Origin: an uncultured Pelagibacteraceae bacterium
GTDB taxonomy: Bacteria > Pseudomonadota > Alphaproteobacteria > Pelagibacterales > Pelagibacteraceae
NCBI GenBank assembly: GCA_902571955.1
Contig: CACGDZ010000002.1
Coordinates: 1 to 64,000, forward strand
Reading direction: 5' to 3'
Length of the DNA stretch: 64,000 bases
Position 1 is the stretch's first letter. Each line of letters starts with the position of its first letter. The translations under genes and the position numbers were made by a program. The notes under the pieces were generated by a model. It was not told the origin of the DNA. It saw only the letters and a program-made list of their open reading frames with translations, and did not search any database. Of this stretch, positions 1 through 64,000 are shown one piece after another.

Positions 1-314
1 TTTCTTATAGCTTTAGTAAAATCTCCATTTTTTCCTCCCCACCTTGCAGAGTAAATTCCAGGATTTTTATCCAAAAAATCTATCTCTAAACCTGAATCAT
101 CAGCCAAACACATTAATCCTGTTTTTTTTGAAAAATATTTAGATTTAATTAATGAGTTTTCTTTAAATGTCTTACCATTTTCAACTGGGCTCTTAAGATT
201 ATACGATGATGTGGAATAAATTTCTATTTTTTTTGGTAATAAACTCTTAATTTCTCTTAATTTACCCCTGTTATTAGTTCCAATGAGTAATTTATTAATT
301 TTTTGTTTAGACAT
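1..314 (-). CDS. rdgB: XTP/dITP diphosphatase RdgB (HAM1 family), 3' end cut by window edge
   Basis: RdgB hydrolyses non-canonical purine triphosphates (XTP, dITP, ITP) to monophosphates and keeps them out of DNA. About 104 codons are visible, starting at the ATG read from 314. The N-terminal stretch LLIGTNNRGKLREI is the family's nucleotide-binding signature, followed by the ADDSGLEID motif that carries the catalytic Asp pair and then YSARWGG. The C-terminal half lies beyond base 1. The gene is divergent from grpE with only about 36 bp between the start codons, so the two promoters must overlap or lie inside each other's coding region. The identification is firm and the gene is partial only because of the window edge. 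Confidence 0.93.
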   Translation of the reverse strand, partial: MSKQKINKLLIGTNNRGKLREIKSLLPKKIEIYSTSSYNLKSPVENGKTFKENSLIKSKYFSKKTGLMCLADDSGLEIDFLDKNPGIYSARWGGKNGDFTKAIR

Positions 315-350
315 CTAGAAATTACTAAAATCCTTACCATATAAGTGTCT

Positions 351-1004
351 ATGGAAAAAGAAGAAAACAATAATAGCGCTGCAACAAGTCTAAACCAAGA
401 TAAAGTAAAAGAAACTGATAAACCTGAGGAAAACTTAGCCGAAGAAAATAAACAAGATATACAACAAGAGCCTAAAGAAGAAATTAAAGAACCAACTCCA
501 GAAGAAAAAATTGCTGAACTCGAAGATAAAGTTGCAAGAACTTTTGCTGAAATGGAAAATCAAAGAAGAAGATTTGAAAAGGAAAAAGAGGATGCTTTTG
601 AATATGGTGGTTATAGTTTTGCTAAGGAAGCGCTAAATTTAATTGATAACTTGGATCGATCAAAACATGTTCTTGAAAGTGACGATAAATTAAAAGAAAC
701 GGAAGCATTAAAAAAAACCTTAGAACATTTAGACATTATTAAAAAAGATCTAATCTCAATATTTGAAAAAAATAACATTAAACCGATTGATAGTCTTAAC
801 AAAAAGCTGGATCCAAACTTTCATCAAGCAATGATGGAAATAGAAGATGATACAAAAGAACCTGGAACGATAATCCAGGAAATTCAAAAAGGCTTTACTA
901 TAAAAGATAGGTTGCTCAGACCTTCATTAGTAGGAGTGTCAAAAAAAGTTACAAAAAAAGAGGAAAAAACTGAAGAAAATAAGGAAAATTCAGAAAATAA
1001 ATAA
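351..1004 (+). CDS. grpE: GrpE nucleotide exchange factor
   Basis: GrpE is the exchange factor that releases ADP from DnaK in the cytoplasmic Hsp70 cycle. The protein is about 217 aa: an acidic, Glu/Lys-rich disordered N-terminus (about residues 1-55), a long coiled coil containing AEMENQRRRFEKE, and a beta-rich C-terminal domain ending in a signature-like RLLRPSLVGVSK. An in-frame GTG at 345 would add two residues, but the ATG at 351 is preferred. The charged tail past residue 200 is also low complexity. It is the first gene of grpE-dnaK-dnaJ, all on the same strand. No CIRCE element was found upstream. Confidence 0.93.
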   Translation: MEKEENNNSAATSLNQDKVKETDKPEENLAEENKQDIQQEPKEEIKEPTPEEKIAELEDKVARTFAEMENQRRRFEKEKEDAFEYGGYSFAKEALNLIDNLDRSKHVLESDDKLKETEALKKTLEHLDIIKKDLISIFEKNNIKPIDSLNKKLDPNFHQAMMEIEDDTKEPGTIIQEIQKGFTIKDRLLRPSLVGVSKKVTKKEEKTEENKENSENK

Positions 1005-1067
1005 TTATGAGATCAACTTGTAGTTTCACATTTAAACCCTATATGACGAAGGAGAGACATTAATATT

Positions 1068-2993
1068 ATGAGTAAAATTATTGGAATAGACTTAGGAACA
1101 ACAAATTCATGTGTTGCCATTATGGAAGGGGCACAAGCTAAAGTTTTAGAAAATGCTGAGGGAGCAAGAACTACTCCATCAGTTGTAGCCTTTACAGATG
1201 AAAATGAAAAATTAATTGGGCAACCAGCAAAAAGACAGGCTGTCACAAACCCCGAAAATACAATATTTGCAGTTAAAAGATTAATTGGGAGAAATTTTGA
1301 TGACCCTACAGTAAAAAAAGATGTAGAAGCTGCACCATTTAAAATAATTAATTCTGAAAAAGGAGATGCTTGGATTGAGGCAAAAGGCGAAAAATATTCT
1401 CCTTCACAAATATCTGCATTCATTCTACAAAAAATGAAAGAAACAGCTGAAAAATATTTAGGTCAAGCTGTAACTAAAGCTGTTATTACAGTACCAGCTT
1501 ACTTTAATGATGCACAAAGACAAGCAACAAAAGATGCTGGAAAAATTGCAGGACTAGAAGTATTAAGAATTATTAATGAGCCAACTGCCGCATCACTAGC
1601 TTATGGTTTAGATAAAAAACAAAATAAAAAAATTGCAGTATATGATCTAGGTGGAGGAACATTTGATGTTTCTATATTAGAATTAGGTGATGGTGTGTTT
1701 GAAGTTAAATCAACTAACGGTGATACCTTTTTAGGAGGTGAAGATTTTGATAATGCTATTGTTAATTATTTAATTTCTGAATTTAAAAAAGATAATGGGA
1801 TTGATCTTAAGTCAGATAAACTTGCTTTACAAAGACTAAAAGAAGCTGCAGAAAAAGCTAAAATTGAATTATCATCTGCTGAACAAACAGACATAAATCT
1901 ACCTTTTATTACAGCAGACAAAACAGGTCCAAAACATATTAATCTAAAAATGACAAGAGCAAAACTTGAGGCTTTGGTAGAGGACTTAATTGCTAAAACA
2001 ATGCCTCCATGCAAAACTGCTTTGAAAGATGCTGGAATTACAGCAAGTGAGATTGATGAAGTAGTTATGGTAGGTGGTATGACTAGAATGCCAAAAGTTT
2101 TAGAAGAGGTTAAAAACTTTTTTGGAAAAGATCCTAACAAGAGTGTTAACCCTGATGAAGTGGTTGCAATGGGAGCAGCTATTCAAGCAGGTGTATTACA
2201 GGGTGATGTTAAAGATGTGCTTCTATTAGATGTAACTCCACTATCACTTGGTATTGAAACACTTGGAGGAGTTTCTACAAAACTGATCGATAAAAATACA
2301 ACAATACCGACTAAAAAAAGTCAGGTATTTTCAACTGCTGAAGATAATCAGCCAGCTGTATCTATTAGAGTTCTTCAGGGCGAAAGAGAAATGGCAGCTG
2401 ACAACAAAGCTTTGGGTAATTTTGAATTAGTAGGTATTGCACCAGCCCCAAGAGGTGTCCCTCAAATTGAAGTTACTTTTGATATCGATGCAAATGGTAT
2501 TGTAAATGTTTCTGCGAAAGACAAAGGAACTGGAAAAGAGCAAAAAATTCAAATTCAAGCTTCAGGTGGACTAAGTGATGAAGAAATTGAAAAAATGGTT
2601 AAAGATGCTGAAGCTAACAAAGAAGCAGACAAGAAAAAAAGAGAGTCGGTTGATGTTAGAAATCAGGCAGATACTCTGATTCATTCTACTGAAAAGAATT
2701 TAAAAGAGCATGGGTCTAAAATTTCTGATGCTGAGAAAAAAGCAATTGAAGATGCATCAGGTGCTGTTAAAGAAGCTTTAAAAGGTGAGGATATTGAAGA
2801 TATCAAGAAGAAAACTGAAGCTTTGGTTCAAGCTTCAATGAAGCTTGGAGAAGCAATCTATAAATCACAACAAACTGCAAAACCAGAGTCTGGAAAAGAT
2901 GATGGTGGAGATGATGCAGGTAAAAAAGACGAGAATGTTGTCGATGCTGATTTCGAAGAAGTAAAAGACGAGAATAAAGAAAAAAGCGCTTAA
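1068..2993 (+). CDS. dnaK: Molecular chaperone DnaK (Hsp70)
   Basis: This is the full-length bacterial Hsp70, 641 aa. The ATPase domain starts with [14 protein letters not shown] and contains the phosphate-2 loop [15 protein letters not shown] and the adenosine motif [13 protein letters not shown]. The linker [16 protein letters not shown] leads into the substrate-binding beta domain. A helical lid follows, with an acidic Asp/Glu/Lys tail ([10 protein letters not shown]) typical of proteobacterial DnaK. A clear GGAGAG Shine-Dalgarno lies about 14 nt before the ATG, one of the better ribosome sites in the window and consistent with high expression. It sits between grpE and dnaJ. Confidence 0.99.
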
Positions 2994-3022
2994 ACTGACA
3001 TCTAATTGTCTGGGGTAATTTG

Positions 3023-4150
3023 ATGGCTAAAAGAGACTATTACGATGTCCTAGGCGTTAAAAAAAGCGCAGGTCCTGAAGAACTAAAATCCGCATATAGA
3101 AAATTAGCTGTTAAATATCATCCTGATAAAAATCCTGGGGATTCCAAGGCTGAAGAAAAATTTAAAGAGGCAAGTGAAGCCTACGGAATACTTTCAGACA
3201 AAGAGAAGAAACAAAATTACGATAACTTTGGTCATGCAGCTTTTGAAAATGGTGGCGGTAGACCTGGTGGAGGATTCGGTGGTTTCAGTGGAGCAGATTT
3301 TTCAGACATATTTGAAGATTTTTTTGGAGATTTTGGAGGTGGTGGGAGATCAAGAAACAGAAGATCAAATAATAGAGGATCAGATCTAAGATATGATTTA
3401 TCAATTTCCCTTGAAGAAGCTTATAGCGGAAAAAAACAAGACATAAAATTTTCTACAACGGAACAGTGTGGAACTTGTAGAGGTAATGGATCTAAGCCAG
3501 GTTACTCACCTGACAGATGCTCATATTGTGGAGGCAGCGGTAGAGTAAGATCAAATCAAGGTTTCTTTACAGTCCAACAAACTTGTCCTCAATGTAATGG
3601 AAATGGTGAAGAAATTACGAATCCGTGTAATGACTGTAATGGTCAAGGTAAAAAACAAACTTCAAAAAAAATTTCAGTAACAATTCCAAAAGGAGTTGAT
3701 GATGGAACAAGAATTAGATTAGCAGGTAAAGGGGAGGCCGGGAGTAGAGGTGGAGCCACAGGAGACTTATATTTATTTATAAATGTAAGTTCTCATGAGT
3801 TATTTAAAAGATCTGATGAAAATCTATTCTTTGAATTTCCAATTTCTTTGGCTGATGCTGCACTTGGTACAACGATTGAGATTCCAACTATTGATGGTGG
3901 AAAGGCTAAAATCAAAATTCCTGATGGTACTCAAAACGGTAAACAATTTAGATTAAAAGGAAAAGGCATGCCTTTTATGAGAAGAGGTGATTTTGGCGAT
4001 TTATATGTTCAAGTTAAAACTGAAGTACCTATTTATTTAAATAGAAAACAAAAAGAATTATTGGAACAATTTAGAGAAATTGAAAATGAGAAATCAAATC
4101 CTAGCATTAAAAAATTTTTTCAAAAAGCAAAAAATTTTTGGAAAAACTAG
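3023..4150 (+). CDS. dnaJ: Chaperone DnaJ (Hsp40)
   Basis: This is a type I J-protein of 375 aa that stimulates DnaK ATPase and delivers substrates. The J domain has the invariant HPD in KYHPDKNPG. It is followed by a Gly/Phe-rich linker (about residues 75-110), then four CxxCxGxG zinc repeats ([32 protein letters not shown]) and the C-terminal peptide-binding domains. A TTG at 3020 directly precedes the ATG at 3023; the ATG gives the usual MAKRDYY start. All catalytic and zinc residues are present. It ends the chaperone operon and is followed by about 97 bp of AT-rich sequence without a gene. Confidence 0.98.
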
Positions 4151-4247
4151 TAATCGAGTTATTTGTTTATATAGTTATTAATCTTAAAAAATATTATAAT
4201 TTATTTATTTTTTTTTATATATTTGATTTATAGTACATGAATAAATA

Positions 4248-5084
4248 ATGATTATTTGGCTAGCATCTTATCCTAAAAGTGGGAATACTTGGGTTAGAGC
4301 ATTCATTTCTTCACTATTATACAGTGAAAATGGCATAAATGACTTTACTAAATTAAGCAAAATACCACAATTTCCTGATAGGAGACAATTTAAAACTTTG
4401 ATTGATAATTTTCAAGATTACAAAATAGTTTCTGCAAACTGGAAAAGCGCTCAAAATTTATTAACTTTAGATAATGAAATTAAATTTCTCAAAACTCATC
4501 ATGCACTTGTCAAAATTAATAACTTTGAATTTACAGATAATACAAATTCTTTAGGTGTAATCCATATTGTTAGAGACCCAAGGACAGTTCTATTATCTCT
4601 TAAAAATCATTTTGGAGTTACAGACTCTGAAGAAGCAAAAAATTTTTTATTTAATGAGCACTTATGGTTGGGGATTAACAAAAAAGAGGAATTTAAAGAC
4701 AGATCAAATAAAATTCCTACTTTAATTGGTTCTTGGCGAATTAATTATCTATCTTGGAAAAATAAAATTCAAAATTATTTATTGGTTAAATATGAGGATC
4801 TACTTGAAGATCCATATAAAGAATTTTTTAGAATTTCAAATTATTTAGAAAATCTAATGAAGTGTAAATTTGATAAAGATAAGATTAACAATGCAATCAA
4901 ATCTACTTCCTTTGAAAAACTTCAAAATCTAGAGGAAAAAGGCTATTTTAATGAACATGGACAGGGTGTGAAATTTTTTAATTCTGGTCCAAATTCTAAT
5001 TGGAAGTTAGAATTGGATGAAAAAATTGTTCAGGAATTAAATATAAGGTTTAAAAATGAAATGTTAGAATTAGGTTATTTATAA
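4248..5084 (+). CDS. Sulfotransferase-domain protein (copy 1)
   Basis: This is a PAPS-dependent sulfotransferase-fold protein of 278 aa. The N-terminal WLASYPKSGNTWVRAF is the 5'-phosphosulfate-binding loop, IHIVRDPRTVLLSLKNHFG is the 3'-phosphate-binding motif, and the C-terminal FNSGPNSNW corresponds to the RxGxxGxW-type nucleotide loop. The acceptor cannot be read from sequence; cell-surface sugar or lipid is a guess. A paralogue lies at 44723-45580 with the same opening. It sits alone between dnaJ and dapB and its stop is one base before the dapB ATG, so it is probably co-transcribed with dapB-nth. The position between housekeeping genes suggests an accessory insertion. Confidence 0.82.
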   Translation: MIIWLASYPKSGNTWVRAFISSLLYSENGINDFTKLSKIPQFPDRRQFKTLIDNFQDYKIVSANWKSAQNLLTLDNEIKFLKTHHALVKINNFEFTDNTNSLGVIHIVRDPRTVLLSLKNHFGVTDSEEAKNFLFNEHLWLGINKKEEFKDRSNKIPTLIGSWRINYLSWKNKIQNYLLVKYEDLLEDPYKEFFRISNYLENLMKCKFDKDKINNAIKSTSFEKLQNLEEKGYFNEHGQGVKFFNSGPNSNWKLELDEKIVQELNIRFKNEMLELGYL

Positions 5085-5085
5085 A

Positions 5086-5862
5086 ATGAATAAAATCAAA
5101 TTAGCAATATCTGGTTGCATGGGCAGGATGGGTCAGCAATTAATTAAATCTTCAAAGAAAAATAAAAACTTTAAACTAGTTACACTTACAGAAAATAGAT
5201 TAATAAATAAAAAGTTTAATAGAGTTAAACCCGAGTTAAATTCTGTCAAAGCTTTTAAAAAAACTGATGTAATTATTGACTTCACAGTGCCGAGTTGTAC
5301 TCTTGAAATTCTCAAAATAGCATCAATACTGAGGAAAAAAGTGGTAATTGGAACCACCGGATTTACTAGAAACCAAGAAAATCAAATTAAAAAATATTCA
5401 AAAAAAATACCTATTCTAAAAGCAGGAAACATGAGTTTAGGTGTAAATTTATTAATGTATTTAACTGAGATTGCATCAAAATCCCTAAATGATGAATATT
5501 TGAGTAAAATATTTGAAGTACATCATAAACATAAAAAAGACTATCCATCTGGTACTGCCTTGATGCTTGGTAAAGGAATTGCTGATGGAAAAAATAAAAA
5601 TTTATATAATTTAATTGGTAAAAAATTCTTAAATAAAAAGTCTTTTCCTTATGGAAAAAAAATTAATTTTAACTCAATAAGAAAAGGTGAAATTATTGGT
5701 GAACATGAAGTAAAGTTCTCTAGTGGAAAAGAAATAATTACATTGAACCACGAAGCTTTTGATAGAGCACTATATTCAGATGGAGCTTTAGCTGCCTCTA
5801 AATGGCTGATGAAAAAAAAAGCAGGTTTATATTCTATGAGAGATTTGCTTAACTTTTCATAA
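5086..5862 (+). CDS. dapB: 4-hydroxy-tetrahydrodipicolinate reductase
   Basis: DapB makes tetrahydrodipicolinate with NAD(P)H in the diaminopimelate/lysine pathway. The protein is 258 aa. The N-terminal dinucleotide-binding motif reads ISGCMGRMGQQL, VVIGTTGF is the conserved strand of the cofactor domain, and the catalytic/substrate block EVHHKHKKDYPSGTAL contains the His-His and Lys residues of the active site. Length matches the family. Its TAA overlaps the ATG of nth by one base (TAATG), indicating translational coupling. Confidence 0.96.
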   Translation: MNKIKLAISGCMGRMGQQLIKSSKKNKNFKLVTLTENRLINKKFNRVKPELNSVKAFKKTDVIIDFTVPSCTLEILKIASILRKKVVIGTTGFTRNQENQIKKYSKKIPILKAGNMSLGVNLLMYLTEIASKSLNDEYLSKIFEVHHKHKKDYPSGTALMLGKGIADGKNKNLYNLIGKKFLNKKSFPYGKKINFNSIRKGEIIGEHEVKFSSGKEIITLNHEAFDRALYSDGALAASKWLMKKKAGLYSMRDLLNFS

Positions 5863-6515
5863 TGAATGAAAAACAAAAAGCGAAAGTAATTATTAAAACT
5901 TTAAATAAAATCTACCCTATAGCACCTGTTCCTTTAAAAAGTAAAAATACTTTCACATTATTAATTTCAGTATTACTTTCTGCACAATGTACTGATGTAA
6001 ACGTTAATAATGTAACAAAAGATATATATCCAAAATACTATAAGCCAGAACACTTTGTAAAATTAGGAAGAAAAAAAATTGAAAAATTAATAAAGAAAAT
6101 AGGTATTTTTAGAATTAAAGCTAAAAGTATTTATTTAATGTCTAAGCAAGTATTAGAAAAACATAAAGGTAAAGTTCCCAATACTTTTGAAGAACTTGAG
6201 AATTTACCTGGTGTAGGACACAAAACAGCAAGCGTGATAATGTCCCAAGGTTTTGGATATCCAGCTTTTGCTGTTGATACTCATATTCATAGACTTGCTC
6301 AACGATGGGGTTTAACAAGTGGAAAAAATGTGGTTCAAACTGAAAAAGATCTAAAAAGAATATTTCCTAAAAAAACTTGGTCCAAGCTTCATTTACAAAT
6401 TATTTTTTATGGTAGAGAATATTGTAAAGCAAGAGATTGTTATGGTTTAACTTGCAAAATATGCACTACCTGCTATCCAAATAGAAAAAAACCTATAATT
6501 ACCAAAAAAGCTTGA
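5862..6515 (+). CDS. nth: Endonuclease III (DNA glycosylase/AP lyase) with unusual Fe-S cysteine spacing
   Basis: This base-excision-repair enzyme for oxidised pyrimidines has 217 aa. The helix-hairpin-helix LPGVGHKTA carries the catalytic Lys (about residue 121) and VDTHIHR carries the catalytic Asp (about 139). The C-terminal cluster region reads CKARDCYGLTCKICTTC, with cysteines at about 188, 193, 198, 201 and 204. The textbook [4Fe-4S] spacing of Nth/MutY is C-x6-C-x2-C-x5-C, which this does not match, so either a variant cluster forms with an alternative ligand set or the cluster is lost. The start overlaps dapB by one base; the stop is one base before the next gene. Confidence 0.93.
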   Translation: MNEKQKAKVIIKTLNKIYPIAPVPLKSKNTFTLLISVLLSAQCTDVNVNNVTKDIYPKYYKPEHFVKLGRKKIEKLIKKIGIFRIKAKSIYLMSKQVLEKHKGKVPNTFEELENLPGVGHKTASVIMSQGFGYPAFAVDTHIHRLAQRWGLTSGKNVVQTEKDLKRIFPKKTWSKLHLQIIFYGREYCKARDCYGLTCKICTTCYPNRKKPIITKKA

Positions 6516-6516
6516 A

Positions 6517-7446
6517 ATGAAAATCTTAGGAATAGGAAATGCAATTGTGGATGTCATTAGTAAAGTTGATGACAGCTTTATTATGCAAAATAATCTCACA
6601 AAAAGTACCATGAAATTATTTTTTAATGAAAGTGAATTCAAAAATTTATTAAAAAATCTTAGAATCGAAAAAACAGTTTCTGGAGGTTCAGTGGCAAACT
6701 CTATAGTTGGATTATCACAACTTGGCAATAAAGTTGGGTTTATAGGTAAAATTTCTGATGACGAGTTTGGTAACAATTACGAAGAAGGATTAAAAAAAGA
6801 AAATGTGGAGTACTTTTATTCTAAGAAGAAAGAAAAATTACCAACTGGAACCTGTTTAATATTGGTAACACCAGACTCAGAAAGAACAATGTGTACTTTC
6901 TTAGGAACAGCGGGAAAAATAAATGAAAATGATGTTAGTATAGATGCAATTAAAAAAAGTGAGATAATATTTTTAGAAGGTTACTTATGGGATGAAGGAG
7001 AACCTAAGAAAGCTTTTGATAAAGCTATAAATAATGCTAACAAAGTTGCTATGTCGCTATCTGATCTTTTTTGCGTAGATAGACATAAACCTCATTTTTT
7101 AAATTTAGTTAAAAACAAACTTGATATAACTTTTGCAAATGAGCAAGAAATTACGTCTTTAATTGAAGCAAAAAATTTTAGCGAAGTTATAAACTTTTCA
7201 AAACAACTAAATAAATTACTCATTCTAACAAGAGGCGAAAAGGGTGCAGTTGCAATAAATGGCGATGAAGTTATTGAGAGCAATATCCAAAAAAATTTAA
7301 AAATTGTTGATCTTACTGGTGCGGGTGATCTATTCGCTGCAGGGTTTTTACATGGGTATATTAATAAATTATCTACTAAAGAATGTTTGGATAAAGGTAC
7401 CGAAATGTCATCAAAAATAATTCAAAAAATTGGAGCAAGACTCTAA
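6517..7446 (+). CDS. PfkB-family carbohydrate/nucleoside kinase (adenosine kinase-like)
   Basis: This is a ribokinase-fold kinase of 309 aa. PfkB signature 1 is seen around SGGSVANSIVGLSQLG and GFIGKISDDEFG. Signature 2 with the anion hole and catalytic Asp is DLTGAGDLFAAGFLHG near the C-terminus. The protein resembles the adenosine kinase/sugar kinase branch, but the true substrate (adenosine, ribose, fructose or another) cannot be set from motifs alone. It is the last gene of the sulfotransferase-dapB-nth run and converges on the ArfA-like gene two bases after its stop. Confidence 0.88.
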   Translation: MKILGIGNAIVDVISKVDDSFIMQNNLTKSTMKLFFNESEFKNLLKNLRIEKTVSGGSVANSIVGLSQLGNKVGFIGKISDDEFGNNYEEGLKKENVEYFYSKKKEKLPTGTCLILVTPDSERTMCTFLGTAGKINENDVSIDAIKKSEIIFLEGYLWDEGEPKKAFDKAINNANKVAMSLSDLFCVDRHKPHFLNLVKNKLDITFANEQEITSLIEAKNFSEVINFSKQLNKLLILTRGEKGAVAINGDEVIESNIQKNLKIVDLTGAGDLFAAGFLHGYINKLSTKECLDKGTEMSSKIIQKIGARL

Positions 7447-7448
7447 TT

Positions 7449-7568
7449 TTAACTTTTACGTCTTTTAAAACTTCCTTTACCTTTTTTGGGTTTAACTATT
7501 TTTGGTTTGTACTTTTTAGTAAATAAATCTTTTATTAGCGGGTTCTTTTTACTTAATTTTATAGCCAT
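7449..7568 (-). CDS. arfA: ArfA-like alternative ribosome-rescue factor (39 aa)
   Basis: This small ORF begins at the ATG read from 7568 and encodes 39 residues, very basic, ending KPKKGKGSFKRRKS. The core NPL...KGKGSF(K/R)R matches the ArfA pattern (in E. coli DPLFRQRV...KKGKGSYMRK), where the basic tail lies in the empty mRNA channel of stalled ribosomes and recruits RF2. Its first 20 bases overlap the 3' end of the upstream regulator gene in another frame, so translation may be coupled. Unlike E. coli arfA it has no long hydrophobic C-terminal tail. The family call rests on a short motif; a generic basic peptide is the alternative. Confidence 0.7.
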   Translation of the reverse strand: MAIKLSKKNPLIKDLFTKKYKPKIVKPKKGKGSFKRRKS

Positions 7569-8112
7569 TTTTTTTACTTACTATAAATTGATTATCATTA
7601 AATGAATTTAAAATTTTTTTTCTTAATCGATAAATATGTGTCTCAACAGTATGGGTTTCTATATCAGATTGATAACTCCACACTTTTTCTTGCAGTTCGT
7701 CAACACTAACAGGTTTAGTTGATTTTGATAAATAAGTAATAGTATCTATTTCTTTTTCAGTCAACTTAAGCTTAATATTATTAATTGACATTTCTCTAGA
7801 ATTTAAATCAATAGTATAATTGCTAACTTTAAATTCAGACTGGCTGTTAAATTGTATTTTTAAAAATTCAATATTTATTTTTTCGATAAGTTTAAAAATA
7901 TTAATTGGTTTATTATCTAGAACAAATTGATTATCAAAGTTTAAATATCTTTTATTTGATAAAATTAAATAATTATTTAGATTTACTAATTTACTACTTA
8001 ATGAGTCTTCACTATCTACAAAAATTATATTAAAATTCAATTCTGAGCTAAGCTCTTCAAGTATATGATATAATACTGTAAACTTGTATATGATTAAATT
8101 TTGATTAGTCAC
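7549..8112 (-). CDS. Orphan OmpR/PhoB-type winged-helix regulator with degenerate receiver
   Basis: The C-terminal about 90 residues are a Trans_reg_C DNA-binding domain: LTEKEIDTITYLSKS, then VSVDELQEKVW, then THTVETHIYRLRKKI (recognition helix) and the wing SKKNGYKIK. The N-terminal half should be a response-regulator receiver, but I do not see the acidic pair, phospho-acceptor Asp, Thr and Lys in register, so phosphorylation is doubtful. No histidine kinase is adjacent. The longest frame starts at 8160 but would overlap the divergent L,D-transpeptidase; a GTG at 8112 gives 187 aa and leaves a 12-bp divergent gap. Target genes are unknown; the adjacent transpeptidase is a candidate. Confidence 0.78.
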   Translation of the reverse strand: MTNQNLIIYKFTVLYHILEELSSELNFNIIFVDSEDSLSSKLVNLNNYLILSNKRYLNFDNQFVLDNKPINIFKLIEKINIEFLKIQFNSQSEFKVSNYTIDLNSREMSINNIKLKLTEKEIDTITYLSKSTKPVSVDELQEKVWSYQSDIETHTVETHIYRLRKKILNSFNDNQFIVSKKNGYKIK

Positions 8113-8124
8113 AAAATAAAGAAT

Positions 8125-8619
8125 ATGACAATTTTTGTAAAAAATAAACATACTCTTCAAATAGACGAATTCAAATTTAAGTGTTGTGTTGGTAAAAAAG
8201 GTTTAACTTGGAACAAAAAGGAGGGTGATAAGAAAACACCAAAAGGCATCTTCAAAATTGAAAATCTATATTTTAGGAAAGATCGTATAAAAAAACCATT
8301 AACTTCATTAAAATGTGTGGAAATAAAAAAAGATATGGGTTGGTGCCATGATAATAATTATCCAAAAAAATATAACAAACTTTTTAAAATAGAAAAAAAA
8401 ATAAAACATGAAAAATTAAAAAGAAAAGATTATAAATATGATTTATTAATTCCTATTAAATACAATTTTAAAAAACCTACTATTGGGTTAGGTAGTTGTA
8501 TTTTCATACACTTAACAAAAAATTATAATCCTACAGCTGGGTGTATTGCTCTAATGAAAAAAGACTTTTTAATTATGCTAAAGTTAATTAAAAAAAATTC
8601 AAAGATAAAAATTTTTTAA
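8125..8619 (+). CDS. L,D-transpeptidase/YkuD-domain protein
   Basis: The 164-aa protein has the YkuD catalytic signature: His at about residue 129 in CIFIHL and Cys at about 140 in NPTAGCIAL, i.e. the H-x(n)-S/T-x-GC arrangement of L,D-transpeptidases. These enzymes form 3-3 peptidoglycan cross-links or attach proteins to the wall with a cysteine thioester intermediate. The N-terminal TPKGIFKIENLYFRKDR region is also typical of this branch. I see no signal peptide from the ATG at 8125, which is odd for a periplasmic enzyme. A TTG at 8101 would extend it into the divergent gene. It overlaps the 3' end of yggS by four bases. Confidence 0.85.
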   Translation: MTIFVKNKHTLQIDEFKFKCCVGKKGLTWNKKEGDKKTPKGIFKIENLYFRKDRIKKPLTSLKCVEIKKDMGWCHDNNYPKKYNKLFKIEKKIKHEKLKRKDYKYDLLIPIKYNFKKPTIGLGSCIFIHLTKNYNPTAGCIALMKKDFLIMLKLIKKNSKIKIF

Positions 8620-9275
8620 GATCTTTGTCCAAAGATACCAGAACCTACACGAACATATGTTGACAAATTTTTTGCAGCAATAAGAAAATCTGATGACATT
8701 CCCATACTTAACTCGTTAAAACCTAAATTTTTATTTAATTTTTTCATCTCTTCAAAATAGCCCTCTGGATTGATACTTAAAGGAGGAATACACATTAAAC
8801 CAACACAATCTAAATCTAGTGCTTTACAGTAAGAAACTAATTCGGTTAATTCATTTTTATTTACTCCTGATTTTTGATCCTCATCACCAATATTTACCTG
8901 CAAAAATATTTTAATTTTTTTATTAATTTTATCCTGTTCAACTGCAATTTTTTTTGCAAGCTTTTTACTATCGACCGAGTGAATATAATCAAATAATTGA
9001 ACTGCAAATTTTACTTTATTAGTCTGTAACTTTCCAATCATGTGTAAATTAATTTTAGAATTTTTTTTTTTAATTTCTGACCATTTTTCTAGTGCCTCCT
9101 GAACTTTATTTTCACCAAAATCTAGATGGCCATAATCAATAAGGGGTAAAATTTTTTCAATTTTAAAAGTTTTAGATACTGCTATAATTTTTGGATAATT
9201 ATTAATATTATGCTCATCCAAATGAAGTTTGATATTGTTTTCAATATTTAATAAATTTTTTACTATATTATGCAT
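8616..9275 (-). CDS. yggS: PLP homeostasis protein, YggS/PROSC family
   Basis: This alanine-racemase-like TIM barrel binds pyridoxal 5'-phosphate and balances vitamin B6 pools. It has 219 aa. The PLP lysine lies in IIAVSKTF (about residue 35). FGENKVQEALEKW, HMIGKLQTNK, LQVNIGDEDQKSG and the C-terminal LSMGMSSDF and VRVGSGIFG are the standard family blocks. Here HMIGKLQTN replaces the commoner HFIGxLQxNK. It is divergent from the ThiE-like gene with overlapping or nearly touching starts. Confidence 0.95.
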   Translation of the reverse strand: MHNIVKNLLNIENNIKLHLDEHNINNYPKIIAVSKTFKIEKILPLIDYGHLDFGENKVQEALEKWSEIKKKNSKINLHMIGKLQTNKVKFAVQLFDYIHSVDSKKLAKKIAVEQDKINKKIKIFLQVNIGDEDQKSGVNKNELTELVSYCKALDLDCVGLMCIPPLSINPEGYFEEMKKLNKNLGFNELSMGMSSDFLIAAKNLSTYVRVGSGIFGQRS

Positions 9276-9281
9276 ATAAAT

Positions 9282-9800
9282 ATGGTCAGAAAATATTACT
9301 TTATCAGTAAATTTGAAAGAAATAATATTGATAAATTAGATAAACAAACAGGTGTAATTTATAGAAATTATAATTCAAAATTTCATAATGAAGAACTCAT
9401 TCTTAAAATTAAAAATTATTGTAAAAAAAAGAGAATTGAATTTTATTTATCAAATAACATTAAACTAGCAATTAAATTAGATTTAGATGGAGCGTATATT
9501 CCATCTTTCAATAAAACCACAAAACATCTATCGTTTTCTTATAAAAAAAACTTTTGTTTAATTGGGTCTGCTCACAATATTAAAGAGATAAAAATTAAAG
9601 AAATTCAGAATGTAAAAAAAATTTTTATATCATCTGTATTCAAAAAAAATAATAATTATTTAGGTATTAATAGGTTTAAATTGATATCTAACTTTACAAA
9701 AAAGAAAATTGTTGCCTTAGGTGGTATTTCAAAAAAAAATAGAAAAAAACTTAACTTATTGTTAAGACAAGAATTTGCAGGAATTTCATATTTTGAATAA
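9282..9800 (+). CDS. Short, divergent thiamine-phosphate-synthase-like (ThiE/TenI) protein
   Basis: The 172-aa protein follows the TMP synthase-like barrel in outline: GVIYRNYNSKF near the start, LDLDGAYIPSF (equivalent to DGVHLGQ), FCLIGSAHNIKEI (equivalent to IGVSAHS), and VALGGISKKN (equivalent to the AIGGI phosphate loop). It is shorter than true ThiE (about 210 aa), and the pyrophosphate-binding residues are not convincingly kept. Function may be altered or lost. A start at 9270 would overlap yggS; ATG 9282 (MVRKYYF) is preferred. It ends one base before a strong terminator. Confidence 0.7.
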   Translation: MVRKYYFISKFERNNIDKLDKQTGVIYRNYNSKFHNEELILKIKNYCKKKRIEFYLSNNIKLAIKLDLDGAYIPSFNKTTKHLSFSYKKNFCLIGSAHNIKEIKIKEIQNVKKIFISSVFKKNNNYLGINRFKLISNFTKKKIVALGGISKKNRKKLNLLLRQEFAGISYFE

Positions 9801-9830
9801 AAAAAAGGCCCCGTAAAGGGGCCCTTTTTT
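9801..9830 (+). terminator. Rho-independent terminator, probably bidirectional
   Basis: An A6 tract, a 6-bp stem GGCCCC (9807-9812) with GGGGCC (9818-9823), loop GTAAA, then C and T6. GC-rich stems of this kind are very rare in this AT-rich window. It lies between the 3' ends of the ThiE-like gene (plus) and the porin gene (minus), and the flanking A and T tracts let it act in both directions. Confidence 0.9.
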
Positions 9831-9849
9831 AAAAATTATCTAGTCTATA

Positions 9850-10803
9850 TTAGAATGCAAATGATGCACTTAATGACCAGTATTCAAAGTCTTCGTTAGT
9901 TGCTGTAGTGTGGTTTGTATTTTCACCTTCTTTCATAGAAGCTGCAATAGTCATTCCACCAGCAGTATAAGAAGCGCTAATTACGCTGTACTCAGCATCA
10001 GTTGGGTCACCACCTTTTTCGATAGTATCCTCACCGTATGTAACTGAAAGCTCATCACTTATTGTGTAAGAAATAGCAAATGATGATAACTCTTGGTCAC
10101 TTGAAGCTGTTCCTACGTCAAACTCAGAGTTTGTTGCAGTTACTGTTACTGGACCATAAGCATAAGATAGATGCCATGCTGTTTGATCACCTGATAGAGC
10201 AACTGTAGTTCCTACTTCATCAGTTGAAGAGTACTTAGCAGTTAAACCTTCAATACCAGTGTAAGCTAAAGAATAACCTGTAGCTGACTCTCTGTTACTA
10301 CCTTGTGGTTGGTATGAAGCTGAAATAGCTAAACCATCCATTAATGATGGTAAAGTATACAGAACAGAATTATCTCCTGGACCTGTATCTTTTTGTGCTA
10401 TAGCTGTGATTGCTCCTCTAGCACCATCAAAAGTATCCCAGACGTTACCTGCTGCAGAAGCGTCCATAGCAGTTGTTGCTGAACTTCCACCTTCACCTGA
10501 GAATACTAGTGTACCTAATTCATCAGATGATACAGTCACTGAGTGACCATCAAATGGTAAAGTGTCATCCGCTTGGTCGATTGTAAATGATAGAGAAACA
10601 TTTAAACCATTATCTAGTTCACCAGAACCAGACATTGTAACTTGGTTTCCCATTGAGAATGTTGTTCCAGCATTTAATGACTCACCAGAATAACCTTCCA
10701 TTGCAATTGATGCAGCACCAGACACTGATAATGCACCAGCATGTGCTGATACAGATACAAGTGAAGCTGCTAGTGCAGTCAATCCTACTTTTTTAATGTT
10801 CAT
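9850..10803 (-). CDS. Major outer-membrane porin
   Basis: This is a 317-aa Gram-negative porin. A classical signal peptide (MNIKKVGLTALAASLVSVSAHA, about 22 residues, cleavage before GALSV) precedes many short amphipathic beta strands rich in Ser, Thr, Gly and Tyr, and the chain ends in SLSASFAF with the terminal Phe needed for BAM-dependent insertion. Codons are strikingly different from neighbours (GCT/GGT/ACT/TCA-rich, higher GC), and a perfect AAGGAG ribosome site lies upstream; both point to very high expression. It is transcribed alone between a terminator and a divergent promoter region. Substrate specificity is unknown. Confidence 0.92.
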   Translation of the reverse strand: MNIKKVGLTALAASLVSVSAHAGALSVSGAASIAMEGYSGESLNAGTTFSMGNQVTMSGSGELDNGLNVSLSFTIDQADDTLPFDGHSVTVSSDELGTLVFSGEGGSSATTAMDASAAGNVWDTFDGARGAITAIAQKDTGPGDNSVLYTLPSLMDGLAISASYQPQGSNRESATGYSLAYTGIEGLTAKYSSTDEVGTTVALSGDQTAWHLSYAYGPVTVTATNSEFDVGTASSDQELSSFAISYTISDELSVTYGEDTIEKGGDPTDAEYSVISASYTAGGMTIAASMKEGENTNHTTATNEDFEYWSLSASFAF

Positions 10804-11009
10804 ATTAATTACTCCTTAATTTAATTGTTATTATTAATAATAAACACTGATTTTATATCCTCAATTCGAGCTCGATTTCCCTCAAAACTCCTAATTTTAT
10901 TATTATTTTTGAAAAGTGTTGCAAATTTACATCACTTTATTCAGTTATTTCATGGAAATATTCGATATTTTAAAGATATATAGTAGATATAAGACAAAAT
11001 TAAAACAGC
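10804..11009. promoter_or_regulatory. Divergent promoter region of the porin and DUF3576 lipoprotein genes
   Basis: These 206 bp hold the control signals for the highly expressed porin on the minus strand and the lipoprotein gene on the plus strand. The minus strand has a strong AAGGAG about 8 nt before the porin ATG, and at 10863-10878 a GC-containing palindrome (perfect core TCGAGCTCGA at 10866-10875) that stands out in AT-rich DNA. TTGCAA and TATAAA-like boxes are present, but spacing is not ideal, so no exact promoter is assigned. Confidence 0.6.
10863..10878. promoter_or_regulatory. Candidate operator palindrome upstream of the porin gene
   Basis: The perfect 10-bp palindrome TCGAGCTCGA is flanked by AAT/TTT so that a 16-bp dyad with a single mismatch pair forms. 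It sits about 60 bp upstream of the porin start codon, a position that fits an operator or 5'-leader element. No binding protein is known from the sequence. Confidence 0.35.
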
Positions 11010-11582
11010 ATGAAATTATCTCAATCAAAAAAGATCTTAATTTTTTTAATATTTTTACCGTTTGTATTAATATCATGCAAAGGACCTGAGGGAAAATTTA
11101 AGTTACCAGGTGGAGACGCAAGGAAAACACCGGCGGACCCACAAAAAAGAGTTGAACAAAATTTAAAGGAAGGTCGTGGATTTAGATTTGATGATGCTTT
11201 AAAAAAAAGAGGTGGTGTATTCGATTTTGCAAGTTCAAACGAGCTTTGGAGAGCCTCTTTAGATGTAATTGAATTTATGCCACTATCATCTGTTAATTAC
11301 AGTGGTGGTATTATTATTACTGACTGGTATTCAGAAGGTAACTCACCAAATGAAAGTATTAAAATTTCAATTAGATTTCTAACTAATGAAATAAGATCCG
11401 ATGCTTTACAAATAAAAATTTTTAATAGAAAATGTACAGACTCATATCTAAATTGTAAATTAACCGAGTTAGATGGAAATTTAAAAAAAGAATTAACAAA
11501 AGAAATTTTAAAAAAAGCAACTAGATACAAAATAGAACAAGCAACAGACTATAAACATCCTGATATTAAGAAAAAGAAGTAG
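11010..11582 (+). CDS. DUF3576 outer-membrane lipoprotein
   Basis: The 190-aa protein has a lipoprotein signal peptide: basic start, hydrophobic run ILIFLIFLPFVLI and a lipobox ending in Cys at about residue 23 (ISCKG). The body contains FDFASSNELWRASLDVIEFMPLSSVNYSGG and TDWYS, the hallmark of the DUF3576 family, which in Alphaproteobacteria lies next to leuS as here. The molecular role is not established; a cell-envelope role is an inference from the lipobox and from lptE two genes on. Confidence 0.88.
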   Translation: MKLSQSKKILIFLIFLPFVLISCKGPEGKFKLPGGDARKTPADPQKRVEQNLKEGRGFRFDDALKKRGGVFDFASSNELWRASLDVIEFMPLSSVNYSGGIIITDWYSEGNSPNESIKISIRFLTNEIRSDALQIKIFNRKCTDSYLNCKLTELDGNLKKELTKEILKKATRYKIEQATDYKHPDIKKKK

Positions 11583-11614
11583 ACTTTTAGCGTGATAATG
11601 TAAAATAACTTACC

Positions 11615-14152
11615 GTGGAAAGATATAATTTTAAATTAATAGAAAAAAAGTGGCAAAAATTTTGGGAAGAAAATAAAACTTTTTCAACCAAGACTGATAA
11701 AAATAAAAAAAAATTTTACTGCTTAGAAATGTTTCCATATCCATCAGGGAAAATTCACATGGGCCATGTTAGAAATTATACAATTGGAGATGTTTTGGCC
11801 AGATACAAATCTTTAAGTGGATATAATGTTCTTCATCCAATGGGCTGGGACTCATTTGGGATGCCTGCAGAAAACGCGGCAAGACAAAATAATTTAGATC
11901 CTAAATCATGGACAGAAACTAATATTTCTAAAATGAAATCACAATTAAAACAGCTAGGACTTGCTATAGATTGGGATCGAGAAATTTCTACTTGTTCAGA
12001 TGATTATTATAAACACCAACAGGCATTTTTTCTTGAATTACTCGAAAAAAAACTGGTTTATAGAAAAGAAAACTACGTAAATTGGGATCCTGTAGATCAA
12101 ACTGTACTTGCGAATGAACAAGTTATTGATGGAAAAGGCTGGAGATCTGGTGCAGTTGTAGAGAGAAAAAAATTAAACCAGTGGTTTTTTAATATATCTA
12201 AATTTTCTCAGGATCTTTTAGATGGATTAGAGAATTTAAATTCCTGGCCAAATAAAGTCAAAATTATGCAAAAAAATTGGATCGGTAAATCATTTGGAAG
12301 TGAAATAAATTTTAAAATTGAAGGAGATTTACCTGTAGAAAATATAAAATGTTTTACAACAAGACCTGACACACTTTTTGGATTTTCTTTTTTAGCCCTT
12401 TCAATTGATCATGAAATTTCTAATTTCTATAAGGAAAATAGTGAATTTCTAAAATTCAAAGAGGAATGTTCAAAAACCGGAACCACTGAAGAAGCTATTG
12501 CTGTTGGTGAAAAAATTGGCTTTAAAACTAATTTAAAAGCATTAAATCCATTAGATCCAAAGCAAAAAGTACCTGTTTATTTTGCTAATTTCGTATTAAT
12601 GGATTATGGATTTGGTGCAGTTTTTGGTTGTCCAGCTCATGATCAGAGAGACTTTGATTTTGCTAAAAAATATAATTTAGAAATTAAAACAGTGGTTAAG
12701 CCAAATGATGAAGATGAAAATTTTGAGGTGAAAGATGAGGCGTATTCAGGGCCTGGAAAAATAATTAATTCAAATTTTTTAGATGGATTAAATGCTCCTG
12801 ATGTTTCGGTTATTGAAACCATTAAAATTCTTGAGGAAAGAAAATTAGGAAAAAAACAAATTAATTTTCGATTAAAAGATTGGGGTGTCTCACGACAACG
12901 ATATTGGGGTTGTCCAATACCTATTGCTTATGATGAAACAGGAAAACCTCATCCTATTCCAAAAACAATGTTGCCAGTAAAACTACCACAAAACATTAAT
13001 TTAAACATTAAAGGTAACCCTCTTGATGATTTAAAAAATTGGAAAGAGGTCATCATTAATGGAAAAAAATTAATTCGTGAAACCGATACGCTTGATACTT
13101 TTGTGTGTTCTTCATGGTATTTTTTAAGATTTTGTTCTCCAAATGAGGCAAATTATGGATTTAACCAAGATGATATCAGGTATTGGATGCCTGTTGATCA
13201 ATATATAGGTGGTGTCGAACACGCAATATTACATTTACTTTATTCTAGATTTTTTATGAGAGCACTTTCGTATAAGAATGATAATTTTAATATTAAGGAA
13301 CCATTTGAAGGTTTATTTACGCAAGGTATGGTGTGTCATGAAACCTATAAAGATCCAAATGATAATTGGGTAAGTCCAGATGAAATTGAGACAATTGAAG
13401 GAAAAAAATGTCTTAAAAAAAATCATTCAGTAGAAATTAAAGTTGGGCCATCCGAGTCAATGTCAAAATCAAAGAAAAATACTGTTGATCCTGAGTACAT
13501 AATTAAAAATTATGGAGCAGATGCTGCTAGATTATTTATTTTATCTGATAGCCCTCCAGAAAAAGATGTTCAATGGTCAGAGGAAGGGATAATGTCCTCT
13601 TTCAAGTTCATTCAAAAATTATGGAATTTACATCTAAGATTTATAGATAAAATTCAGGACAACAATGAAAAAGATGCTGATACTGATCTTGTCAAATATA
13701 CAAATAAATTTATTCAAAATATAACTAATAATCTTGAAAATTTTAGTTACAATAAAATTATAGCAAATATGCATGAAATGTATTCATATGTTAACAAACA
13801 AATTGAAAAAAATTATAAAAAAATAACACTTGAAGAAAATTATAAAAAAATTTTAATATCAATAATGCCAGTAATACCTCATTTTTCTCAGGAATGTTTA
13901 GAAATAATAAATGCTAATTCAAAAATACAATGGCCAACTTTTGATGAAAAATTATTTGAAGAAGACAAAATTAATATCGTAATCCAGATTAATGGAAAAA
14001 AAAGAAATGTAATTCAAGCAAATAAGAATCTAAAAGAAACGGACTTATTAAATATGATTAGTAGAGATGAAAAACTTAAAAAATACTTAGAAAATAAAAT
14101 AATAAAGAAAAAGATATATATTCAAGATAAACTGATAAATATTATTATATAG
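11615..14152 (+). CDS. leuS: Leucyl-tRNA synthetase
   Basis: This class I synthetase of 845 aa charges tRNA-Leu. The HIGH motif is seen as [14 protein letters not shown] near residue 45, the CP1 editing domain includes TTRPDTLFG, the [14 protein letters not shown] block belongs to the editing site, and the KMSKS loop reads [10 protein letters not shown]. Tryptophan-rich [15 protein letters not shown] is also typical. The start is GTG (11615; [13 protein letters not shown]), which aligns with the usual LeuRS N-terminus. It is followed two bases later by lptE. Confidence 0.98.
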
Positions 14153-14154
14153 AT

Positions 14155-14610
14155 ATGAACAAAAATATAATTTTCTTAGTACTACTTATATTTTTAAATC
14201 AATGTGGTTATTCACCAATTTATAAAGGAAGCACGAAATCTGATATTAATATTAAAATAATTAATATTGAAGGTGACAAAGAGTTTAATAACAAAATTAA
14301 TTCTAATATAAGGAAATATTATAATAATAACTCAGAAAAAAGGTATTTAATCTCAATAAAATCTAGAATTGAAAAAAATACGATAACAAAAGATAGCAAG
14401 GGCAAAATAACTAATTACGAGATTATTGCTATTGTAGCATTTGAAATTAATCATAATGGCGAAAAGAATAATTTCACTCTAAGAGAAAGCTTGAAAATTA
14501 TAAATAATGACGACTCATTTGAACAAAGAAAATACGAAAATGTAATTAAAGATAATTTTGCATCATCAATGATCGAAAAATTAGTAATAAAATTAAATAC
14601 ATTAAAGTGA
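14155..14610 (+). CDS. lptE: LPS-assembly lipoprotein LptE
   Basis: This is a 151-aa lipoprotein: hydrophobic signal FLVLLIFLNQ, lipobox Cys at about residue 17 followed by GYSPIY, the conserved (C)GYxP(L/I)Y opening of LptE. The rest predicts a small alpha/beta domain with NYEIIAIVAFEI. LptE plugs the LptD barrel that inserts LPS in the outer membrane. The order leuS-lptE-holA is the usual alphaproteobacterial and proteobacterial context and supports the call although sequence conservation is low. Its TGA overlaps the GTG of holA. Confidence 0.85.
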   Translation: MNKNIIFLVLLIFLNQCGYSPIYKGSTKSDINIKIINIEGDKEFNNKINSNIRKYYNNNSEKRYLISIKSRIEKNTITKDSKGKITNYEIIAIVAFEINHNGEKNNFTLRESLKIINNDDSFEQRKYENVIKDNFASSMIEKLVIKLNTLK

Positions 14611-15608
14611 TAAAAAAATCATTTCAACTCCATCAGAATAAATTAAATGATTACAAACATTATCTATTTTACGGTGTTAACGAGGGATCAAAATATGACA
14701 AAATTGAGGAGCTTTTATCTGATACAGATAAAAATAACATATTTAAATATGATGAAAAAGATCTGCTTAATAATGAAAAAATTTTTTTTGATCAAGTACT
14801 GACAAATTCTTTATTTAGCGAAAAAAAAATTATTATAGTAAACAGGGCAACAGACAAGTTCTATCAATTATTTAAAGAAGTAAATGATAAAGATACTAGT
14901 AGTTTAGTGATAATAAATTCTGGAATTTTAGAAAAAAAATCAAAATTAAGAAATTTGTTCGAAAAAGCAAATAATTTTGCTTGTGTGGCTTTTTATGAAG
15001 ATACCCAGGAAACTTTAATTAAAATAGCCTCAAAATTTTTTAAAGAAAATAAAATACCAATTTCTCAATCAGATATAAACCTAATTGTAAATAAGTGTTC
15101 TGGAGATAGGGGAATTTTAAAAAATGAAATTCATAAAATTAAATATTTTACTTTGAATAATAAAAAAATAACTTCAGACCAAATATCAAAATTAACTAAT
15201 TTAATTGAGAACTTTAATATTTTTGAATTAACAAATAATTGTTTAGCAAAAAACAAAAATAAAACATTAAACATATTAAACGAAAATATTTTTGACAATA
15301 CAGATTGTATAATGATTGTTAGAACTTTTTTATCAAAAGCAAAAAAAATTTATGAATTAAGAAAAGCATATGAAAAAAATAAAAATTTAGATCTAACAAT
15401 AAACAGTTCAAAACCACCAATTTTTTGGAAAGAAAAAGAAATAACCAAAAAACAAATCTTTAGTTGGTCACTTATAGATATAAAGAAATTAATTTACAGC
15501 CTAAATAAATTGGAACTTGAAGTTAAAAAAAATTTAGATGCTTCAATATACTTGATTACAGATTTTATTGTTTATCAAGCATCTTTGAAATCTAATAATT
15601 CAACTTAA
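14607..15608 (+). CDS. holA: DNA polymerase III delta subunit
   Basis: HolA is the clamp-loader subunit that opens the beta sliding clamp. The protein is 333 aa with the N-terminal KHYLFYGVNEGSKYDKIEEL (AAA+ -like but without a Walker A, as in delta), a middle domain with IIIVNRATDK, and a helical C-terminal domain. The GTG start at 14607 overlaps the lptE stop (GTGA), implying coupling. It converges on parB, overlapping the 3' end by 17 bp. Confidence 0.88.
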   Translation: MIKKSFQLHQNKLNDYKHYLFYGVNEGSKYDKIEELLSDTDKNNIFKYDEKDLLNNEKIFFDQVLTNSLFSEKKIIIVNRATDKFYQLFKEVNDKDTSSLVIINSGILEKKSKLRNLFEKANNFACVAFYEDTQETLIKIASKFFKENKIPISQSDINLIVNKCSGDRGILKNEIHKIKYFTLNNKKITSDQISKLTNLIENFNIFELTNNCLAKNKNKTLNILNENIFDNTDCIMIVRTFLSKAKKIYELRKAYEKNKNLDLTINSSKPPIFWKEKEITKKQIFSWSLIDIKKLIYSLNKLELEVKKNLDASIYLITDFIVYQASLKSNNST

Positions 15609-16434
15609 TTATATTTATAATTTTATTTAATTGATCTAAATCTTTATATTCAAAACTTATTTTACCCTTATTTCTTTTATTATTTTGTATATCGACATTT
15701 AAACCAATTTTATTTGAAATAGATAATTCCAAGGCTATGATATTAGTATCTTTAGATATTTTTGTTCGTACTATTTTTTTTTTAAATATTTTTACAAAAT
15801 TCTCAGTTTGTCTGACAGAAAGTTTTTTTTCAACAATCTTTGAAGCCACAAAAGAAGCGTTTTCAAGACCAACTAAAATTTTTGCATGTCCAGGTGTAAT
15901 TTTTTGAGCTTCGATTAGTTTTATTACATCATCAGGTAAATTTAAAAGTCTTAGTGAATTGGTTATGTAACTTCTGCTTTTACCAATAAATTTTGACACT
16001 TTTTCTTGATCATAAGAAAATTCATCAATTAATTTTTTATATCCCTGTGCTTCCTCAAGTGGATTTAAATCATGTCTTTGGACATTTTCAACAATTGCAA
16101 ATTCTAACGACCTTAAATCGTCTGCCTGCGTAACTACTACAGGTACATTGTGAAGACCTGCCCTTTGAGCTGCAAGCCATCTTCTTTCTCCAGCAATTAT
16201 TTCATATTTTGATTTTTCATTATTTGAATATCTTACGATTATAGGCTGTATCACTCCTCTTTGTTTTATTGAATTTGTTAAATCCTCTAAACCAGCTTTG
16301 TCAAATATTTTTCTTGGTTGATATTTATTTGGTACTAAATCACTAATTGGTAAATGATTTTTTTCAGGCTCTACTTTTGTTTCACCTATTAATGAAGACA
16401 GGCCTCGACCTAATCCTTTTTTAATTTTATCCAT
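15592..16434 (-). CDS. parB: Chromosome-partitioning protein ParB
   Basis: This 280-aa protein opens with KKGLGRGLSSLIGE, the ParB N-terminal box that contacts ParA. The CTPase/nuclease-fold block follows with LVPNKYQPRKIFD, IIAGERRWLAAQRAG and VENVQRHDLNPLEEA (CTP-binding motifs), then the helix-turn-helix that reads parS, with KSRSYITNSLRLLNL. A C-terminal dimer domain follows. It lies directly after parA (one-base overlap) and its target site parS is within rsmG, about 1.4 kb upstream in the same operon. Confidence 0.97.
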   Translation of the reverse strand: MDKIKKGLGRGLSSLIGETKVEPEKNHLPISDLVPNKYQPRKIFDKAGLEDLTNSIKQRGVIQPIIVRYSNNEKSKYEIIAGERRWLAAQRAGLHNVPVVVTQADDLRSLEFAIVENVQRHDLNPLEEAQGYKKLIDEFSYDQEKVSKFIGKSRSYITNSLRLLNLPDDVIKLIEAQKITPGHAKILVGLENASFVASKIVEKKLSVRQTENFVKIFKKKIVRTKISKDTNIIALELSISNKIGLNVDIQNNKRNKGKISFEYKDLDQLNKIINIIKLNY

Positions 16435-17228
16435 TAAGCAGCGCTCCCTATTGTTGTTTCTTGGTTTATAAATTCATCAGTAAAACTAAAATATGATTTA
16501 CTACCCGGACAGGTCTTATCATAAATCAAAACTGGCATACCATGGGAGGGTGCTTCTGAAAGTCTGACATTCCTTGGTATGACAGTTGAGTAAACTTTTT
16601 CTCTAAAATAATCCCTAGCTTCTTTCTCAACTTGTGATGAAAGCTTATTTCTTTTGTCGTACATAGTTAAAAGTATACCCCTGATTTTCAAATCTGGATT
16701 TAAACTTACTTTTATCCTGTCGATTGTTTTCATTAGCTGTGTTAACCCTTCTAAAGCAAAAAACTCTGTCTGAAGTGGCACCAATAGAGAGTTTGAACTT
16801 ACAAGTGCCATTACTGTCAACAAGCTTAACGAAGGTGGGCAATCGATCAAGACATAATCATATAATCTTCTAGAATCGTTTAAATATGCGGTTAATTTAG
16901 TATTTAGTATAAATGCTCTATTGTTGTCATCAGCTGTCTCTACTTCTAAGCCCGATAAATCTACATTAGATGTTATAATATCTAAATTTTCAAACTGTGT
17001 TTTTTTAATTACTTCACTAATTTCTCTAGTTCCATTCAAAACCCCATAAATTGTATCACTTGAGTTATCCATATTAGATAATCCTAGACCTGTGGTAGCA
17101 TTACCTTGTGGATCTAGGTCAATTACTAAAATTTTTTTATCTGTCTGAGATAAACCTGCTGCAAGATTTATCACCGTAGTAGTTTTTCCAACCCCACCCT
17201 TTTGATTTATTACTGAAATAATTTGCAT
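16434..17228 (-). CDS. parA: Chromosome-partitioning ATPase ParA/Soj
   Basis: This 264-aa deviant-Walker ATPase moves replicated origins. The N-terminal VINQKGGVGKTTTVINLA contains the Walker A with the signature lysine. DLDPQGNATTGLG is the A' motif, YDYVLIDCPPSLSLL is Walker B. The chain ends shortly after YFSFTDEFI. It lies one base after rsmG and overlaps parB by one base. The enzyme binds DNA nonspecifically and is released by ParB-parS complexes. Confidence 0.98.
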   Translation of the reverse strand: MQIISVINQKGGVGKTTTVINLAAGLSQTDKKILVIDLDPQGNATTGLGLSNMDNSSDTIYGVLNGTREISEVIKKTQFENLDIITSNVDLSGLEVETADDNNRAFILNTKLTAYLNDSRRLYDYVLIDCPPSLSLLTVMALVSSNSLLVPLQTEFFALEGLTQLMKTIDRIKVSLNPDLKIRGILLTMYDKRNKLSSQVEKEARDYFREKVYSTVIPRNVRLSEAPSHGMPVLIYDKTCPGSKSYFSFTDEFINQETTIGSAA

Positions 17229-17873
17229 TTAATTTTTTTTTTTAATCTTTTTAATATTTATTAAAAATGAGTCTTTACTTGTTAAACTTTTCTTTTCTAT
17301 ATACTCCAGCTCCCAATTTTTTTTGGAATTTTCAAAAATTTTTTTTCCACTTTTCCCCATAAAAAAAATTAAATTTTTATATTTCAAAAAATTTTCATAT
17401 ACTAATTCTAAAACTACTGGCATTGGTTTAAATGCTCTGGACATTATCGTTCCTGTTTCTATATTTTTTATTTCAAAAATATTTTTTTGAAAAACTTTTG
17501 TGTTTAAATTTAATTTTTTTGAAACTTCCTTTAAAAAATGGCTTTTATGATAACTTTTTTCATAAAGGTGCACATTCATATTATTTTTCATATTTTTTAG
17601 TATAATTGCCACGATTATACCCGGCATGCCTCCTCCTGAACCTATATCTGTGGTTGTATCACTATTTAAGTCAACAAAATCAATAATTTGTGCTGAATCT
17701 ATAATATGACGGTCAATTATAGCCTTTTTTGATGCTGTATTTTGGCTAATTATGTTGATTTTTTTATTTTTTTCAAGAACCATGGATATATAGTTTTCAA
17801 AGTCCAAAAATGTTTCACGTGAAACATTTAAGTGATTGATTCTAGAATAAGAATTTAAAATTTCCTGATCCAT
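17229..17873 (-). CDS. rsmG: 16S rRNA m7G527 methyltransferase RsmG (GidB)
   Basis: RsmG methylates N7 of G527 in 16S rRNA with SAM. It has 214 aa. The N-terminal NVSRETFLDFENY is the conserved RsmG block and, at DNA level, contains the parS palindrome. The SAM-binding motif is TDIGSGGGMPGIIVAI, and TIMSRAFKP is the catalytic-region motif. The start ATG overlaps the mnmG TAA. The gene is in the conserved mnmG-rsmG-parA-parB operon. Confidence 0.96.
   Translation of the reverse strand: MDQEILNSYSRINHLNVSRETFLDFENYISMVLEKNKKINIISQNTASKKAIIDRHIIDSAQIIDFVDLNSDTTTDIGSGGGMPGIIVAIILKNMKNNMNVHLYEKSYHKSHFLKEVSKKLNLNTKVFQKNIFEIKNIETGTIMSRAFKPMPVVLELVYENFLKYKNLIFFMGKSGKKIFENSKKNWELEYIEKKSLTSKDSFLINIKKIKKKN
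17811..17826. promoter_or_regulatory. parS centromere site (ParB binding)
   Basis: TGTTTCACGTGAAACA is a perfect 16-bp palindrome identical to the widely conserved bacterial parS consensus. It lies in the coding sequence of rsmG (codons of NVSRETF), about 0.6 kb from parA, and about 11 kb from the predicted origin. I noticed no second copy in the window. Confidence 0.95.
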
Positions 17874-19744
17874 TAAGCTATATGCTTAATAGACTTTCTT
17901 TTGACATGTGACAACAAAATATATACAGCGGCAGGAGTTATTCCGTCAATTCTTAGAGCTTGACCCATTGTTTTGGGCTTTATTTCTTTAAATTTTGCTT
18001 TTACCTCATTAGATAAACCTGATAGCCCGTCATAATTGATTTTATCTGGAATAATAAGGTTTTCGTCCCTCTTAAATGCTAAAATATCAGCTTTTTGCTT
18101 CTTTAAATAACCCCTATAATGAGCATTTATTTCTACCTGTTCATCAATTTCTTTGCTAAAAAAGGGTATATCGGACCATATTTCCCTAATTTTAATCATA
18201 TTTACACCTTTTTGAGTTAAAACTTCACTTGATGATCTCAATATTCCGTCTTTTGCTATTTTTATTCCGAATTTCTCAGCTTTAGAGGGTGAAATCTTGG
18301 AATTTTTCATTTTTATATTTATTTGACTAATTTTTTCAAATTTACTCATATATATTGCTTTTCTTTCATTACCTATTAGGCCAATTTCTATTCCCTTTGC
18401 AGTTAATCTTTGATCAGCATTATCAGATCTCAAACTCAATCGATATTCTGCTCTTGATGTAAACATACGGTATGGCTCAGCTACTCCTTTAGTCACCAAA
18501 TCATCGATCATTACTCCAATGTAGGCATCTGATCTATCAAGTATGAATGGTTCCAATTTTTTAACAGACAAGGCAGCATTTATTCCAGCTATAAGACCCT
18601 GTGCAGCAGCTTCCTCATATCCTGTTGTTCCGTTAATTTGACCGGCAAGATAAAGATTGCTTATCTTCTTAGTCTCAAGAGTTAGAAATAGTTCACGTGG
18701 GTCTATATAATCATATTCTATTGCATATCCTGGTCTTAATATAGTAACATTTTCTAAACCATTGATATTATTACATATTTCTTGTTGTACATCAGCTGGG
18801 AGTGATGTCGATATACCATTTGGGTAAATTGTGTAATCATTTAGACCTTCTGGCTCTAAAAATATCTGATGACGAACTTTATTTGCAAATTTTACTATCT
18901 TATCTTCTATAGATGGACAATATCTTGGGCCAACCCCTTTAATGCTACCTGAGTACATGGCGCTCTTTGATAGATTCTTTTCTATAATGTTATGAACCTT
19001 TTCGTTTGTATAAGTCATTCGACAAGATATTTGTTTATTTAGATTTTTTTTAGTTAAGAATGAAAAAAAATAAGGATCGTCATCTGCGAATTGTTCTTCT
19101 AAGTTTTCAAAATTAATTGTCCTTGAATCTAACCTTGGTGGTGTTCCGGTTTTTAATCTTCCAATTTTAAAATTATATTTTGCTAATTGTTCACTCAAAC
19201 CTGTAGAAGGTTTTTCGTCATATCTACCTGCTGGAGTTCTTTCATCACCTATATGTATCAAACCATTCAAAAAAGTCCCTGTTGTAAGTATTATCTTATT
19301 CGATAACACTTTCTTTCCTTCTTTAGTTTCAAATCCACTTATTGAATTTTTATTAAAAATAAATCTTATAACTGGATCTGAAAAAACGCTTAAATTACAA
19401 TAGTTTAGTAATATTTTTTGCATATATTTACGATAAAGCGATCTATCTGATTGAGTTCGTGGTCCTCTGACTGCTGGCCCTCTACTTCTATTTAACAATC
19501 TAAATTGTATACCTGATTTGTCAGCTACATCTCCCATTACACCATCAAGGGCATCTATCTCTCTAACCAAATGACCTTTACCCAAACCACCTATTGCTGG
19601 GTTACATGACATCTCACCTATAGTTTCTATTTTATGAGTAAATAGGGCAGTGTTCACTCCAAGACGAGCAGAGGCTGCTGCAGCTTCACATCCAGCATGG
19701 CCTCCTCCAATTACAACTACATCAAATGACAAATCATTTTTCAT
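17873..19744 (-). CDS. mnmG: tRNA uridine-5-carboxymethylaminomethyl modification enzyme MnmG (GidA)
   Basis: MnmG is an FAD enzyme that, with MnmE, makes the wobble-uridine cmnm5U34 modification. It has 623 aa. The FAD Rossmann motif is [21 protein letters not shown], followed by the [24 protein letters not shown] block with the catalytic cysteine, [14 protein letters not shown], and [10 protein letters not shown]. The C-terminal end reads [15 protein letters not shown]. It is preceded by about 117 bp without a gene and then mnmE. Confidence 0.99.
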
Positions 19745-19861
19745 AATCCAAATCTATATGTGATTATATAATTTACAAGATAGGCTTAATTTTTTGTAAA
19801 TAAGCTATATTTATCAACGTTTTTTGATAAAAAAAGTGCAAAAATCCAGCAAAATAGGGTA
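19745..19861. promoter_or_regulatory. Gap between mnmE and mnmG, with a weak AT-rich hairpin
   Basis: These 117 bp should hold the promoter of the mnmG-rsmG-parA-parB operon. A 7-bp inverted repeat TTATCAA (19811-19817) / TTGATAA (19824-19830) with loop CGTTTT is present but is pure A/T apart from two pairs, so it may be chance or a weak terminator for mnmE. No canonical -35/-10 pair is assigned. Confidence 0.3.
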
Positions 19862-21193
19862 TTACTTGCCGATACAAAAATCGTTGAAAATACTACCTAA
19901 TATCTCCTCTACATCAACTTTTCCAACTATCATACCTAAATGTCTAGTAGCTAATCTTAAATCTTCTGCAGCTTTATCAAAATCATCAATTTCTTTTTTT
20001 TGATTAAAGTTATTTAAATGGTCCAAACACTGCTGCAGATGTTGCCTGTGCCTCTCTCTTGTAATTAAAATATCATCACTTGTAAGAAATTTATTTTTTA
20101 AATTATTTTTTATTTTAAATATTAATTCTTCAATGTTTTTATTTTCTTTAATCGAAATTAAAACATGATTTGTTTTGTTAATTTCTGGATCAATATCTTT
20201 TTTTAAAAGATCAGATTTATTTATAACTAAAATTGCATTCTCATCCAATAAACCCTTCAAAACTTCAGTAAAATCAAGGCTTTTTGCATCAACCACAATA
20301 AGCTTTAAATCTGCTTCTTCAGCTCTATTTAGAGATAATTTAATTCCTTTTTTTTCTATCTCATCTTGAGAATCTCTTATTCCGGCTGTATCAGATATTA
20401 TAACTGGATAACCGTCTATATTTAAATGGGTTTCAATTACGTCTCTAGTTGTACCTGCAATTTCAGAAACGATTGCGACATCACGATTAGATAAGTGATT
20501 CATCAAGCTAGATTTGCCAGCATTAGTTGGTCCTAGAATAGCAATTTTAAAACCTTCTCTAATTCTTTCTCCAACTTTTTGGTCGTTTAATATTTTTTTA
20601 ATTTTATTTATTACTTCATCTGAATTGTTTTTGATTTCATCTAAAATATTATTAGGCAGGTCTTCCTCTGGAAAATCAATTTTTGCCTCAACATGTGATA
20701 AGATTTTTAAAAGTTTTTCTCTAAGAAAATTAAATTGATCAGATGATTTTCCATTCATTATTTTTATTGCTTGTTGTCTTTGAATTTCTGTTTCTGAAGA
20801 AATCAAATCAGCAATACTTTCTGCTTTAAGTAAATTTATTTTTCCATTTTGAAATGCTAGTTTTGTAAATTCACCTGGCTCAGCTAATCTACAATTTTCT
20901 ATACCTGAAAGAGAGGAGTGCACAGCATCCACAACAGCTTTGCTACCATGAACTTGTATTTCAGCCATATCTTCGCCTGTGTAGCTCTCAGGGCCAGGAA
21001 ACCAAAGAATTAGTCCCTCATCAATCAGCTCAGAAGTGTTGATTTTATTGATTTTTCTTAATGTTGCTACTCTCGGCTTGGGCGGCTCCTTTCCAGTTAA
21101 GAGCGTAATTACTTTTGAAACTTCTTGTCCTGATAGTCTAATAACAGCTATACCCGATATACCTGGACCACTAGATAAAGCATAAATTGTCAT
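19862..21193 (-). CDS. mnmE: tRNA modification GTPase MnmE (TrmE)
   Basis: This GTPase partner of MnmG has 443 aa. The N-terminal folate-binding domain starts TIYALSSGPGISGIAVIRLSG and contains EPGEFT. The G domain shows GPTNAGKSSLMNHL (Walker A), EIAGTTRD, DTAGIR and NKSDL. The protein ends in CIGK, the C(I/L/V)GK tail whose Cys is essential. All motifs are present. It is 32 bp downstream of the first glycosyltransferase gene. Confidence 0.98.
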   Translation of the reverse strand: MTIYALSSGPGISGIAVIRLSGQEVSKVITLLTGKEPPKPRVATLRKINKINTSELIDEGLILWFPGPESYTGEDMAEIQVHGSKAVVDAVHSSLSGIENCRLAEPGEFTKLAFQNGKINLLKAESIADLISSETEIQRQQAIKIMNGKSSDQFNFLREKLLKILSHVEAKIDFPEEDLPNNILDEIKNNSDEVINKIKKILNDQKVGERIREGFKIAILGPTNAGKSSLMNHLSNRDVAIVSEIAGTTRDVIETHLNIDGYPVIISDTAGIRDSQDEIEKKGIKLSLNRAEEADLKLIVVDAKSLDFTEVLKGLLDENAILVINKSDLLKKDIDPEINKTNHVLISIKENKNIEELIFKIKNNLKNKFLTSDDILITRERHRQHLQQCLDHLNNFNQKKEIDDFDKAAEDLRLATRHLGMIVGKVDVEEILGSIFNDFCIGK

Positions 21194-21225
21194 AAAAATA
21201 ATTATAACTTACTAATTAATATTAT

Positions 21226-22917
21226 CTATTTTTTTATACTTTCGAGTGTTTTAAAAAAATCTGATGTAAATGATTTAGTATCAAACAGTGGGCTACTAAT
21301 TGCTTTATCATATGTACTTTTTCTTAAATCTATTAAAATATCATTTTTTTCAGAAAGCTCTTTAGCCTTCAAAACATATTCATTTTCATTTTTAGCTGAT
21401 AACCAATTAATATCCAAATTTTTATTTATTGACTCTCCACATCTTGAGTGAAAATTATATCCCTTCATAGTCAAAACTGGTACACCCATCCATATAGCCT
21501 CAAAGGAAGTTGTTACTCCTGTATGTGGGAAGGTATCTAATGCAAGATCAATTTTTCTATACAAACTCATATGATCTTTAAAATTTTTTTTATAAGACTC
21601 AAACTCAACAGAGTCTAAGATATTTTCTTTTTTAAATTTTTGTATTAGTAAAGTCTGTGATTTCAAATTTGATGTTTTTAGTATTAACTTTGAGCCCTTT
21701 ACTGATTTAATTATTTTAGACCAAGTATAAATAACAGAGTCATTAATTTTACTAAAATTATTAAAAGATCCAAAAGTGATATAACGATTTTTTATAAACG
21801 GAGATTCCGTAAAAGATCTTTGTAAATTGATGCCTGAATGACAGTTCCATATTTTTGGCAAATAAATAATTTTTTCTTTATACATATTTTTTTCATTCTC
21901 AAAAATTAGATTTTTATCAGCTAAAATGTAATCCATTTCCTCTACCCCTGTTGTATTACAATATCCACACCAAAGAATTTGGATGGGTGCTAATCTATTT
22001 TTAATTAGTGAAAGTCGACTTTTTGATGTAACCCCCATTAAATCAATCAAGATATCATTTTTATCTTTCCTAATTAAATTTACTGCATCTTCATCAGACA
22101 AATGATCTATATAAATTGATTTATCGACACTTTTTATAAATTCTTCTGTAGTGTCATCCCCTTGGGATTTCATGTGGTTAAAATATAAGTTTATTGAAAT
22201 TTTATTTTTATCATAATTGTCGGTAATAGTTTTTAAAAAATAAGTTATTGAGTGTTTTGTTTTTATATCTGATGATAAAAAACCGATTTGCATTTTATAA
22301 TTTGTATTATGAGAAATTGGAACTAAATTTTGGTCACTATACTTTTTTAAATTTTTGTCTAGAATTTTACCATAATCAAGAAACTGTTGTTGAGTCCAAT
22401 TTTTAAAGAACAAGTTATGGTACATCAAAGAACAAATTGTTGATGGTCTAAATTTTTTTCTTCTGATTAATTCTTCTAAATAAAACTTGACTTTTTGGAT
22501 ATCTACTAATCTTTTGTAAATTCTAATTATTGCTAAAGTAACCAATTCGTCATTTAAAAAGTAATTTTCCTTCTCATTAAAAATATGCAAAGCTTGATTA
22601 AAATAATCAAAAGCTTTCTCAATATTTAAACTTTTTTTTTCTAAGTCATAAAGGTCAGCAGAGGCATTCACAAAATTTCTAAATGCTTGTGAAGATATTT
22701 CGGGTTTTTTTTCTTTTAAATATACAGTTTTAAAATTCTCAATTGCCAGCGCTATATCCTTGGTAGTTCTTTCTTTTTGTAAAAGTCGAGATACACCTAA
22801 TAAGTTTATTACAGAAAGATTTTTTTGACTTTCTGATAACTCATATTCAATAATATAAATTAATTCAGAATATTTTTTCTCTTTGAAAAGATTTAATAGA
22901 TCAACATTTTTTTCCAC
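21226..22917 (-). CDS. SPINDLY/OGT-type glycosyltransferase (GT41), copy A
   Basis: The 563-aa protein has an N-terminal helical, TPR-like region (about residues 1-200) and a C-terminal O-GlcNAc-transferase-type catalytic region. Recognised blocks are IGFLSSDIKTKHSITYF, DILIDLMGVTSKSR, APIQILWCGYCNTTG, MDYILADKN, ITFGSFNNFSKIND and LDTFPHTGVTTSFEAIW. A second, related protein follows upstream. Such enzymes add GlcNAc or other sugars to Ser/Thr of proteins in other bacteria, but the target here is unknown. The pair sits between mnmE and rho. Confidence 0.87.
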   Translation of the reverse strand: MEKNVDLLNLFKEKKYSELIYIIEYELSESQKNLSVINLLGVSRLLQKERTTKDIALAIENFKTVYLKEKKPEISSQAFRNFVNASADLYDLEKKSLNIEKAFDYFNQALHIFNEKENYFLNDELVTLAIIRIYKRLVDIQKVKFYLEELIRRKKFRPSTICSLMYHNLFFKNWTQQQFLDYGKILDKNLKKYSDQNLVPISHNTNYKMQIGFLSSDIKTKHSITYFLKTITDNYDKNKISINLYFNHMKSQGDDTTEEFIKSVDKSIYIDHLSDEDAVNLIRKDKNDILIDLMGVTSKSRLSLIKNRLAPIQILWCGYCNTTGVEEMDYILADKNLIFENEKNMYKEKIIYLPKIWNCHSGINLQRSFTESPFIKNRYITFGSFNNFSKINDSVIYTWSKIIKSVKGSKLILKTSNLKSQTLLIQKFKKENILDSVEFESYKKNFKDHMSLYRKIDLALDTFPHTGVTTSFEAIWMGVPVLTMKGYNFHSRCGESINKNLDINWLSAKNENEYVLKAKELSEKNDILIDLRKSTYDKAISSPLFDTKSFTSDFFKTLESIKK

Positions 22918-22986
22918 TGTATTAATATATTATTAATGAAAGCAATAATTTTAAAGGAAATTAAACATAAAAATACAAGTACTTGT

Positions 22987-24690
22987 TTATATTTGTTTAT
23001 GATTTTTATAAACACTCAACAATGTTTCATTAAAATTTTTTGAAAATTTTTTTGTGTCAAATAGTGATGAGGACAATATGTTGCTATATAGATCTTTTCT
23101 TATATTTTCTAATTTATCTATATTTTTAGATAAAAAAATTGCCTTAGAAATATACTCTTGAAAATTATTTGCTATTAAAAAATTATGATTAGAATTTTTA
23201 ATAATACTCTGACCACATCTTGATAAAAAATTGTTTCCTTTTAAAACAAGGACCGGAACATTCATCCATAAAGCTTCGAAAGTTGTTGTAACACCGTTGT
23301 ATGGAAATGTATCTAAACATAAATCTATTTTTTTATAAAGCTCCAAATGATCTTGATGTCTTAAAAAATCAATTTTATTATAAATATTTATTCTATTATG
23401 TACGCCATAAAATTTAAATTTATCCATAAGAATATCCTCATCACAATAATTAGAAGATTTTAATATTAAATGTGAATTACTAATACTTTTTAAAATTTTT
23501 GACCATGTTTCAATTGTTTCATCAGATATTTTCATAAAATTATTTAAAGAACCAAATGTAAACTTTTTTTTTTCTAGGTAAGGTAATTTATTAAATTGTC
23601 TGTTGTAAGAAAAGCCAGAATGTGCATTCCATATATCTGGTAAATTAATTATTTTTTCTGAATATAAATTATATTCACTTTCATAAATCAGGTTTTGATC
23701 TGCAAATAAATAATCTACATTATCCATGCCTGTAGTATTACAGTAAGCTAACCATGATATTTGAATTGGTGCTACTCTAGAATTAAAAATTTCCAACCTT
23801 TTTGAATTTGTATGTCCTACTAGATCAAACAATATATTTATTTTTTTATTTTGGATATAATCAACTAATTCTTGATTGTTTAAATCTTGCAAATCATGCC
23901 ATTGGTCTACTAATGGTCTTAATTTGTTATTATTTAAACTCTTTTCATTTTTTTTGTTTAATGAAAAAATAGAAATATAAAATTTTGTTTTATCAAGATA
24001 TTTAATTGTGTCATTTATGAAATTGGTTATTGAATGATTATTTAAAGGATCGCAACTTACAAATCCAAGATTTATTCTTGAGTTTTCTGAATTTTCAAAA
24101 TTATCTACTTCATTAACACTCAGTTTTTTAAAAAAGTGTGAACTATTCTTTGTAATTTTAAAGATATCTTTTTGTGTCCACTCAAAATAGTTGTTAATTA
24201 TGAAAATTGATTGTCCTATTATATCCTTTGAACTGTCAGATTTATTTAAAACTTTTATAATAATTTTTTTTAACTCTTTTTTATCTAATAGGTATAAAAA
24301 CAAATTTATACCACTTTGTATAAATTCATTGTCTTTACCAAAATAGTTTTCAGCTTCTAAATAAAAGTCTTTTGAAATTTTTAGGAATTTTTTGAATTCT
24401 TTGGAGATATTTGTCGATTTAATAGAAACAATAACTAAATTTTTTATTGCGTTAAGACCATGAATTGTTTTTTTTTCTTTTTTGTAAGCAGTTTCAAAGC
24501 AATTTAAAGATTTATAAAAATCATCTATAGTTGGGTTTTTTTTTAAATAATATGATGATCCCAGTAAATTAATAAGACCAGAAGGACATTCTTTAAATTT
24601 TGTAAATTTTTCTGTAAAGTCAATGACTTCCTCATATTTTTTTTGTTGATATAAGATTTTGATTTTATTCTTAACTTCTTCACTTATCAT
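22987..24690 (-). CDS. SPINDLY/OGT-type glycosyltransferase (GT41), copy B
   Basis: This 567-aa paralogue of the adjacent downstream gene has the same layout: an N-terminal TPR-like helical half and a C-terminal GT41 core with LGFVSCDPLNNHSITNF, NILFDLVGHTNSKR, APIQISWLAYCNTTGMD, FTFGSLNNFMKISDE and LDTFPYNGVTTTFEALW. The two copies are clearly diverged, so the duplication is old. Both share CNTTG where typical OGTs have PGTTG. About 69 bp separate the genes; no transposase is seen. Confidence 0.87.
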   Translation of the reverse strand: MISEEVKNKIKILYQQKKYEEVIDFTEKFTKFKECPSGLINLLGSSYYLKKNPTIDDFYKSLNCFETAYKKEKKTIHGLNAIKNLVIVSIKSTNISKEFKKFLKISKDFYLEAENYFGKDNEFIQSGINLFLYLLDKKELKKIIIKVLNKSDSSKDIIGQSIFIINNYFEWTQKDIFKITKNSSHFFKKLSVNEVDNFENSENSRINLGFVSCDPLNNHSITNFINDTIKYLDKTKFYISIFSLNKKNEKSLNNNKLRPLVDQWHDLQDLNNQELVDYIQNKKINILFDLVGHTNSKRLEIFNSRVAPIQISWLAYCNTTGMDNVDYLFADQNLIYESEYNLYSEKIINLPDIWNAHSGFSYNRQFNKLPYLEKKKFTFGSLNNFMKISDETIETWSKILKSISNSHLILKSSNYCDEDILMDKFKFYGVHNRINIYNKIDFLRHQDHLELYKKIDLCLDTFPYNGVTTTFEALWMNVPVLVLKGNNFLSRCGQSIIKNSNHNFLIANNFQEYISKAIFLSKNIDKLENIRKDLYSNILSSSLFDTKKFSKNFNETLLSVYKNHKQI

Positions 24691-24729
24691 TATTAATTAT
24701 AATAGTGAATAAAAACAAAAAAAATAGTT

Positions 24730-25998
24730 TTAAGAAGGTTTATTCATAGAGTTAAAAAACTCAGCGTTATTTTTAGTATCTTTTAATTTAGAATTTATAA
24801 ACTCAATAGCGTCCATGGTGCCCATTGGAGCAATTATTCTTCTTAATACATTCATTTTCTGTAAATCATTTTTATCAAATAACAACTCTTCTCGTCTTGT
24901 GCCTGATTTTGTTATGTCAATTGCTGGGTAAATTCTTTTATCTGCGATTTTTCTGTCTAATATTGTTTCGCTATTACCTGTTCCTTTAAATTCCTCAAAA
25001 ATTACTTCGTCCATTCTGCTTCCTGTATCAATTAAAGCTGTAGAAATAATGGTTAATGAACCACCTTCTTCAATATTTCTTGCCGCACCAAAAAATCTTT
25101 TAGGTCTTTGAAGCGCATTTGCATCAACTCCTCCTGTTAGAACCTTGCCCGAACTTGGTATAACTGCGTTATACGCTCTTCCTAATCTTGTTATAGAATC
25201 TAATAATATAATTACATCTTTTTTGTGCTCAGTTAATCTTTTAGCTTTTTCAATAACCATTTCAGCTACAGCTACGTGCCTTTGAGCTGGTTCATCAAAA
25301 GTGGAGCTAATTACTTCACCTTTTACTGTTCTTTGCATGTCTGTTACTTCTTCTGGACGCTCATCAATTAGCAGCACCATAAGATAACATTCTGGATAAT
25401 TTTTAGCTATTGAGTTTGCTATGCTTTGCAAAATCATAGTTTTCCCAGCTTTGGGTGGAGAAATAATTATAGATCTCTGTCCTTTGCCGATTGGACTAAC
25501 TAAATCAATTAACCGTGGAGTTAAATCTTGTTTCTTTTCAACTTTTGTAGTTTCAACTTCCATCACTAATTGTTTGTCTGGGTATAGTGGTGTTAAGTTA
25601 TCAAACGCAATTTTATGTCTTGCTTTTTCTGGTTCCTCAAAATTTATCTTGCTAACTTGCAATAACGCAAAATATCTTTCCCCTTCCTTGGGGGCCCTTA
25701 CTGGTCCTTCAACAGTATCTCCAGTTCTCAAACCAAACTTTCTAATTTGACTTGGGCTCACATATATATCGTCAGGTCCTGGAAGATAATTAGACTCCAT
25801 TGCTCTTAAAAAACCAAAGCCGTCTTGCAATAACTGCAAAACACCCACACCCGTAATTTCCTCTTTTTCTGCAACTTTTTTAAGGATTGCAAAAAGAATT
25901 TCCTGTTTTCTTAGTGTGCTAGCATTTTCAATCCCAAGCTCTTCAGCTTGAGTAATAAGCTGCTCGGATGATTTAAGTTTTAATTCTTGAATATTCAT
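24730..25998 (-). CDS. rho: Transcription termination factor Rho
   Basis: This is a hexameric RNA-dependent ATPase of 422 aa. The N-terminal Rho-N domain starts [14 protein letters not shown]. The RNA-binding cold-shock-like domain follows with [22 protein letters not shown]. The ATPase core has the Rho-type Walker [23 protein letters not shown] (Q-loop region), Walker [17 protein letters not shown] and the R-loop [10 protein letters not shown]. The length matches the short Rho of alphaproteobacteria. Confidence 0.99.
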
Positions 25999-26064
25999 GA
26001 TTAGTTATTTGATAAGGACTTATCAGTTAAAATTAATATATATGCTACGTTTGTTTTTTCAACC

Positions 26065-26499
26065 CTAGATTGGCTTAAAAATAGCTAAAAATACAACAAT
26101 AATTAAAATTACCGTTGGTATTTCGTTAATAATCCTAAAAAATTTTGCCGATCTCGTATTTGTAGAGCTTTTTAGGGCAACGAGACATTTCCCTAAATAA
26201 TCATTATATGCAGATAGCAATATCATTAAAACAATCTTTATTTGAAACCATAATTGAGAGAAAATTTCTAACCCATTTAGGTAGATTAATACTAATCCAA
26301 AAACCCAGGAAAGAACCATTGCTGGTCGCATAATGTAGAAAAATAACCTCTTTTCCATCACTTCAAATATATCGGTTGCTTCTTTTTTCTCATTATTTTC
26401 AACATGGTAAACAAAAATTCTTGGTAAATACAAAAGACCAGCCATCCAAGAAACAACAGCGATTAGATGTAAAGATTTAAATAATAGATACAAATTCAT
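26065..26499 (-). CDS. hemJ: Protoporphyrinogen oxidase HemJ
   Basis: This 144-aa integral membrane protein has about four transmembrane helices. The N-terminal LLFKSLHLIAVVSWMAGLLYLPRIFVYHVE contains the conserved His and the W-x-A-G-L-x-Y-L-P-R signature of HemJ (UPF0093). HemJ converts protoporphyrinogen IX to protoporphyrin IX in proteobacteria without HemG or HemY. It lies next to hemH (ferrochelatase) and hemE, so it supplies the last-but-one step of the same pathway. It is the 3' member of this small heme cluster. Confidence 0.93.
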   Translation of the reverse strand: MNLYLLFKSLHLIAVVSWMAGLLYLPRIFVYHVENNEKKEATDIFEVMEKRLFFYIMRPAMVLSWVFGLVLIYLNGLEIFSQLWFQIKIVLMILLSAYNDYLGKCLVALKSSTNTRSAKFFRIINEIPTVILIIVVFLAIFKPI

Positions 26500-26502
26500 A
26501 TG

Positions 26503-27498
26503 TCAAAAATGTCTTTCAATTAAGGATTTTAGTAAAATGATATGATCATCATTATCATTTAAGCAAGGAACCATATCAAAATTTTCCCCTCCAGCACCAA
26601 GAAAGCTATCTTTGCCTTGAATTAAGATTTCCTCCAAAGTCTCAACACAATCAGATGAGAATCCTGGGCAAATTGTAAGAACATTTTTTACTCCTTCTTT
26701 GGGTAAATTTTCCAAAGTTTTATCAGTATATGGTTGAAGCCATTCTTGCGGACCAAATCTGGATTGAAATGTAGTTTTAATTTCAATCGAATTATATTTT
26801 TCTGAAATTAACCTTGTAGTTTTATGACAATAACAATGGTAAGGATCACCTTTGTCAAAATATTTTTTTGGTATACCATGATAAGAAGCTATGATTAAAT
26901 CGGGTTTCCAATTTATTTCATTGATTTTTTTATTGATGGAATTAACGATTGCGTCAATATATAGTGGATCAGATTCATAATGTGGTATTATTTTCAAAGA
27001 AGGTTGCCATCTCATTTTCATTAAAGTTCTATAAACTTCATCACAAACTGTTGCTGTTGTAGCTGCTGCATACTGAGGATAAAGAGGCAGTATTAATAGA
27101 TTCTCACAGCCCATTTCTTGTAATTTATAAATTTTACTTTTTATACTAGGATTTCCATATCTCATTGCAAAATCTATAATGATATTATCTTTAGTAAATA
27201 AGTCTGAGATTTTTTCACTTTGCTTTTTTGTATAATAGAGAAGTGGTGACATATTTTCTTCTTTCATCCATATTTCTTTGTAAGCTTTAGCGGTCTTAGA
27301 AGGTCGAAAATTTAAGATAAACAAATTTAATATTATTTGCCAAATTAATGGATTTACTTCTATAACTCTCCGATCAGATAAAAATTCTTTTAAATATTTT
27401 CTTATATCAAACCAGTTGGTGGAATCTGGTGTGCCTAAATTAATTATAATAACGCCTGTTTTTCCATATTTTACTGGTGGGTGTTTTTCATTAATCAT
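26503..27498 (-). CDS. hemH: Ferrochelatase
   Basis: This enzyme inserts Fe2+ into protoporphyrin IX. It has 331 aa. The N-terminal GVIIINLGTPDS is the conserved opening, MRYGNPSIKS and LLILPLYPQYAAATTATV lie in the first half, IIASYHGIPKKY contains the metal-binding His, and TFQSRFGPQEWLQPYTD is the family signature. It sits between hemE and hemJ on the same strand, with two- to three-base gaps. Confidence 0.98.
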   Translation of the reverse strand: MINEKHPPVKYGKTGVIIINLGTPDSTNWFDIRKYLKEFLSDRRVIEVNPLIWQIILNLFILNFRPSKTAKAYKEIWMKEENMSPLLYYTKKQSEKISDLFTKDNIIIDFAMRYGNPSIKSKIYKLQEMGCENLLILPLYPQYAAATTATVCDEVYRTLMKMRWQPSLKIIPHYESDPLYIDAIVNSINKKINEINWKPDLIIASYHGIPKKYFDKGDPYHCYCHKTTRLISEKYNSIEIKTTFQSRFGPQEWLQPYTDKTLENLPKEGVKNVLTICPGFSSDCVETLEEILIQGKDSFLGAGGENFDMVPCLNDNDDHIILLKSLIERHF

Positions 27499-28500
27499 TT
27501 AATAATTTTTTACAATCTTAATTAAATTTTTAACCATTTCTGGATTAGTATCGGGCAAAATACCGTGTCCAAGATTAAATATATATGGATGATTTTTAAA
27601 AATTTCTAGATATTTTAGGGCTTCTTTCTTTAAATTTACATAATCGGTTAGAAGGATTTTTGGATCTAAACCACCTTGAACAGGTATTTTGATATCATCT
27701 AATATTTTTTTTGGATCAACATTATAATCTATGCTAATAGCATCAGGTTTGACAATATTACAGAATTCTTTGTAGTTTTTAATTTCTCTAGGAAAGCAAA
27801 TGACTGGCACTTTTAAAGATTTAACATAATTTACTAAGTTTAAGGTTGGAGCATAGACATAATTTGGTAAATCTTTTTCATCTAATAAACCTGCCCAACT
27901 ATCAAAGATTTGAATTATATTTGCACCATAATCAATTTGATTTTTGATGTGTATTTTAAGAAATTTTTCAATAATCAGTAAAATTCTATTTATTAAAAAT
28001 TCATCTTTAAAAAAATCCTTTTTTAAATTTTTTTTTGGTGATTGTTGATTAATCATGTAAACCAATAATGTCCAAGGAGCGCCTACAAATCCAATCGTAT
28101 TTTTTTCCTTTAAAATATTGCTTGTGCTAACCTTTTTTATTGCCTTGTATATGCGATGTATTTTTTGCACAAAATCTATTTCATCGATCTTTATGACTTC
28201 ATTAAGATTTAATTCACCAAGTTTTGGACCAAAATTTTTTTCAAATGCTACTTTTTGACCCAAACCATATGGCAACATTAAGATGTCCGAAAATATTATT
28301 GCAGCATCCAGATCAAATCTTTTTAATGGCTGTAAAGTTATCTCTGATGCTAAATTATCATTTAGACATAAATTAATGAAATCTGGATTTTGTTTTCTGA
28401 TTTCCCTAAATTCTGGCAAATATCTTCCTGCTTGCCTCATAATCCATATTGGATTTAGATTGGTATCATTATTTATTAATACTTTATTTAAGGGTTTCAT
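27499..28500 (-). CDS. hemE: Uroporphyrinogen decarboxylase
   Basis: HemE decarboxylates uroporphyrinogen III to coproporphyrinogen III. It has 333 aa. PIWIMRQAGRYLPEFREIR is the N-terminal substrate-binding signature, with the catalytic Asp in IIFSDILMLPYGLG, and IFDSWAGLL and NLGHGILPDTNPE are also diagnostic. It flanks the predicted origin on the left, as hemE does in Caulobacter and Rickettsia. Confidence 0.98.
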   Translation of the reverse strand: MKPLNKVLINNDTNLNPIWIMRQAGRYLPEFREIRKQNPDFINLCLNDNLASEITLQPLKRFDLDAAIIFSDILMLPYGLGQKVAFEKNFGPKLGELNLNEVIKIDEIDFVQKIHRIYKAIKKVSTSNILKEKNTIGFVGAPWTLLVYMINQQSPKKNLKKDFFKDEFLINRILLIIEKFLKIHIKNQIDYGANIIQIFDSWAGLLDEKDLPNYVYAPTLNLVNYVKSLKVPVICFPREIKNYKEFCNIVKPDAISIDYNVDPKKILDDIKIPVQGGLDPKILLTDYVNLKKEALKYLEIFKNHPYIFNLGHGILPDTNPEMVKNLIKIVKNY

Positions 28501-28538
28501 ATATATATTTAAATAATTATTGTAGTTGTAATATATCC

Positions 28539-28547
28539 TGTGAATAA
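28539..28547 (+). promoter_or_regulatory. DnaA box 1
   Basis: TGTGAATAA, the reverse complement of TTATTCACA, matches the bacterial DnaA-box consensus TTATNCACA without mismatch. Confidence 0.7.
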
Positions 28548-28571
28548 AGGTGATTAATTTTTGTAAACATA

Positions 28572-28580
28572 ATATTCACA
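28572..28580 (-). promoter_or_regulatory. DnaA box 2
   Basis: ATATTCACA on the plus strand (TGTGAATAT on the minus strand) differs from TTATNCACA at the first base only. It is in the opposite orientation to boxes 1 and 3. Confidence 0.55.
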
Positions 28581-28645
28581 CTTTAATAACATCATAACAA
28601 AATAAAATTGTTTAAAATGAAGCCTTTTTTAGTTTTCTTAAGTAT

Positions 28646-28654
28646 TGTGAATAG
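28646..28654 (+). promoter_or_regulatory. DnaA box 3
   Basis: TGTGAATAG keeps the 8-base core shared with boxes 1 and 2 and differs from the consensus only at the last base. A weaker candidate, TTATTAACA at 28752-28760, has one mismatch in the core. Confidence 0.55.
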
Positions 28655-28769
28655 TTTGTGCCCATTTATTAATAATGTTAATAAAAACCATATTTTACAA
28701 GCTTAATTAAAAAAAAATTAAATTGAGTAATTTTATTAAAATAATACAAATTTATTAACAATTTTATTC

Positions 28770-29597
28770 ATGAACAATACATATCAAATTTACTTAATAT
28801 CTGACTCAACGGGTGAAACCCTAGATAGAATATTTCTTGCTTTAAAAGCCCAATTTTTAAATACAGAATACAAAGTACATTCTTATTCTTTTACAAGAAC
28901 AGAAAACCAAATATTAAAAATCTTAGAGGACGCAAAAAAAAATAAAAATTCAATTATTTTGTATACAATAGTTGATAACAGTTTAGCAAAATATTTAGCC
29001 AATGTAAGTGCGGACAAAAATATTCCATGTTTTGGGGTATTAGGAAATTTAATTTTGAATTTTTCAAAAATTCTTAATCAAAAGGCAACACATGAACCAA
29101 GTGGGCAACACATTTTAAATGAAGAGTATTATGATAGAATAGAGGCAATTCAATTTACAATGAATCATGATGACGGAAATTTGATTAATGAAATAGATAA
29201 ATCAGACATAATTTTAATTGGGGTTAGCAGAACAAGCAAGACACCAACTTCAATTTATCTAGCTAACAAAGGTTTTAAGACATCAAATATCCCACTGGTA
29301 AACGAAAACTCTCTACCTGAAAAGTTAAAACAGAACCCTGGATTAACTTGTGTAATTGGTTTAAGCACAGAACCAGAAAGATTAGTTGATTTAAGAAAGA
29401 ATAGAATGAATTCTTTAAAAGAAAGAGAAAATTTTAAATATACAGATTTAGAAAATATTAAAAAAGAAGTTTTGGATGCTAAAAAAACTTTTCAAAAATA
29501 CAAATGGCCTCTTATAGACGTTACAAGAAAATCAGTGGAAGAAACAGCAGCATCTATAATTAAAATTCACGAAATTTATTTAAATAATGTTAAATAA
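28770..29597 (+). CDS. ppsR: Pyruvate,water dikinase / PPDK regulatory kinase-phosphotransferase (DUF299)
   Basis: The 275-aa protein belongs to the bifunctional ADP-dependent kinase/Pi-dependent pyrophosphorylase family that switches PEP synthase or pyruvate phosphate dikinase. Seen are YLISDSTGETLDRI at the start, the P-loop-like IILIGVSRTSKTPTSIYLA, and DVTRKSVEETAASI near the end. Its position right of the origin equals that of the gene beside oriC in Rickettsia. Neither ppsA nor ppdK is in the window. It overlaps maf by 11 bases. Confidence 0.93.
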   Translation: MNNTYQIYLISDSTGETLDRIFLALKAQFLNTEYKVHSYSFTRTENQILKILEDAKKNKNSIILYTIVDNSLAKYLANVSADKNIPCFGVLGNLILNFSKILNQKATHEPSGQHILNEEYYDRIEAIQFTMNHDDGNLINEIDKSDIILIGVSRTSKTPTSIYLANKGFKTSNIPLVNENSLPEKLKQNPGLTCVIGLSTEPERLVDLRKNRMNSLKERENFKYTDLENIKKEVLDAKKTFQKYKWPLIDVTRKSVEETAASIIKIHEIYLNNVK

Positions 29598-30171
29598 AAT
29601 TATTCTTGCCTCCAAAAGTAAAGTTAGAAAGGATATTTTAGATAAAAATAATATCCAAACTATTGTTGAACCATCAAATATTGATGAAAATGTTATAAAA
29701 TTGAGTTTAATCAAAGAACAAGCAACTCCTGAAATTATTTCAAAAAACCTAGCAGAATTAAAAGCCAACAAAATTAGCGCCAAAAGATATGATCAAATAG
29801 TACTAGGTGCTGATAGCGTTATAGATTTAAAAGGTGAGTTAATATCCAAGCCAGAGAATAGAGAGGAGGCGATGCAAATATTAAGAAAACTTAATGGTCA
29901 GTCACATTTTTTAATAAGTTCTGTCTGTATATCAAAAAATGGATTAATGATTTGGAATTATACTGATAAAGCGAAATTAACAATGAAAAATTTATCTGAA
30001 AACGAGTTAAAAAATTATCTGTCTAAAATATCTGATGAAGACCTTTATGCATATAATGTTTATCAAATTGAAGGAGAGGGCAGAAGATTATTTACCAGTA
30101 TTGAGGGAGATGAAGATACAATTATGGGTCTGCCTATAAAAAAAATTAAGGAATATTTGAGCTCACTATAA
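29587..30171 (+). CDS. maf: Maf-family nucleoside triphosphate pyrophosphatase
   Basis: This 194-aa house-cleaning pyrophosphatase starts with IILASKSKVRKDIL (the SxSxRR-like signature), followed by VLGADSV with the catalytic Asp, and ends with GLPIKKIKEYL. ISKPENREEAMQIL is the conserved K-P region. In Maf proteins the exact residues separate dTTP/UTP from m7GTP preference; I do not assign it here. The gene overlaps ppsR by 11 bases and aroE by one (TAATG). Confidence 0.93.
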   Translation: MLNKIILASKSKVRKDILDKNNIQTIVEPSNIDENVIKLSLIKEQATPEIISKNLAELKANKISAKRYDQIVLGADSVIDLKGELISKPENREEAMQILRKLNGQSHFLISSVCISKNGLMIWNYTDKAKLTMKNLSENELKNYLSKISDEDLYAYNVYQIEGEGRRLFTSIEGDEDTIMGLPIKKIKEYLSSL

Positions 30172-30965
30172 TGAAAAAATATTTTGTAATTGGAAATCCT
30201 ATTGATCATTCGTTGTCACCCAGACTTCACAATCATTGGTTTGCAGAAAATAAAATTAATGCCACATATTATAAAAAAAAAATTATTGAAGAAGATCTAA
30301 AAACTATAATTTCTAATATTAAGGAAAAAGAAATTAGTGGTGTAAATGTTACAGTTCCTTTTAAAAAATTGGTAATTCCATATCTAGAAAAATTAAGCCC
30401 AGAGGCAGAACAAACACAATCAGTCAATACAATAATTTTAGATAATGAGACTTTGGTAGGACATAATACAGATATCATTGGTTTTTCAAAAGCTATTAGT
30501 AGTTTAAATTTTAACATGCAGGGTAAAAAAATTTTTATTTTAGGTGCTGGTGGCGTAGTTCCTTCAATCATTTTTGCTTTGAATAAGATGAATGTTTCTG
30601 AAATAATTATTTCAAATAGAACAAGACAAAGAGCAGATGATTTAAAATCTCAATTTAAAATTTTAAATGTTATAGATTGGGGTAAACTCCCAGTATTTGA
30701 TGTAATAATTAACGCTACAAGTCTTGGGCTAAACAATGAGGTTATAAATTTTGATTTTTCTGGAATTGGAAATAACAAATTATTTTATGATGTAATTTAT
30801 AATCCAACTCAAACTGGTTTTTTAAAAGAAGGTAAAAAACTTGGAAATTTATCAGAAAATGGCAAACTTATGTTTATCTATCAAGCCTTAGAAGCATTTA
30901 AATTGTGGCATGGGATAGAGCCCAGAATAAATAATAAGACACTTGAACTTTTAGAAAATGATTAG
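30171..30965 (+). CDS. aroE: Shikimate dehydrogenase
   Basis: AroE reduces 3-dehydroshikimate with NADPH in aromatic amino-acid synthesis. The protein is 264 aa. The substrate loop is VIGNPIDHSLSPRLHNHWF, GVNVTVPFKK has the catalytic Lys, GHNTDIIGF the catalytic Asp, and KIFILGAGGVVPSIIFAL binds the nucleotide. The C-terminal MFIYQALEAFKLWHG is also typical. It overlaps coaE by eight bases. Confidence 0.97.
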   Translation: MKKYFVIGNPIDHSLSPRLHNHWFAENKINATYYKKKIIEEDLKTIISNIKEKEISGVNVTVPFKKLVIPYLEKLSPEAEQTQSVNTIILDNETLVGHNTDIIGFSKAISSLNFNMQGKKIFILGAGGVVPSIIFALNKMNVSEIIISNRTRQRADDLKSQFKILNVIDWGKLPVFDVIINATSLGLNNEVINFDFSGIGNNKLFYDVIYNPTQTGFLKEGKKLGNLSENGKLMFIYQALEAFKLWHGIEPRINNKTLELLEND

Positions 30966-31527
30966 AATAGGAATTCTAGGAGATATAGGATCTGGTAAAA
31001 GTTTTATTGCCAAAAACTTTGGCTATCCAGTATTTAATGCAGATTATGAAGTTTCTAAACTATATAAAAAAAGTAAAAAAACTTTCTTAAATTTAAACAA
31101 AGTAATGCCAGGATATATCGTTTCTTATCCTATTAAAAAAAAAGAAATTTCGAAAGCTATACTTTCCAACAGATCAAATTTAAAAAAAATTGTTAAAATC
31201 GTGCACAAAGAAATAAGAAAAAAAATGATTTTATTTCTAAAAAAAAATAAAAATAAAAAAATAGTAATATTGGATATCCCTTTATTACTTGAAAATAAAT
31301 TGAATACCAAAAAAGATGTTCTAATTTTTGTTAAATCAAGAAAAGAAGAAATTAACAAAAGGTTAAATAAAAGAAAAAATTTTAATAAAAAACTTTATAA
31401 AAAATTTAAAAAAATTCAACTTCCACTTGCTTATAAAGAGAGAAAATCAGATTTTGTAATTAACAACAATTTTATATTTCAATCAGTAAGAAAGGATATT
31501 AAAAATATCTTAAAAAAAATTTTATAA
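30958..31527 (+). CDS. coaE: Dephospho-CoA kinase
   Basis: CoaE performs the last step of coenzyme A synthesis. It has 189 aa. The Walker A region reads IGILGDIGSGKSFIAKNF, the conserved NADYEVSKLY follows, and VILDIPLLLENKL is the substrate/Walker-B-like block. The protein is unusually Lys-rich, like other SAR11 proteins. It sits between aroE and dnaQ, the standard alphaproteobacterial order, and shares one base with dnaQ. Confidence 0.93.
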   Translation: MIRIGILGDIGSGKSFIAKNFGYPVFNADYEVSKLYKKSKKTFLNLNKVMPGYIVSYPIKKKEISKAILSNRSNLKKIVKIVHKEIRKKMILFLKKNKNKKIVILDIPLLLENKLNTKKDVLIFVKSRKEEINKRLNKRKNFNKKLYKKFKKIQLPLAYKERKSDFVINNNFIFQSVRKDIKNILKKIL

Positions 31528-32192
31528 TGAAAGAAATTGTATTAGATACAGAAACAACTGGAATTTCAATCAAAGAAGGACACAGAATAGTTGAAATAGG
31601 ATGTATAGAATTTGAAAATTTAATTCCTACAAAAAATAAATTTCATTGTTATTTGAATCCAGAGAGAAAGGTTTCTGAAAAAGCTTTTGAAGTTCATGGA
31701 TATTCAGATAAATTTTTAGAAAATAAAAAAAAATTCAAAGATATTGCAAATGAGTTTCTAGATTTTATAAAAAACAAAAGACTAATAATTCACAACGCTG
31801 AATTTGATCTTTCCCACTTAAATAATGAACTCTCAATAAATGGTTATGAAAAATTAGAAAATGAAATTGTCGACACTCTTGTTTTGGCCCGGAATAAATT
31901 TCCAGGTTCACCAGTAAGTTTAGATGCATTATGCAAACGCTATAGAATAGATAATTCAAGAAGAACCAAGCACACAGCTTTGATTGACTGTGATCTGTTG
32001 TCGAAAGTCTATATAAATTTAATAGATCAAAAAGAACCAACTTTAAATTTTGAAAGTAGTTATAGGGAAATATATGATAAAAAAAATTTAAAAGTACCCT
32101 ATTTTAAAAAAATAATTAAACCGACTGAAAATGAAATCAAAAATCACCAAAAGTACTTGAGCCAAAACTTAAAAAAAAATTATTTTAATTGA
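31527..32192 (+). CDS. dnaQ: DNA polymerase III epsilon subunit (3'-5' proofreading exonuclease)
   Basis: This 221-aa DEDDh exonuclease has Exo I as VLDTETTGISIKEGHRIVEIG, where Asp and Glu bind metal, Exo II as LIIHNAEFDLSHLNNE, and Exo III as HTALIDCDLLSKVY with the catalytic His and Asp. The C-terminal about 40 residues may hold the polymerase alpha contact. It converges with secB, with an eight-base overlap of the 3' ends. Confidence 0.96.
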   Translation: MKEIVLDTETTGISIKEGHRIVEIGCIEFENLIPTKNKFHCYLNPERKVSEKAFEVHGYSDKFLENKKKFKDIANEFLDFIKNKRLIIHNAEFDLSHLNNELSINGYEKLENEIVDTLVLARNKFPGSPVSLDALCKRYRIDNSRRTKHTALIDCDLLSKVYINLIDQKEPTLNFESSYREIYDKKNLKVPYFKKIIKPTENEIKNHQKYLSQNLKKNYFN

Positions 32193-32613
32193 AGTTTTGT
32201 TTGTATAAATCATCAAAATCTATTTTTTTATTAAATTTAACACTGCTATAACCAGAATTATGTAAAACATCCAGCAAAGCTTTTTCTATGTCTGGATAAA
32301 TTTTATTCTGAACATCGCACAAAATAATTTTTTGTAATTCCTTTTTTTCTATTACTTCATCATTTATTTTGATTATAGTTGAATACACAATTTCAAAGTG
32401 GGATTTTTTTTTGCTTTCACTTGGATCTTCAAATTTAAGTATTGTATTAACTTCAATCATTTTATTTTTTAATGGTTTAGATGTAATATTAATGCCAAGT
32501 TTATATTTGGATATAAATTCCTTTACATGCAAATAAGTTTCAATGTTTGGAGTTTCACTAGATAAGTCTTTAATAAATTTCCCTAAAATTTTATATTTTT
32601 CTGTCATGGTCAT
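32185..32613 (-). CDS. secB: Protein-export chaperone SecB
   Basis: SecB is a tetrameric cytosolic chaperone that keeps precursors unfolded for SecA. The protein is 142 aa. YILGKFIKDLSSETPN is the N-terminal family signature, followed by the beta-sheet core with EVNTILKF and the C-terminal region with DFDDLYKQN. The start could be ATG 32613 or 32607 (MTEKYK). It overlaps fxsA by 23 bases on the same strand. Order fxsA-secB with Tim44-like divergent and dnaQ convergent is typical of Alphaproteobacteria. Confidence 0.92.
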   Translation of the reverse strand: MTMTEKYKILGKFIKDLSSETPNIETYLHVKEFISKYKLGINITSKPLKNKMIEVNTILKFEDPSESKKKSHFEIVYSTIIKINDEVIEKKELQKIILCDVQNKIYPDIEKALLDVLHNSGYSSVKFNKKIDFDDLYKQNFN

Positions 32614-33016
32614 CTTCTATATCCTCAAACTCTCCATCAATATAATCTCTTTTAACATCATTTTTATTCTTAAATTTCTTTCCGAGTGTTTGAAAAATTA
32701 TTTTTCTACTTAAGGGAAAAATAAGTAAAAACCCAATTAAATCTGTAGCAAATCCTGGAATAATAAGAAGTAATGCTGCAAATGCTATTGCTGCTCCTGA
32801 AATTACTTCATAAGTTGGTGGTTCATTTTTACTTAATTGTAAAAAACCAGATTTTAAAGTGTTTAAACCCTCATATTTTGCATAGTAAATTCCAATTATA
32901 GCTGTTGTAAAAATAAGTAAAATTGTTGTTATAGCTCCAATTTGAGAGCCAATTTTAATTAAAAGATAAATTTCAATTAAAGGAACTAAAATTATTACAA
33001 GAAATATTGAGTTCAT
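32591..33016 (-). CDS. fxsA: FxsA family membrane protein
   Basis: The 141-aa protein has about three to four hydrophobic segments (IFLVIILVPLIEIYLLIKIG, then ITTILLIFTTAIIG, then AAIAFAALLLIIPGFATDLI). The motif P-L-I-E-(I/V)-x-L and LIIPGFATDLIGFLLIFP are hallmarks of FxsA, named for suppression of F-exclusion of phage T7 in E. coli. The cytosolic C-terminal tail is acidic. The physiological role is unknown. It overlaps secB and is divergent to the Tim44-like gene. Confidence 0.92.
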   Translation of the reverse strand: MNSIFLVIILVPLIEIYLLIKIGSQIGAITTILLIFTTAIIGIYYAKYEGLNTLKSGFLQLSKNEPPTYEVISGAAIAFAALLLIIPGFATDLIGFLLIFPLSRKIIFQTLGKKFKNKNDVKRDYIDGEFEDIEDDHDRKI

Positions 33017-33074
33017 TTGTCCTTAATCTAAATTGCTAGTTGAAATTAATCAACAGAGTAATTACTATCAGGGT

Positions 33075-33671
33075 ATGAATTATAGTTTTGAATACATCGA
33101 CATTATTTTATTAGCGATGATTGCTGGTTTTATTTTTTTAAGATTAAGAGGAATACTAGGAAAAAGAACTGGTTTTGAGGGAAAATCACCAGCTCAATTT
33201 AAAGAGGTTTTAAAAAATATTAAGGTAGATCAAGCCACCAAACCAAAAGAGAAGTTTGATGATGAGGCTCAAAAAGAATTTTTGAAGGGTGCAAAAATTG
33301 CTTATGAAACAATAATTACAGATTTCAGTGATAATGATAATAAAATCACAAATGCAAAACCTCTGTTAAGTAAAGATATATATAATCAATTTGATGATGC
33401 GTTGAAAGAAAGAGCAAAAAGAAGTCATTTTGCAGAAATAACATTTATCGGACTTAATAAAGCTGAAATTAAGGAGCATAAAAAAACTGGAAACATATTA
33501 AACGTAACAGTAGATTTTATAGCAGAGGTTATTACTTGCATAAGAGATAAAGATAAAAAAATTGTATCTGGAGATCCTGAAAAGATTAAAAAAATTTATG
33601 ATACGTGGATTTTTTCACGAGATACCACTTCATCAAATCCAAACTGGCAGTTAGTTAATATATTAACATAA
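33075..33671 (+). CDS. Tim44-like domain membrane-anchored protein
   Basis: From ATG 33075 the protein is 198 aa, opening with a single membrane helix (YIDIILLAMIAGFIFLRLRG, then LGKRTG). It is followed by a Tim44/MBA1 fold with KEFLKGAKIAYETIITDF and the C-terminal DTWIFSRDTTSSNPNW, the hallmark of alphaproteobacterial TimA. A TTG at 33033 would add 14 residues before the helix; the ATG fits the family better. Bacterial Tim44-like proteins are thought to act at the inner membrane, possibly with protein translocation; the neighbouring secB fits but proves nothing. Confidence 0.88.
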   Translation: MNYSFEYIDIILLAMIAGFIFLRLRGILGKRTGFEGKSPAQFKEVLKNIKVDQATKPKEKFDDEAQKEFLKGAKIAYETIITDFSDNDNKITNAKPLLSKDIYNQFDDALKERAKRSHFAEITFIGLNKAEIKEHKKTGNILNVTVDFIAEVITCIRDKDKKIVSGDPEKIKKIYDTWIFSRDTTSSNPNWQLVNILT

Positions 33672-34082
33672 TTGAACGATAATATTTCAGACAAAGATAA
33701 AAAAGATTGGGATAGATTCATCAGTAGCAATGAAAAACTTCCAAATAAAGATTTTGAAAATCAAAAAAAAAAAAATTTAAAAGTAAGATCAATAGATTTG
33801 CATGGTTATACATTAGATGAAGCAAATAAAACCATAGAGGATTTTATAAACAAAGCTTTTTCTGAAAATATTACCAAACTAATTGTAGTTACTGGCAAAG
33901 GACTTCATTCTGAAAATGAGAAAGATCCCTATGTTTCAAAAGATCTAGGAATTTTAAAATATTCTGTGCCAGAATTTATAACTAATAATAAAGACTTAAT
34001 GAGTAAGATTAATGAAATAACAGATGCTAAGATAGAAGATGGTGGTGGGGGTGCTTTTTATATTTTTTTAAAAAAAAAATAA
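33672..34082 (+). CDS. Smr-domain protein
   Basis: The 136-aa protein starts with TTG immediately after the Tim44 stop. Its C-terminal Smr domain has SIDLHGYTLDEANKTIEDFI (the LDLHG signature), LIVVTGKGLHSE (TGxG) and DGGGGAFYIFLKKK. Smr domains occur in MutS2 and alone, and can bind or nick nucleic acid; recent work links some to cleaving mRNA on collided ribosomes. Which applies here cannot be said. It converges on hslU with a two-base gap. Confidence 0.9.
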   Translation: MNDNISDKDKKDWDRFISSNEKLPNKDFENQKKKNLKVRSIDLHGYTLDEANKTIEDFINKAFSENITKLIVVTGKGLHSENEKDPYVSKDLGILKYSVPEFITNNKDLMSKINEITDAKIEDGGGGAFYIFLKKK

Positions 34083-34084
34083 AT

Positions 34085-35458
34085 CTATAGAATAAATTTT
34101 GAAAGATCAGTATCTTTAACTAAAGTATCTAAGTTTTTATTAATATATTCTTTATCAATAATAATTTTTTCTCCGGCACGATCAGTTGCAGTAAAGCTTA
34201 TTTCATCTAAGATTTTCTCAATGATAGTGTGTAACCTTCTAGCCCCAATATTCTCAACAGTGGCATTTACCTCAGAGGCAATATTTGCAATAGCGTCTAT
34301 ACCGTCATCTGAAAATTCAAGATCAACATTTTCAGTTTTTAATAAAGCAACATATTGTTTAATTAAACTAAAATCAGGTTCTCGTAAAATTCTTTTAAAA
34401 TCTTCACTCGTTAACGCCTCAAGCTCGACTCTTATAGGCAATCTACCTTGTAATTCTGGTAACAGATCAGAAGGTTTTGCAAGTTGAAATGCACCTGATG
34501 CAATAAATAAGATATGGTCAGTTTTAATTGGACCATGTTTTGTGTTAACAGTTGTTCCTTCAATTAAAGGCAACAAATCTCTTTGAACACCTTCTCTTGA
34601 AACATCACCTCCTACTCTGTCGGTTCTAGCTGAAATTTTATCTATTTCATCTAAAAATACTATCCCATTATTTTCTGTAGAAAGTTTTGCAGCTTTTATA
34701 ATTTTATCTTGTTCAATTAATTTGTCGGATTCATCATTAATCAAAATTTCATGAGATTCTTTTACTGTCATTTTCTTTTTCTTTTCTTTATTACCAATTG
34801 ATTTTCCAATCATCTCACCAATATTTATCATGCCAACATTTGCACCTGGCATACCAGGAATCTCAAAAGAAGCACCACTTGAACCAGTATCGCTAACAGC
34901 AATTTCAATTTCATTGTCATCTAAATCACCATTTCTTAATCTTTTCCTAAAACTTTCTCTTGTTGCAAGACTTGCTTTTTTGCCAACTAAAGCATCTAAA
35001 ACTTTTTCTTCAGCTGCTTTTTGGGCTTGGGCAAAAACTTCTTTTCTTTTTTTAACTTTTTCCATTGAGATTGCTATCTCAATTAAATCTCTTACGATTT
35101 GTTCAACATCTCTTCCAACATACCCAACTTCTGTAAATCTTGTAGCTTCAACTTTTACAAAAGGCGCTTCTGCTAATTTAGATAATCTTCTTGAAATTTC
35201 TGTTTTTCCAACCCCTGTTGGTCCAATCATTAAAATATTTTTTGGCAAAACCTCGTTTTTCATTTCACCCTTTAACGCTTGCCTTCTCCATCTATTCCTT
35301 AGTGCTACAGCAACAGCTCTTTTTGCTTTATTTTGTCCTACAACAAATCTGTCTAATTCAGAAACTATTTCTCTTGGAGATAAAGAACTTACTAAAGAAG
35401 CTTCCTCTTCTTGATTTTTATCTTTTGGGTGTAGTTGTGTTACGTTTGATTTATCCAT
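34085..35458 (-). CDS. hslU: HslUV protease ATPase subunit HslU
   Basis: This AAA+ unfoldase has 457 aa. The N-terminal [34 protein letters not shown] is the HslU opening. Walker A is [16 protein letters not shown], the pore loop is [14 protein letters not shown], Walker B is [11 protein letters not shown], and [12 protein letters not shown] is the sensor region. The C-terminal end FIL is not quite the canonical RFIL-type tail but keeps Phe-Ile-Leu for docking to HslV. Its ATG overlaps the hslV stop by one base. Confidence 0.98.
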
Positions 35459-35973
35459 TAAATTTTTTCTATTTTTACATTATCATTTGTGAAAACACAT
35501 ATGTCTGCTGCAACTTTAATTGCCTTTTTGGCAACGTCTTCAGCTGACATATTGCCTTCCATTAAAACTTTTCCAGCTGCTAATGCATAATTACCACCTG
35601 AACCTATTCCAATAACATCTCCTTCAGGTTCTAGCACGTCGCCAGTTCCAGAAATAATATAACTATTATTTTTGTCTCCAACTGCCATAAGCGCTTCTAA
35701 TCTTCTTAAATATTTATCAGTTCTCCAGTCTTTTGCTAACTCAACAGCAGCTCTCGATAAATTGCCTGCATGTTTTTCTAATTTTCCCTCTAATCTTTCG
35801 AATAGAGTTAATGCATCTGCAGTTGATCCTGCAAATCCTGCAACAACATCTCTCTTTTCAATTTTTCTGACTTTTGAAGCAGTACTTTTAACAACTGTAT
35901 TTCCCATACTAACTTGTCCATCTCCTGCAACTACTACTTCGTTATTTTTTCTTACTAATACAATTGTTGTCAT
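35458..35973 (-). CDS. hslV: HslUV protease proteolytic subunit HslV
   Basis: This proteasome-beta-like peptidase has 171 aa. After removal of Met the N-terminal [25 protein letters not shown] leaves the catalytic Thr-Thr. [14 protein letters not shown] and [12 protein letters not shown] are family blocks. Its order with hslU and the divergent hisB is the alphaproteobacterial one. An inverted repeat lies in the shared upstream gap. Confidence 0.98.
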
Positions 35974-36062
35974 ACCTAATAAATGGTAACTATTTTTGAT
36001 ACTTCAAGTGTACATACTGATATTGATCTAGTTGGATTATGTATGTATACCATTAAAAATAT
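35974..36062. promoter_or_regulatory. Divergent hslV/hisB promoter region with inverted repeat
   Basis: The 89-bp gap carries GTGTACATAC (36008-36017) and GTATGTATAC (36041-36050), a 10-bp inverted repeat with a single mismatch and 23 bp between arms. It could be an operator for hslV or hisB, or a leader hairpin for hisB, because the right arm ends about 12 bp before the hisB ATG. No attenuator with a His-codon leader peptide was seen. Confidence 0.4.
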
Positions 36063-36653
36063 ATGGCTAGAAAAGGAAAAGTATCTCGAAAAACAAAAGA
36101 AACCAGCATTAATGTTGAGGTAAATATTGATGGTAAAGGTAAGTACCAAATTGACACTGGCATAGGTTTTTTAGATCACATGCTTGAGCAATTATCAAAG
36201 CACTCATTAATTGATTTAAAAGTCAAAGCTAAAGGGGATACTCATATCGATCTTCACCACACAACAGAAGATACAGGGATTGCAATAGGTGAAGCTTTAA
36301 AAAAAGCCGCAAAAAAATTTGTAGGAATAAAAAGATATGCACACACAGTTATTCCGATGGATGAAACATTAACAAGGGTTGCTATCGATGTTTCAAACAG
36401 ACCTTATTTAATTTGGAAAGTAAAATTGAAAGTTGAGAAGCTTGGTGAAATGGATACTGAATTATTTAAAGAATGGTTCCAGGCATTTTCTCAATCTGCA
36501 GGTATAACAATGCACGTTGAAAATATTTATGGTGATAATAGTCACCACATAATTGAATCTTGTTATAAAGCATTAGCAAGATCATTAAGAGCTGCGTTAG
36601 AGATGGATCCAAGAAATAAAAAAAGTATTCCATCCACTAAAGGCTCATTATAA
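36063..36653 (+). CDS. hisB: Imidazoleglycerol-phosphate dehydratase
   Basis: HisB makes imidazole acetol phosphate in histidine synthesis. The protein is 196 aa, a monofunctional dehydratase. Metal-binding motifs [27 protein letters not shown] and [18 protein letters not shown] are present. It is the first of five his genes in order B-H-A-F-E. The start has no clear Shine-Dalgarno. Confidence 0.98.
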
Positions 36654-36658
36654 GTTTA

Positions 36659-37285
36659 ATGAACGTCACAATTGTCGATTATAATTCGGGCAATATAAGC
36701 TCGGTGATAAACTCCTTTAAGGAAGTTGCTAAAGACAAAGTAAATATCGAAGTAACTTCAGATTTAAATAAAATTAAATCTTCAGATAAAGTCGTTTTAC
36801 CAGGGCAGGGTTCGTTTAAAAGTTGTGTTGATGCACTTTATAACATCAGTGGTTTAGTAGACACTTTAAATGAGTTTGCAATTAATATAAAAAAACCACT
36901 TCTTGGTATTTGTGTTGGATTGCAAATGTTTGCAGATGTTGGATATGAGGAAACTGAAACAAAAGGTCTTGGGTGGATATCAGGCAAGGTATCTAAAATA
37001 GATAATCAAAACGGAAAATATAAACTTCCTCATATTGGCTGGAATCAAATTAATATTGTTAAAGATAGTAAAATTTTCAATGGTATAAATAATAATTCTC
37101 ACATGTACTTTGTACACAGTTATGAATTTGTACCAGATGATAAAAATGTAATTTCTGCAACAACAGATTATTCATCTAATATTGTTTGTTCAGTAGAAAA
37201 AGAAAATATTTTTGGAACACAGTTCCACCCGGAGAAAAGTGACAAAACTGGGCTTAAAATAATAGATAATTTTATAAATTTATAA
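36659..37285 (+). CDS. hisH: Imidazole glycerol phosphate synthase, glutaminase subunit HisH
   Basis: This class I glutamine amidotransferase of 208 aa provides ammonia to HisF. The catalytic Cys is in LLGICVGLQMF, and His and Glu are in TQFHPEKS. The oxyanion loop region PGQGSF and the VHSYEF block are also in place. It is followed by a 72-bp spacer and hisA. Confidence 0.98.
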   Translation: MNVTIVDYNSGNISSVINSFKEVAKDKVNIEVTSDLNKIKSSDKVVLPGQGSFKSCVDALYNISGLVDTLNEFAINIKKPLLGICVGLQMFADVGYEETETKGLGWISGKVSKIDNQNGKYKLPHIGWNQINIVKDSKIFNGINNNSHMYFVHSYEFVPDDKNVISATTDYSSNIVCSVEKENIFGTQFHPEKSDKTGLKIIDNFINL

Positions 37286-37357
37286 TGAAAAAAAAACTCT
37301 AAATGAAAAATTACAAGAGACATTGTTAAAGCAAGATAAACTAAATAAATTTTAATA
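37286..37357. other. Spacer between hisH and hisA with A9 tract and broken mini-frame
   Basis: ATG 37285 begins a frame of only four codons and a stop (M K K K L stop), across a run of nine A (37288-37296). In the next frame the sequence continues open to a TAA at 37353-37355, two bases before hisA. A single-base change in the A tract would make a 22-23 codon peptide. No known gene is seen. Confidence 0.3.
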
Positions 37358-38083
37358 ATGAAAATATTTCCTGCTATAGATATTAAAGATAAGAAGTGTG
37401 TGAGACTAGTCAAAGGCGACTTTGATAATAAAACTGAATATAACATGTCTCCAGTGGAACAAGCTGAAAAATATAAAGATCATGGATTTAAAAATTTGCA
37501 TATAGTTGATTTAGACGGTGCTTTAACAGGTGAAACCGTAAATTTAGATATAATTCAAGAAATAGTAACTAAATTTGATCTTAATATTGAAATTGGTGGA
37601 GGTATCAGAAATTTTGAAAGTATTCAGAAATATACTGATGCTGGTGTTGAAAAAGTTATTTTAGGAAGTGCAGCTATTAAAGATAAAAATTTTTTAAAAG
37701 AAGCTTGTGAAAAATTTCCAAATAAAATTGCTTTAGGTTTAGATGCTAAAGACGGTTATTTATCTGTCTCTGGTTGGAAAGAAAATTCTAATCAATTAAC
37801 TTTAGATTATTTAAAACAGGTGAATGATTATGGCGCAAGCAGATTGATTTACACTGATATAAATAGAGATGGGATGAAGCAAAGTCCTAATTTCGAAGAG
37901 ACAGCAAAGATTGCTAATACATCAAATTGTCCGGTAATTATATCGGGTGGCGTCTCATCAATTGATGACATTAAAAAATCTAAGGAATTAAATAATAGTA
38001 ATATCGAGGGTATAATAGTTGGAAAAGCTATTTATGATGGTGATATTAAATTAGATGAATTGGTTAAGGAACTAGATGCTTAA
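37358..38083 (+). CDS. hisA: Phosphoribosylformimino-AICAR-phosphate isomerase HisA
   Basis: HisA is the ProFAR isomerase, a TIM barrel of 241 aa. [19 protein letters not shown] carries the catalytic Asp (AIDI), [14 protein letters not shown] and KVILGSAAI are the phosphate-binding loops, and YTDINRDGM has the second catalytic Asp. [13 protein letters not shown] is the C-terminal phosphate loop. It overlaps hisF by eight bases. Confidence 0.98.
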
Positions 38084-38828
38084 AAATAGAATTATACCAT
38101 GTTTAGATGTTAAAAATGGTCGTGTTGTAAAAGGAATTAACTTTGTTGATCTGCAAGATGCAGGTGATCCTGTCGAACAAGCTAAAATTTATTCTGATGG
38201 TGGAGCAGATGAAATTTGTTTTTTAGATATTACAGCTTCAAATGAAAATAGAGAAACTATTTATGATGTAGTAGAGAAAACCTCCAAGAAATGCTTCGTT
38301 CCTCTTACAGTTGGAGGTGGTGTTAGAAGTGTTGATGATATTAATAAACTACTGAACTGTGGTGCAGACAAAGTATCAATCAATACTGCTGCAGTTCAAA
38401 ATCCAGAAGTAGTTATAGAAAGTTCTAAAAAATTTGGGTCACAGTGCATTGTTGTTGCAATTGATGCAAAGAGATATGAAGGTGGATGGGAAATTTTTAC
38501 TCATGGGGGAAGAAATCCTACGGGTATAAATGCTTTGGAATTCGCTTCTAAAATGGAGAAGTGTGGAGCTGGTGAGCTGTTAGTTACGTCTATGGATAAA
38601 GATGGAACTCAGTCAGGATATGATATTGAGCTGATGAAAAAAATATCATCCAGTGTAAATATTCCAGTGATTGCATCTGGTGGGGTTGGGACATTAGATC
38701 ACTTAGTAGATGGAATAAAATCAGGTGCTAGTGCTGTTTTAGCTGCATCTATATTCCATTATGGAACTTATTCAGTTAATGAAGCCAAGCAATATTTGGC
38801 TTCAAAAGATATACCTGTTAGGATTTAA
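38076..38828 (+). CDS. hisF: Imidazole glycerol phosphate synthase, cyclase subunit HisF
   Basis: This 250-aa TIM barrel partners with His[20 protein letters not shown] holds the catalytic Asp, [23 protein letters not shown] and [13 protein letters not shown] (second Asp) are conserved, and [12 protein letters not shown] closes the phosphate site. It starts inside the end of hisA and is followed by hisE after one base. Confidence 0.98.
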
Positions 38829-38829
38829 T

Positions 38830-39102
38830 ATGTTAAAAATTTTAGAAGATTTGATAACCCTTGCAAGAGAGCGAAAGGGTAATCCTGTTGAAGGCTCATA
38901 TACCAACAAACTGTTAGCAGATAAATCTTTAGCAAAAGAAAAGGTTTTAGAGGAAATTAATGAGTTAATTGAAGCTGTAGAGCAAGATACAAATAAAATT
39001 CATGAAGCAGCAGATGTTCTTTATCACTTAATTATGTACCTTGAAAAAAGTGAAATTAAAATTGAAGATGTGATGGAAGAATTAAAAAGTAGAAGAAAAT
39101 AA
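38830..39102 (+). CDS. hisE: Phosphoribosyl-ATP pyrophosphatase HisE
   Basis: HisE hydrolyses PR-ATP to PR-AMP. From ATG 38830 it is 90 aa (MLKILEDLITLARERKG); a longer frame from 38761 would run through hisF and is not used. SYTNKLLADKSLAKEKVLEE and the HEAADVLYHLIMYLE region match the all-alpha MazG-like family. It ends the his cluster; hisI, hisG, hisD and hisC are not in the window. Confidence 0.95.
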   Translation: MLKILEDLITLARERKGNPVEGSYTNKLLADKSLAKEKVLEEINELIEAVEQDTNKIHEAADVLYHLIMYLEKSEIKIEDVMEELKSRRK

Positions 39103-39207
39103 AAAAATTGATTAATAATAAAAATTAATATATTGTAAAGTTAATTAGTCCTGATTTAAACATATCTTTACTTGCTGGGACTTTAAACATAACGCTAAAG
39201 GAGACAC
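39103..39207. promoter_or_regulatory. Leader region of the 57-aa ORF, with direct repeat
   Basis: Between hisE and a small ORF, TTTAAACATA occurs twice (39155-39164, 39182-39191) and AGTCC (39147-39151) may pair with GGACT (39178-39182). A strong AAAGGAG Shine-Dalgarno follows at 39197-39203. The region probably has the promoter and leader of the small ORF; no known riboswitch class is recognised. Confidence 0.35.
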
Positions 39208-39381
39208 ATGAAACTAAAAATACAATCAATCAAAAACTATTTTAAATCAAAAAAGGATAGAGGCTTAGAGCCAATATTCTTTGAAAAAATAGGTGATCAA
39301 AAAACATCGAGGGATGAGATAAAAAAAAATTTAATTAGACAATTAGAGGCGCATGGGTTTACAATAAAAAATAAAAAATAG
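39208..39381 (+). CDS. Small uncharacterised protein (57 aa)
   Basis: ATG 39208 opens a 57-codon frame ending in TAG. The product is basic (MKLKIQSIKNYFKSKKDRGL at the start) with a predicted amphipathic helix around TSRDEIKKNLIRQLEAHG and a Lys-rich end. The AAAGGAG ribosome site at the right distance is one of the strongest in the window, which supports real translation. I do not recognise the family. No hydrophobic segment, cysteine or metal motif is present. It lies between hisE and the HIT-family gene on the same strand. Confidence 0.65.
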   Translation: MKLKIQSIKNYFKSKKDRGLEPIFFEKIGDQKTSRDEIKKNLIRQLEAHGFTIKNKK

Positions 39382-39405
39382 GATATAATTAATTTAAACT
39401 TGTTA

Positions 39406-39771
39406 ATGGCCTACGACGATAATAACATCTTTGCAAAAATTTTACGTGGAGATATTCCATGTAATAAAATTTATGAAGATGACTTTGTTTTGTCATTTCA
39501 TGACATTAATCCACAAAAAAAAATTCATGCTTTAGTTATACCTAAAGGAAAATATATTGATTTAGATGATTTTAGTCTGAATGCCTCTCCTGAGGAGATG
39601 GTTGGATTATTAAAGGGTATTAATATAGTTGCAAAAAAGCTTGGTATTTCAACAGAAGTAGGTAAGGGCTATAGAGCTTTAGCAAATATCAGTGATCATG
39701 GTGGTCAAGAAGTGCCCCATTTACATTTTCACCTTTTTGGAGGTGAATTAGTTGGGAAAATGGTGGAGTGA
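39406..39771 (+). CDS. HIT-family (histidine triad) nucleotide-binding protein
   Basis: This 121-aa HINT-type protein has the triad motif EVPHLHFHLFGG, with His residues that act in nucleotide phosphoramidate hydrolysis, and NIFAKILRGDIPCNKIYEDD at the start. A TTG at 39400 would add two residues; ATG 39406 (MAYDDNN) is preferred. The physiological substrate of bacterial HINT is unclear. It overlaps the GNAT gene by four bases (GTGA). Confidence 0.95.
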   Translation: MAYDDNNIFAKILRGDIPCNKIYEDDFVLSFHDINPQKKIHALVIPKGKYIDLDDFSLNASPEEMVGLLKGINIVAKKLGISTEVGKGYRALANISDHGGQEVPHLHFHLFGGELVGKMVE

Positions 39772-40271
39772 CAGAAGAGGTCAAAAGAAATTATCTTGAA
39801 ATTAATTCACTCAAGGATCTTAAAGAGGCTAACAAGCCATCTGAAGATTATTCTTTAAGTTTAATTAATCCAATAAATTTTCAATTAAATAAATTTTTTT
39901 ATAAAAATATTGGTAAAAATCATAAATGGGTGGATAGACTTAATTGGTCTGAAGAAAAATGGATTAATTATGTATCTAATGAGAGTGTTAGATCATATGT
40001 TTTTAAATTTAATGATGATCTAGTTGGTTTTTTTGAATTAATTTTCCACACAGAAAAAAATGAGACTGAAATTGCTTATTTTGGGATACTACAAGAGTAT
40101 CAAAATAAAAAATTAGGTTCTTATTTATTATCCGAGGCTATTAAAAAATCTTTTGAAAAGAAAATTAGTCGTGTTTGGGTTCATACATGTTCATTAGATC
40201 ATAAATATGCATTAAGGAATTATATTTCAAGAGGAATGAAAATATTTAAAACTGAAATTTTGAATATTTAA
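39768..40271 (+). CDS. GNAT-family N-acetyltransferase
   Basis: The 167-aa protein starts with GTG overlapping the HIT stop. The acetyl-CoA-binding core is EIAYFGILQEYQNKKLGSYLL (motif A, Q-x-x-x-x-G), with RVWVHTCSLDHKYALRNYIS as motif B and the C-terminal RGMKIFKTE strand. Acceptor substrate unknown. The N-terminal about 60 residues are an extra helical part. It converges with lolA, with a four-base overlap. Confidence 0.85.
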   Translation: MTEEVKRNYLEINSLKDLKEANKPSEDYSLSLINPINFQLNKFFYKNIGKNHKWVDRLNWSEEKWINYVSNESVRSYVFKFNDDLVGFFELIFHTEKNETEIAYFGILQEYQNKKLGSYLLSEAIKKSFEKKISRVWVHTCSLDHKYALRNYISRGMKIFKTEILNI

Positions 40272-40816
40272 TTTTGTATCGGGATTTTAAAAAGATTTTT
40301 TGAAAGCACCCTATTTTTTCTTATTGAGCTAAGAAAAGTAATATTAAAATTTTGGTAAATATCTGTATTTTGCCAACCAGTTAAATCATAAGTTTGTTTA
40401 TCAAAAAAAACACTAATTTCATTGTCTCCATCAACAATTGTAAAATTAATTAAACTATTATCTACAATTCTTTCTTCAAGATTATAAATTTTATTTATTA
40501 GAAAATTTTTGTCTAAAATTAAATTTAAAGCAGTTTTATTTAATGGATATCTGTAATAACTATTCCTTGTTTTAATTACTAAAGATTTTCCATTTGATAC
40601 CAAAATTTTATTATTACTTCTTGCATATTTACAAAAAATTTTTTTTGGATACTCAATGGTACAATTTCCATTTTCTATTTTTCCATTAATGTTTTGTTCG
40701 AATTCAAAATCAATATTTTCTGTCTCTTTCAAATTTTTTATTATTTTGTCTTTGACTTCAGCATTTGAGACAGAGGAAGATATAAATAAAAAAAATATTG
40801 TAAAATATCTTAGCAT
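40268..40816 (-). CDS. lolA: Outer-membrane lipoprotein carrier LolA-like protein
   Basis: This is a 182-aa periplasmic protein with a signal peptide (LRYFTIFFLFISSSVSNA, cleaved before EVKD) and a LolA-type half-barrel: IDFEFEQNINGKIENGNCTI, then PKKIFCKYARSNNKILVSNG. LolA carries lipoproteins across the periplasm. The ATG at 40816 shares a base with the ftsK TGA, so ftsK-lolA are coupled, the usual alphaproteobacterial pairing. A Cys pair (about 50 and 60) may form a disulfide. Confidence 0.85.
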   Translation of the reverse strand: MLRYFTIFFLFISSSVSNAEVKDKIIKNLKETENIDFEFEQNINGKIENGNCTIEYPKKIFCKYARSNNKILVSNGKSLVIKTRNSYYRYPLNKTALNLILDKNFLINKIYNLEERIVDNSLINFTIVDGDNEISVFFDKQTYDLTGWQNTDIYQNFNITFLSSIRKNRVLSKNLFKIPIQN

Positions 40817-42900
40817 CAAAGCACGTCTCTCTTACCCACATGATTTGCTTTACTAACAACTCCATCTGCCTCCATCATGTCGATAATTCTTGCTGCTCTG
40901 TTGTATCCAATCTGAAGTTTTCTTTGTAAAAAAGAGGTAGACGCTTTACCTTCAGACCTGATTATATCTAAAGCTTGTTCGTAAAGTTCGTCTTTATCAC
41001 CTTGATTTTGACTATCTCCAATTTCTTTTTCATCAGCAAAATTTAAAATTTCATCAACATAATCTGGTTCTGCTTGAGATCTCAAAGAATTATTTATTTT
41101 TTCTATTTCCCCGTCAGACACAAATGGTGCATGAATTCTAACTATACGATTAGCTGAGGACATATATAGCATATCTCCTTTTCCTAATAATTGTTCAGCT
41201 CCTTGTTCTCCAAGAATAGTCCTACTGTCTATTTTAGAAGTTACTTGGAAAGATATTCTTGTAGGAAAATTAGCTTTTATTGTACCTGTAATTACGTCTA
41301 CACTAGGTCTTTGTGTGGCCATTATAATATGGATTCCTGCTGCTCTTGCCATTTGAGACAATTTTTGAATATAATTTTCAATTTCTTTACCAGCAACCAA
41401 CATTAAGTCAGACATTTCATCAACAACAACTACAATATATGGCATTGGAAGTTTATGTTTAGTATTGTAACCATCAATATTTCTGACTCCTTCTTTTGTC
41501 ATTAATCTATATCTGCTCTCCATTTCCTTAACTACCCAGCCTAGTACTGAAGCTGCTTTTTTTGCTTCTGTTATCACTGGGCACAGTAAATGTGGAATTC
41601 CTTCGTAAGTAGACAACTCTAACATCTTAGGATCAATTAAAATAAATTTACATTTATCAGGAGTGTGTCTGTAAAGAAGAGATAAAATAATTGTATTTAT
41701 ACATACCGATTTACCAGATCCAGTTGTTCCAGCTATAAGCAAATGTGGCATTGATGATAAGTCACCAACTATTGGATTACCCGATATACTTTTGCCTAGT
41801 GCAATAGGTAATTTGATGTCTTTTTTTTTAAAATCACTGTTGTTTAAAATTTCGCTTAGATAAACATTTTCTCTAGAATTATTTGGTAGCTCAATACCAA
41901 TAGTATTTCTTCCAGGGATAATAGATATTCTTGCAGACTCTGAACTTGTATTTCTTGCTATATCATCTGATAAATTAATAATTTTTGAAACTTTTACTCC
42001 AGCTGCAGGTTCAAATTCGTTTAGCGTCACAACAGGCCCATGATTTACCTTTTTAATTTTACCATTAACCCCAAAATCTAATAAGATTTTTTCTAAAAAT
42101 TCAGGATCATTATTCTCATTTTTTCCAGACCCCTCCCTTTCTATTTTAGAAGGTATTTTTAATAACTCTAGGTCTGGTAGTTTAAATTTAATTTTGCTAT
42201 CTTTGTTATTTTCAGCTTTTATAAAAGGTAAATCTTCTTGTATAAGATTTTTAATTTCATCTTGAGGTATATATTCACTGATAATTTCACTTTTATCTGT
42301 ATAAATCTTTTCTTTTTTTTTATTGAAAGAATCGAGTGTTTTTTTAATAAATTTAAAAAATTTAAAGGGATGAAAATTTATACTTACTAAAAATAGAAAA
42401 AAACCTATCAATATCAGTAGATAAAAAGATATGGTTTCATTAATTTGAATAATGTTTCCTAAAAATGATTGATTTAAGTAATTTCCAACAAATCCACCAT
42501 TACCATTTATATAGAGTGTGAATGTTTTAGAGTAAAAGTTTGCTAAGAAAAGTGAACCAGCTAGTATATAGAGTACTATAAAAAACGTATTTTCAATAAA
42601 TAAGAAAAACCTCTTAACTCTAAGTATATTTAGACCAGTGATTATATAAGCAATTGAAACAAAATAAGAAAGCAATCCTATTGATTGAAAAAATAAATCA
42701 GATACAAAACTTCCTTGAAAACCAAATATGTTGTTAATTTGTGTATTTTCGGGAAATATAAAATTTGGGTCATTTGGAGAATATGTAAATAGAGAGACAA
42801 AAAGGAAAATACCGAAAAAGAAAATTGAGATACCAAAAATTTCGGCCATCCTCCTTATAGTAAAATTTATAAATAAATTGGCTATTTTTTTAATATTCAT
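40816..42900 (-). CDS. ftsK: DNA translocase FtsK
   Basis: This 694-aa translocase couples chromosome dimer resolution to division. The N-terminus has about four membrane helices (e.g. IFFFGIFLFVSLFTY, YLLILIGFFLFLVSI) and a short linker, making it compact compared with E. coli (over 1300 aa). The motor has Walker A LIAGTTGSGKSVCINTII, FILIDPKMLELSTYEGIPHL and VVVVDEMSDLML (Walker B). The C-terminal gamma winged helix is QRKLQIGYNRAARIIDMME, which reads KOPS sites. Confidence 0.97.
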   Translation of the reverse strand: MNIKKIANLFINFTIRRMAEIFGISIFFFGIFLFVSLFTYSPNDPNFIFPENTQINNIFGFQGSFVSDLFFQSIGLLSYFVSIAYIITGLNILRVKRFFLFIENTFFIVLYILAGSLFLANFYSKTFTLYINGNGGFVGNYLNQSFLGNIIQINETISFYLLILIGFFLFLVSINFHPFKFFKFIKKTLDSFNKKKEKIYTDKSEIISEYIPQDEIKNLIQEDLPFIKAENNKDSKIKFKLPDLELLKIPSKIEREGSGKNENNDPEFLEKILLDFGVNGKIKKVNHGPVVTLNEFEPAAGVKVSKIINLSDDIARNTSSESARISIIPGRNTIGIELPNNSRENVYLSEILNNSDFKKKDIKLPIALGKSISGNPIVGDLSSMPHLLIAGTTGSGKSVCINTIILSLLYRHTPDKCKFILIDPKMLELSTYEGIPHLLCPVITEAKKAASVLGWVVKEMESRYRLMTKEGVRNIDGYNTKHKLPMPYIVVVVDEMSDLMLVAGKEIENYIQKLSQMARAAGIHIIMATQRPSVDVITGTIKANFPTRISFQVTSKIDSRTILGEQGAEQLLGKGDMLYMSSANRIVRIHAPFVSDGEIEKINNSLRSQAEPDYVDEILNFADEKEIGDSQNQGDKDELYEQALDIIRSEGKASTSFLQRKLQIGYNRAARIIDMMEADGVVSKANHVGKRDVL

Positions 42901-42962
42901 TAAAGTGAATCAATTATACCACTTTGTATCATCTAATTTTTGTTGTTAAAATTAAAATTAAT

Positions 42963-44036
42963 ATGAGAGTTTGTATTTTAGGCAGTAGTTTATCAAGCTT
43001 AACTTTAGCTAGAGCATTAGTGTCGCAAAAAGTTTATGTAGATTTAATAACTAAAAAAAAACCTAATTTAATTGATAAAACAAGAACTTTAGGAATATCT
43101 AAAAGTAACGTTGAATATTTAAATTCCAGTGTAATTAATATTAAAAAAATATTATGGAAAATATCTAAAATTGAAATTTTTGCGGAAAATTTAGGAAGTG
43201 AAAAATTACTTAATTTTCAAAATAATTCAAAAAATCTTTTTTCTATAATTAAAAATTATAAATTTTATGAAAAACTTGAAAAAAGTTTGTCAAAAAACAG
43301 GTTTTTTAGAAAACAGTTTGAAATAAAAAATCTCAATATTTTGAAAAATTATGATTTAATAATAAATACTGAATATAATAATTGGATCACAAAAAAATAT
43401 TTTAGCAAAAAAATTTTAAAAAAATACAATAGTTTCGCATATACAACTATAATAAAACATGAAAAAAATTTGAACAACGTTGCTACTCAAATTTTCACAA
43501 AAAAAGGTCCATTAGCTTTTTTACCAATTTCAAAATATGAAACCTCTGTTGTTTATTCTGTAAATAATTTTTCTTTAAATAAAAATGAAAATTTATTTAC
43601 ATTAATTAAACAATATAATTTTAAATATAAAATAAAGAAAATTGAAAAAATAAATAAATTTGAATTAAACGTAATGAGTTTAAGGTCTTATTACCACAAA
43701 AATATTTTAGCTTTTGGTGATTTAATCCACAAAATACACCCACTTGCTGGACAAGGCTTTAATATGACAATCCGTGATATTAGAAACTTAATGCAAATAA
43801 TTAATAAAAGGATTATTTTAGGTTTACCATTAGATCAATCTGTCAATTATGAATTTGAAAAAAAATATAAAGATAAAAACTTTCTTTTTTTAAGTGGAAT
43901 TGATTTTATTCATGAATTTTTTAATATTGAAAGACAAATAAAAAGTAATTTATTAAGTAAATCTGTTCAAAATTTAGGTAAAAATCCCCGTATAAATAAA
44001 ATATTTACAAAAATTGCTGATGAAGGAATTATTTAA
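42963..44036 (+). CDS. UbiH/UbiL-like FAD monooxygenase (ubiquinone hydroxylase family)
   Basis: The 357-aa protein ends with the family block AFGDLIHKIHPLAGQGFNMTIRD, equivalent to the GD-x-AH-x-x-HP-x-x-GQG FAD/ribityl motif of UbiH/UbiF/COQ6. The N-terminal Rossmann loop CILGSSLSSLTLARAL has Ser where GxGxxG would give Gly, so it is atypical. The protein is also extremely Lys/Asn/Ile-rich. It likely hydroxylates the ubiquinone ring, but position specificity is unknown. ATG 42963 (MRVCILG) was chosen over an upstream TTG at 42924. It is divergent from ftsK. Confidence 0.8.
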   Translation: MRVCILGSSLSSLTLARALVSQKVYVDLITKKKPNLIDKTRTLGISKSNVEYLNSSVINIKKILWKISKIEIFAENLGSEKLLNFQNNSKNLFSIIKNYKFYEKLEKSLSKNRFFRKQFEIKNLNILKNYDLIINTEYNNWITKKYFSKKILKKYNSFAYTTIIKHEKNLNNVATQIFTKKGPLAFLPISKYETSVVYSVNNFSLNKNENLFTLIKQYNFKYKIKKIEKINKFELNVMSLRSYYHKNILAFGDLIHKIHPLAGQGFNMTIRDIRNLMQIINKRIILGLPLDQSVNYEFEKKYKDKNFLFLSGIDFIHEFFNIERQIKSNLLSKSVQNLGKNPRINKIFTKIADEGII

Positions 44037-44037
44037 T

Positions 44038-44676
44038 TTATTGGAGAGTTTTATTTTCATAAATATCATGACTATATGTTGTTAATATTTCGGCTATTTT
44101 ATTTTTTCGAACAGTTAAATCTTTTGTTTCTAATAAAACTTGCTTTTCCTCTAATGAAAAAGGAGATGCCATTGCTAAAGCATTAATTGTTTCATCAAGA
44201 CTTTGTTTTTCTAGTGCTTTCCAATTAATGATGTATCCTTTTTTTTCAAATAAAGATTTTAAATCTTTAAAAATAAGTTTTAGATCAGAAAATTTTAAAT
44301 CTTGATTTTCATTATCTATATCATTTATGTATTTTGTATAATCAACATTAACAATTCTATATTTTTTTTCAGTTTGTATCTCGTTAATTACTTTAAACCT
44401 AATAATACCTTTTAATTCTATTAAGTACCTTCCATCATCTGTTTCGGTAAAACTTGTAATTTTACCCAGGCATCCAACTTGGTGTAATTTTGGTTTCTTA
44501 TATTGATTATTTAATGAGATAGGTTGTATCATACCTATTAATTTATTTAATTTCATACTGTCATTGATCATTTCTATATATCTTGGTTCAAATATATTGA
44601 GTGGAACAGTTGTTCGAGGAAAAATTATGAAATTGCTTAAAGGAAAAACTGGAATAATATTTGGAAAATTTTTCAC
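44038..44676 (-). CDS. LON peptidase substrate-binding (N-terminal) domain protein
   Basis: The 212-aa protein is a stand-alone Lon N-domain: IIPVFPLSNFIIFPRTTVPLNIFEPRYIEM is the signature opening, followed by HQVGCLGKI and GRYLIELKGIIRF. It lacks the AAA+ and protease parts. The role is unknown; it could bind unfolded proteins. Its stop lies one base after that of the UbiH-like gene on the opposite strand. Confidence 0.92.
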   Translation of the reverse strand: MKNFPNIIPVFPLSNFIIFPRTTVPLNIFEPRYIEMINDSMKLNKLIGMIQPISLNNQYKKPKLHQVGCLGKITSFTETDDGRYLIELKGIIRFKVINEIQTEKKYRIVNVDYTKYINDIDNENQDLKFSDLKLIFKDLKSLFEKKGYIINWKALEKQSLDETINALAMASPFSLEEKQVLLETKDLTVRKNKIAEILTTYSHDIYENKTLQ

Positions 44677-44722
44677 AAATTATTAATAACAAAATATCTA
44701 TTATTCATCTATAGTGAATATT

Positions 44723-45580
44723 ATGATTTTTTGGATCGCATCTTACCCTAAGAGCGGAAATACCTGGTTAAGATCGCTAATAAGCACTTATTATTTTACT
44801 AAAGATGGCGAATATAACGAAAAATTACTAAAAAAAATTGATCAATTTCCCACAAGAAAATATTTTTTAGATTTTAATTATGATCCAAAAATTGTAGGTG
44901 ATACTTGTAAATATTGGATAAAAGCTCAAGAAAAATTAAATGTCGACAAAAAATTAAAATTTTTTAAAACACACAATGCTTTTGGAAAAGTTAATAACTT
45001 CGATTTTACAAATTCAGAAAACTCTACTGGGTGCATATATATTGTAAGAGATCCAAGAAACGTAATTACCTCTGTTATGAATCATTATGAATTAGATGAG
45101 GATAGAGCGTTTAATTGGATGACAAATGAGAAGCAATATATATATGATGTAGAAAAAGTAAATCAAGTTGGTTACAGTGATTTCCAATTTATTAGCTCTT
45201 GGGACCTGAACTATAAGTCTTGGAAAGTACAAAAAAAAGTTCGTACAAAATTTATTAGATATGAGGACTTATCTAATCAAACATTCTATGTTTTTAAAGA
45301 AATTATAGAATTTATTAATCAAATTATAAAAAATAACGAAAAAATAAATTTAGAAAAAATCAAACGAACTCTTAGGTCAACTTCATTTTTAAAAATGAAA
45401 AAAAAAGAATTAGAAAACGGTTTTTCTGAATCAATAAATTCTCAAAAAAATAAAAATAAAAAAATTGTTTTTTTTAACCTTGGTCCAGATAATGACTGGA
45501 AAAAAATTTTGAATGAAAAGTTAAAAAATAAATTAAACAAAAAATATGAAAAACAGCTTGAAGAGCTCTCTTACAATTGA
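44723..45580 (+). CDS. Sulfotransferase-domain protein (copy 2)
   Basis: This 285-aa paralogue of 4248-5084 has the PAPS loop WIASYPKSGNTWLRSL at the very N-terminus, IYIVRDPRNVITSVMNHY for the 3'-phosphate, and a C-terminal FNLGPDNDWKKIL. GTG 44714 could add three residues; ATG 44723 gives MIFWIASYPKSG, matching MIIWLASYPKSG in copy 1. The acceptor is unknown. The following tRNA-Gly and FkbM methyltransferase make this look like a small accessory cluster for surface sugar modification (inference). Confidence 0.83.
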   Translation: MIFWIASYPKSGNTWLRSLISTYYFTKDGEYNEKLLKKIDQFPTRKYFLDFNYDPKIVGDTCKYWIKAQEKLNVDKKLKFFKTHNAFGKVNNFDFTNSENSTGCIYIVRDPRNVITSVMNHYELDEDRAFNWMTNEKQYIYDVEKVNQVGYSDFQFISSWDLNYKSWKVQKKVRTKFIRYEDLSNQTFYVFKEIIEFINQIIKNNEKINLEKIKRTLRSTSFLKMKKKELENGFSESINSQKNKNKKIVFFNLGPDNDWKKILNEKLKNKLNKKYEKQLEELSYN

Positions 45581-45606
45581 TAAAAATATTTTAAAATTAT
45601 TATTGC

Positions 45607-45635
45607 TTGCATTTCTAAAAACCAATACCTATAAT
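45607..45635 (+). promoter_or_regulatory. Sigma-70-type promoter of tRNA-Gly
   Basis: TTGCAT (-35, 45607-45612) and TATAAT (-10, 45630-45635) are separated by 17 bp, ideal sigma-70 spacing. The predicted start at about 45642 lies a few bases before the tRNA 5' end at 45649. Confidence 0.75.
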
Positions 45636-45648
45636 ACTTTTTTAACAG

Positions 45649-45723
45649 GCGGGCATAGCTCAGTGGTAGAGCGTCTCGTTGCCAACGAGAAGGTCGAGGG
45701 TTCGACCCCCTTTGCCCGCTCCA
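45649..45723 (+). tRNA. tRNA-Gly(GCC)
   Basis: A complete cloverleaf: acceptor GCGGGCA pairs with TGCCCGC, D arm GCTC-AGTGGTA-GAGC, anticodon stem TCTCG/CGAGA with loop TTGCCAA (anticodon GCC), T arm GAGGG-TTCGACC-CCCTT (one G-U). The discriminator is T and CCA (45721-45723) is encoded. It reads glycine codons GGC and GGU. The frame of the next gene would run through it if an upstream start were used. Confidence 0.98.
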
Positions 45724-45729
45724 AAAACT

Positions 45730-46644
45730 GTGATTAAATCAATTTTATTAACTTCTATTTTTCAAAAATACTTGAAAAACAGAGATATTAGAAATTTTAA
45801 AAATAATATTTTCTATTATTTATTTTTTAGAATTATAAGAAATTTTTTAGTTCACGATATAATTTTAAATATTTATAATTTTAAAATCTATGGGAGTATA
45901 AAAAAAAATAAGACATCATATTTTTTACTAAAAAAATGTGAATTTGGAGATTATCATGAACTCAAAACAATTAAAAAATTTTCAAATAAAAATAAATTAA
46001 TATTTATTGACTGTGGTTGTAATTATGGATTTTATTCTTTTTATGCAGCGTCATTGTCTGAAAGAAACAAGATTATATCAATTGAAGCATCAAAAGATAC
46101 CTCTAAAGAATTTATTAAAAACCAAAATTTAAATTCTTTTAAAAATGTAATTTTTTTTAATAATGCAGTTTCAAATTCAACAGATGAAAATGTTTCATTT
46201 TATGAGAGTTTAAATGACTGGGAAAGTTCTCAAACTCATAATAATTTTGAATTTTCCTCAGAATTAAAAGTTAAATCAATTAAAATTGATAGTTTATTGC
46301 AAGAGAATTCTTTATTTGATTATGTTGTGATTATAAAATTAGATGTAGAAGGTAACGAGATAAATGTGATTAAAGGTGCTTTAGAAGTTATAAAAAAATT
46401 AGAACCTCTAATTATTATAGAATTTTCAAAATATATTTTTGAAAATCAAGACAATATTGACTATTTAAAGAATTTTTTAAATAAATATAATTATTCTATA
46501 TATGATACTAATTATAATAAAAAAAATTTAAAAAATATTTTAGAAATGTTAAAAAATTTACAAAAAAGATATAAGACAATTGGCAATTTTTATTTGATTA
46601 AAAATTCCTCAAAAAATTTAACAACTTTTCTTTCTAATGAGTGA
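45730..46644 (+). CDS. FkbM-family SAM-dependent methyltransferase
   Basis: The 304-aa protein has the FkbM domain: LIFIDCGCNYGFYSFYAA (SAM motif I), SIEASKDTSKEFIKNQNLNS (motif II with the acidic residue), and the family-defining VVIIKLDVEGNEINVIKGA. Such enzymes often O-methylate sugars or lipids at the cell surface. The frame is open back into the tRNA, so the start must be after it; GTG 45730 is first, and TTG 45772 is an alternative. It starts six bases after the tRNA CCA end and overlaps phhB by eight bases. Confidence 0.85.
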   Translation: MIKSILLTSIFQKYLKNRDIRNFKNNIFYYLFFRIIRNFLVHDIILNIYNFKIYGSIKKNKTSYFLLKKCEFGDYHELKTIKKFSNKNKLIFIDCGCNYGFYSFYAASLSERNKIISIEASKDTSKEFIKNQNLNSFKNVIFFNNAVSNSTDENVSFYESLNDWESSQTHNNFEFSSELKVKSIKIDSLLQENSLFDYVVIIKLDVEGNEINVIKGALEVIKKLEPLIIIEFSKYIFENQDNIDYLKNFLNKYNYSIYDTNYNKKNLKNILEMLKNLQKRYKTIGNFYLIKNSSKNLTTFLSNE

Positions 46645-46981
46645 TTTGGCAAATAAAAAATGTGTACCATGTGAAGGAAACATCCCCCCTTTTAACATCG
46701 ATGAAATCCATGAATTTTTAAAAAAAGTTGATGGTTGGGATGTTACGGAGGATAAAATTGACGGTTTTCATTTAACTAAAAGTTTTAAATTCGACAACTT
46801 TTTAAAAAGTCAAGAATTTGTAAATAAAGTTGGAGAAATAGCTGAAACCGAAGGCCATCACCCTGATTTGTGGTTTGGATGGGGTTATGCGAGAATAAAA
46901 ATATTCACACATGCAATTAAAGGCTTAGCGGAAAGTGATTTTATTCTTGCCGCAAAAATAGATAAAATATCTAATGCCTAA
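46637..46981 (+). CDS. phhB: Pterin-4a-carbinolamine dehydratase
   Basis: The 114-aa protein has the family signature VNKVGEIAETEGHHPDL with the His-His pair of the active site, followed by WFGWGYARIKIFTHAIKGL. PCD recycles the pterin cofactor of aromatic amino-acid hydroxylases and may also act in molybdopterin or folate routes. No phenylalanine hydroxylase is in the window. An N-terminal CVPCEG is an odd cysteine pair. It converges with purH, overlapping by 11 bases. Confidence 0.93.
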   Translation: MSDLANKKCVPCEGNIPPFNIDEIHEFLKKVDGWDVTEDKIDGFHLTKSFKFDNFLKSQEFVNKVGEIAETEGHHPDLWFGWGYARIKIFTHAIKGLAESDFILAAKIDKISNA

Positions 46982-48509
46982 AGTGCCTTGTCTTTGAAAA
47001 AAGGAGTACTGTGTTTGTTTCATTTGCAAAATTAATTATTTCCTTATCCTTTACTGACCCATATGGTTGAATCACTGCTTTAACACCTGATTGTACTAAT
47101 TTTTCAATACCGTCGACAAAAGGAAAAAATGCATCTGAGGCAGCAACTAAGTTATCATTCTGAAGATTAAATTTTTTCATTTTATTTATTGCTATTTGAC
47201 AACTGTCTAATCTACTAGGTTGACCAGAGCCAATACCAACAGTGGTTTTGTTAGATGCCAGTACTATAGCATTTGATTTTACATACCTACATACGTTAAA
47301 GGCAAAAATAAGATCTCTGAGTTGATTAGATGTTGGTTTTCTTTTTGATACAATTTTAAAATTTTTCCTAGAAAAAAAATTTAAGTCTTCTGATTGTATC
47401 ATTATTTCATTGTTAAATGATAAAAATTTTAGAACTTCCGATGATTTATAATTTGTTCCATCAATTAATCTTAAGTTTTTTTTACCTTTTAATATTTTAA
47501 TAGCCTTGCTATCAAATCCATTTGCAATTATTACTTCTAAAAATAACTTATTTAATTCTGTAGCTAAATTTTTTGTAATTTTATAATTACAAGAAACTAT
47601 TCCACCAAAAGCACTTACTGGATCACATGAAAGGGCAGATTTATAACTTTCTAAATTATTATTTTTAATAGACACTCCACATGGATTTGCATGTTTTACA
47701 ATAACTGTTCCTTTGCCTTTTGGTAAAGATTTTGAAATATTAAGAGCACTAAAAATGTCATTATAGTTGTTATAACTTAGTTGTTTTCCATGAATTTGTG
47801 TTAAATTCGTATTTGAATTACCTGAATAAATTGCACTTTGTTGATGAGGATTTTCCCCGTATCTAAGTTGCTCAATTAGATTTCCATGAAAAATTTTTTT
47901 CCTAGGGAAAACAGTATTTGTTTTTTTGTTAAAGTAATTTGAAATTACAGAGTCATAATAAGCTGTTTCAGCAAAAGCTATACTTGATAGCTTTTCTCTA
48001 AAACTTAAGGAAGTAGATCCTTTGAACTTTTTTAATTCTTCAATTAATTCTTCATACTGGTCTGAAGAAGTTATTACGGTCACATCATTGTAGTTTTTAG
48101 CTGCAGACCTAACCATTGTGGGACCACCCACATCTATATTTTCTATAATTTTTTTATGGTTATTTGTTTTTTTAAGAGTGTTCTCAAATGGATAAAAATT
48201 AACAACGACTAGGTCAATATTCTCAAAACTATTTTCTTTTAGGTCTTTCAGGTGGGATTTTTTTTCTCTATTATTTAAAATACCAGCATGAATTTTTGGA
48301 TGGAGGGTTTTTACTCTACCTTCTAAAATTTCAGGAGAATTAGTGAATTTAGATACCTCTAAACATTCAAATTTTAATTTTTTAATTTCTTTATAAGTAC
48401 CACCTGAGCTGATTATTTTAATTTTGTTCTTTTTTAAAATATTTAATAAAGGCCTTAAGTTTGTTTTGTCTGATACAGATATAAGAGCTGTTTTAATTTT
48501 TTTTTTCAT
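46971..48509 (-). CDS. purH: Bifunctional AICAR transformylase/IMP cyclohydrolase PurH
   Basis: PurH makes the last two steps of IMP synthesis. It has 512 aa. The N-terminal cyclohydrolase has TALISVSDKTN, IISSGGTYKEIKKL, and GRVKTLHPKIHAGIL. The C-terminal transformylase has LRYGENPHQQSAIY and VKHANPCGVSI (catalytic Lys-His), then SDAFFPFVDGIEKLVQSGVKAVIQPYGS. All key residues appear present. Its start overlaps the stop of the heparinase-like gene by one base. Confidence 0.98.
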   Translation of the reverse strand: MKKKIKTALISVSDKTNLRPLLNILKKNKIKIISSGGTYKEIKKLKFECLEVSKFTNSPEILEGRVKTLHPKIHAGILNNREKKSHLKDLKENSFENIDLVVVNFYPFENTLKKTNNHKKIIENIDVGGPTMVRSAAKNYNDVTVITSSDQYEELIEELKKFKGSTSLSFREKLSSIAFAETAYYDSVISNYFNKKTNTVFPRKKIFHGNLIEQLRYGENPHQQSAIYSGNSNTNLTQIHGKQLSYNNYNDIFSALNISKSLPKGKGTVIVKHANPCGVSIKNNNLESYKSALSCDPVSAFGGIVSCNYKITKNLATELNKLFLEVIIANGFDSKAIKILKGKKNLRLIDGTNYKSSEVLKFLSFNNEIMIQSEDLNFFSRKNFKIVSKRKPTSNQLRDLIFAFNVCRYVKSNAIVLASNKTTVGIGSGQPSRLDSCQIAINKMKKFNLQNDNLVAASDAFFPFVDGIEKLVQSGVKAVIQPYGSVKDKEIINFANETNTVLLFSKTRHFRH

Positions 48510-50134
48510 TACAACTTACTGATTTCCCACTTAATTACCTGCTCTTTTTCGTTGTTCATACCTGAAATAAAAATATTTTGATTTTCTTTATATGAATTTT
48601 TATTACCGAAATATAAACCATTATCAATGTTAATATCAAATTTATCACAACTAAATTTCCAACCTTCTTCATCTATTTCAATTAGTATAGATTTGTTATC
48701 TTGCGTTTTCATTACTTTTGAGTTTGGATCAAGATGAAATCTAATATCAAATTTAATTTCTTTGTTTGATCTTTTTCTAATTAACTTATCATACCCAATA
48801 AATTTCATTTGCTCTGGATAGAACTCAATTTCTCTCTCATAAACGGTTCCAAATTTAATTAAATATCCATCATGTGTGCCTGATATTTTCCAATAATTAT
48901 TCTCAAAAATTACATTTTTTTTTGATACTTTCAGACCTCTATCAATAATCAAATTTTTTTGATGTTTAGTAAAATTACAAGAAGAATAATCCTCAATAGT
49001 CAAAGCGCAATGAAGAGAGGTGCTTTTTGATAATTTATTAAATTTATTATGTCCATCCGAGTAATAACCAGCATTTGAAATTAATTTTTTATCATTTGAA
49101 AATATTTCAAATGATAATGCACCTGCTTGATAGTCGTTGGAAAAGGTTTTATTAGGACTAGAACCAATATCAGCAGCAAGAATTATTTTTTTATTCTTAA
49201 GTATTGCATAACCTCCTAGTTCATTAATTTGATTTTTAAAAGTATAACCAAACCTCTTCAAGTATTGATCAAATTCTTTATTTTCAGAAGAAAAATTACC
49301 ATTAAAAAAAATATCTTGCTGTATATTTTGCCAAATGAAAGCATAACTTGATCCTAAATAATAAATGGTCTCATCAATATATTCAGGAATTAAACTCTGC
49401 GATTCTTTAAACCACTCTCTAATAATTATAAAGTATTTTAAATAAAATATTAATTGCCTGATATTTCTTGATTTTGGAAAGCCTTGATTATCAATTGAGG
49501 ATTTAATGATATTTTTTAATAAATTTAATCCATTTACTAGATATTGTTTTTCATTTTTATAAGCTAATCCAGTTAAAATGATTGCAGAGCACCCAATCAT
49601 TTTATTTTCTACTTCTTTTGAATTTTTGATCTCATTTAACAAATGATTAGTTTGTTTTTGAATCATATGATTAAAAGTAGATCTGTATTCTTGATCACCA
49701 TCTTCATAAGTGAGTTGATGATTTGATAACCATGAAATAATTCTTTTTGCTGTTAAATCAAATTCCCAACTCTTTTTTTGAAATTTATTGTTTTTTGAAA
49801 TCCAATTTTTAATGACAGTTTGTGTAGTTTTTTTTGAAGATTTTAAATCTAAGCTAAAAAACCAAAAAAAATTATTTAATTTTTCATAATCTTTTGAGCT
49901 TAAATTATTTTGCCAAATTGAATCGATAGCAAAGTCTTCAATTTTATATTTTTTATTTTGGTATTTAATTATAGAAGAAAGCAAATGAGGGCTTGGTTTA
50001 TATTCAAAATTACTATCAAAAGTTTTTGATAATTTTTTTTCGTAAAAATTTGAATTCTGATAAATTGACTTAAAACTTTTTTTTATATTATAATAAAATT
50101 GACCTAAAATGCCTAAGGAATTTGTATTAATCAT
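48509..50134 (-). CDS. Heparinase II/III-like family protein
   Basis: The 541-aa protein has an alpha-toroid N-terminal part (with FDLTAKRIISWLSNHQLTYE) and a C-terminal beta-sheet heparinase II/III domain with SGTHDGYLIKFGTVYEREIE and IKFDIRFHLDPNSK. No signal peptide is seen. In alphaproteobacteria a protein of this kind regularly precedes purH, so the location is typical. Whether it is an active polysaccharide lyase is unknown; the substrate may be an endogenous wall or envelope glycan. Confidence 0.82.
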   Translation of the reverse strand: MINTNSLGILGQFYYNIKKSFKSIYQNSNFYEKKLSKTFDSNFEYKPSPHLLSSIIKYQNKKYKIEDFAIDSIWQNNLSSKDYEKLNNFFWFFSLDLKSSKKTTQTVIKNWISKNNKFQKKSWEFDLTAKRIISWLSNHQLTYEDGDQEYRSTFNHMIQKQTNHLLNEIKNSKEVENKMIGCSAIILTGLAYKNEKQYLVNGLNLLKNIIKSSIDNQGFPKSRNIRQLIFYLKYFIIIREWFKESQSLIPEYIDETIYYLGSSYAFIWQNIQQDIFFNGNFSSENKEFDQYLKRFGYTFKNQINELGGYAILKNKKIILAADIGSSPNKTFSNDYQAGALSFEIFSNDKKLISNAGYYSDGHNKFNKLSKSTSLHCALTIEDYSSCNFTKHQKNLIIDRGLKVSKKNVIFENNYWKISGTHDGYLIKFGTVYEREIEFYPEQMKFIGYDKLIRKRSNKEIKFDIRFHLDPNSKVMKTQDNKSILIEIDEEGWKFSCDKFDINIDNGLYFGNKNSYKENQNIFISGMNNEKEQVIKWEISKL

Positions 50135-50138
50135 TAAC

Positions 50139-50798
50139 TTATTTTAATTTTAATAAATTAATATTTTTCTTTATATCTCCATCATTACTTTTGAACACTG
50201 TTGTACCGGAAACAAGAATATTTGCACCAGCATCAATTGCACTTTTGCAGTTATCAAAATTGATTCCACCATCAATTTCTATGTCAAAATCTAGATTTGT
50301 TTGCTCTCTTATCTTTTTTAATTCTTTAATTTTGTCTAAAACTTCTGGCATAAATTTTTGCCCTCCAAATCCAGGATTTACACTCATAATTAAGACTAAA
50401 TCAATTTGATCTAATAAATCTATTATTAAATCAATTTTAGTTTCAGGATTAAGTGAAACTCCAACTTTTTTATTTTTTTCTTTTATTTTTTTAATTGAAT
50501 TTTCTAAATTATCGGTAGCTTCAGGGTGGATAGTAATTATGTCTGCTCCGGCATCAGCGTAAGCATCTATATATTTATGGACTGGTGATATCATTAAATG
50601 AACATCAAATTTTAATGAACAATGTTTTCGTAGAGCTGTTATGACTGGTGGTCCTATTGTTAAATTAGGAACAAAGTGACCATCCATCACATCTACATGA
50701 ATCATATCAGCCCCACCTTCTTCAAGTCTTTTAATTTCTTTACCTAATTGACTAAAGTCAGCTGATAGTATTGATGGTGAAATTTGTATATTTTTCAT
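50139..50798 (-). CDS. rpe: Ribulose-phosphate 3-epimerase
   Basis: This TIM-barrel pentose-phosphate enzyme has 219 aa. SPSILSADFSQLG, MIHVDVMDGHFVPNLTIGP (metal Asp and His), FDVHLMISPVHKYID, MSVNPGFGGQKFMP and IEIDGGINFDNC (catalytic Asp) are all standard family blocks. It interconverts ribulose-5-P and xylulose-5-P. It is followed by the heparinase-like gene and purH on the same strand. Confidence 0.98.
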   Translation of the reverse strand: MKNIQISPSILSADFSQLGKEIKRLEEGGADMIHVDVMDGHFVPNLTIGPPVITALRKHCSLKFDVHLMISPVHKYIDAYADAGADIITIHPEATDNLENSIKKIKEKNKKVGVSLNPETKIDLIIDLLDQIDLVLIMSVNPGFGGQKFMPEVLDKIKELKKIREQTNLDFDIEIDGGINFDNCKSAIDAGANILVSGTTVFKSNDGDIKKNINLLKLK

Positions 50799-50832
50799 TG
50801 ATTACTAATTTAACTAGTATCAATTTTAAAAA

Positions 50833-51183
50833 TTAAAATGAATTAAAAAATTGATAAATTTGTCTAGAAATTTCACTCTCCAGAGGAAATGACAACATTC
50901 CCATCACTGAATAGCCCAAGATCCAAGGCATTAGATAAAATCGGATCATGTAAAAAAACCAAGCGACATATAAAGGCACTAATGGCCCAATAATAAATGA
51001 AGGTGTGATTGGTTTAAATAATTTAATTAAAGGGTTAGTATATTTCACAAATACTCTCATGAAAAAGAATTGCGAGTCTTCTCTTTGAAAAATATTCATC
51101 GCTACTCTTCCAATAAGAGTCCACATGATGATCCCAAGCAAATAATCAATAAAATATATTAAAGGATGAAAATTTGCCGACAT
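50833..51183 (-). CDS. YggT-like small membrane protein
   Basis: The 116-aa membrane protein has two to three hydrophobic segments (LIYFIDYLLGIIMWTLIGRV, IIGPLVPLYVAWFFYMIRFY). The central KYTNPLIKLFKPITPSF looks like the YGGT-domain linker between helices in the YggT family, and the C-terminal MLSFPLE is a conserved-looking end. Function is unknown. A separate, more canonical YggT gene is at 61073. It is read toward rpe. Confidence 0.6.
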   Translation of the reverse strand: MSANFHPLIYFIDYLLGIIMWTLIGRVAMNIFQREDSQFFFMRVFVKYTNPLIKLFKPITPSFIIGPLVPLYVAWFFYMIRFYLMPWILGYSVMGMLSFPLESEISRQIYQFFNSF

Positions 51184-51215
51184 TTAAAATTTATATTGGA
51201 AAATTTATTGAAATA

Positions 51216-51241
51216 AAAGGGGCGAAATTAATCGCCCCTTT
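51216..51241 (-). terminator. Rho-independent terminator after the symporter gene
   Basis: AAAGGGGCGA (51216-51225), loop AATTAA, and TCGCCCCTTT (51232-51241) form a perfect 10-bp stem with A/T flanks. It lies just past the symporter stop on the minus strand, so it ends the symporter transcript before the YggT-like gene. It is one of only two strong GC-rich terminators seen. Confidence 0.9.
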
Positions 51242-51251
51242 AAAAGATTAT

Positions 51252-53063
51252 TTAGTGTGATTTACCAAGAATTGATTTACCACTCGGTACACGTACGTCG
51301 TCAACCATTTTTTGAGTAGCTTTATCTGGTTCTGCAGTCATTAAACTAACTACTACCATTAAAACTAAACTAACAGCTGATCCGAAGATACCAAATGTTA
51401 ACTGTGTAATTCCTAGGAATCCACTTCCACCAGTTCGTACCCAAACTAAGTACCAAGTACCGGCGATCAGACCACCTAGCATACCAGCAATCGCACCTTG
51501 TCTATTAGCTCTCTTCCACCATACACCAAGTACAAGTGGGAAGAACAATCCAGACATCGCAAAATCAAAAGCCCAGATAACCGAACCTAAGATACCTTGA
51601 ATCTCCATTGCTGCAATAGTTGCTCCAGCAAAACCAATTATTACAAGTAATACCCTTGCAACAAGTAGTCGTTTCGCAGTTTCCGCTTTTGGATCAATGA
51701 TTTTATAGTAAACATCATGTGATATAGCGTTTGCAATCGCTAGAATCAAACCATCGGCAGTAGACATGGCAGCTGCCATACCCCCTGCAGCAACTAGACC
51801 TGAAATTACATAAGGTAATCCAGCTATCTCCGGTGTTGCTAATACAACGGCTTTACCACCCATGAAGAACTCATTTAATTCGAGAGTTCCATTTCCGTTA
51901 AAGTCGCTGATAAACATTAGGTTTGCTTGGTTCCAGTTTTGGTACCAGTCTATTGCTTCCACTTCTGCAAATGTCTTACCGATAATACCTGTTGGTAAAT
52001 TCGGGTCGATCAATGATAACTTAGATAAAGTAGCTAACATTGGAGCAGAAGAATAAAGTAGGAAGATAAAGAATAATGACCAACCTACTGATTTTCTAGC
52101 TGCTTTTACACTTGGAGTAGTAAAGTATCTCATCATCACGTGCGGTAATGATGCCGTTCCCATCATCATCGCTAATGCTAATGAAATAAATGCCCAAGGT
52201 GTAGCGTTCACTGCAGAGTGAGCTTTAGTTATTCCTGCTAAGCCTTTAGGTACTGATTTTAGATCAGCAGCTGCGTTTTTAACAAAACCAAACTGTTGTT
52301 CTAATTCACCAATTCTAGCTACCTCGTCAGCTAACATAAAGTGAGGGAAGAAACCCGCACCCATTTTGTTACTGATCCAGAATACTGGAAGTAGGTAAGC
52401 TATAATCAGTACGATATATTGTGCAACCTGTGTCCAAGTCACCCCTCTCATACCACCTAACATTGAACATAATAAAATACTTATTAGTCCAACATAAACT
52501 GCGTATTGGAATGGGATATCAAGTGCAACAGATGCAATAGTACCTGTAGCGTTAATTTGTGCAGTCACATACGTAAATGAAGCAACAGTTAAAACTACAA
52601 CTGCGCTAAATCTAGCTAAATTACCACCGTATCTAGTACCTATAAAATCTGGAACTGTATAACAGCCAAATTTTCTTAAGTATGGTGCTAATAAAGATGC
52701 AACAAGCACGTAACCACCAGTCCAACCTACAAGTAGAGCCATATAGCCGTAACCTTTAAAGTAAATACCACCCGCCATTGCAACGAATGAAGCACCAGAC
52801 ATCCAGTCTGCTGCAGTCGCCATACCGTTGAAGACTGTTGGTACTTGCCTACCAGCTACGTAATATGCATCTGCTTGGGCTGTTCTTGATAGCCAACCGA
52901 TTAATGCATAGATGAATACAGTAAAAGCAACAAAAGCGATACCGATTGCTTTTGCTGTCATACCCATCTGTTCAGCAATTGCCATAATGATTATGAAACC
53001 TATAAATCCTCCGGTATAGATCCCGTAAACTTTAGGCAAATTATCTATGAAATTACCTTTCAT
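51252..53063 (-). CDS. Sodium:solute symporter, VC_2705-like large subunit with EF-hand loop
   Basis: This 603-aa symporter has about 13 membrane segments. The SSS-family signature area reads TAADWMSGASFVAMAGGIYF near residue 90, and GGMAAAMSTADGLILAIANAISHDVYY near the C-terminal half. At residues 387-398 a loop DFNGNGTLELNE fits the canonical EF-hand Ca-binding pattern (positions 1, 3, 5, 7, 9, 12). It overlaps its small DUF4212 partner. With acs nearby, acetate or another small carboxylate is the likely substrate (inference). Codon use is GC-richer than neighbours, which suggests high expression. Confidence 0.9.
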   Translation of the reverse strand: MKGNFIDNLPKVYGIYTGGFIGFIIIMAIAEQMGMTAKAIGIAFVAFTVFIYALIGWLSRTAQADAYYVAGRQVPTVFNGMATAADWMSGASFVAMAGGIYFKGYGYMALLVGWTGGYVLVASLLAPYLRKFGCYTVPDFIGTRYGGNLARFSAVVVLTVASFTYVTAQINATGTIASVALDIPFQYAVYVGLISILLCSMLGGMRGVTWTQVAQYIVLIIAYLLPVFWISNKMGAGFFPHFMLADEVARIGELEQQFGFVKNAAADLKSVPKGLAGITKAHSAVNATPWAFISLALAMMMGTASLPHVMMRYFTTPSVKAARKSVGWSLFFIFLLYSSAPMLATLSKLSLIDPNLPTGIIGKTFAEVEAIDWYQNWNQANLMFISDFNGNGTLELNEFFMGGKAVVLATPEIAGLPYVISGLVAAGGMAAAMSTADGLILAIANAISHDVYYKIIDPKAETAKRLLVARVLLVIIGFAGATIAAMEIQGILGSVIWAFDFAMSGLFFPLVLGVWWKRANRQGAIAGMLGGLIAGTWYLVWVRTGGSGFLGITQLTFGIFGSAVSLVLMVVVSLMTAEPDKATQKMVDDVRVPSGKSILGKSH

Positions 53064-53323
53064 TATTCGTCCTCTCTTTCGCTAAAGCCGAACTCTTCAT
53101 CGATTTTTTCTTGCCTATTCGCAAACCAGAAAATTAGGATTACAAATGCACCAAGAGATCCCTGACATGTAAACCAGTATGTCCATGGATAACCGAAAGG
53201 TCCTGTGACCTCGTTCATTTCAGCTCCAAAGAGAAAGATGCCAATTGAGAAAACAAACCAGATTGCCAGTGTTATGAATAACAATCCCCTGGTTTTTTCC
53301 CAGTGTTTTTGTTGATTTGACAT
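53063..53323 (-). CDS. DUF4212 small subunit of the sodium:solute symporter
   Basis: The 86-aa protein has two membrane helices (LLFITLAIWFVFSIGIFLFG, then YWFTCQGSLGAFVILIFWFA), with QKHWEKTR before and an acidic tail. This is the DUF4212 pattern of a small subunit made next to VC_2705-type symporters. Its stop overlaps the large subunit ATG by one base, so it is the first gene of the pair. Confidence 0.9.
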   Translation of the reverse strand: MSNQQKHWEKTRGLLFITLAIWFVFSIGIFLFGAEMNEVTGPFGYPWTYWFTCQGSLGAFVILIFWFANRQEKIDEEFGFSEREDE

Positions 53324-53458
53324 TTATACCTCTCTATTTAGTTATAACTGGATGAAACCATAACCATTATGAAGGTTTTGAAAAGACCTAAAATTCACCA
53401 TATTAGGTACTTATTTACTTACTTTTTTAAGATATAATTGGCGCACTTAGAAATTTAC

Positions 53459-54078
53459 ATGGGAAAATACAAATTAACTTGGAGAGATATAAAACTCGAG
53501 GATTTTAAAACATATTTATTCGCCATGTTTAAGGCGTTTATTCCAAAGAAAAAAATAAAAACTTTAGATGAATTAGAACAATTTATTCAAACAAAATCTG
53601 CCTGGGCTACTCAAGTTACTTTATATAATTATCTAAAAACTAGAATGGGAACAAGATACGTTCTTCATTTTGATAATGATGAATTTATGTCATCAGTAAA
53701 TCTTGCTAAATGGAATATTTATTCGGTTGCATTACAAGATTTAACTTTTTTTACTTTTTCATATTTAAAAGTTAATTTTAATTATCAGGATATTTATAAA
53801 GCAAACGAAATTTTCAATAAAATTTTAGATGACGAAATTTCTAATAAGATGCCGCTAGATATTATTGATGAAGCTAGGAAAAGTTTTGATGAACGATTAG
53901 AGAAAATAAATTGGGATGTTTATTATCAAGACTTGCCTTTTAATTCTAGTGCTCTTTCTTTATATAAGTGGGCTCCGATTGCAGATGAATTAAAAACTTT
54001 AGATCGAAAGATTGTTTTAAATTCGATGATTTTAAAATGGGATGTTGTTAAACAAGAGTTTAAAGATTTAATTCAGTT

Positions 54079-54082
<4 letters not shown>
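53459..54082 (+). CDS. Conserved protein of unknown function next to acs
   Basis: From ATG 53459 ([13 protein letters not shown]) it is 207 aa, soluble, mostly helical, without signal peptide. Notable stretches are [20 protein letters not shown] and [18 protein letters not shown] have no confident family name; it looks like a conserved alphaproteobacterial protein of this neighbourhood, but that needs a search. TTG 53438 would add seven residues. It converges with acs, with a four-base overlap, and is divergent from the symporter pair, so a link to acetate use is only positional. Confidence 0.75.
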
Positions 54083-56175
<2,093 letters not shown>

Positions 56176-56190
56176 AGGTTAATTTTTTTT

Positions 56191-56604
56191 TTAAATTCTA
56201 CTCATGTTATTTATAATTTTCCAGCTTTTATAATCAACAGGCATTACAGAAAGCCTACTTTGCTTTATCAGAGGTAAGTGGCTTAAATCCTTATTTTTTT
56301 TGATATTTTCAAGTGTTACAGGCTTTGAAAATTTACTTTTAAATTGAACAGTCACGGCAACAAACCTACCTGTCTTGTCAGTTTTATCTATATAATACTC
56401 TTTTGTGACTTTTACGACTCCAACTATTTCTTTTCCAATGTTTGAATGATAGAAAAAACAAAGATCACCTTTTTTCATACTCTTTAAGTTCTTTGCAGCT
56501 TGATAATTTCTGACACCATCCCAAGGTGCACCTTTAATTCCAGCTTTTTTTTGCTGGTCAATTGACCAAGCATCTGGTTCAGACTTTAGTAACCAATATT
56601 TCAT
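56191..56604 (-). CDS. EVE-domain protein
   Basis: The 137-aa protein starts KYWLLKSEPDAWSIDQQ and has GVRNYQAAKNLKSMKKGDLCFFYHSN, the EVE (PUA-like) signature. EVE domains bind modified bases in DNA or RNA. In bacteria the function of the stand-alone form is unresolved, though some members are linked to modified-DNA recognition. It is 15 bases after the start of acs and read the same way. Confidence 0.92.
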   Translation of the reverse strand: MKYWLLKSEPDAWSIDQQKKAGIKGAPWDGVRNYQAAKNLKSMKKGDLCFFYHSNIGKEIVGVVKVTKEYYIDKTDKTGRFVAVTVQFKSKFSKPVTLENIKKNKDLSHLPLIKQSRLSVMPVDYKSWKIINNMSRI

Positions 56605-56695
56605 TGCTTCTTTATATAATTAATTATCTTGCATTTATAATGTTTTTTTAAATTACTTATTGTATGGCAAAAAATAATTGATAATTTCTTATTTT

Positions 56696-57238
56696 ATGAG
56701 AGCAGCAAATTATTCATCAATGAAAATATTTAATGAGGATCAAGTTAAAGAAATTAACACAGTTATTAAATCAAATTTTGTAGAGGGAAAAGATGATTTT
56801 GCTTCAGACTCTCACAAAACATCTGATGTAAAATTTGTATATTTAGGAAAAATTCAAAAATATATTTTTCCATTTATAGATTTTTGTCAAACAGCAAATA
56901 ACAATTTTTTTGGTTTTGACCTTCATTCTTTAACATCTTTAAAAAAATTAAATTATAATATTTATGACGAAGGTACTGAATATAGTTGGCATATAGATGC
57001 TGTCCCTAGAGATCCTGTTAGAGATATCAAGCTGACCGCTTTATTAAATTTATCTGAAGAGTCCTATGAAGGTGGTGAATTAGTTTTATTTAGAGCTAAT
57101 GAAATAGTTTGTAATGAATTTAATAAACCAGGAAGCGCAATTATATTTCCATCATTTATAAATCATAAAGTTAATAAAATAACATCAGGTAAACGTCATA
57201 CTTTGGCAATTTGGCTTTCAGGTCCAAAATTCAGATAA
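56696..57238 (+). CDS. 2-oxoglutarate/Fe(II)-dependent oxygenase (PKHD-type)
   Basis: The 180-aa protein has the double-stranded beta-helix facial triad: EYSWHIDAVPRD (His-x-Asp) and a distal His in SFINHKVNKITSGKRHTLAIW, where the following Arg binds 2-oxoglutarate. LTALLNLSEESYEGGELVLF is typical of the PKHD/prolyl-4-hydroxylase-like family. Substrate unknown. ATG 56696 (MRAANYSS) is chosen over TTG 56678. The stop is four bases before that of tsaD on the other strand. Confidence 0.88.
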   Translation: MRAANYSSMKIFNEDQVKEINTVIKSNFVEGKDDFASDSHKTSDVKFVYLGKIQKYIFPFIDFCQTANNNFFGFDLHSLTSLKKLNYNIYDEGTEYSWHIDAVPRDPVRDIKLTALLNLSEESYEGGELVLFRANEIVCNEFNKPGSAIIFPSFINHKVNKITSGKRHTLAIWLSGPKFR

Positions 57239-57242
57239 CAAT

Positions 57243-58316
57243 TTAAATTTTTACTCCAGCACCTTTGAGAAAAGCTGCATCTTCATCTAAAGGCCATCTA
57301 GGTTTCGCTGGATAATCTAAATTATTAAATTGTTTTATTTTAAATTTTTCCAAACCTACCATTGCAATCATAGCTGCATTATCTCCACAGAACTCTACTG
57401 GTGGAAAAATACTTTTGTAATTATTTTCTTCACATAGATTGATTAACTTAGACCTAATTTTTTTATTTGCTGCAACACCACCTGCGACTACAAAGGTTTT
57501 TTCTTTAAGTTTATTTATTTTTTCAAACTCAGTGAAAGCGATTTTCGTTTTTTTATATAAAATTTGTTCAATTGTATTTTGAAAAGATGCTGCAAGATCA
57601 TATTTATCTTGTTCTGATTTAATTGATTTACTTATCTTCAACACTGCAGTTTTTAGACCTGCAAAAGAAAGATTGCATCCTCCTTTGCTGAAAATTGGTT
57701 TTGGTAAATCATATTTTTCCGGATCACCTTTTTTAGCTAAAATTTCTATTTGAGGTCCTCCTGGAAATTCTATCCCTAAAAGCTTTGCTGTTTTATCAAA
57801 CGCCTCACCTAATGCATCATCAATAGTTGTTCCTAATCTTTTATATTTACCAAGGTTCTGAACACTCAAATATTGTGAATGCCCACCTGAAATTAAAAGA
57901 AGTAAATATGGATAATCTAAATTTGTATTTAGTTTTGGACTTAAAGCATGTCCCTCTAAATGATTAACAGCAATAAAAGGTTTATTCATTGCTTTTGCGA
58001 AAGCTTTACCAAAACTTAACCCAACTGATAAACAAACAATTAATCCAGGACCAGCAGTAGAAGCAACCGCATCTATTTCTTCAATTTTTCTTCCACTTTC
58101 ATTAATAGCTTTTTTGACAATCCAATCAATTTTTTCAATGTGTGAACGTGCTGCTAGTTCAGGAACTACACCACCAAACTCCCTATGAACCTCCACTTGG
58201 CTAGAAACAATGTTGGATAAAACTACTGGGAATCCCTCTTCATTTTCAGTTATTAAAGAAGCTGCTGTTTCATCACAACTAGACTCTATTCCAAGAATTA
58301 TGGGTTTTTTGCTCAT
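57243..58316 (-). CDS. tsaD: tRNA threonylcarbamoyladenosine transferase TsaD
   Basis: TsaD transfers the threonylcarbamoyl group to A37 of ANN-reading tRNAs. It has 357 aa. ILGIESSCDETAASLI is the N-terminal ASKHA motif, VNHLEGHALSP holds the metal-binding His pair, LLISGGHSQYL and GEAFDKTAKLLG follow, and FCGDNAAMIAM closes. It is divergent from hemC with about 54 bp between, the usual alphaproteobacterial arrangement. Confidence 0.98.
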   Translation of the reverse strand: MSKKPIILGIESSCDETAASLITENEEGFPVVLSNIVSSQVEVHREFGGVVPELAARSHIEKIDWIVKKAINESGRKIEEIDAVASTAGPGLIVCLSVGLSFGKAFAKAMNKPFIAVNHLEGHALSPKLNTNLDYPYLLLLISGGHSQYLSVQNLGKYKRLGTTIDDALGEAFDKTAKLLGIEFPGGPQIEILAKKGDPEKYDLPKPIFSKGGCNLSFAGLKTAVLKISKSIKSEQDKYDLAASFQNTIEQILYKKTKIAFTEFEKINKLKEKTFVVAGGVAANKKIRSKLINLCEENNYKSIFPPVEFCGDNAAMIAMVGLEKFKIKQFNNLDYPAKPRWPLDEDAAFLKGAGVKI

Positions 58317-58370
58317 TCAAATAGTTTTTAATAACTGTACAATCTTTATACAAGTAAGAAATAATTTTTT

Positions 58371-59288
58371 ATGAGAAAAAAAATAATAATTGGATCTAGG
58401 GGTAGCAAGCTTGCCTTACTTTATGCTCAACAAGCTAAAGATAAGATTATTGAAAATACCGACCTTGGTAATGAAGATATTTTAATTAAATCAATTACAA
58501 CTAAAGGTGACGAAGTACAGGATATAAGATTATCTGAGCTTGGTGGCAAAGGTTTGTTTTCTAGTAATATTGAAAAAGAACTTGAGTTTAAAAATATTGA
58601 TATTGCAGTCCATGCACTGAAAGATATGCCTGCTAATGAGACAAAAGGACTAACAACAGACTCTTTCCTTGAAAGAAATGACCCTAGAGAGATTTTAATT
58701 ACAAGGAACAAAAAAAAACTTAAAGACTTAGATCAAAAGTCAATTGTTGGTACCTCATCATACAGAAGAGAGTTTCAAATAAAAAAAATTAGACAAGATT
58801 TGAACTGTAAACTAATTAGAGGAAATGTAGATACAAGAATTAGAAAATTGAATGAAGGGATCTATGATGCAATTATCTTGTCTTATGCTGGTATCAAATT
58901 TTTAAAATTTGAAAGCGAAATCTCTGAAATATTTTCAGCTGAAGAAATAATTCCTAGTGCTGGACAAGGCATAATTGCTCTTCAGTGCAGGGAGAATGAT
59001 GATGAGACAATTTCTATTTTAAATAAAATTAATCATGAGGAAACATATAAAAGAGCTCACCTTGAGAGAAATATTTTAAAAGTTTTAGATGGAGATTGTG
59101 AAACAGCAATCGGTGCTCATGCAGTGGTTGATGGAGATAAGATTATAGTGGAGGCTGAACTTTTTTCTTTAGATGGTAAACAAAGGTTTTATGAAAAAAG
59201 AGTTGGCAATTTGAATGAGTTTAAAGAAATTGGTAAAGAGATTGGAATATTTTTAAAAACAAAATCAAATAATTCATATAAAAGATAA
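58371..59288 (+). CDS. hemC: Hydroxymethylbilane synthase (porphobilinogen deaminase)
   Basis: HemC polymerises four porphobilinogens. It has 305 aa. GSRGSKLALLYAQQ, the DIAVHALKDMPA loop with the catalytic Asp, RRREFQ-like SSYRREFQIK, and the cofactor Cys in VLDGDCETAIGAHA are all present. hemD follows after one base, so both steps to uroporphyrinogen III are coupled; the next step, hemE, is at 27.5 kb. Confidence 0.98.
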   Translation: MRKKIIIGSRGSKLALLYAQQAKDKIIENTDLGNEDILIKSITTKGDEVQDIRLSELGGKGLFSSNIEKELEFKNIDIAVHALKDMPANETKGLTTDSFLERNDPREILITRNKKKLKDLDQKSIVGTSSYRREFQIKKIRQDLNCKLIRGNVDTRIRKLNEGIYDAIILSYAGIKFLKFESEISEIFSAEEIIPSAGQGIIALQCRENDDETISILNKINHEETYKRAHLERNILKVLDGDCETAIGAHAVVDGDKIIVEAELFSLDGKQRFYEKRVGNLNEFKEIGKEIGIFLKTKSNNSYKR

Positions 59289-59289
59289 T

Positions 59290-59988
59290 ATGCATATTTT
59301 GTTAACTAGACCTCTGGAGGATTGTTCTGAAATGATTTTTAAATTTCAATCATTAGGACATCAAGTTTCTCATCTTCCATTAATAAGAATTGAAAAGGTT
59401 AATTATGAAGAAATTAACTTTTCTGAATATGGTGGAATTGTTTTTACTAGTGCAAATGCAGTAAAATTTTTAAACACAGTAAAATTAGATAAAAATATTA
59501 AATGCTTTTGTGTTGGAAACGCTACAGAAAACAAAGCAAGAAGTGTTGGTTTTCAAAATACAATTGCGGCTGAAGGAAATGTTACAAACTTAAAGGAGTT
59601 AATTATACAAAGTTATGAGTCCAAAAATAAAGAATTACTCTATGTTAGTGGTGAAACAATATCGGTTGATTTAGATCAACAGTTATTAAGCGAAGGTTTT
59701 AAGGTAAAAAGAATTATTAATTATAGAGTAGATCATAATCAAAAATTTGATGAGAAATTTGTTAATGAATTAAAATTAAATATGCCTGATATGGTCTATG
59801 TTTACTCTCAAAATAGTGCGACAAGTTTCTTAAATTTCATAAAGATTTACCAAACCGAAAATTTATGGATGAATACAAATTTAATGTGTATAGGCGAAAA
59901 AACCTCGTCAATACTGAACGAAATCAAATGGAAAAAGATTTTTCTTTTTAATCCTGGAGAAGAAGAGTTTTTGTTATATAAAATTTAA
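59290..59988 (+). CDS. hemD: Uroporphyrinogen-III synthase
   Basis: HemD cyclises hydroxymethylbilane with inversion of ring D. It has 232 aa. HILLTRPLEDCSEM at the start, GGIVFTSANAVKFL, LLYVSGETIS and MVYVYSQNSATSFL are the diagnostic blocks of this poorly conserved family. The context after hemC supports it. mscS starts two bases after its stop. Confidence 0.9.
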   Translation: MHILLTRPLEDCSEMIFKFQSLGHQVSHLPLIRIEKVNYEEINFSEYGGIVFTSANAVKFLNTVKLDKNIKCFCVGNATENKARSVGFQNTIAAEGNVTNLKELIIQSYESKNKELLYVSGETISVDLDQQLLSEGFKVKRIINYRVDHNQKFDEKFVNELKLNMPDMVYVYSQNSATSFLNFIKIYQTENLWMNTNLMCIGEKTSSILNEIKWKKIFLFNPGEEEFLLYKI

Positions 59989-59990
59989 AA

Positions 59991-61076
59991 ATGGAATTAA
60001 TTAATAATTTTTCGGAAATATTTTTATCAGTATGGAATAAAGGAATTTTTGGTGTTGATATCTTTCAAATCTTAATTGGTATTGGAATATTTTTACTATT
60101 CTTAATTTTTAGAGGTCTAATAAGCAAATTAGTTATTAAAAAATTAGAAATTATCTCGAAAAGAACAACGAATAAATTAGATGATACTTTTGTTCAATCA
60201 CTTGTAGGTCCAGCAAGATTTTTACCAATTGTATTAGGATTTTTTATTGCAAGCTACTACATGACTTTCTCACTTGAAGGAAGAGAAGTGGTAGATACAA
60301 TTAATAGAACGTTGATCACTATTTTAATTTTTTGGGTAATTCACCAAATCATAGAACCAATCTCATATATACTAAGTGGATTAGATAAATTATTAACAAG
60401 AGAACTTATTGGCTGGATAATTAAATCGCTAAAAATTTTAATTTTTATTTTAGGTTTAGCAGCAGTTTTAGAATTGTGGGGAATTAAAATAGGTCCAATC
60501 ATTGCAGGTCTAGGATTGTTTGGTGTTGCTGTAGCATTAGGGGCACAAGATTTATTCAAAAATTTAATATCAGGAATTTTAGTTTTAGTTGAAAAGAGAT
60601 TTAAAATTGGAGACTGGATAGCTGTCGAGGGTATTATTGAAGGTGTAGTAGAAAAGATTGGATTTAGATCAACAACAATTAGAAAGTTTGACAAATCTCT
60701 TGCTATTATTCCAAATTTTCAATTTGCCGAAAACGCAGTTGTAAATGTAAGTGAAACTTCAAATTGGTTAATCAGTTGGATTATTACACTTCAATACGAC
60801 ACTACGGTAGATCAGTTAAAAAAAATTAGAGATGAAATCGAAAGTCATATTAATTCAAGCGAAGATTATAATACCTCAATTGGTGTTGCGGTAAGAGTTG
60901 ATAAATTTTCTGACAGTTCAATAGATATGTATGTAAGATGCTTTACAAAAACAGGAAGTTGGAATAATTGGCTCAATGTAAAAGAAAGATTAGCAATTGC
61001 GATAAAGGAAATTGTAGAAAAAAATGGTGCTTCATTTGCTTTCCCAAGTCAGTCGATTTACGTTGAGAAAAAATGA
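59991..61076 (+). CDS. mscS: MscS-family small-conductance mechanosensitive channel
   Basis: The 361-aa protein has an extra pair of N-terminal helices before the MscS core. The pore helix reads GPIIAGLGLFGVAVALGAQ (Gly/Ala rich), followed by DLFKNLISGILVLVEKRFKIGDWI, the MscS beta-domain entry, and a C-terminal mixed domain. It relieves osmotic downshock. Its TGA overlaps the yggT ATG (ATGA). Confidence 0.95.
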   Translation: MELINNFSEIFLSVWNKGIFGVDIFQILIGIGIFLLFLIFRGLISKLVIKKLEIISKRTTNKLDDTFVQSLVGPARFLPIVLGFFIASYYMTFSLEGREVVDTINRTLITILIFWVIHQIIEPISYILSGLDKLLTRELIGWIIKSLKILIFILGLAAVLELWGIKIGPIIAGLGLFGVAVALGAQDLFKNLISGILVLVEKRFKIGDWIAVEGIIEGVVEKIGFRSTTIRKFDKSLAIIPNFQFAENAVVNVSETSNWLISWIITLQYDTTVDQLKKIRDEIESHINSSEDYNTSIGVAVRVDKFSDSSIDMYVRCFTKTGSWNNWLNVKERLAIAIKEIVEKNGASFAFPSQSIYVEKK

Positions 61077-61363
61077 TAGCTATTTTTTATTTAGTTTTAC
61101 AAATTTTAAAATTGTATTCTTACGTTGTAATAGCCAATGTTATTGTAAGTTGGTTAATAGCTTTTAACGTTCTTAATACTCAAAATAGGTTTGTGTATGC
61201 AATTTTAGAGTTGAGTTACAAATTAACCGAGCCTTTCCTGAATAAAATAAGACGTTTTTTGCCAAATTTAGGTTCACTAGATATTTCTCCAATCATTCTT
61301 CTTTTATTGATTTGGTTTATCGAAATGTGTATGAAGCTGTACATCGCACCAATGATTTTTTAA
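61073..61363 (+). CDS. yggT: YggT family membrane protein
   Basis: The 96-aa protein has two membrane helices. LQILKLYSYVVIANVIVSWL, then SYKLTEPFLNKIRRFLP (linker) and LDISPIILLLLIWFIEM match the YGGT motif layout (SW...YxxTEPxLxPIRRxLP). Function is not settled; links to osmoadaptation or division have been proposed in other bacteria. It is coupled to mscS and followed by folD. Confidence 0.92.
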   Translation: MIAIFYLVLQILKLYSYVVIANVIVSWLIAFNVLNTQNRFVYAILELSYKLTEPFLNKIRRFLPNLGSLDISPIILLLLIWFIEMCMKLYIAPMIF

Positions 61364-61372
61364 GAGAGAAAT

Positions 61373-62218
61373 ATGATTTTAATTGATGGAAAAAAAGCAG
61401 CCGCAGAATTAAGAGCAGAGTTAAAGGAAGAAGTTGCAGAGTTAAAATCAAAACATAATAAAGTACCAGGTTTAACAGTAATACTGATTGGTGATTTAAC
61501 ACCTAGTCAAATTTATGTAAGAAATAAAGAGAAGTCAGCAAATGAGGTAGGATTAAAATCTGAAGTAATTAAATATCCGGACTCAGTTGAAGAAAAGACT
61601 GTGCTGGAAAAAATTCAAGAACTAAACAGTGATGAAACTGTTTCAGGAATTTTAGTTCAACTTCCTTTACCTAAGCATATTGATAAGCAGAAGGTTATAG
61701 AAGCTATTGATCCTTCAAAAGACGTAGATGGATTTCATCCAATGAATGTAGGCAATCTCTCATCTGGTTATGAAAGTTCGATACCTTGTACTCCGCTTGG
61801 ATGTTATTTGTTGATAAAAAAAATTGAACCTAATTTAAGTGGTAAGAAAGCTGTGGTTGTGGGTAGATCAAATTTAAATGGTAAACCAATGACACAACTT
61901 CTTTTAAAAGAAAATTGCACAGTAACTATAACTCATTCAAAAACTAAAGATTTAAAAGCGGAATGTTTAGAGGCAGATATAATTATTGCAGCTGTAGGTA
62001 TACCCGAACTTGTTAGGGGAGATTGGGTCAAAAAAGATGCTATAGTTATCGATGTTGGTATAAATAAAACTGACAATGGTATAGTTGGTGATGTTCATTT
62101 TGATGAAGTTTCAAAAAATGCAAAAGCACTTACACCTGTTCCAGGTGGAGTTGGACCTATGACTATTGCTTGTTTACTTAAAAATACCATAGACTGTTTC
62201 AAAAGATCGCAAATTTAA
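61373..62218 (+). CDS. folD: Methylenetetrahydrofolate dehydrogenase/methenyltetrahydrofolate cyclohydrolase
   Basis: FolD interconverts one-carbon folates with NADP. It has 281 aa. PGLTVILIGDLTPSQIYVRNK includes the Tyr/Lys catalytic region, GILVQLPLPKHID and DVDGFHPMNVG follow, VVVGRSNLNGKPM is the nucleotide loop, and PVPGGVGPMTIACLL closes. A weak AGAGAG site precedes the ATG. Folate one-carbon flow is central in SAR11 (known), so this is expected. Confidence 0.98.
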   Translation: MILIDGKKAAAELRAELKEEVAELKSKHNKVPGLTVILIGDLTPSQIYVRNKEKSANEVGLKSEVIKYPDSVEEKTVLEKIQELNSDETVSGILVQLPLPKHIDKQKVIEAIDPSKDVDGFHPMNVGNLSSGYESSIPCTPLGCYLLIKKIEPNLSGKKAVVVGRSNLNGKPMTQLLLKENCTVTITHSKTKDLKAECLEADIIIAAVGIPELVRGDWVKKDAIVIDVGINKTDNGIVGDVHFDEVSKNAKALTPVPGGVGPMTIACLLKNTIDCFKRSQI

Positions 62219-62256
62219 TAATTAAACCCAAAGCTGTAATCTGTTAATTTATTAGG

Positions 62257-62460
62257 ATGAAAAGACCTAAGCGACCTTACAGATTTGGTATAATTTTTTT
62301 ACTTCTTACTGTTCCACCAATTGGAGCCACACAGCTAGGTTGGTATTTGCATGACATGCAAACTGGTTTTGATTATGGTATGATTGTAGGTACAATATCA
62401 GTGATTTATGCTGCATATTTGATGTATGAAAAAAACTGGCGTGAAGAAGATGAAGATTAA
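62257..62460 (+). CDS. Small membrane protein, unknown function (67 aa)
   Basis: The protein has a basic start (MKRPKRPYRF) and two membrane helices (GIIFLLLTVPPIGATQLGWY and YGMIVGTISVIYAAYLMYE), with an acidic C-terminal tail WREEDED. I do not recognise a family. It precedes a second small membrane protein by three bases, so the two are likely co-transcribed. The lack of shadowing by another frame and the clear two-helix pattern support coding. Confidence 0.7.
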   Translation: MKRPKRPYRFGIIFLLLTVPPIGATQLGWYLHDMQTGFDYGMIVGTISVIYAAYLMYEKNWREEDED

Positions 62461-62463
62461 ATC

Positions 62464-62757
62464 ATGGAAAAAATAATTTTTTTTGGATTGGTTATTCCTA
62501 TTATGGCTTATGTTTTATATTTAGGTGGAATGGCAATAATGAATGGTTTTAAATCTAAGGAAGCTAATAGAGCTGAGAAGGAGCAATCTGAAAGCGTGAC
62601 TGATGAGATAAGTGAGACTGATGAGATAAGCGAGACTGCTTCCGAACAAACTAACAATCTAAGTGATGAACTTAGCAAATTAAATGATTTAAAAGAAAAA
62701 GGAATTATTTCTCAAGAAGAATTTGAAAAGGCGAAAAATAAACTATTAAATAATTAA
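62464..62757 (+). CDS. Membrane-anchored SHOCT-domain protein (97 aa)
   Basis: An N-terminal membrane helix (IIFFGLVIPIMAYVLYLGGM) is followed by an acidic, repeat-containing linker (TDEISE twice) and a C-terminal SHOCT motif LSKLNDLKEKGIISQEEFEK, a short oligomerisation-type domain. The linker is encoded by an 18-bp tandem repeat. Function is unknown. It is followed after 11 bases by the hydrolase. Confidence 0.78.
   Translation: MEKIIFFGLVIPIMAYVLYLGGMAIMNGFKSKEANRAEKEQSESVTDEISETDEISETASEQTNNLSDELSKLNDLKEKGIISQEEFEKAKNKLLNN
62599..62634 (+). repeat. Two-copy 18-bp tandem repeat in the SHOCT gene
   Basis: ACTGATGAGATAAGTGAG (62599-62616) is repeated directly at 62617-62634 with a single T-to-C change. 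It encodes TDEISE twice, so it looks like a recent slip or expansion that keeps the frame. Confidence 0.9.
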
Positions 62758-62768
62758 ATAGTTTAATT

Positions 62769-63656
62769 ATGTTTAATGGTTTTAAAAAAAAATTTGTTAA
62801 GGTAAACAAGGGTAAAATATTTTGTAGATTTAAAGGTAATGGTCCTCCTTTATTGTTACTTCACGGATATCCACAATCACATGTAATGTGGCACAAGACT
62901 GCACCTGAACTCAGTAAATATTTCAGAGTAATAGTTGCTGACCTTAGAGGATATGGGGACAGTTTAGTTTTACCTGGTGGAATTAATCATAAAAATTATT
63001 CTAAAAGAGAAATGGCCAAAGATATGGTTCAACTAATGAGTAAATTAAATTTTAAAAAATTTTTCGTTGCAGGACATGATCGAGGTGGAAGAGTTGCTCA
63101 TCGTATGGCTAGGGATTATAGAAAAAAAATTTTGGCTTTAAGTGTATTAGATATTTGTCCTACGTTAGATATGTATGAACAAACTGATATGAAATTTGCA
63201 GAAGGATATTTTCATTGGTTTTATTTGATACAGCCTGCACCTTTACCAGAGAAAATGATAATGGCAGATCCTAAAAGATGGCTACATAGTCGATTTAATA
63301 GGTCATCCAAACGTGCGATTGAAATAGTTGAAGATGAATATTTTAGAGCCTTTAAACAAAATAAAAGAATTCATGCAACATGTGAAGATTATAGAGCTGC
63401 GGCGACTATAGACTTAGAGCACGATAAAAAAGATAGAAATAAAAAATTAAATATTCCTATCCAAGTTTTGTGGGGAAAAAAAGGAATAGTTGGAAAACAA
63501 TTTAATTCGATTAAAATTTGGCAAAAATATACAAATAAAAAAATCTATGGTGCAGAAATTAATTCAGATCATTTCATTCCTGAGGAAAGTCCTAAACAAA
63601 CTATATATCACCTAAAAAAATTTTTTCAAAATAATGTTAAAAATAATTCCAAATAA
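62769..63656 (+). CDS. Alpha/beta hydrolase, haloacetate (fluoroacetate) dehalogenase-like
   Basis: The 295-aa protein has LLLLHGYPQSHVMWHK, VADLRGYGDS, the nucleophile elbow AGHDRGGRVAHRMA (Asp about 104 with Arg 105 and Arg 108), and the block YFHWFYLIQPAPLPE with His 149 and Trp 150. These match the fluoroacetate dehalogenase layout (in Rhodopseudomonas Asp110, Arg111, Arg114, His155, Trp156) with the same spacing. A Tyr in CEDYRA and the catalytic His in SDHFIPEE are also present. Epoxide hydrolase is the alternative. The next gene starts inside its 3' end. Confidence 0.83.
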   Translation: MFNGFKKKFVKVNKGKIFCRFKGNGPPLLLLHGYPQSHVMWHKTAPELSKYFRVIVADLRGYGDSLVLPGGINHKNYSKREMAKDMVQLMSKLNFKKFFVAGHDRGGRVAHRMARDYRKKILALSVLDICPTLDMYEQTDMKFAEGYFHWFYLIQPAPLPEKMIMADPKRWLHSRFNRSSKRAIEIVEDEYFRAFKQNKRIHATCEDYRAAATIDLEHDKKDRNKKLNIPIQVLWGKKGIVGKQFNSIKIWQKYTNKKIYGAEINSDHFIPEESPKQTIYHLKKFFQNNVKNNSK

Positions 63657-64000
63657 AAAAAATATTGGAGCAGAAATAATTGTAAATTTAAAAGGTGTTT
63701 CAAATAAAGATATTTCAAAAATCAAAAAAGCACTGAATAAATATGGAATGTTATATTTTAAGGAACAAAAATTAACTTCTAAACTTTTCGTTAAGTTTGC
63801 AAAATATTTTGGAAATTTAGCCAACTATCCAAGACTAAAAGGTTTAAATAAAAAATTTCCTCAAATCACAGTGGTGCAAAGAAAATCAACTGATAAAGGA
63901 CCAAGTTTTGGTGAACAATTTCACACTGACTCGATTTATACAAAAAAGCCGCCAAGATTTACAATGTTACTTTCTAAACTTGTGCCAAAAAAAGGAAAAG
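63634..64000 (+). CDS. TauD/TfdA-family dioxygenase, 3' end cut by window edge
   Basis: From ATG 63634, overlapping the hydrolase end by 23 bases in another frame, a 122-codon partial frame runs off the window. GMLYFKEQKLTSKLFVKFAKYFG is the family-like N-terminus, and GEQFHTDSIYTKKPPRF carries the His-x-Asp iron ligands as in TauD. Substrate unknown (taurine, carnitine-like or other). The second His and the Arg lie beyond the edge. Confidence 0.8.
   Translation, partial: MLKIIPNKKNIGAEIIVNLKGVSNKDISKIKKALNKYGMLYFKEQKLTSKLFVKFAKYFGNLANYPRLKGLNKKFPQITVVQRKSTDKGPSFGEQFHTDSIYTKKPPRFTMLLSKLVPKKGK

Follow-up and report, generated by a model that had tools for sequence, protein, structure and literature searches.

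The window analyzed here, a 64-kb stretch of a Pelagibacteraceae assembly (G000) that comprises 1,153,212 bp in 31 contigs and is 88% complete, contains a 269-bp intergenic gap with a GC content of 17%. Matches to PF01208 and PF03618 bear out the initial annotation in that this gap lies between hemE and a DUF299 gene, ppsR, and the gene order around it is rho-hemJ-hemH-hemE / ppsR-maf-aroE-coaE (Table 1). The genes at 15.6-28.5 kb had been described as all on the minus strand, which is correct for the open reading frames there except for one plus-strand frame of 109 amino acids inside rho; those from 28.77 kb onwards, described as mostly plus, begin with a run on the plus strand but then occur on both strands. 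In Rfam, the region 28300-28900 gave no match up to E = 1. The flanking pair hemE/COG1806 is the one reported for the mapped Caulobacter origin and for the Rickettsia prowazekii origin (PMC1914354), and the proposed parallel with the placement of these two origins is upheld.

Table 1. Features of the hemE/ppsR gap and its flanks, in window coordinates.
Feature	Position	Strand	Basis or remark
Predicted oriC (hemE/ppsR gap)	28501..28769	.	gap 255-297 bp in 83/90 family loci, own included
hemE (uroporphyrinogen decarboxylase), flank	27499..28500	-	PF01208, E=3.6e-83
ppsR/DUF299/COG1806 gene, flank	28770..29597	+	PF03618, E=6.6e-88
A/T-only stretch beside the trinucleotides	28501..28519	.	sequence; would likely lie in the melting region
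Five in-phase trinucleotides TTG TAG TTG TAA TAT, DnaA-trio-like	28520..28534	+	family pattern TA(G/T)
Box 1, TGTGAATAA (TTATTCACA on minus)	28539..28547	+	most conserved element; family form TGTKAATAA
Weak tandem second box, AGGTGATTA	28548..28556	+	abuts box 1; family base preferences
Facing box 1 of array, TTGTAAACA	28561..28569	+	family alignment, box scan
Facing box 2 of array, ATATTCACA (copy 2 of the repeated word)	28572..28580	+	11 bp from preceding box
Facing box 3 of array, TTAATAACA	28583..28591	+	11 bp from preceding box; less conserved
Copy 3 of the repeated word, TGTGAATAG	28646..28654	+	TGTGGATT in 71/79 close relatives (best 80 of 542)
Box TTATTAACA	28676..28684	-	box scan
Box TTATTAACA right ahead of ppsR start codon	28752..28760	+	box scan

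Of 147 genomes of the family, 118 yielded ppsR, and 90 of these loci, including that of the window, were used. In 83 of these, a divergent hemE lies ahead of ppsR (median gap length 278 bp, sd 7.9); the remaining seven, all from genus g9, do not have hemE beside ppsR. Counted from box 1 without gaps, the 83 loci share an ordered core. Upstream of box 1, T predominates at -19, -16, -13, -10 and -7 (84, 90, 78, 95 and 89% of the gaps) and is followed one base later by A (75, 69, 59, 83 and 84%) and then mostly by G or T. These in-phase trinucleotides span -19 to -5, with 4 bp between the last of them and box 1; if only the part at -19 to -11 is considered, the distance to the box is 10 bp. Box 1 begins with T (93%), G (100%), T (100%), T/G, A (84%), A (70%) and T (94%), and a weak copy of the box pattern follows at +9 to +17 (G at +10 in 69%, T at +15 in 94% and A at +17 in 75% of the 83 gaps). 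Facing boxes of the form TTWTnMACA start at +22 and +33, and a third, starting at +44, stands out in the window but is blurred across the family; in the window the three start at 28561, 28572 and 28583, i.e. at a pitch of 11 bp.

The published search for DnaA-trios requires three consecutive trinucleotides, and the trio-box spacing is reported to peak at 10-13 bp without this being a rule (PMC8287927). In the window, three of the five trinucleotides have a central A, only two of them consecutive, and a run of at least three consecutive NAN at most 16 bp from a box is absent. Across the family, at least three consecutive TAN at the fixed place occur in 47 of the 83 gaps versus 1% of base-shuffled upstream pieces (14% of base shuffles if NAN is counted in the fixed phase). 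Counted in any phase, at least three consecutive NAN at most 16 bp from box 1 are found in 59 of the 83 gaps, which is not above shuffles (60%).

The initial annotation drew attention to three copies of the word TGTGAATA, and these are present at 28539-28546 (plus strand), 28573-28580 (minus) and 28646-28653 (plus). A fourth copy in the window lies at 46902 (minus), and the word occurs 45 times in the assembly, with no pair within 1 kb outside the gap. The claim that such a repeat is improbable is correct insofar as TGTGAATA is rare in shuffled sequence (106 of 5000 dinucleotide-shuffled versions of the gap contain it), but the triple count alone is unusual only at the 1-2% level: in a post hoc count, some 8-mer with at least two G/C reaches three copies in 50 of 5000 gap shuffles (1%) and, among 1275 real 269-bp windows, in 30 (2.4%), three of which overlap the gap. 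By itself, the triple repeat is suggestive and not decisive; its count matters because the word has the form of a DnaA box and the arrangement surrounding it is conserved.

Close relatives were taken as the best 80 of 542 confirmed loci, 79 of which have hemE in reach. These best 80 of 542 are named as Pelagibacteraceae (78), Pelagibacterales (1) and Candidatus Pelagibacter ubique (1), so that the SAR11 label holds. In the 79 relatives drawn from the best 80 of 542, the gap is 266-270 bp long and the conservation predicted for all three copies is seen for two of them: copy 1 is TGTGAATA in 78 and copy 2 is exact in 54, with at least 17 of the other 25 retaining TATNNACA, but copy 3 is exact in none (Table 1). 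The mean fraction of the majority base in the same 79 (best 80 of 542) is 1.00 in box 1, 0.97 at 28519-28533, 0.87 at 28593-28645 and 0.92 over the whole gap. A block at 28606-28624 around AATTGTTTAAAATGAAGC is almost invariant in these 79 relatives (best 80 of 542); it is not an exact DnaA box and may be a promoter.

The gap had also been described as smaller and poorer in boxes than the Caulobacter origin. It is shorter, the origins of both Caulobacter and Rickettsia being reported as >400 bp (PMC1914354), but it is rich in boxes. Exact matches to TTATNMACA number 3 in the gap of the window versus 0.12 expected (3 or more in none of 2000 base shuffles), and matches with at most one mismatch number 11 versus 2.49 expected (11 being reached in one of 2000 shuffles). 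Summed over the 83 family gaps, TTATNMACA occurs 197 times versus 14.4 in shuffles, a 14-fold excess, TTATTAACA 113 times versus 5.2, TTATNCACA 30 times versus 2.2 and TTATCCACA 5 times versus 0.2. The count for TTATTAACA makes this the commoner SAR11 box; TGTGAATA, put forward as the box core, is a local form in this part of the genus. Inspection of the letters of the DnaA C-termini revealed that RDHTT is retained in 12 of 12, and no simple change in the DnaA protein therefore explains TTATTAACA. The DNA-binding signature reads FSNRDHTT in the DnaA of this genus and FSGRDHTT or FTGRDHTT in the three other genera sampled (L092-L103). For other proteins, the CtrA-like spacing TTAA-N7-TTAA occurs 37 times in the 83 gaps versus 20.9 in shuffles (once in the gap of the window), the IHF consensus 20 times versus 6.1 (absent from the gap of the window), and GANTC, the CcrM target, only twice versus 11.3. 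This scarcity of GANTC is of interest against the report that SAR11 carries a CcrM homologue (PMC3973325).

Fifty-six loci of other genera served to train a 62-bp profile of the core (-20 to +41), and in the 64-kb window the best match to this profile is the site in the gap (33.7 bits versus 12.6 for the next match). With the same training, the gap also comes first in the sampled stretches of three further genomes, G026 (33.5 versus 15.4 bits), G063 (32.0 versus 14.7) and G017 (24.5 versus 9.7); it does so as well in G040, with its own genus left out (41.3 versus 9.7), and in G009, whose genus is in no training row (33.5 versus 9.6). Of 12 control profiles made from segments of the gap, the nine that start at gap position 55 or beyond miss their own place in the window. 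A profile of the boxes without the trinucleotides is also at rank 1 in the window; profiles of the trinucleotides only and of box 1 only were dropped as not specific (ranks 4 and 32). Judged by clusters of exact TTATNMACA, the gap is densest in the window, G026, G063 and G009 and tied in G040, and is not singled out in the sampled stretches of G017. Some features of the gap are what chance repeats in an A/T-rich sequence would produce, namely the frequency with which some 8-mer reaches three copies in shuffles and real windows and the fact that copy 3 is not conserved as such. However, the conservation of the core already contradicts this reading: box 1 is exact in nearly all of the 79 close relatives from the best 80 of 542, TTATNMACA is in large excess over the 83 gaps, and the leave-genus-out profile recovers the site. 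We consider the probability of a chance explanation to be negligible.

Skew was sampled in 20-kb stretches that cover 33-38% of each of five single-contig genomes from three genera, with the remainder interpolated, and was analyzed with a model in which origin and terminus are half a genome apart. For GC skew, the model peaks at 341, 882, 1183, 342 and 160 kb in G026, G063, G017, G040 and G009, respectively, and ppsR lies at 335, 910, 1155, 359 and 141 kb, i.e. 6, 28, 28, 17 and 19 kb from the peak. Relative to the peak, the score in these genomes is 1.00, 0.96, 0.97, 0.98 and 0.96 at ppsR and 0.95, 0.79, 0.73, 0.75 and 0.58 at dnaA, so that GC skew prefers ppsR in all five. The initial annotation had predicted a minimum of the cumulative skew at the gap, and this is coarsely supported by the half-genome model in the five genomes but not throughout by the plain cumulative skew, which is noisy on sampled stretches: its minima are 18-32 kb from ppsR in G026 (367 kb), G063 (940 kb) and G009 (159 kb) and away from it in G017 (998 kb) and G040 (654 kb). 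AT skew peaks away from ppsR in G040 (646 kb) and G009 (436 kb). A regression of skew at fourfold sites with a strand term was weak, had an optimum other than ppsR in all five genomes (310 kb in G026, 1190 kb in G017 and distant in G063, G040 and G009) and was not used as support. Overall, the skew evidence for an origin at ppsR is supportive and not sharp. Two of the sampled stretches are low in G+C, i.e. L139 (G063:C1:1078448-1098447) with 16% and L112 (G026:C1:523505-543504) with 22%; nearly all other stretches of G063 and G026 have roughly 27-33%.

Alternatively, the origin could lie beside dnaA, an arrangement found in many bacteria, and the hemE/ppsR gap could be only a site at which DnaA regulates or is titrated. 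Whole-genome alignments of Arctic SAR11 are reported to start at DnaA (PMC12421898), and in G026 dnaA not only reaches 0.95 of the best GC-skew score but is marginally ahead of ppsR on AT skew (0.93 versus 0.92) and gene strand (0.97 versus 0.96); with scores this close, the two places are hardly resolved in this genome. In the other four genomes, however, ppsR clearly outscores dnaA on GC skew. Moreover, dnaA was found in 12 of 12 genomes, and over these 12 loci (50,550 bp, about 1.5 kb on each side) the 62-bp profile gave nothing above 10.8 bits. In the 11 single-contig genomes, dnaA and ppsR are separated by 60.4-72.4 kb; dnaA is located on the hemE side in eight of these and on the ppsR side in G005 (contig taken as circular), G009 and G022. 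This switching of side at a roughly kept distance is what inversions centred on a hemE/ppsR origin would give. Given these data, we regard an origin beside dnaA as very unlikely.

The seven g9 loci bear on a second alternative, in which the core would be a promoter or leader control element of hemE (or ppsR) that is bound by DnaA or another regulator. In the window, 19 bp separate the start of the core from the hemE start codon, and the ppsR start codon is immediately preceded by a TTATTAACA box; this box occupies the place expected for a ribosome-binding site, and a similar word is common thereabouts across the family. In the g9 locus with longer flanks (L224), the neighbor is rho, 353 bp before ppsR, and a comparable divergent start occurs 346-353 bp ahead of ppsR in all seven g9 loci. 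Yet the best core is 244-246 bp from the ppsR start in 7 of 7, versus 239-276 bp in the other 83 loci, and scores 23.5-35.7 bits in six and 9.7 bits in L064. The g9 loci (L224, L062-L065, L085, L087 and L089) are a natural test in which the core is separated from hemE. Together with the GC skew, which puts the origin at the hemE/ppsR gap, and with the similar layout in hemE/ppsR gaps of some other alphaproteobacteria described below, the kept distance argues against an element dedicated to hemE control, and we consider a core that serves only as a promoter or leader even less probable than an origin beside dnaA. Control of ppsR by the core is compatible with these observations, and the regulatory and origin roles may coexist.

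Combining genomic context, boxes, conserved core, profile and coarse GC skew, all of which support the reading of the initial annotation, we suggest that the hemE/ppsR gap is very probably the chromosomal replication origin (oriC). The sequence itself shows the position of the gap, its boxes, the phase of the trinucleotides, the conservation of the core, the uniqueness of the site among the stretches scanned and a coarse signal in the skew. The strongest evidence for the predicted origin is the conserved trinucleotide-plus-box core, which did not figure in the initial annotation. By analogy with other bacteria, the gap would be bound by DnaA, a filament would grow, the DNA would melt and helicases would be loaded. 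In this scenario, DnaA would bind box 1 (28539-28547) and its weak tandem neighbor as well as the facing array, the boxes of which, 11 bp apart, would be on the same side of the helix. Starting at box 1, a filament of DnaA would grow leftward onto the trinucleotides at 28520-28534, holding one strand, and would open the A/T-only DNA beside hemE, after which helicases would be loaded and two forks would depart. The further boxes at 28646, 28676 and 28752 may load or anchor extra DnaA.

In the basal unwinding system, the trinucleotides precede the box in the 5' to 3' direction of this strand, and those of the window are placed likewise. This trio-plus-box system is reported for 1755 of 2070 predicted origins, and the SAR11 core resembles it in having phased trinucleotides near a DnaA box that is followed by a weaker one in tandem (PMC8287927). 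Unlike in the basal unwinding system, the window has only two consecutive trinucleotides with a central A, the row comes as close as 4 bp to the box, and the boxes are followed by a facing array at 11-bp pitch. In Escherichia coli oriC, the unwinding side is followed by a TGTGGATAA-type box and then by boxes in the opposite direction; the SAR11 core is like it in layout but smaller and beside different genes. That the boxes of E. coli oriC point in opposite directions is also reported in PMC10797057. In terms of flanks, the predicted origin is of the known alphaproteobacterial hemE/COG1806 kind: Caulobacter crescentus Cori and R. prowazekii oriC are reported to be flanked by this pair of genes (PMC1914354), and they likewise consist of an A/T-rich gap that contains DnaA boxes. 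Besides being shorter than these two origins, the SAR11 gaps differ from them in being depleted of GANTC, in the number of CtrA-like spacings (37 versus 20.9) and in having TTATTAACA as the commonest box.

A survey at the level of the class recovered ppsR from 104 of 153 genomes; 28 loci were taken, and 4 of them were left out as having no hemE match. Of the other 24 alphaproteobacterial loci, 10 have a run of five trinucleotides that reaches p 0.05 on the expected strand, and none has one on the other strand; in 14 of the 24, this level is not reached on the expected strand. In several of the outgroup loci the run is followed by TGTGGATAA- or GGGGATTA-type words, and in several other alphaproteobacteria GGGGATTA-type words are found at a place like that of the tandem second box. 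Based on these runs and box words, the SAR11 core may represent a more widespread layout that has drifted toward A/T. More tentatively, and with slightly more doubt than confidence, we propose that much of the Alphaproteobacteria could share the trinucleotide-plus-box unwinding core as the constant center of the hemE/ppsR origin and that SAR11 could have a pared-down, A/T-drifted form of it, in which DnaA acts mainly on TTATTAACA, the trinucleotides begin only 4 bp from box 1 and the boxes of the facing array are spaced exactly at the helical pitch.

The oriC of HTCC1062 is reported to have been identified manually (PMC4033161); among the titles and abstract openings of the papers listed, we found no description of this core in SAR11, and DoriC predictions may exist. 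The tool GRiD is reported to place the origin at dnaA (PMC7852909), which in SAR11 would be 60-72 kb off. An origin defined by sequence, together with a profile that finds it, would mend such dnaA-based placement, and the small predicted SAR11 origin offers a system for testing how DnaA acts. Elsewhere in the window, the two adjacent genes at 21226-22917 and 22987-24690 each match PF13844 (glycosyl transferase family 41).
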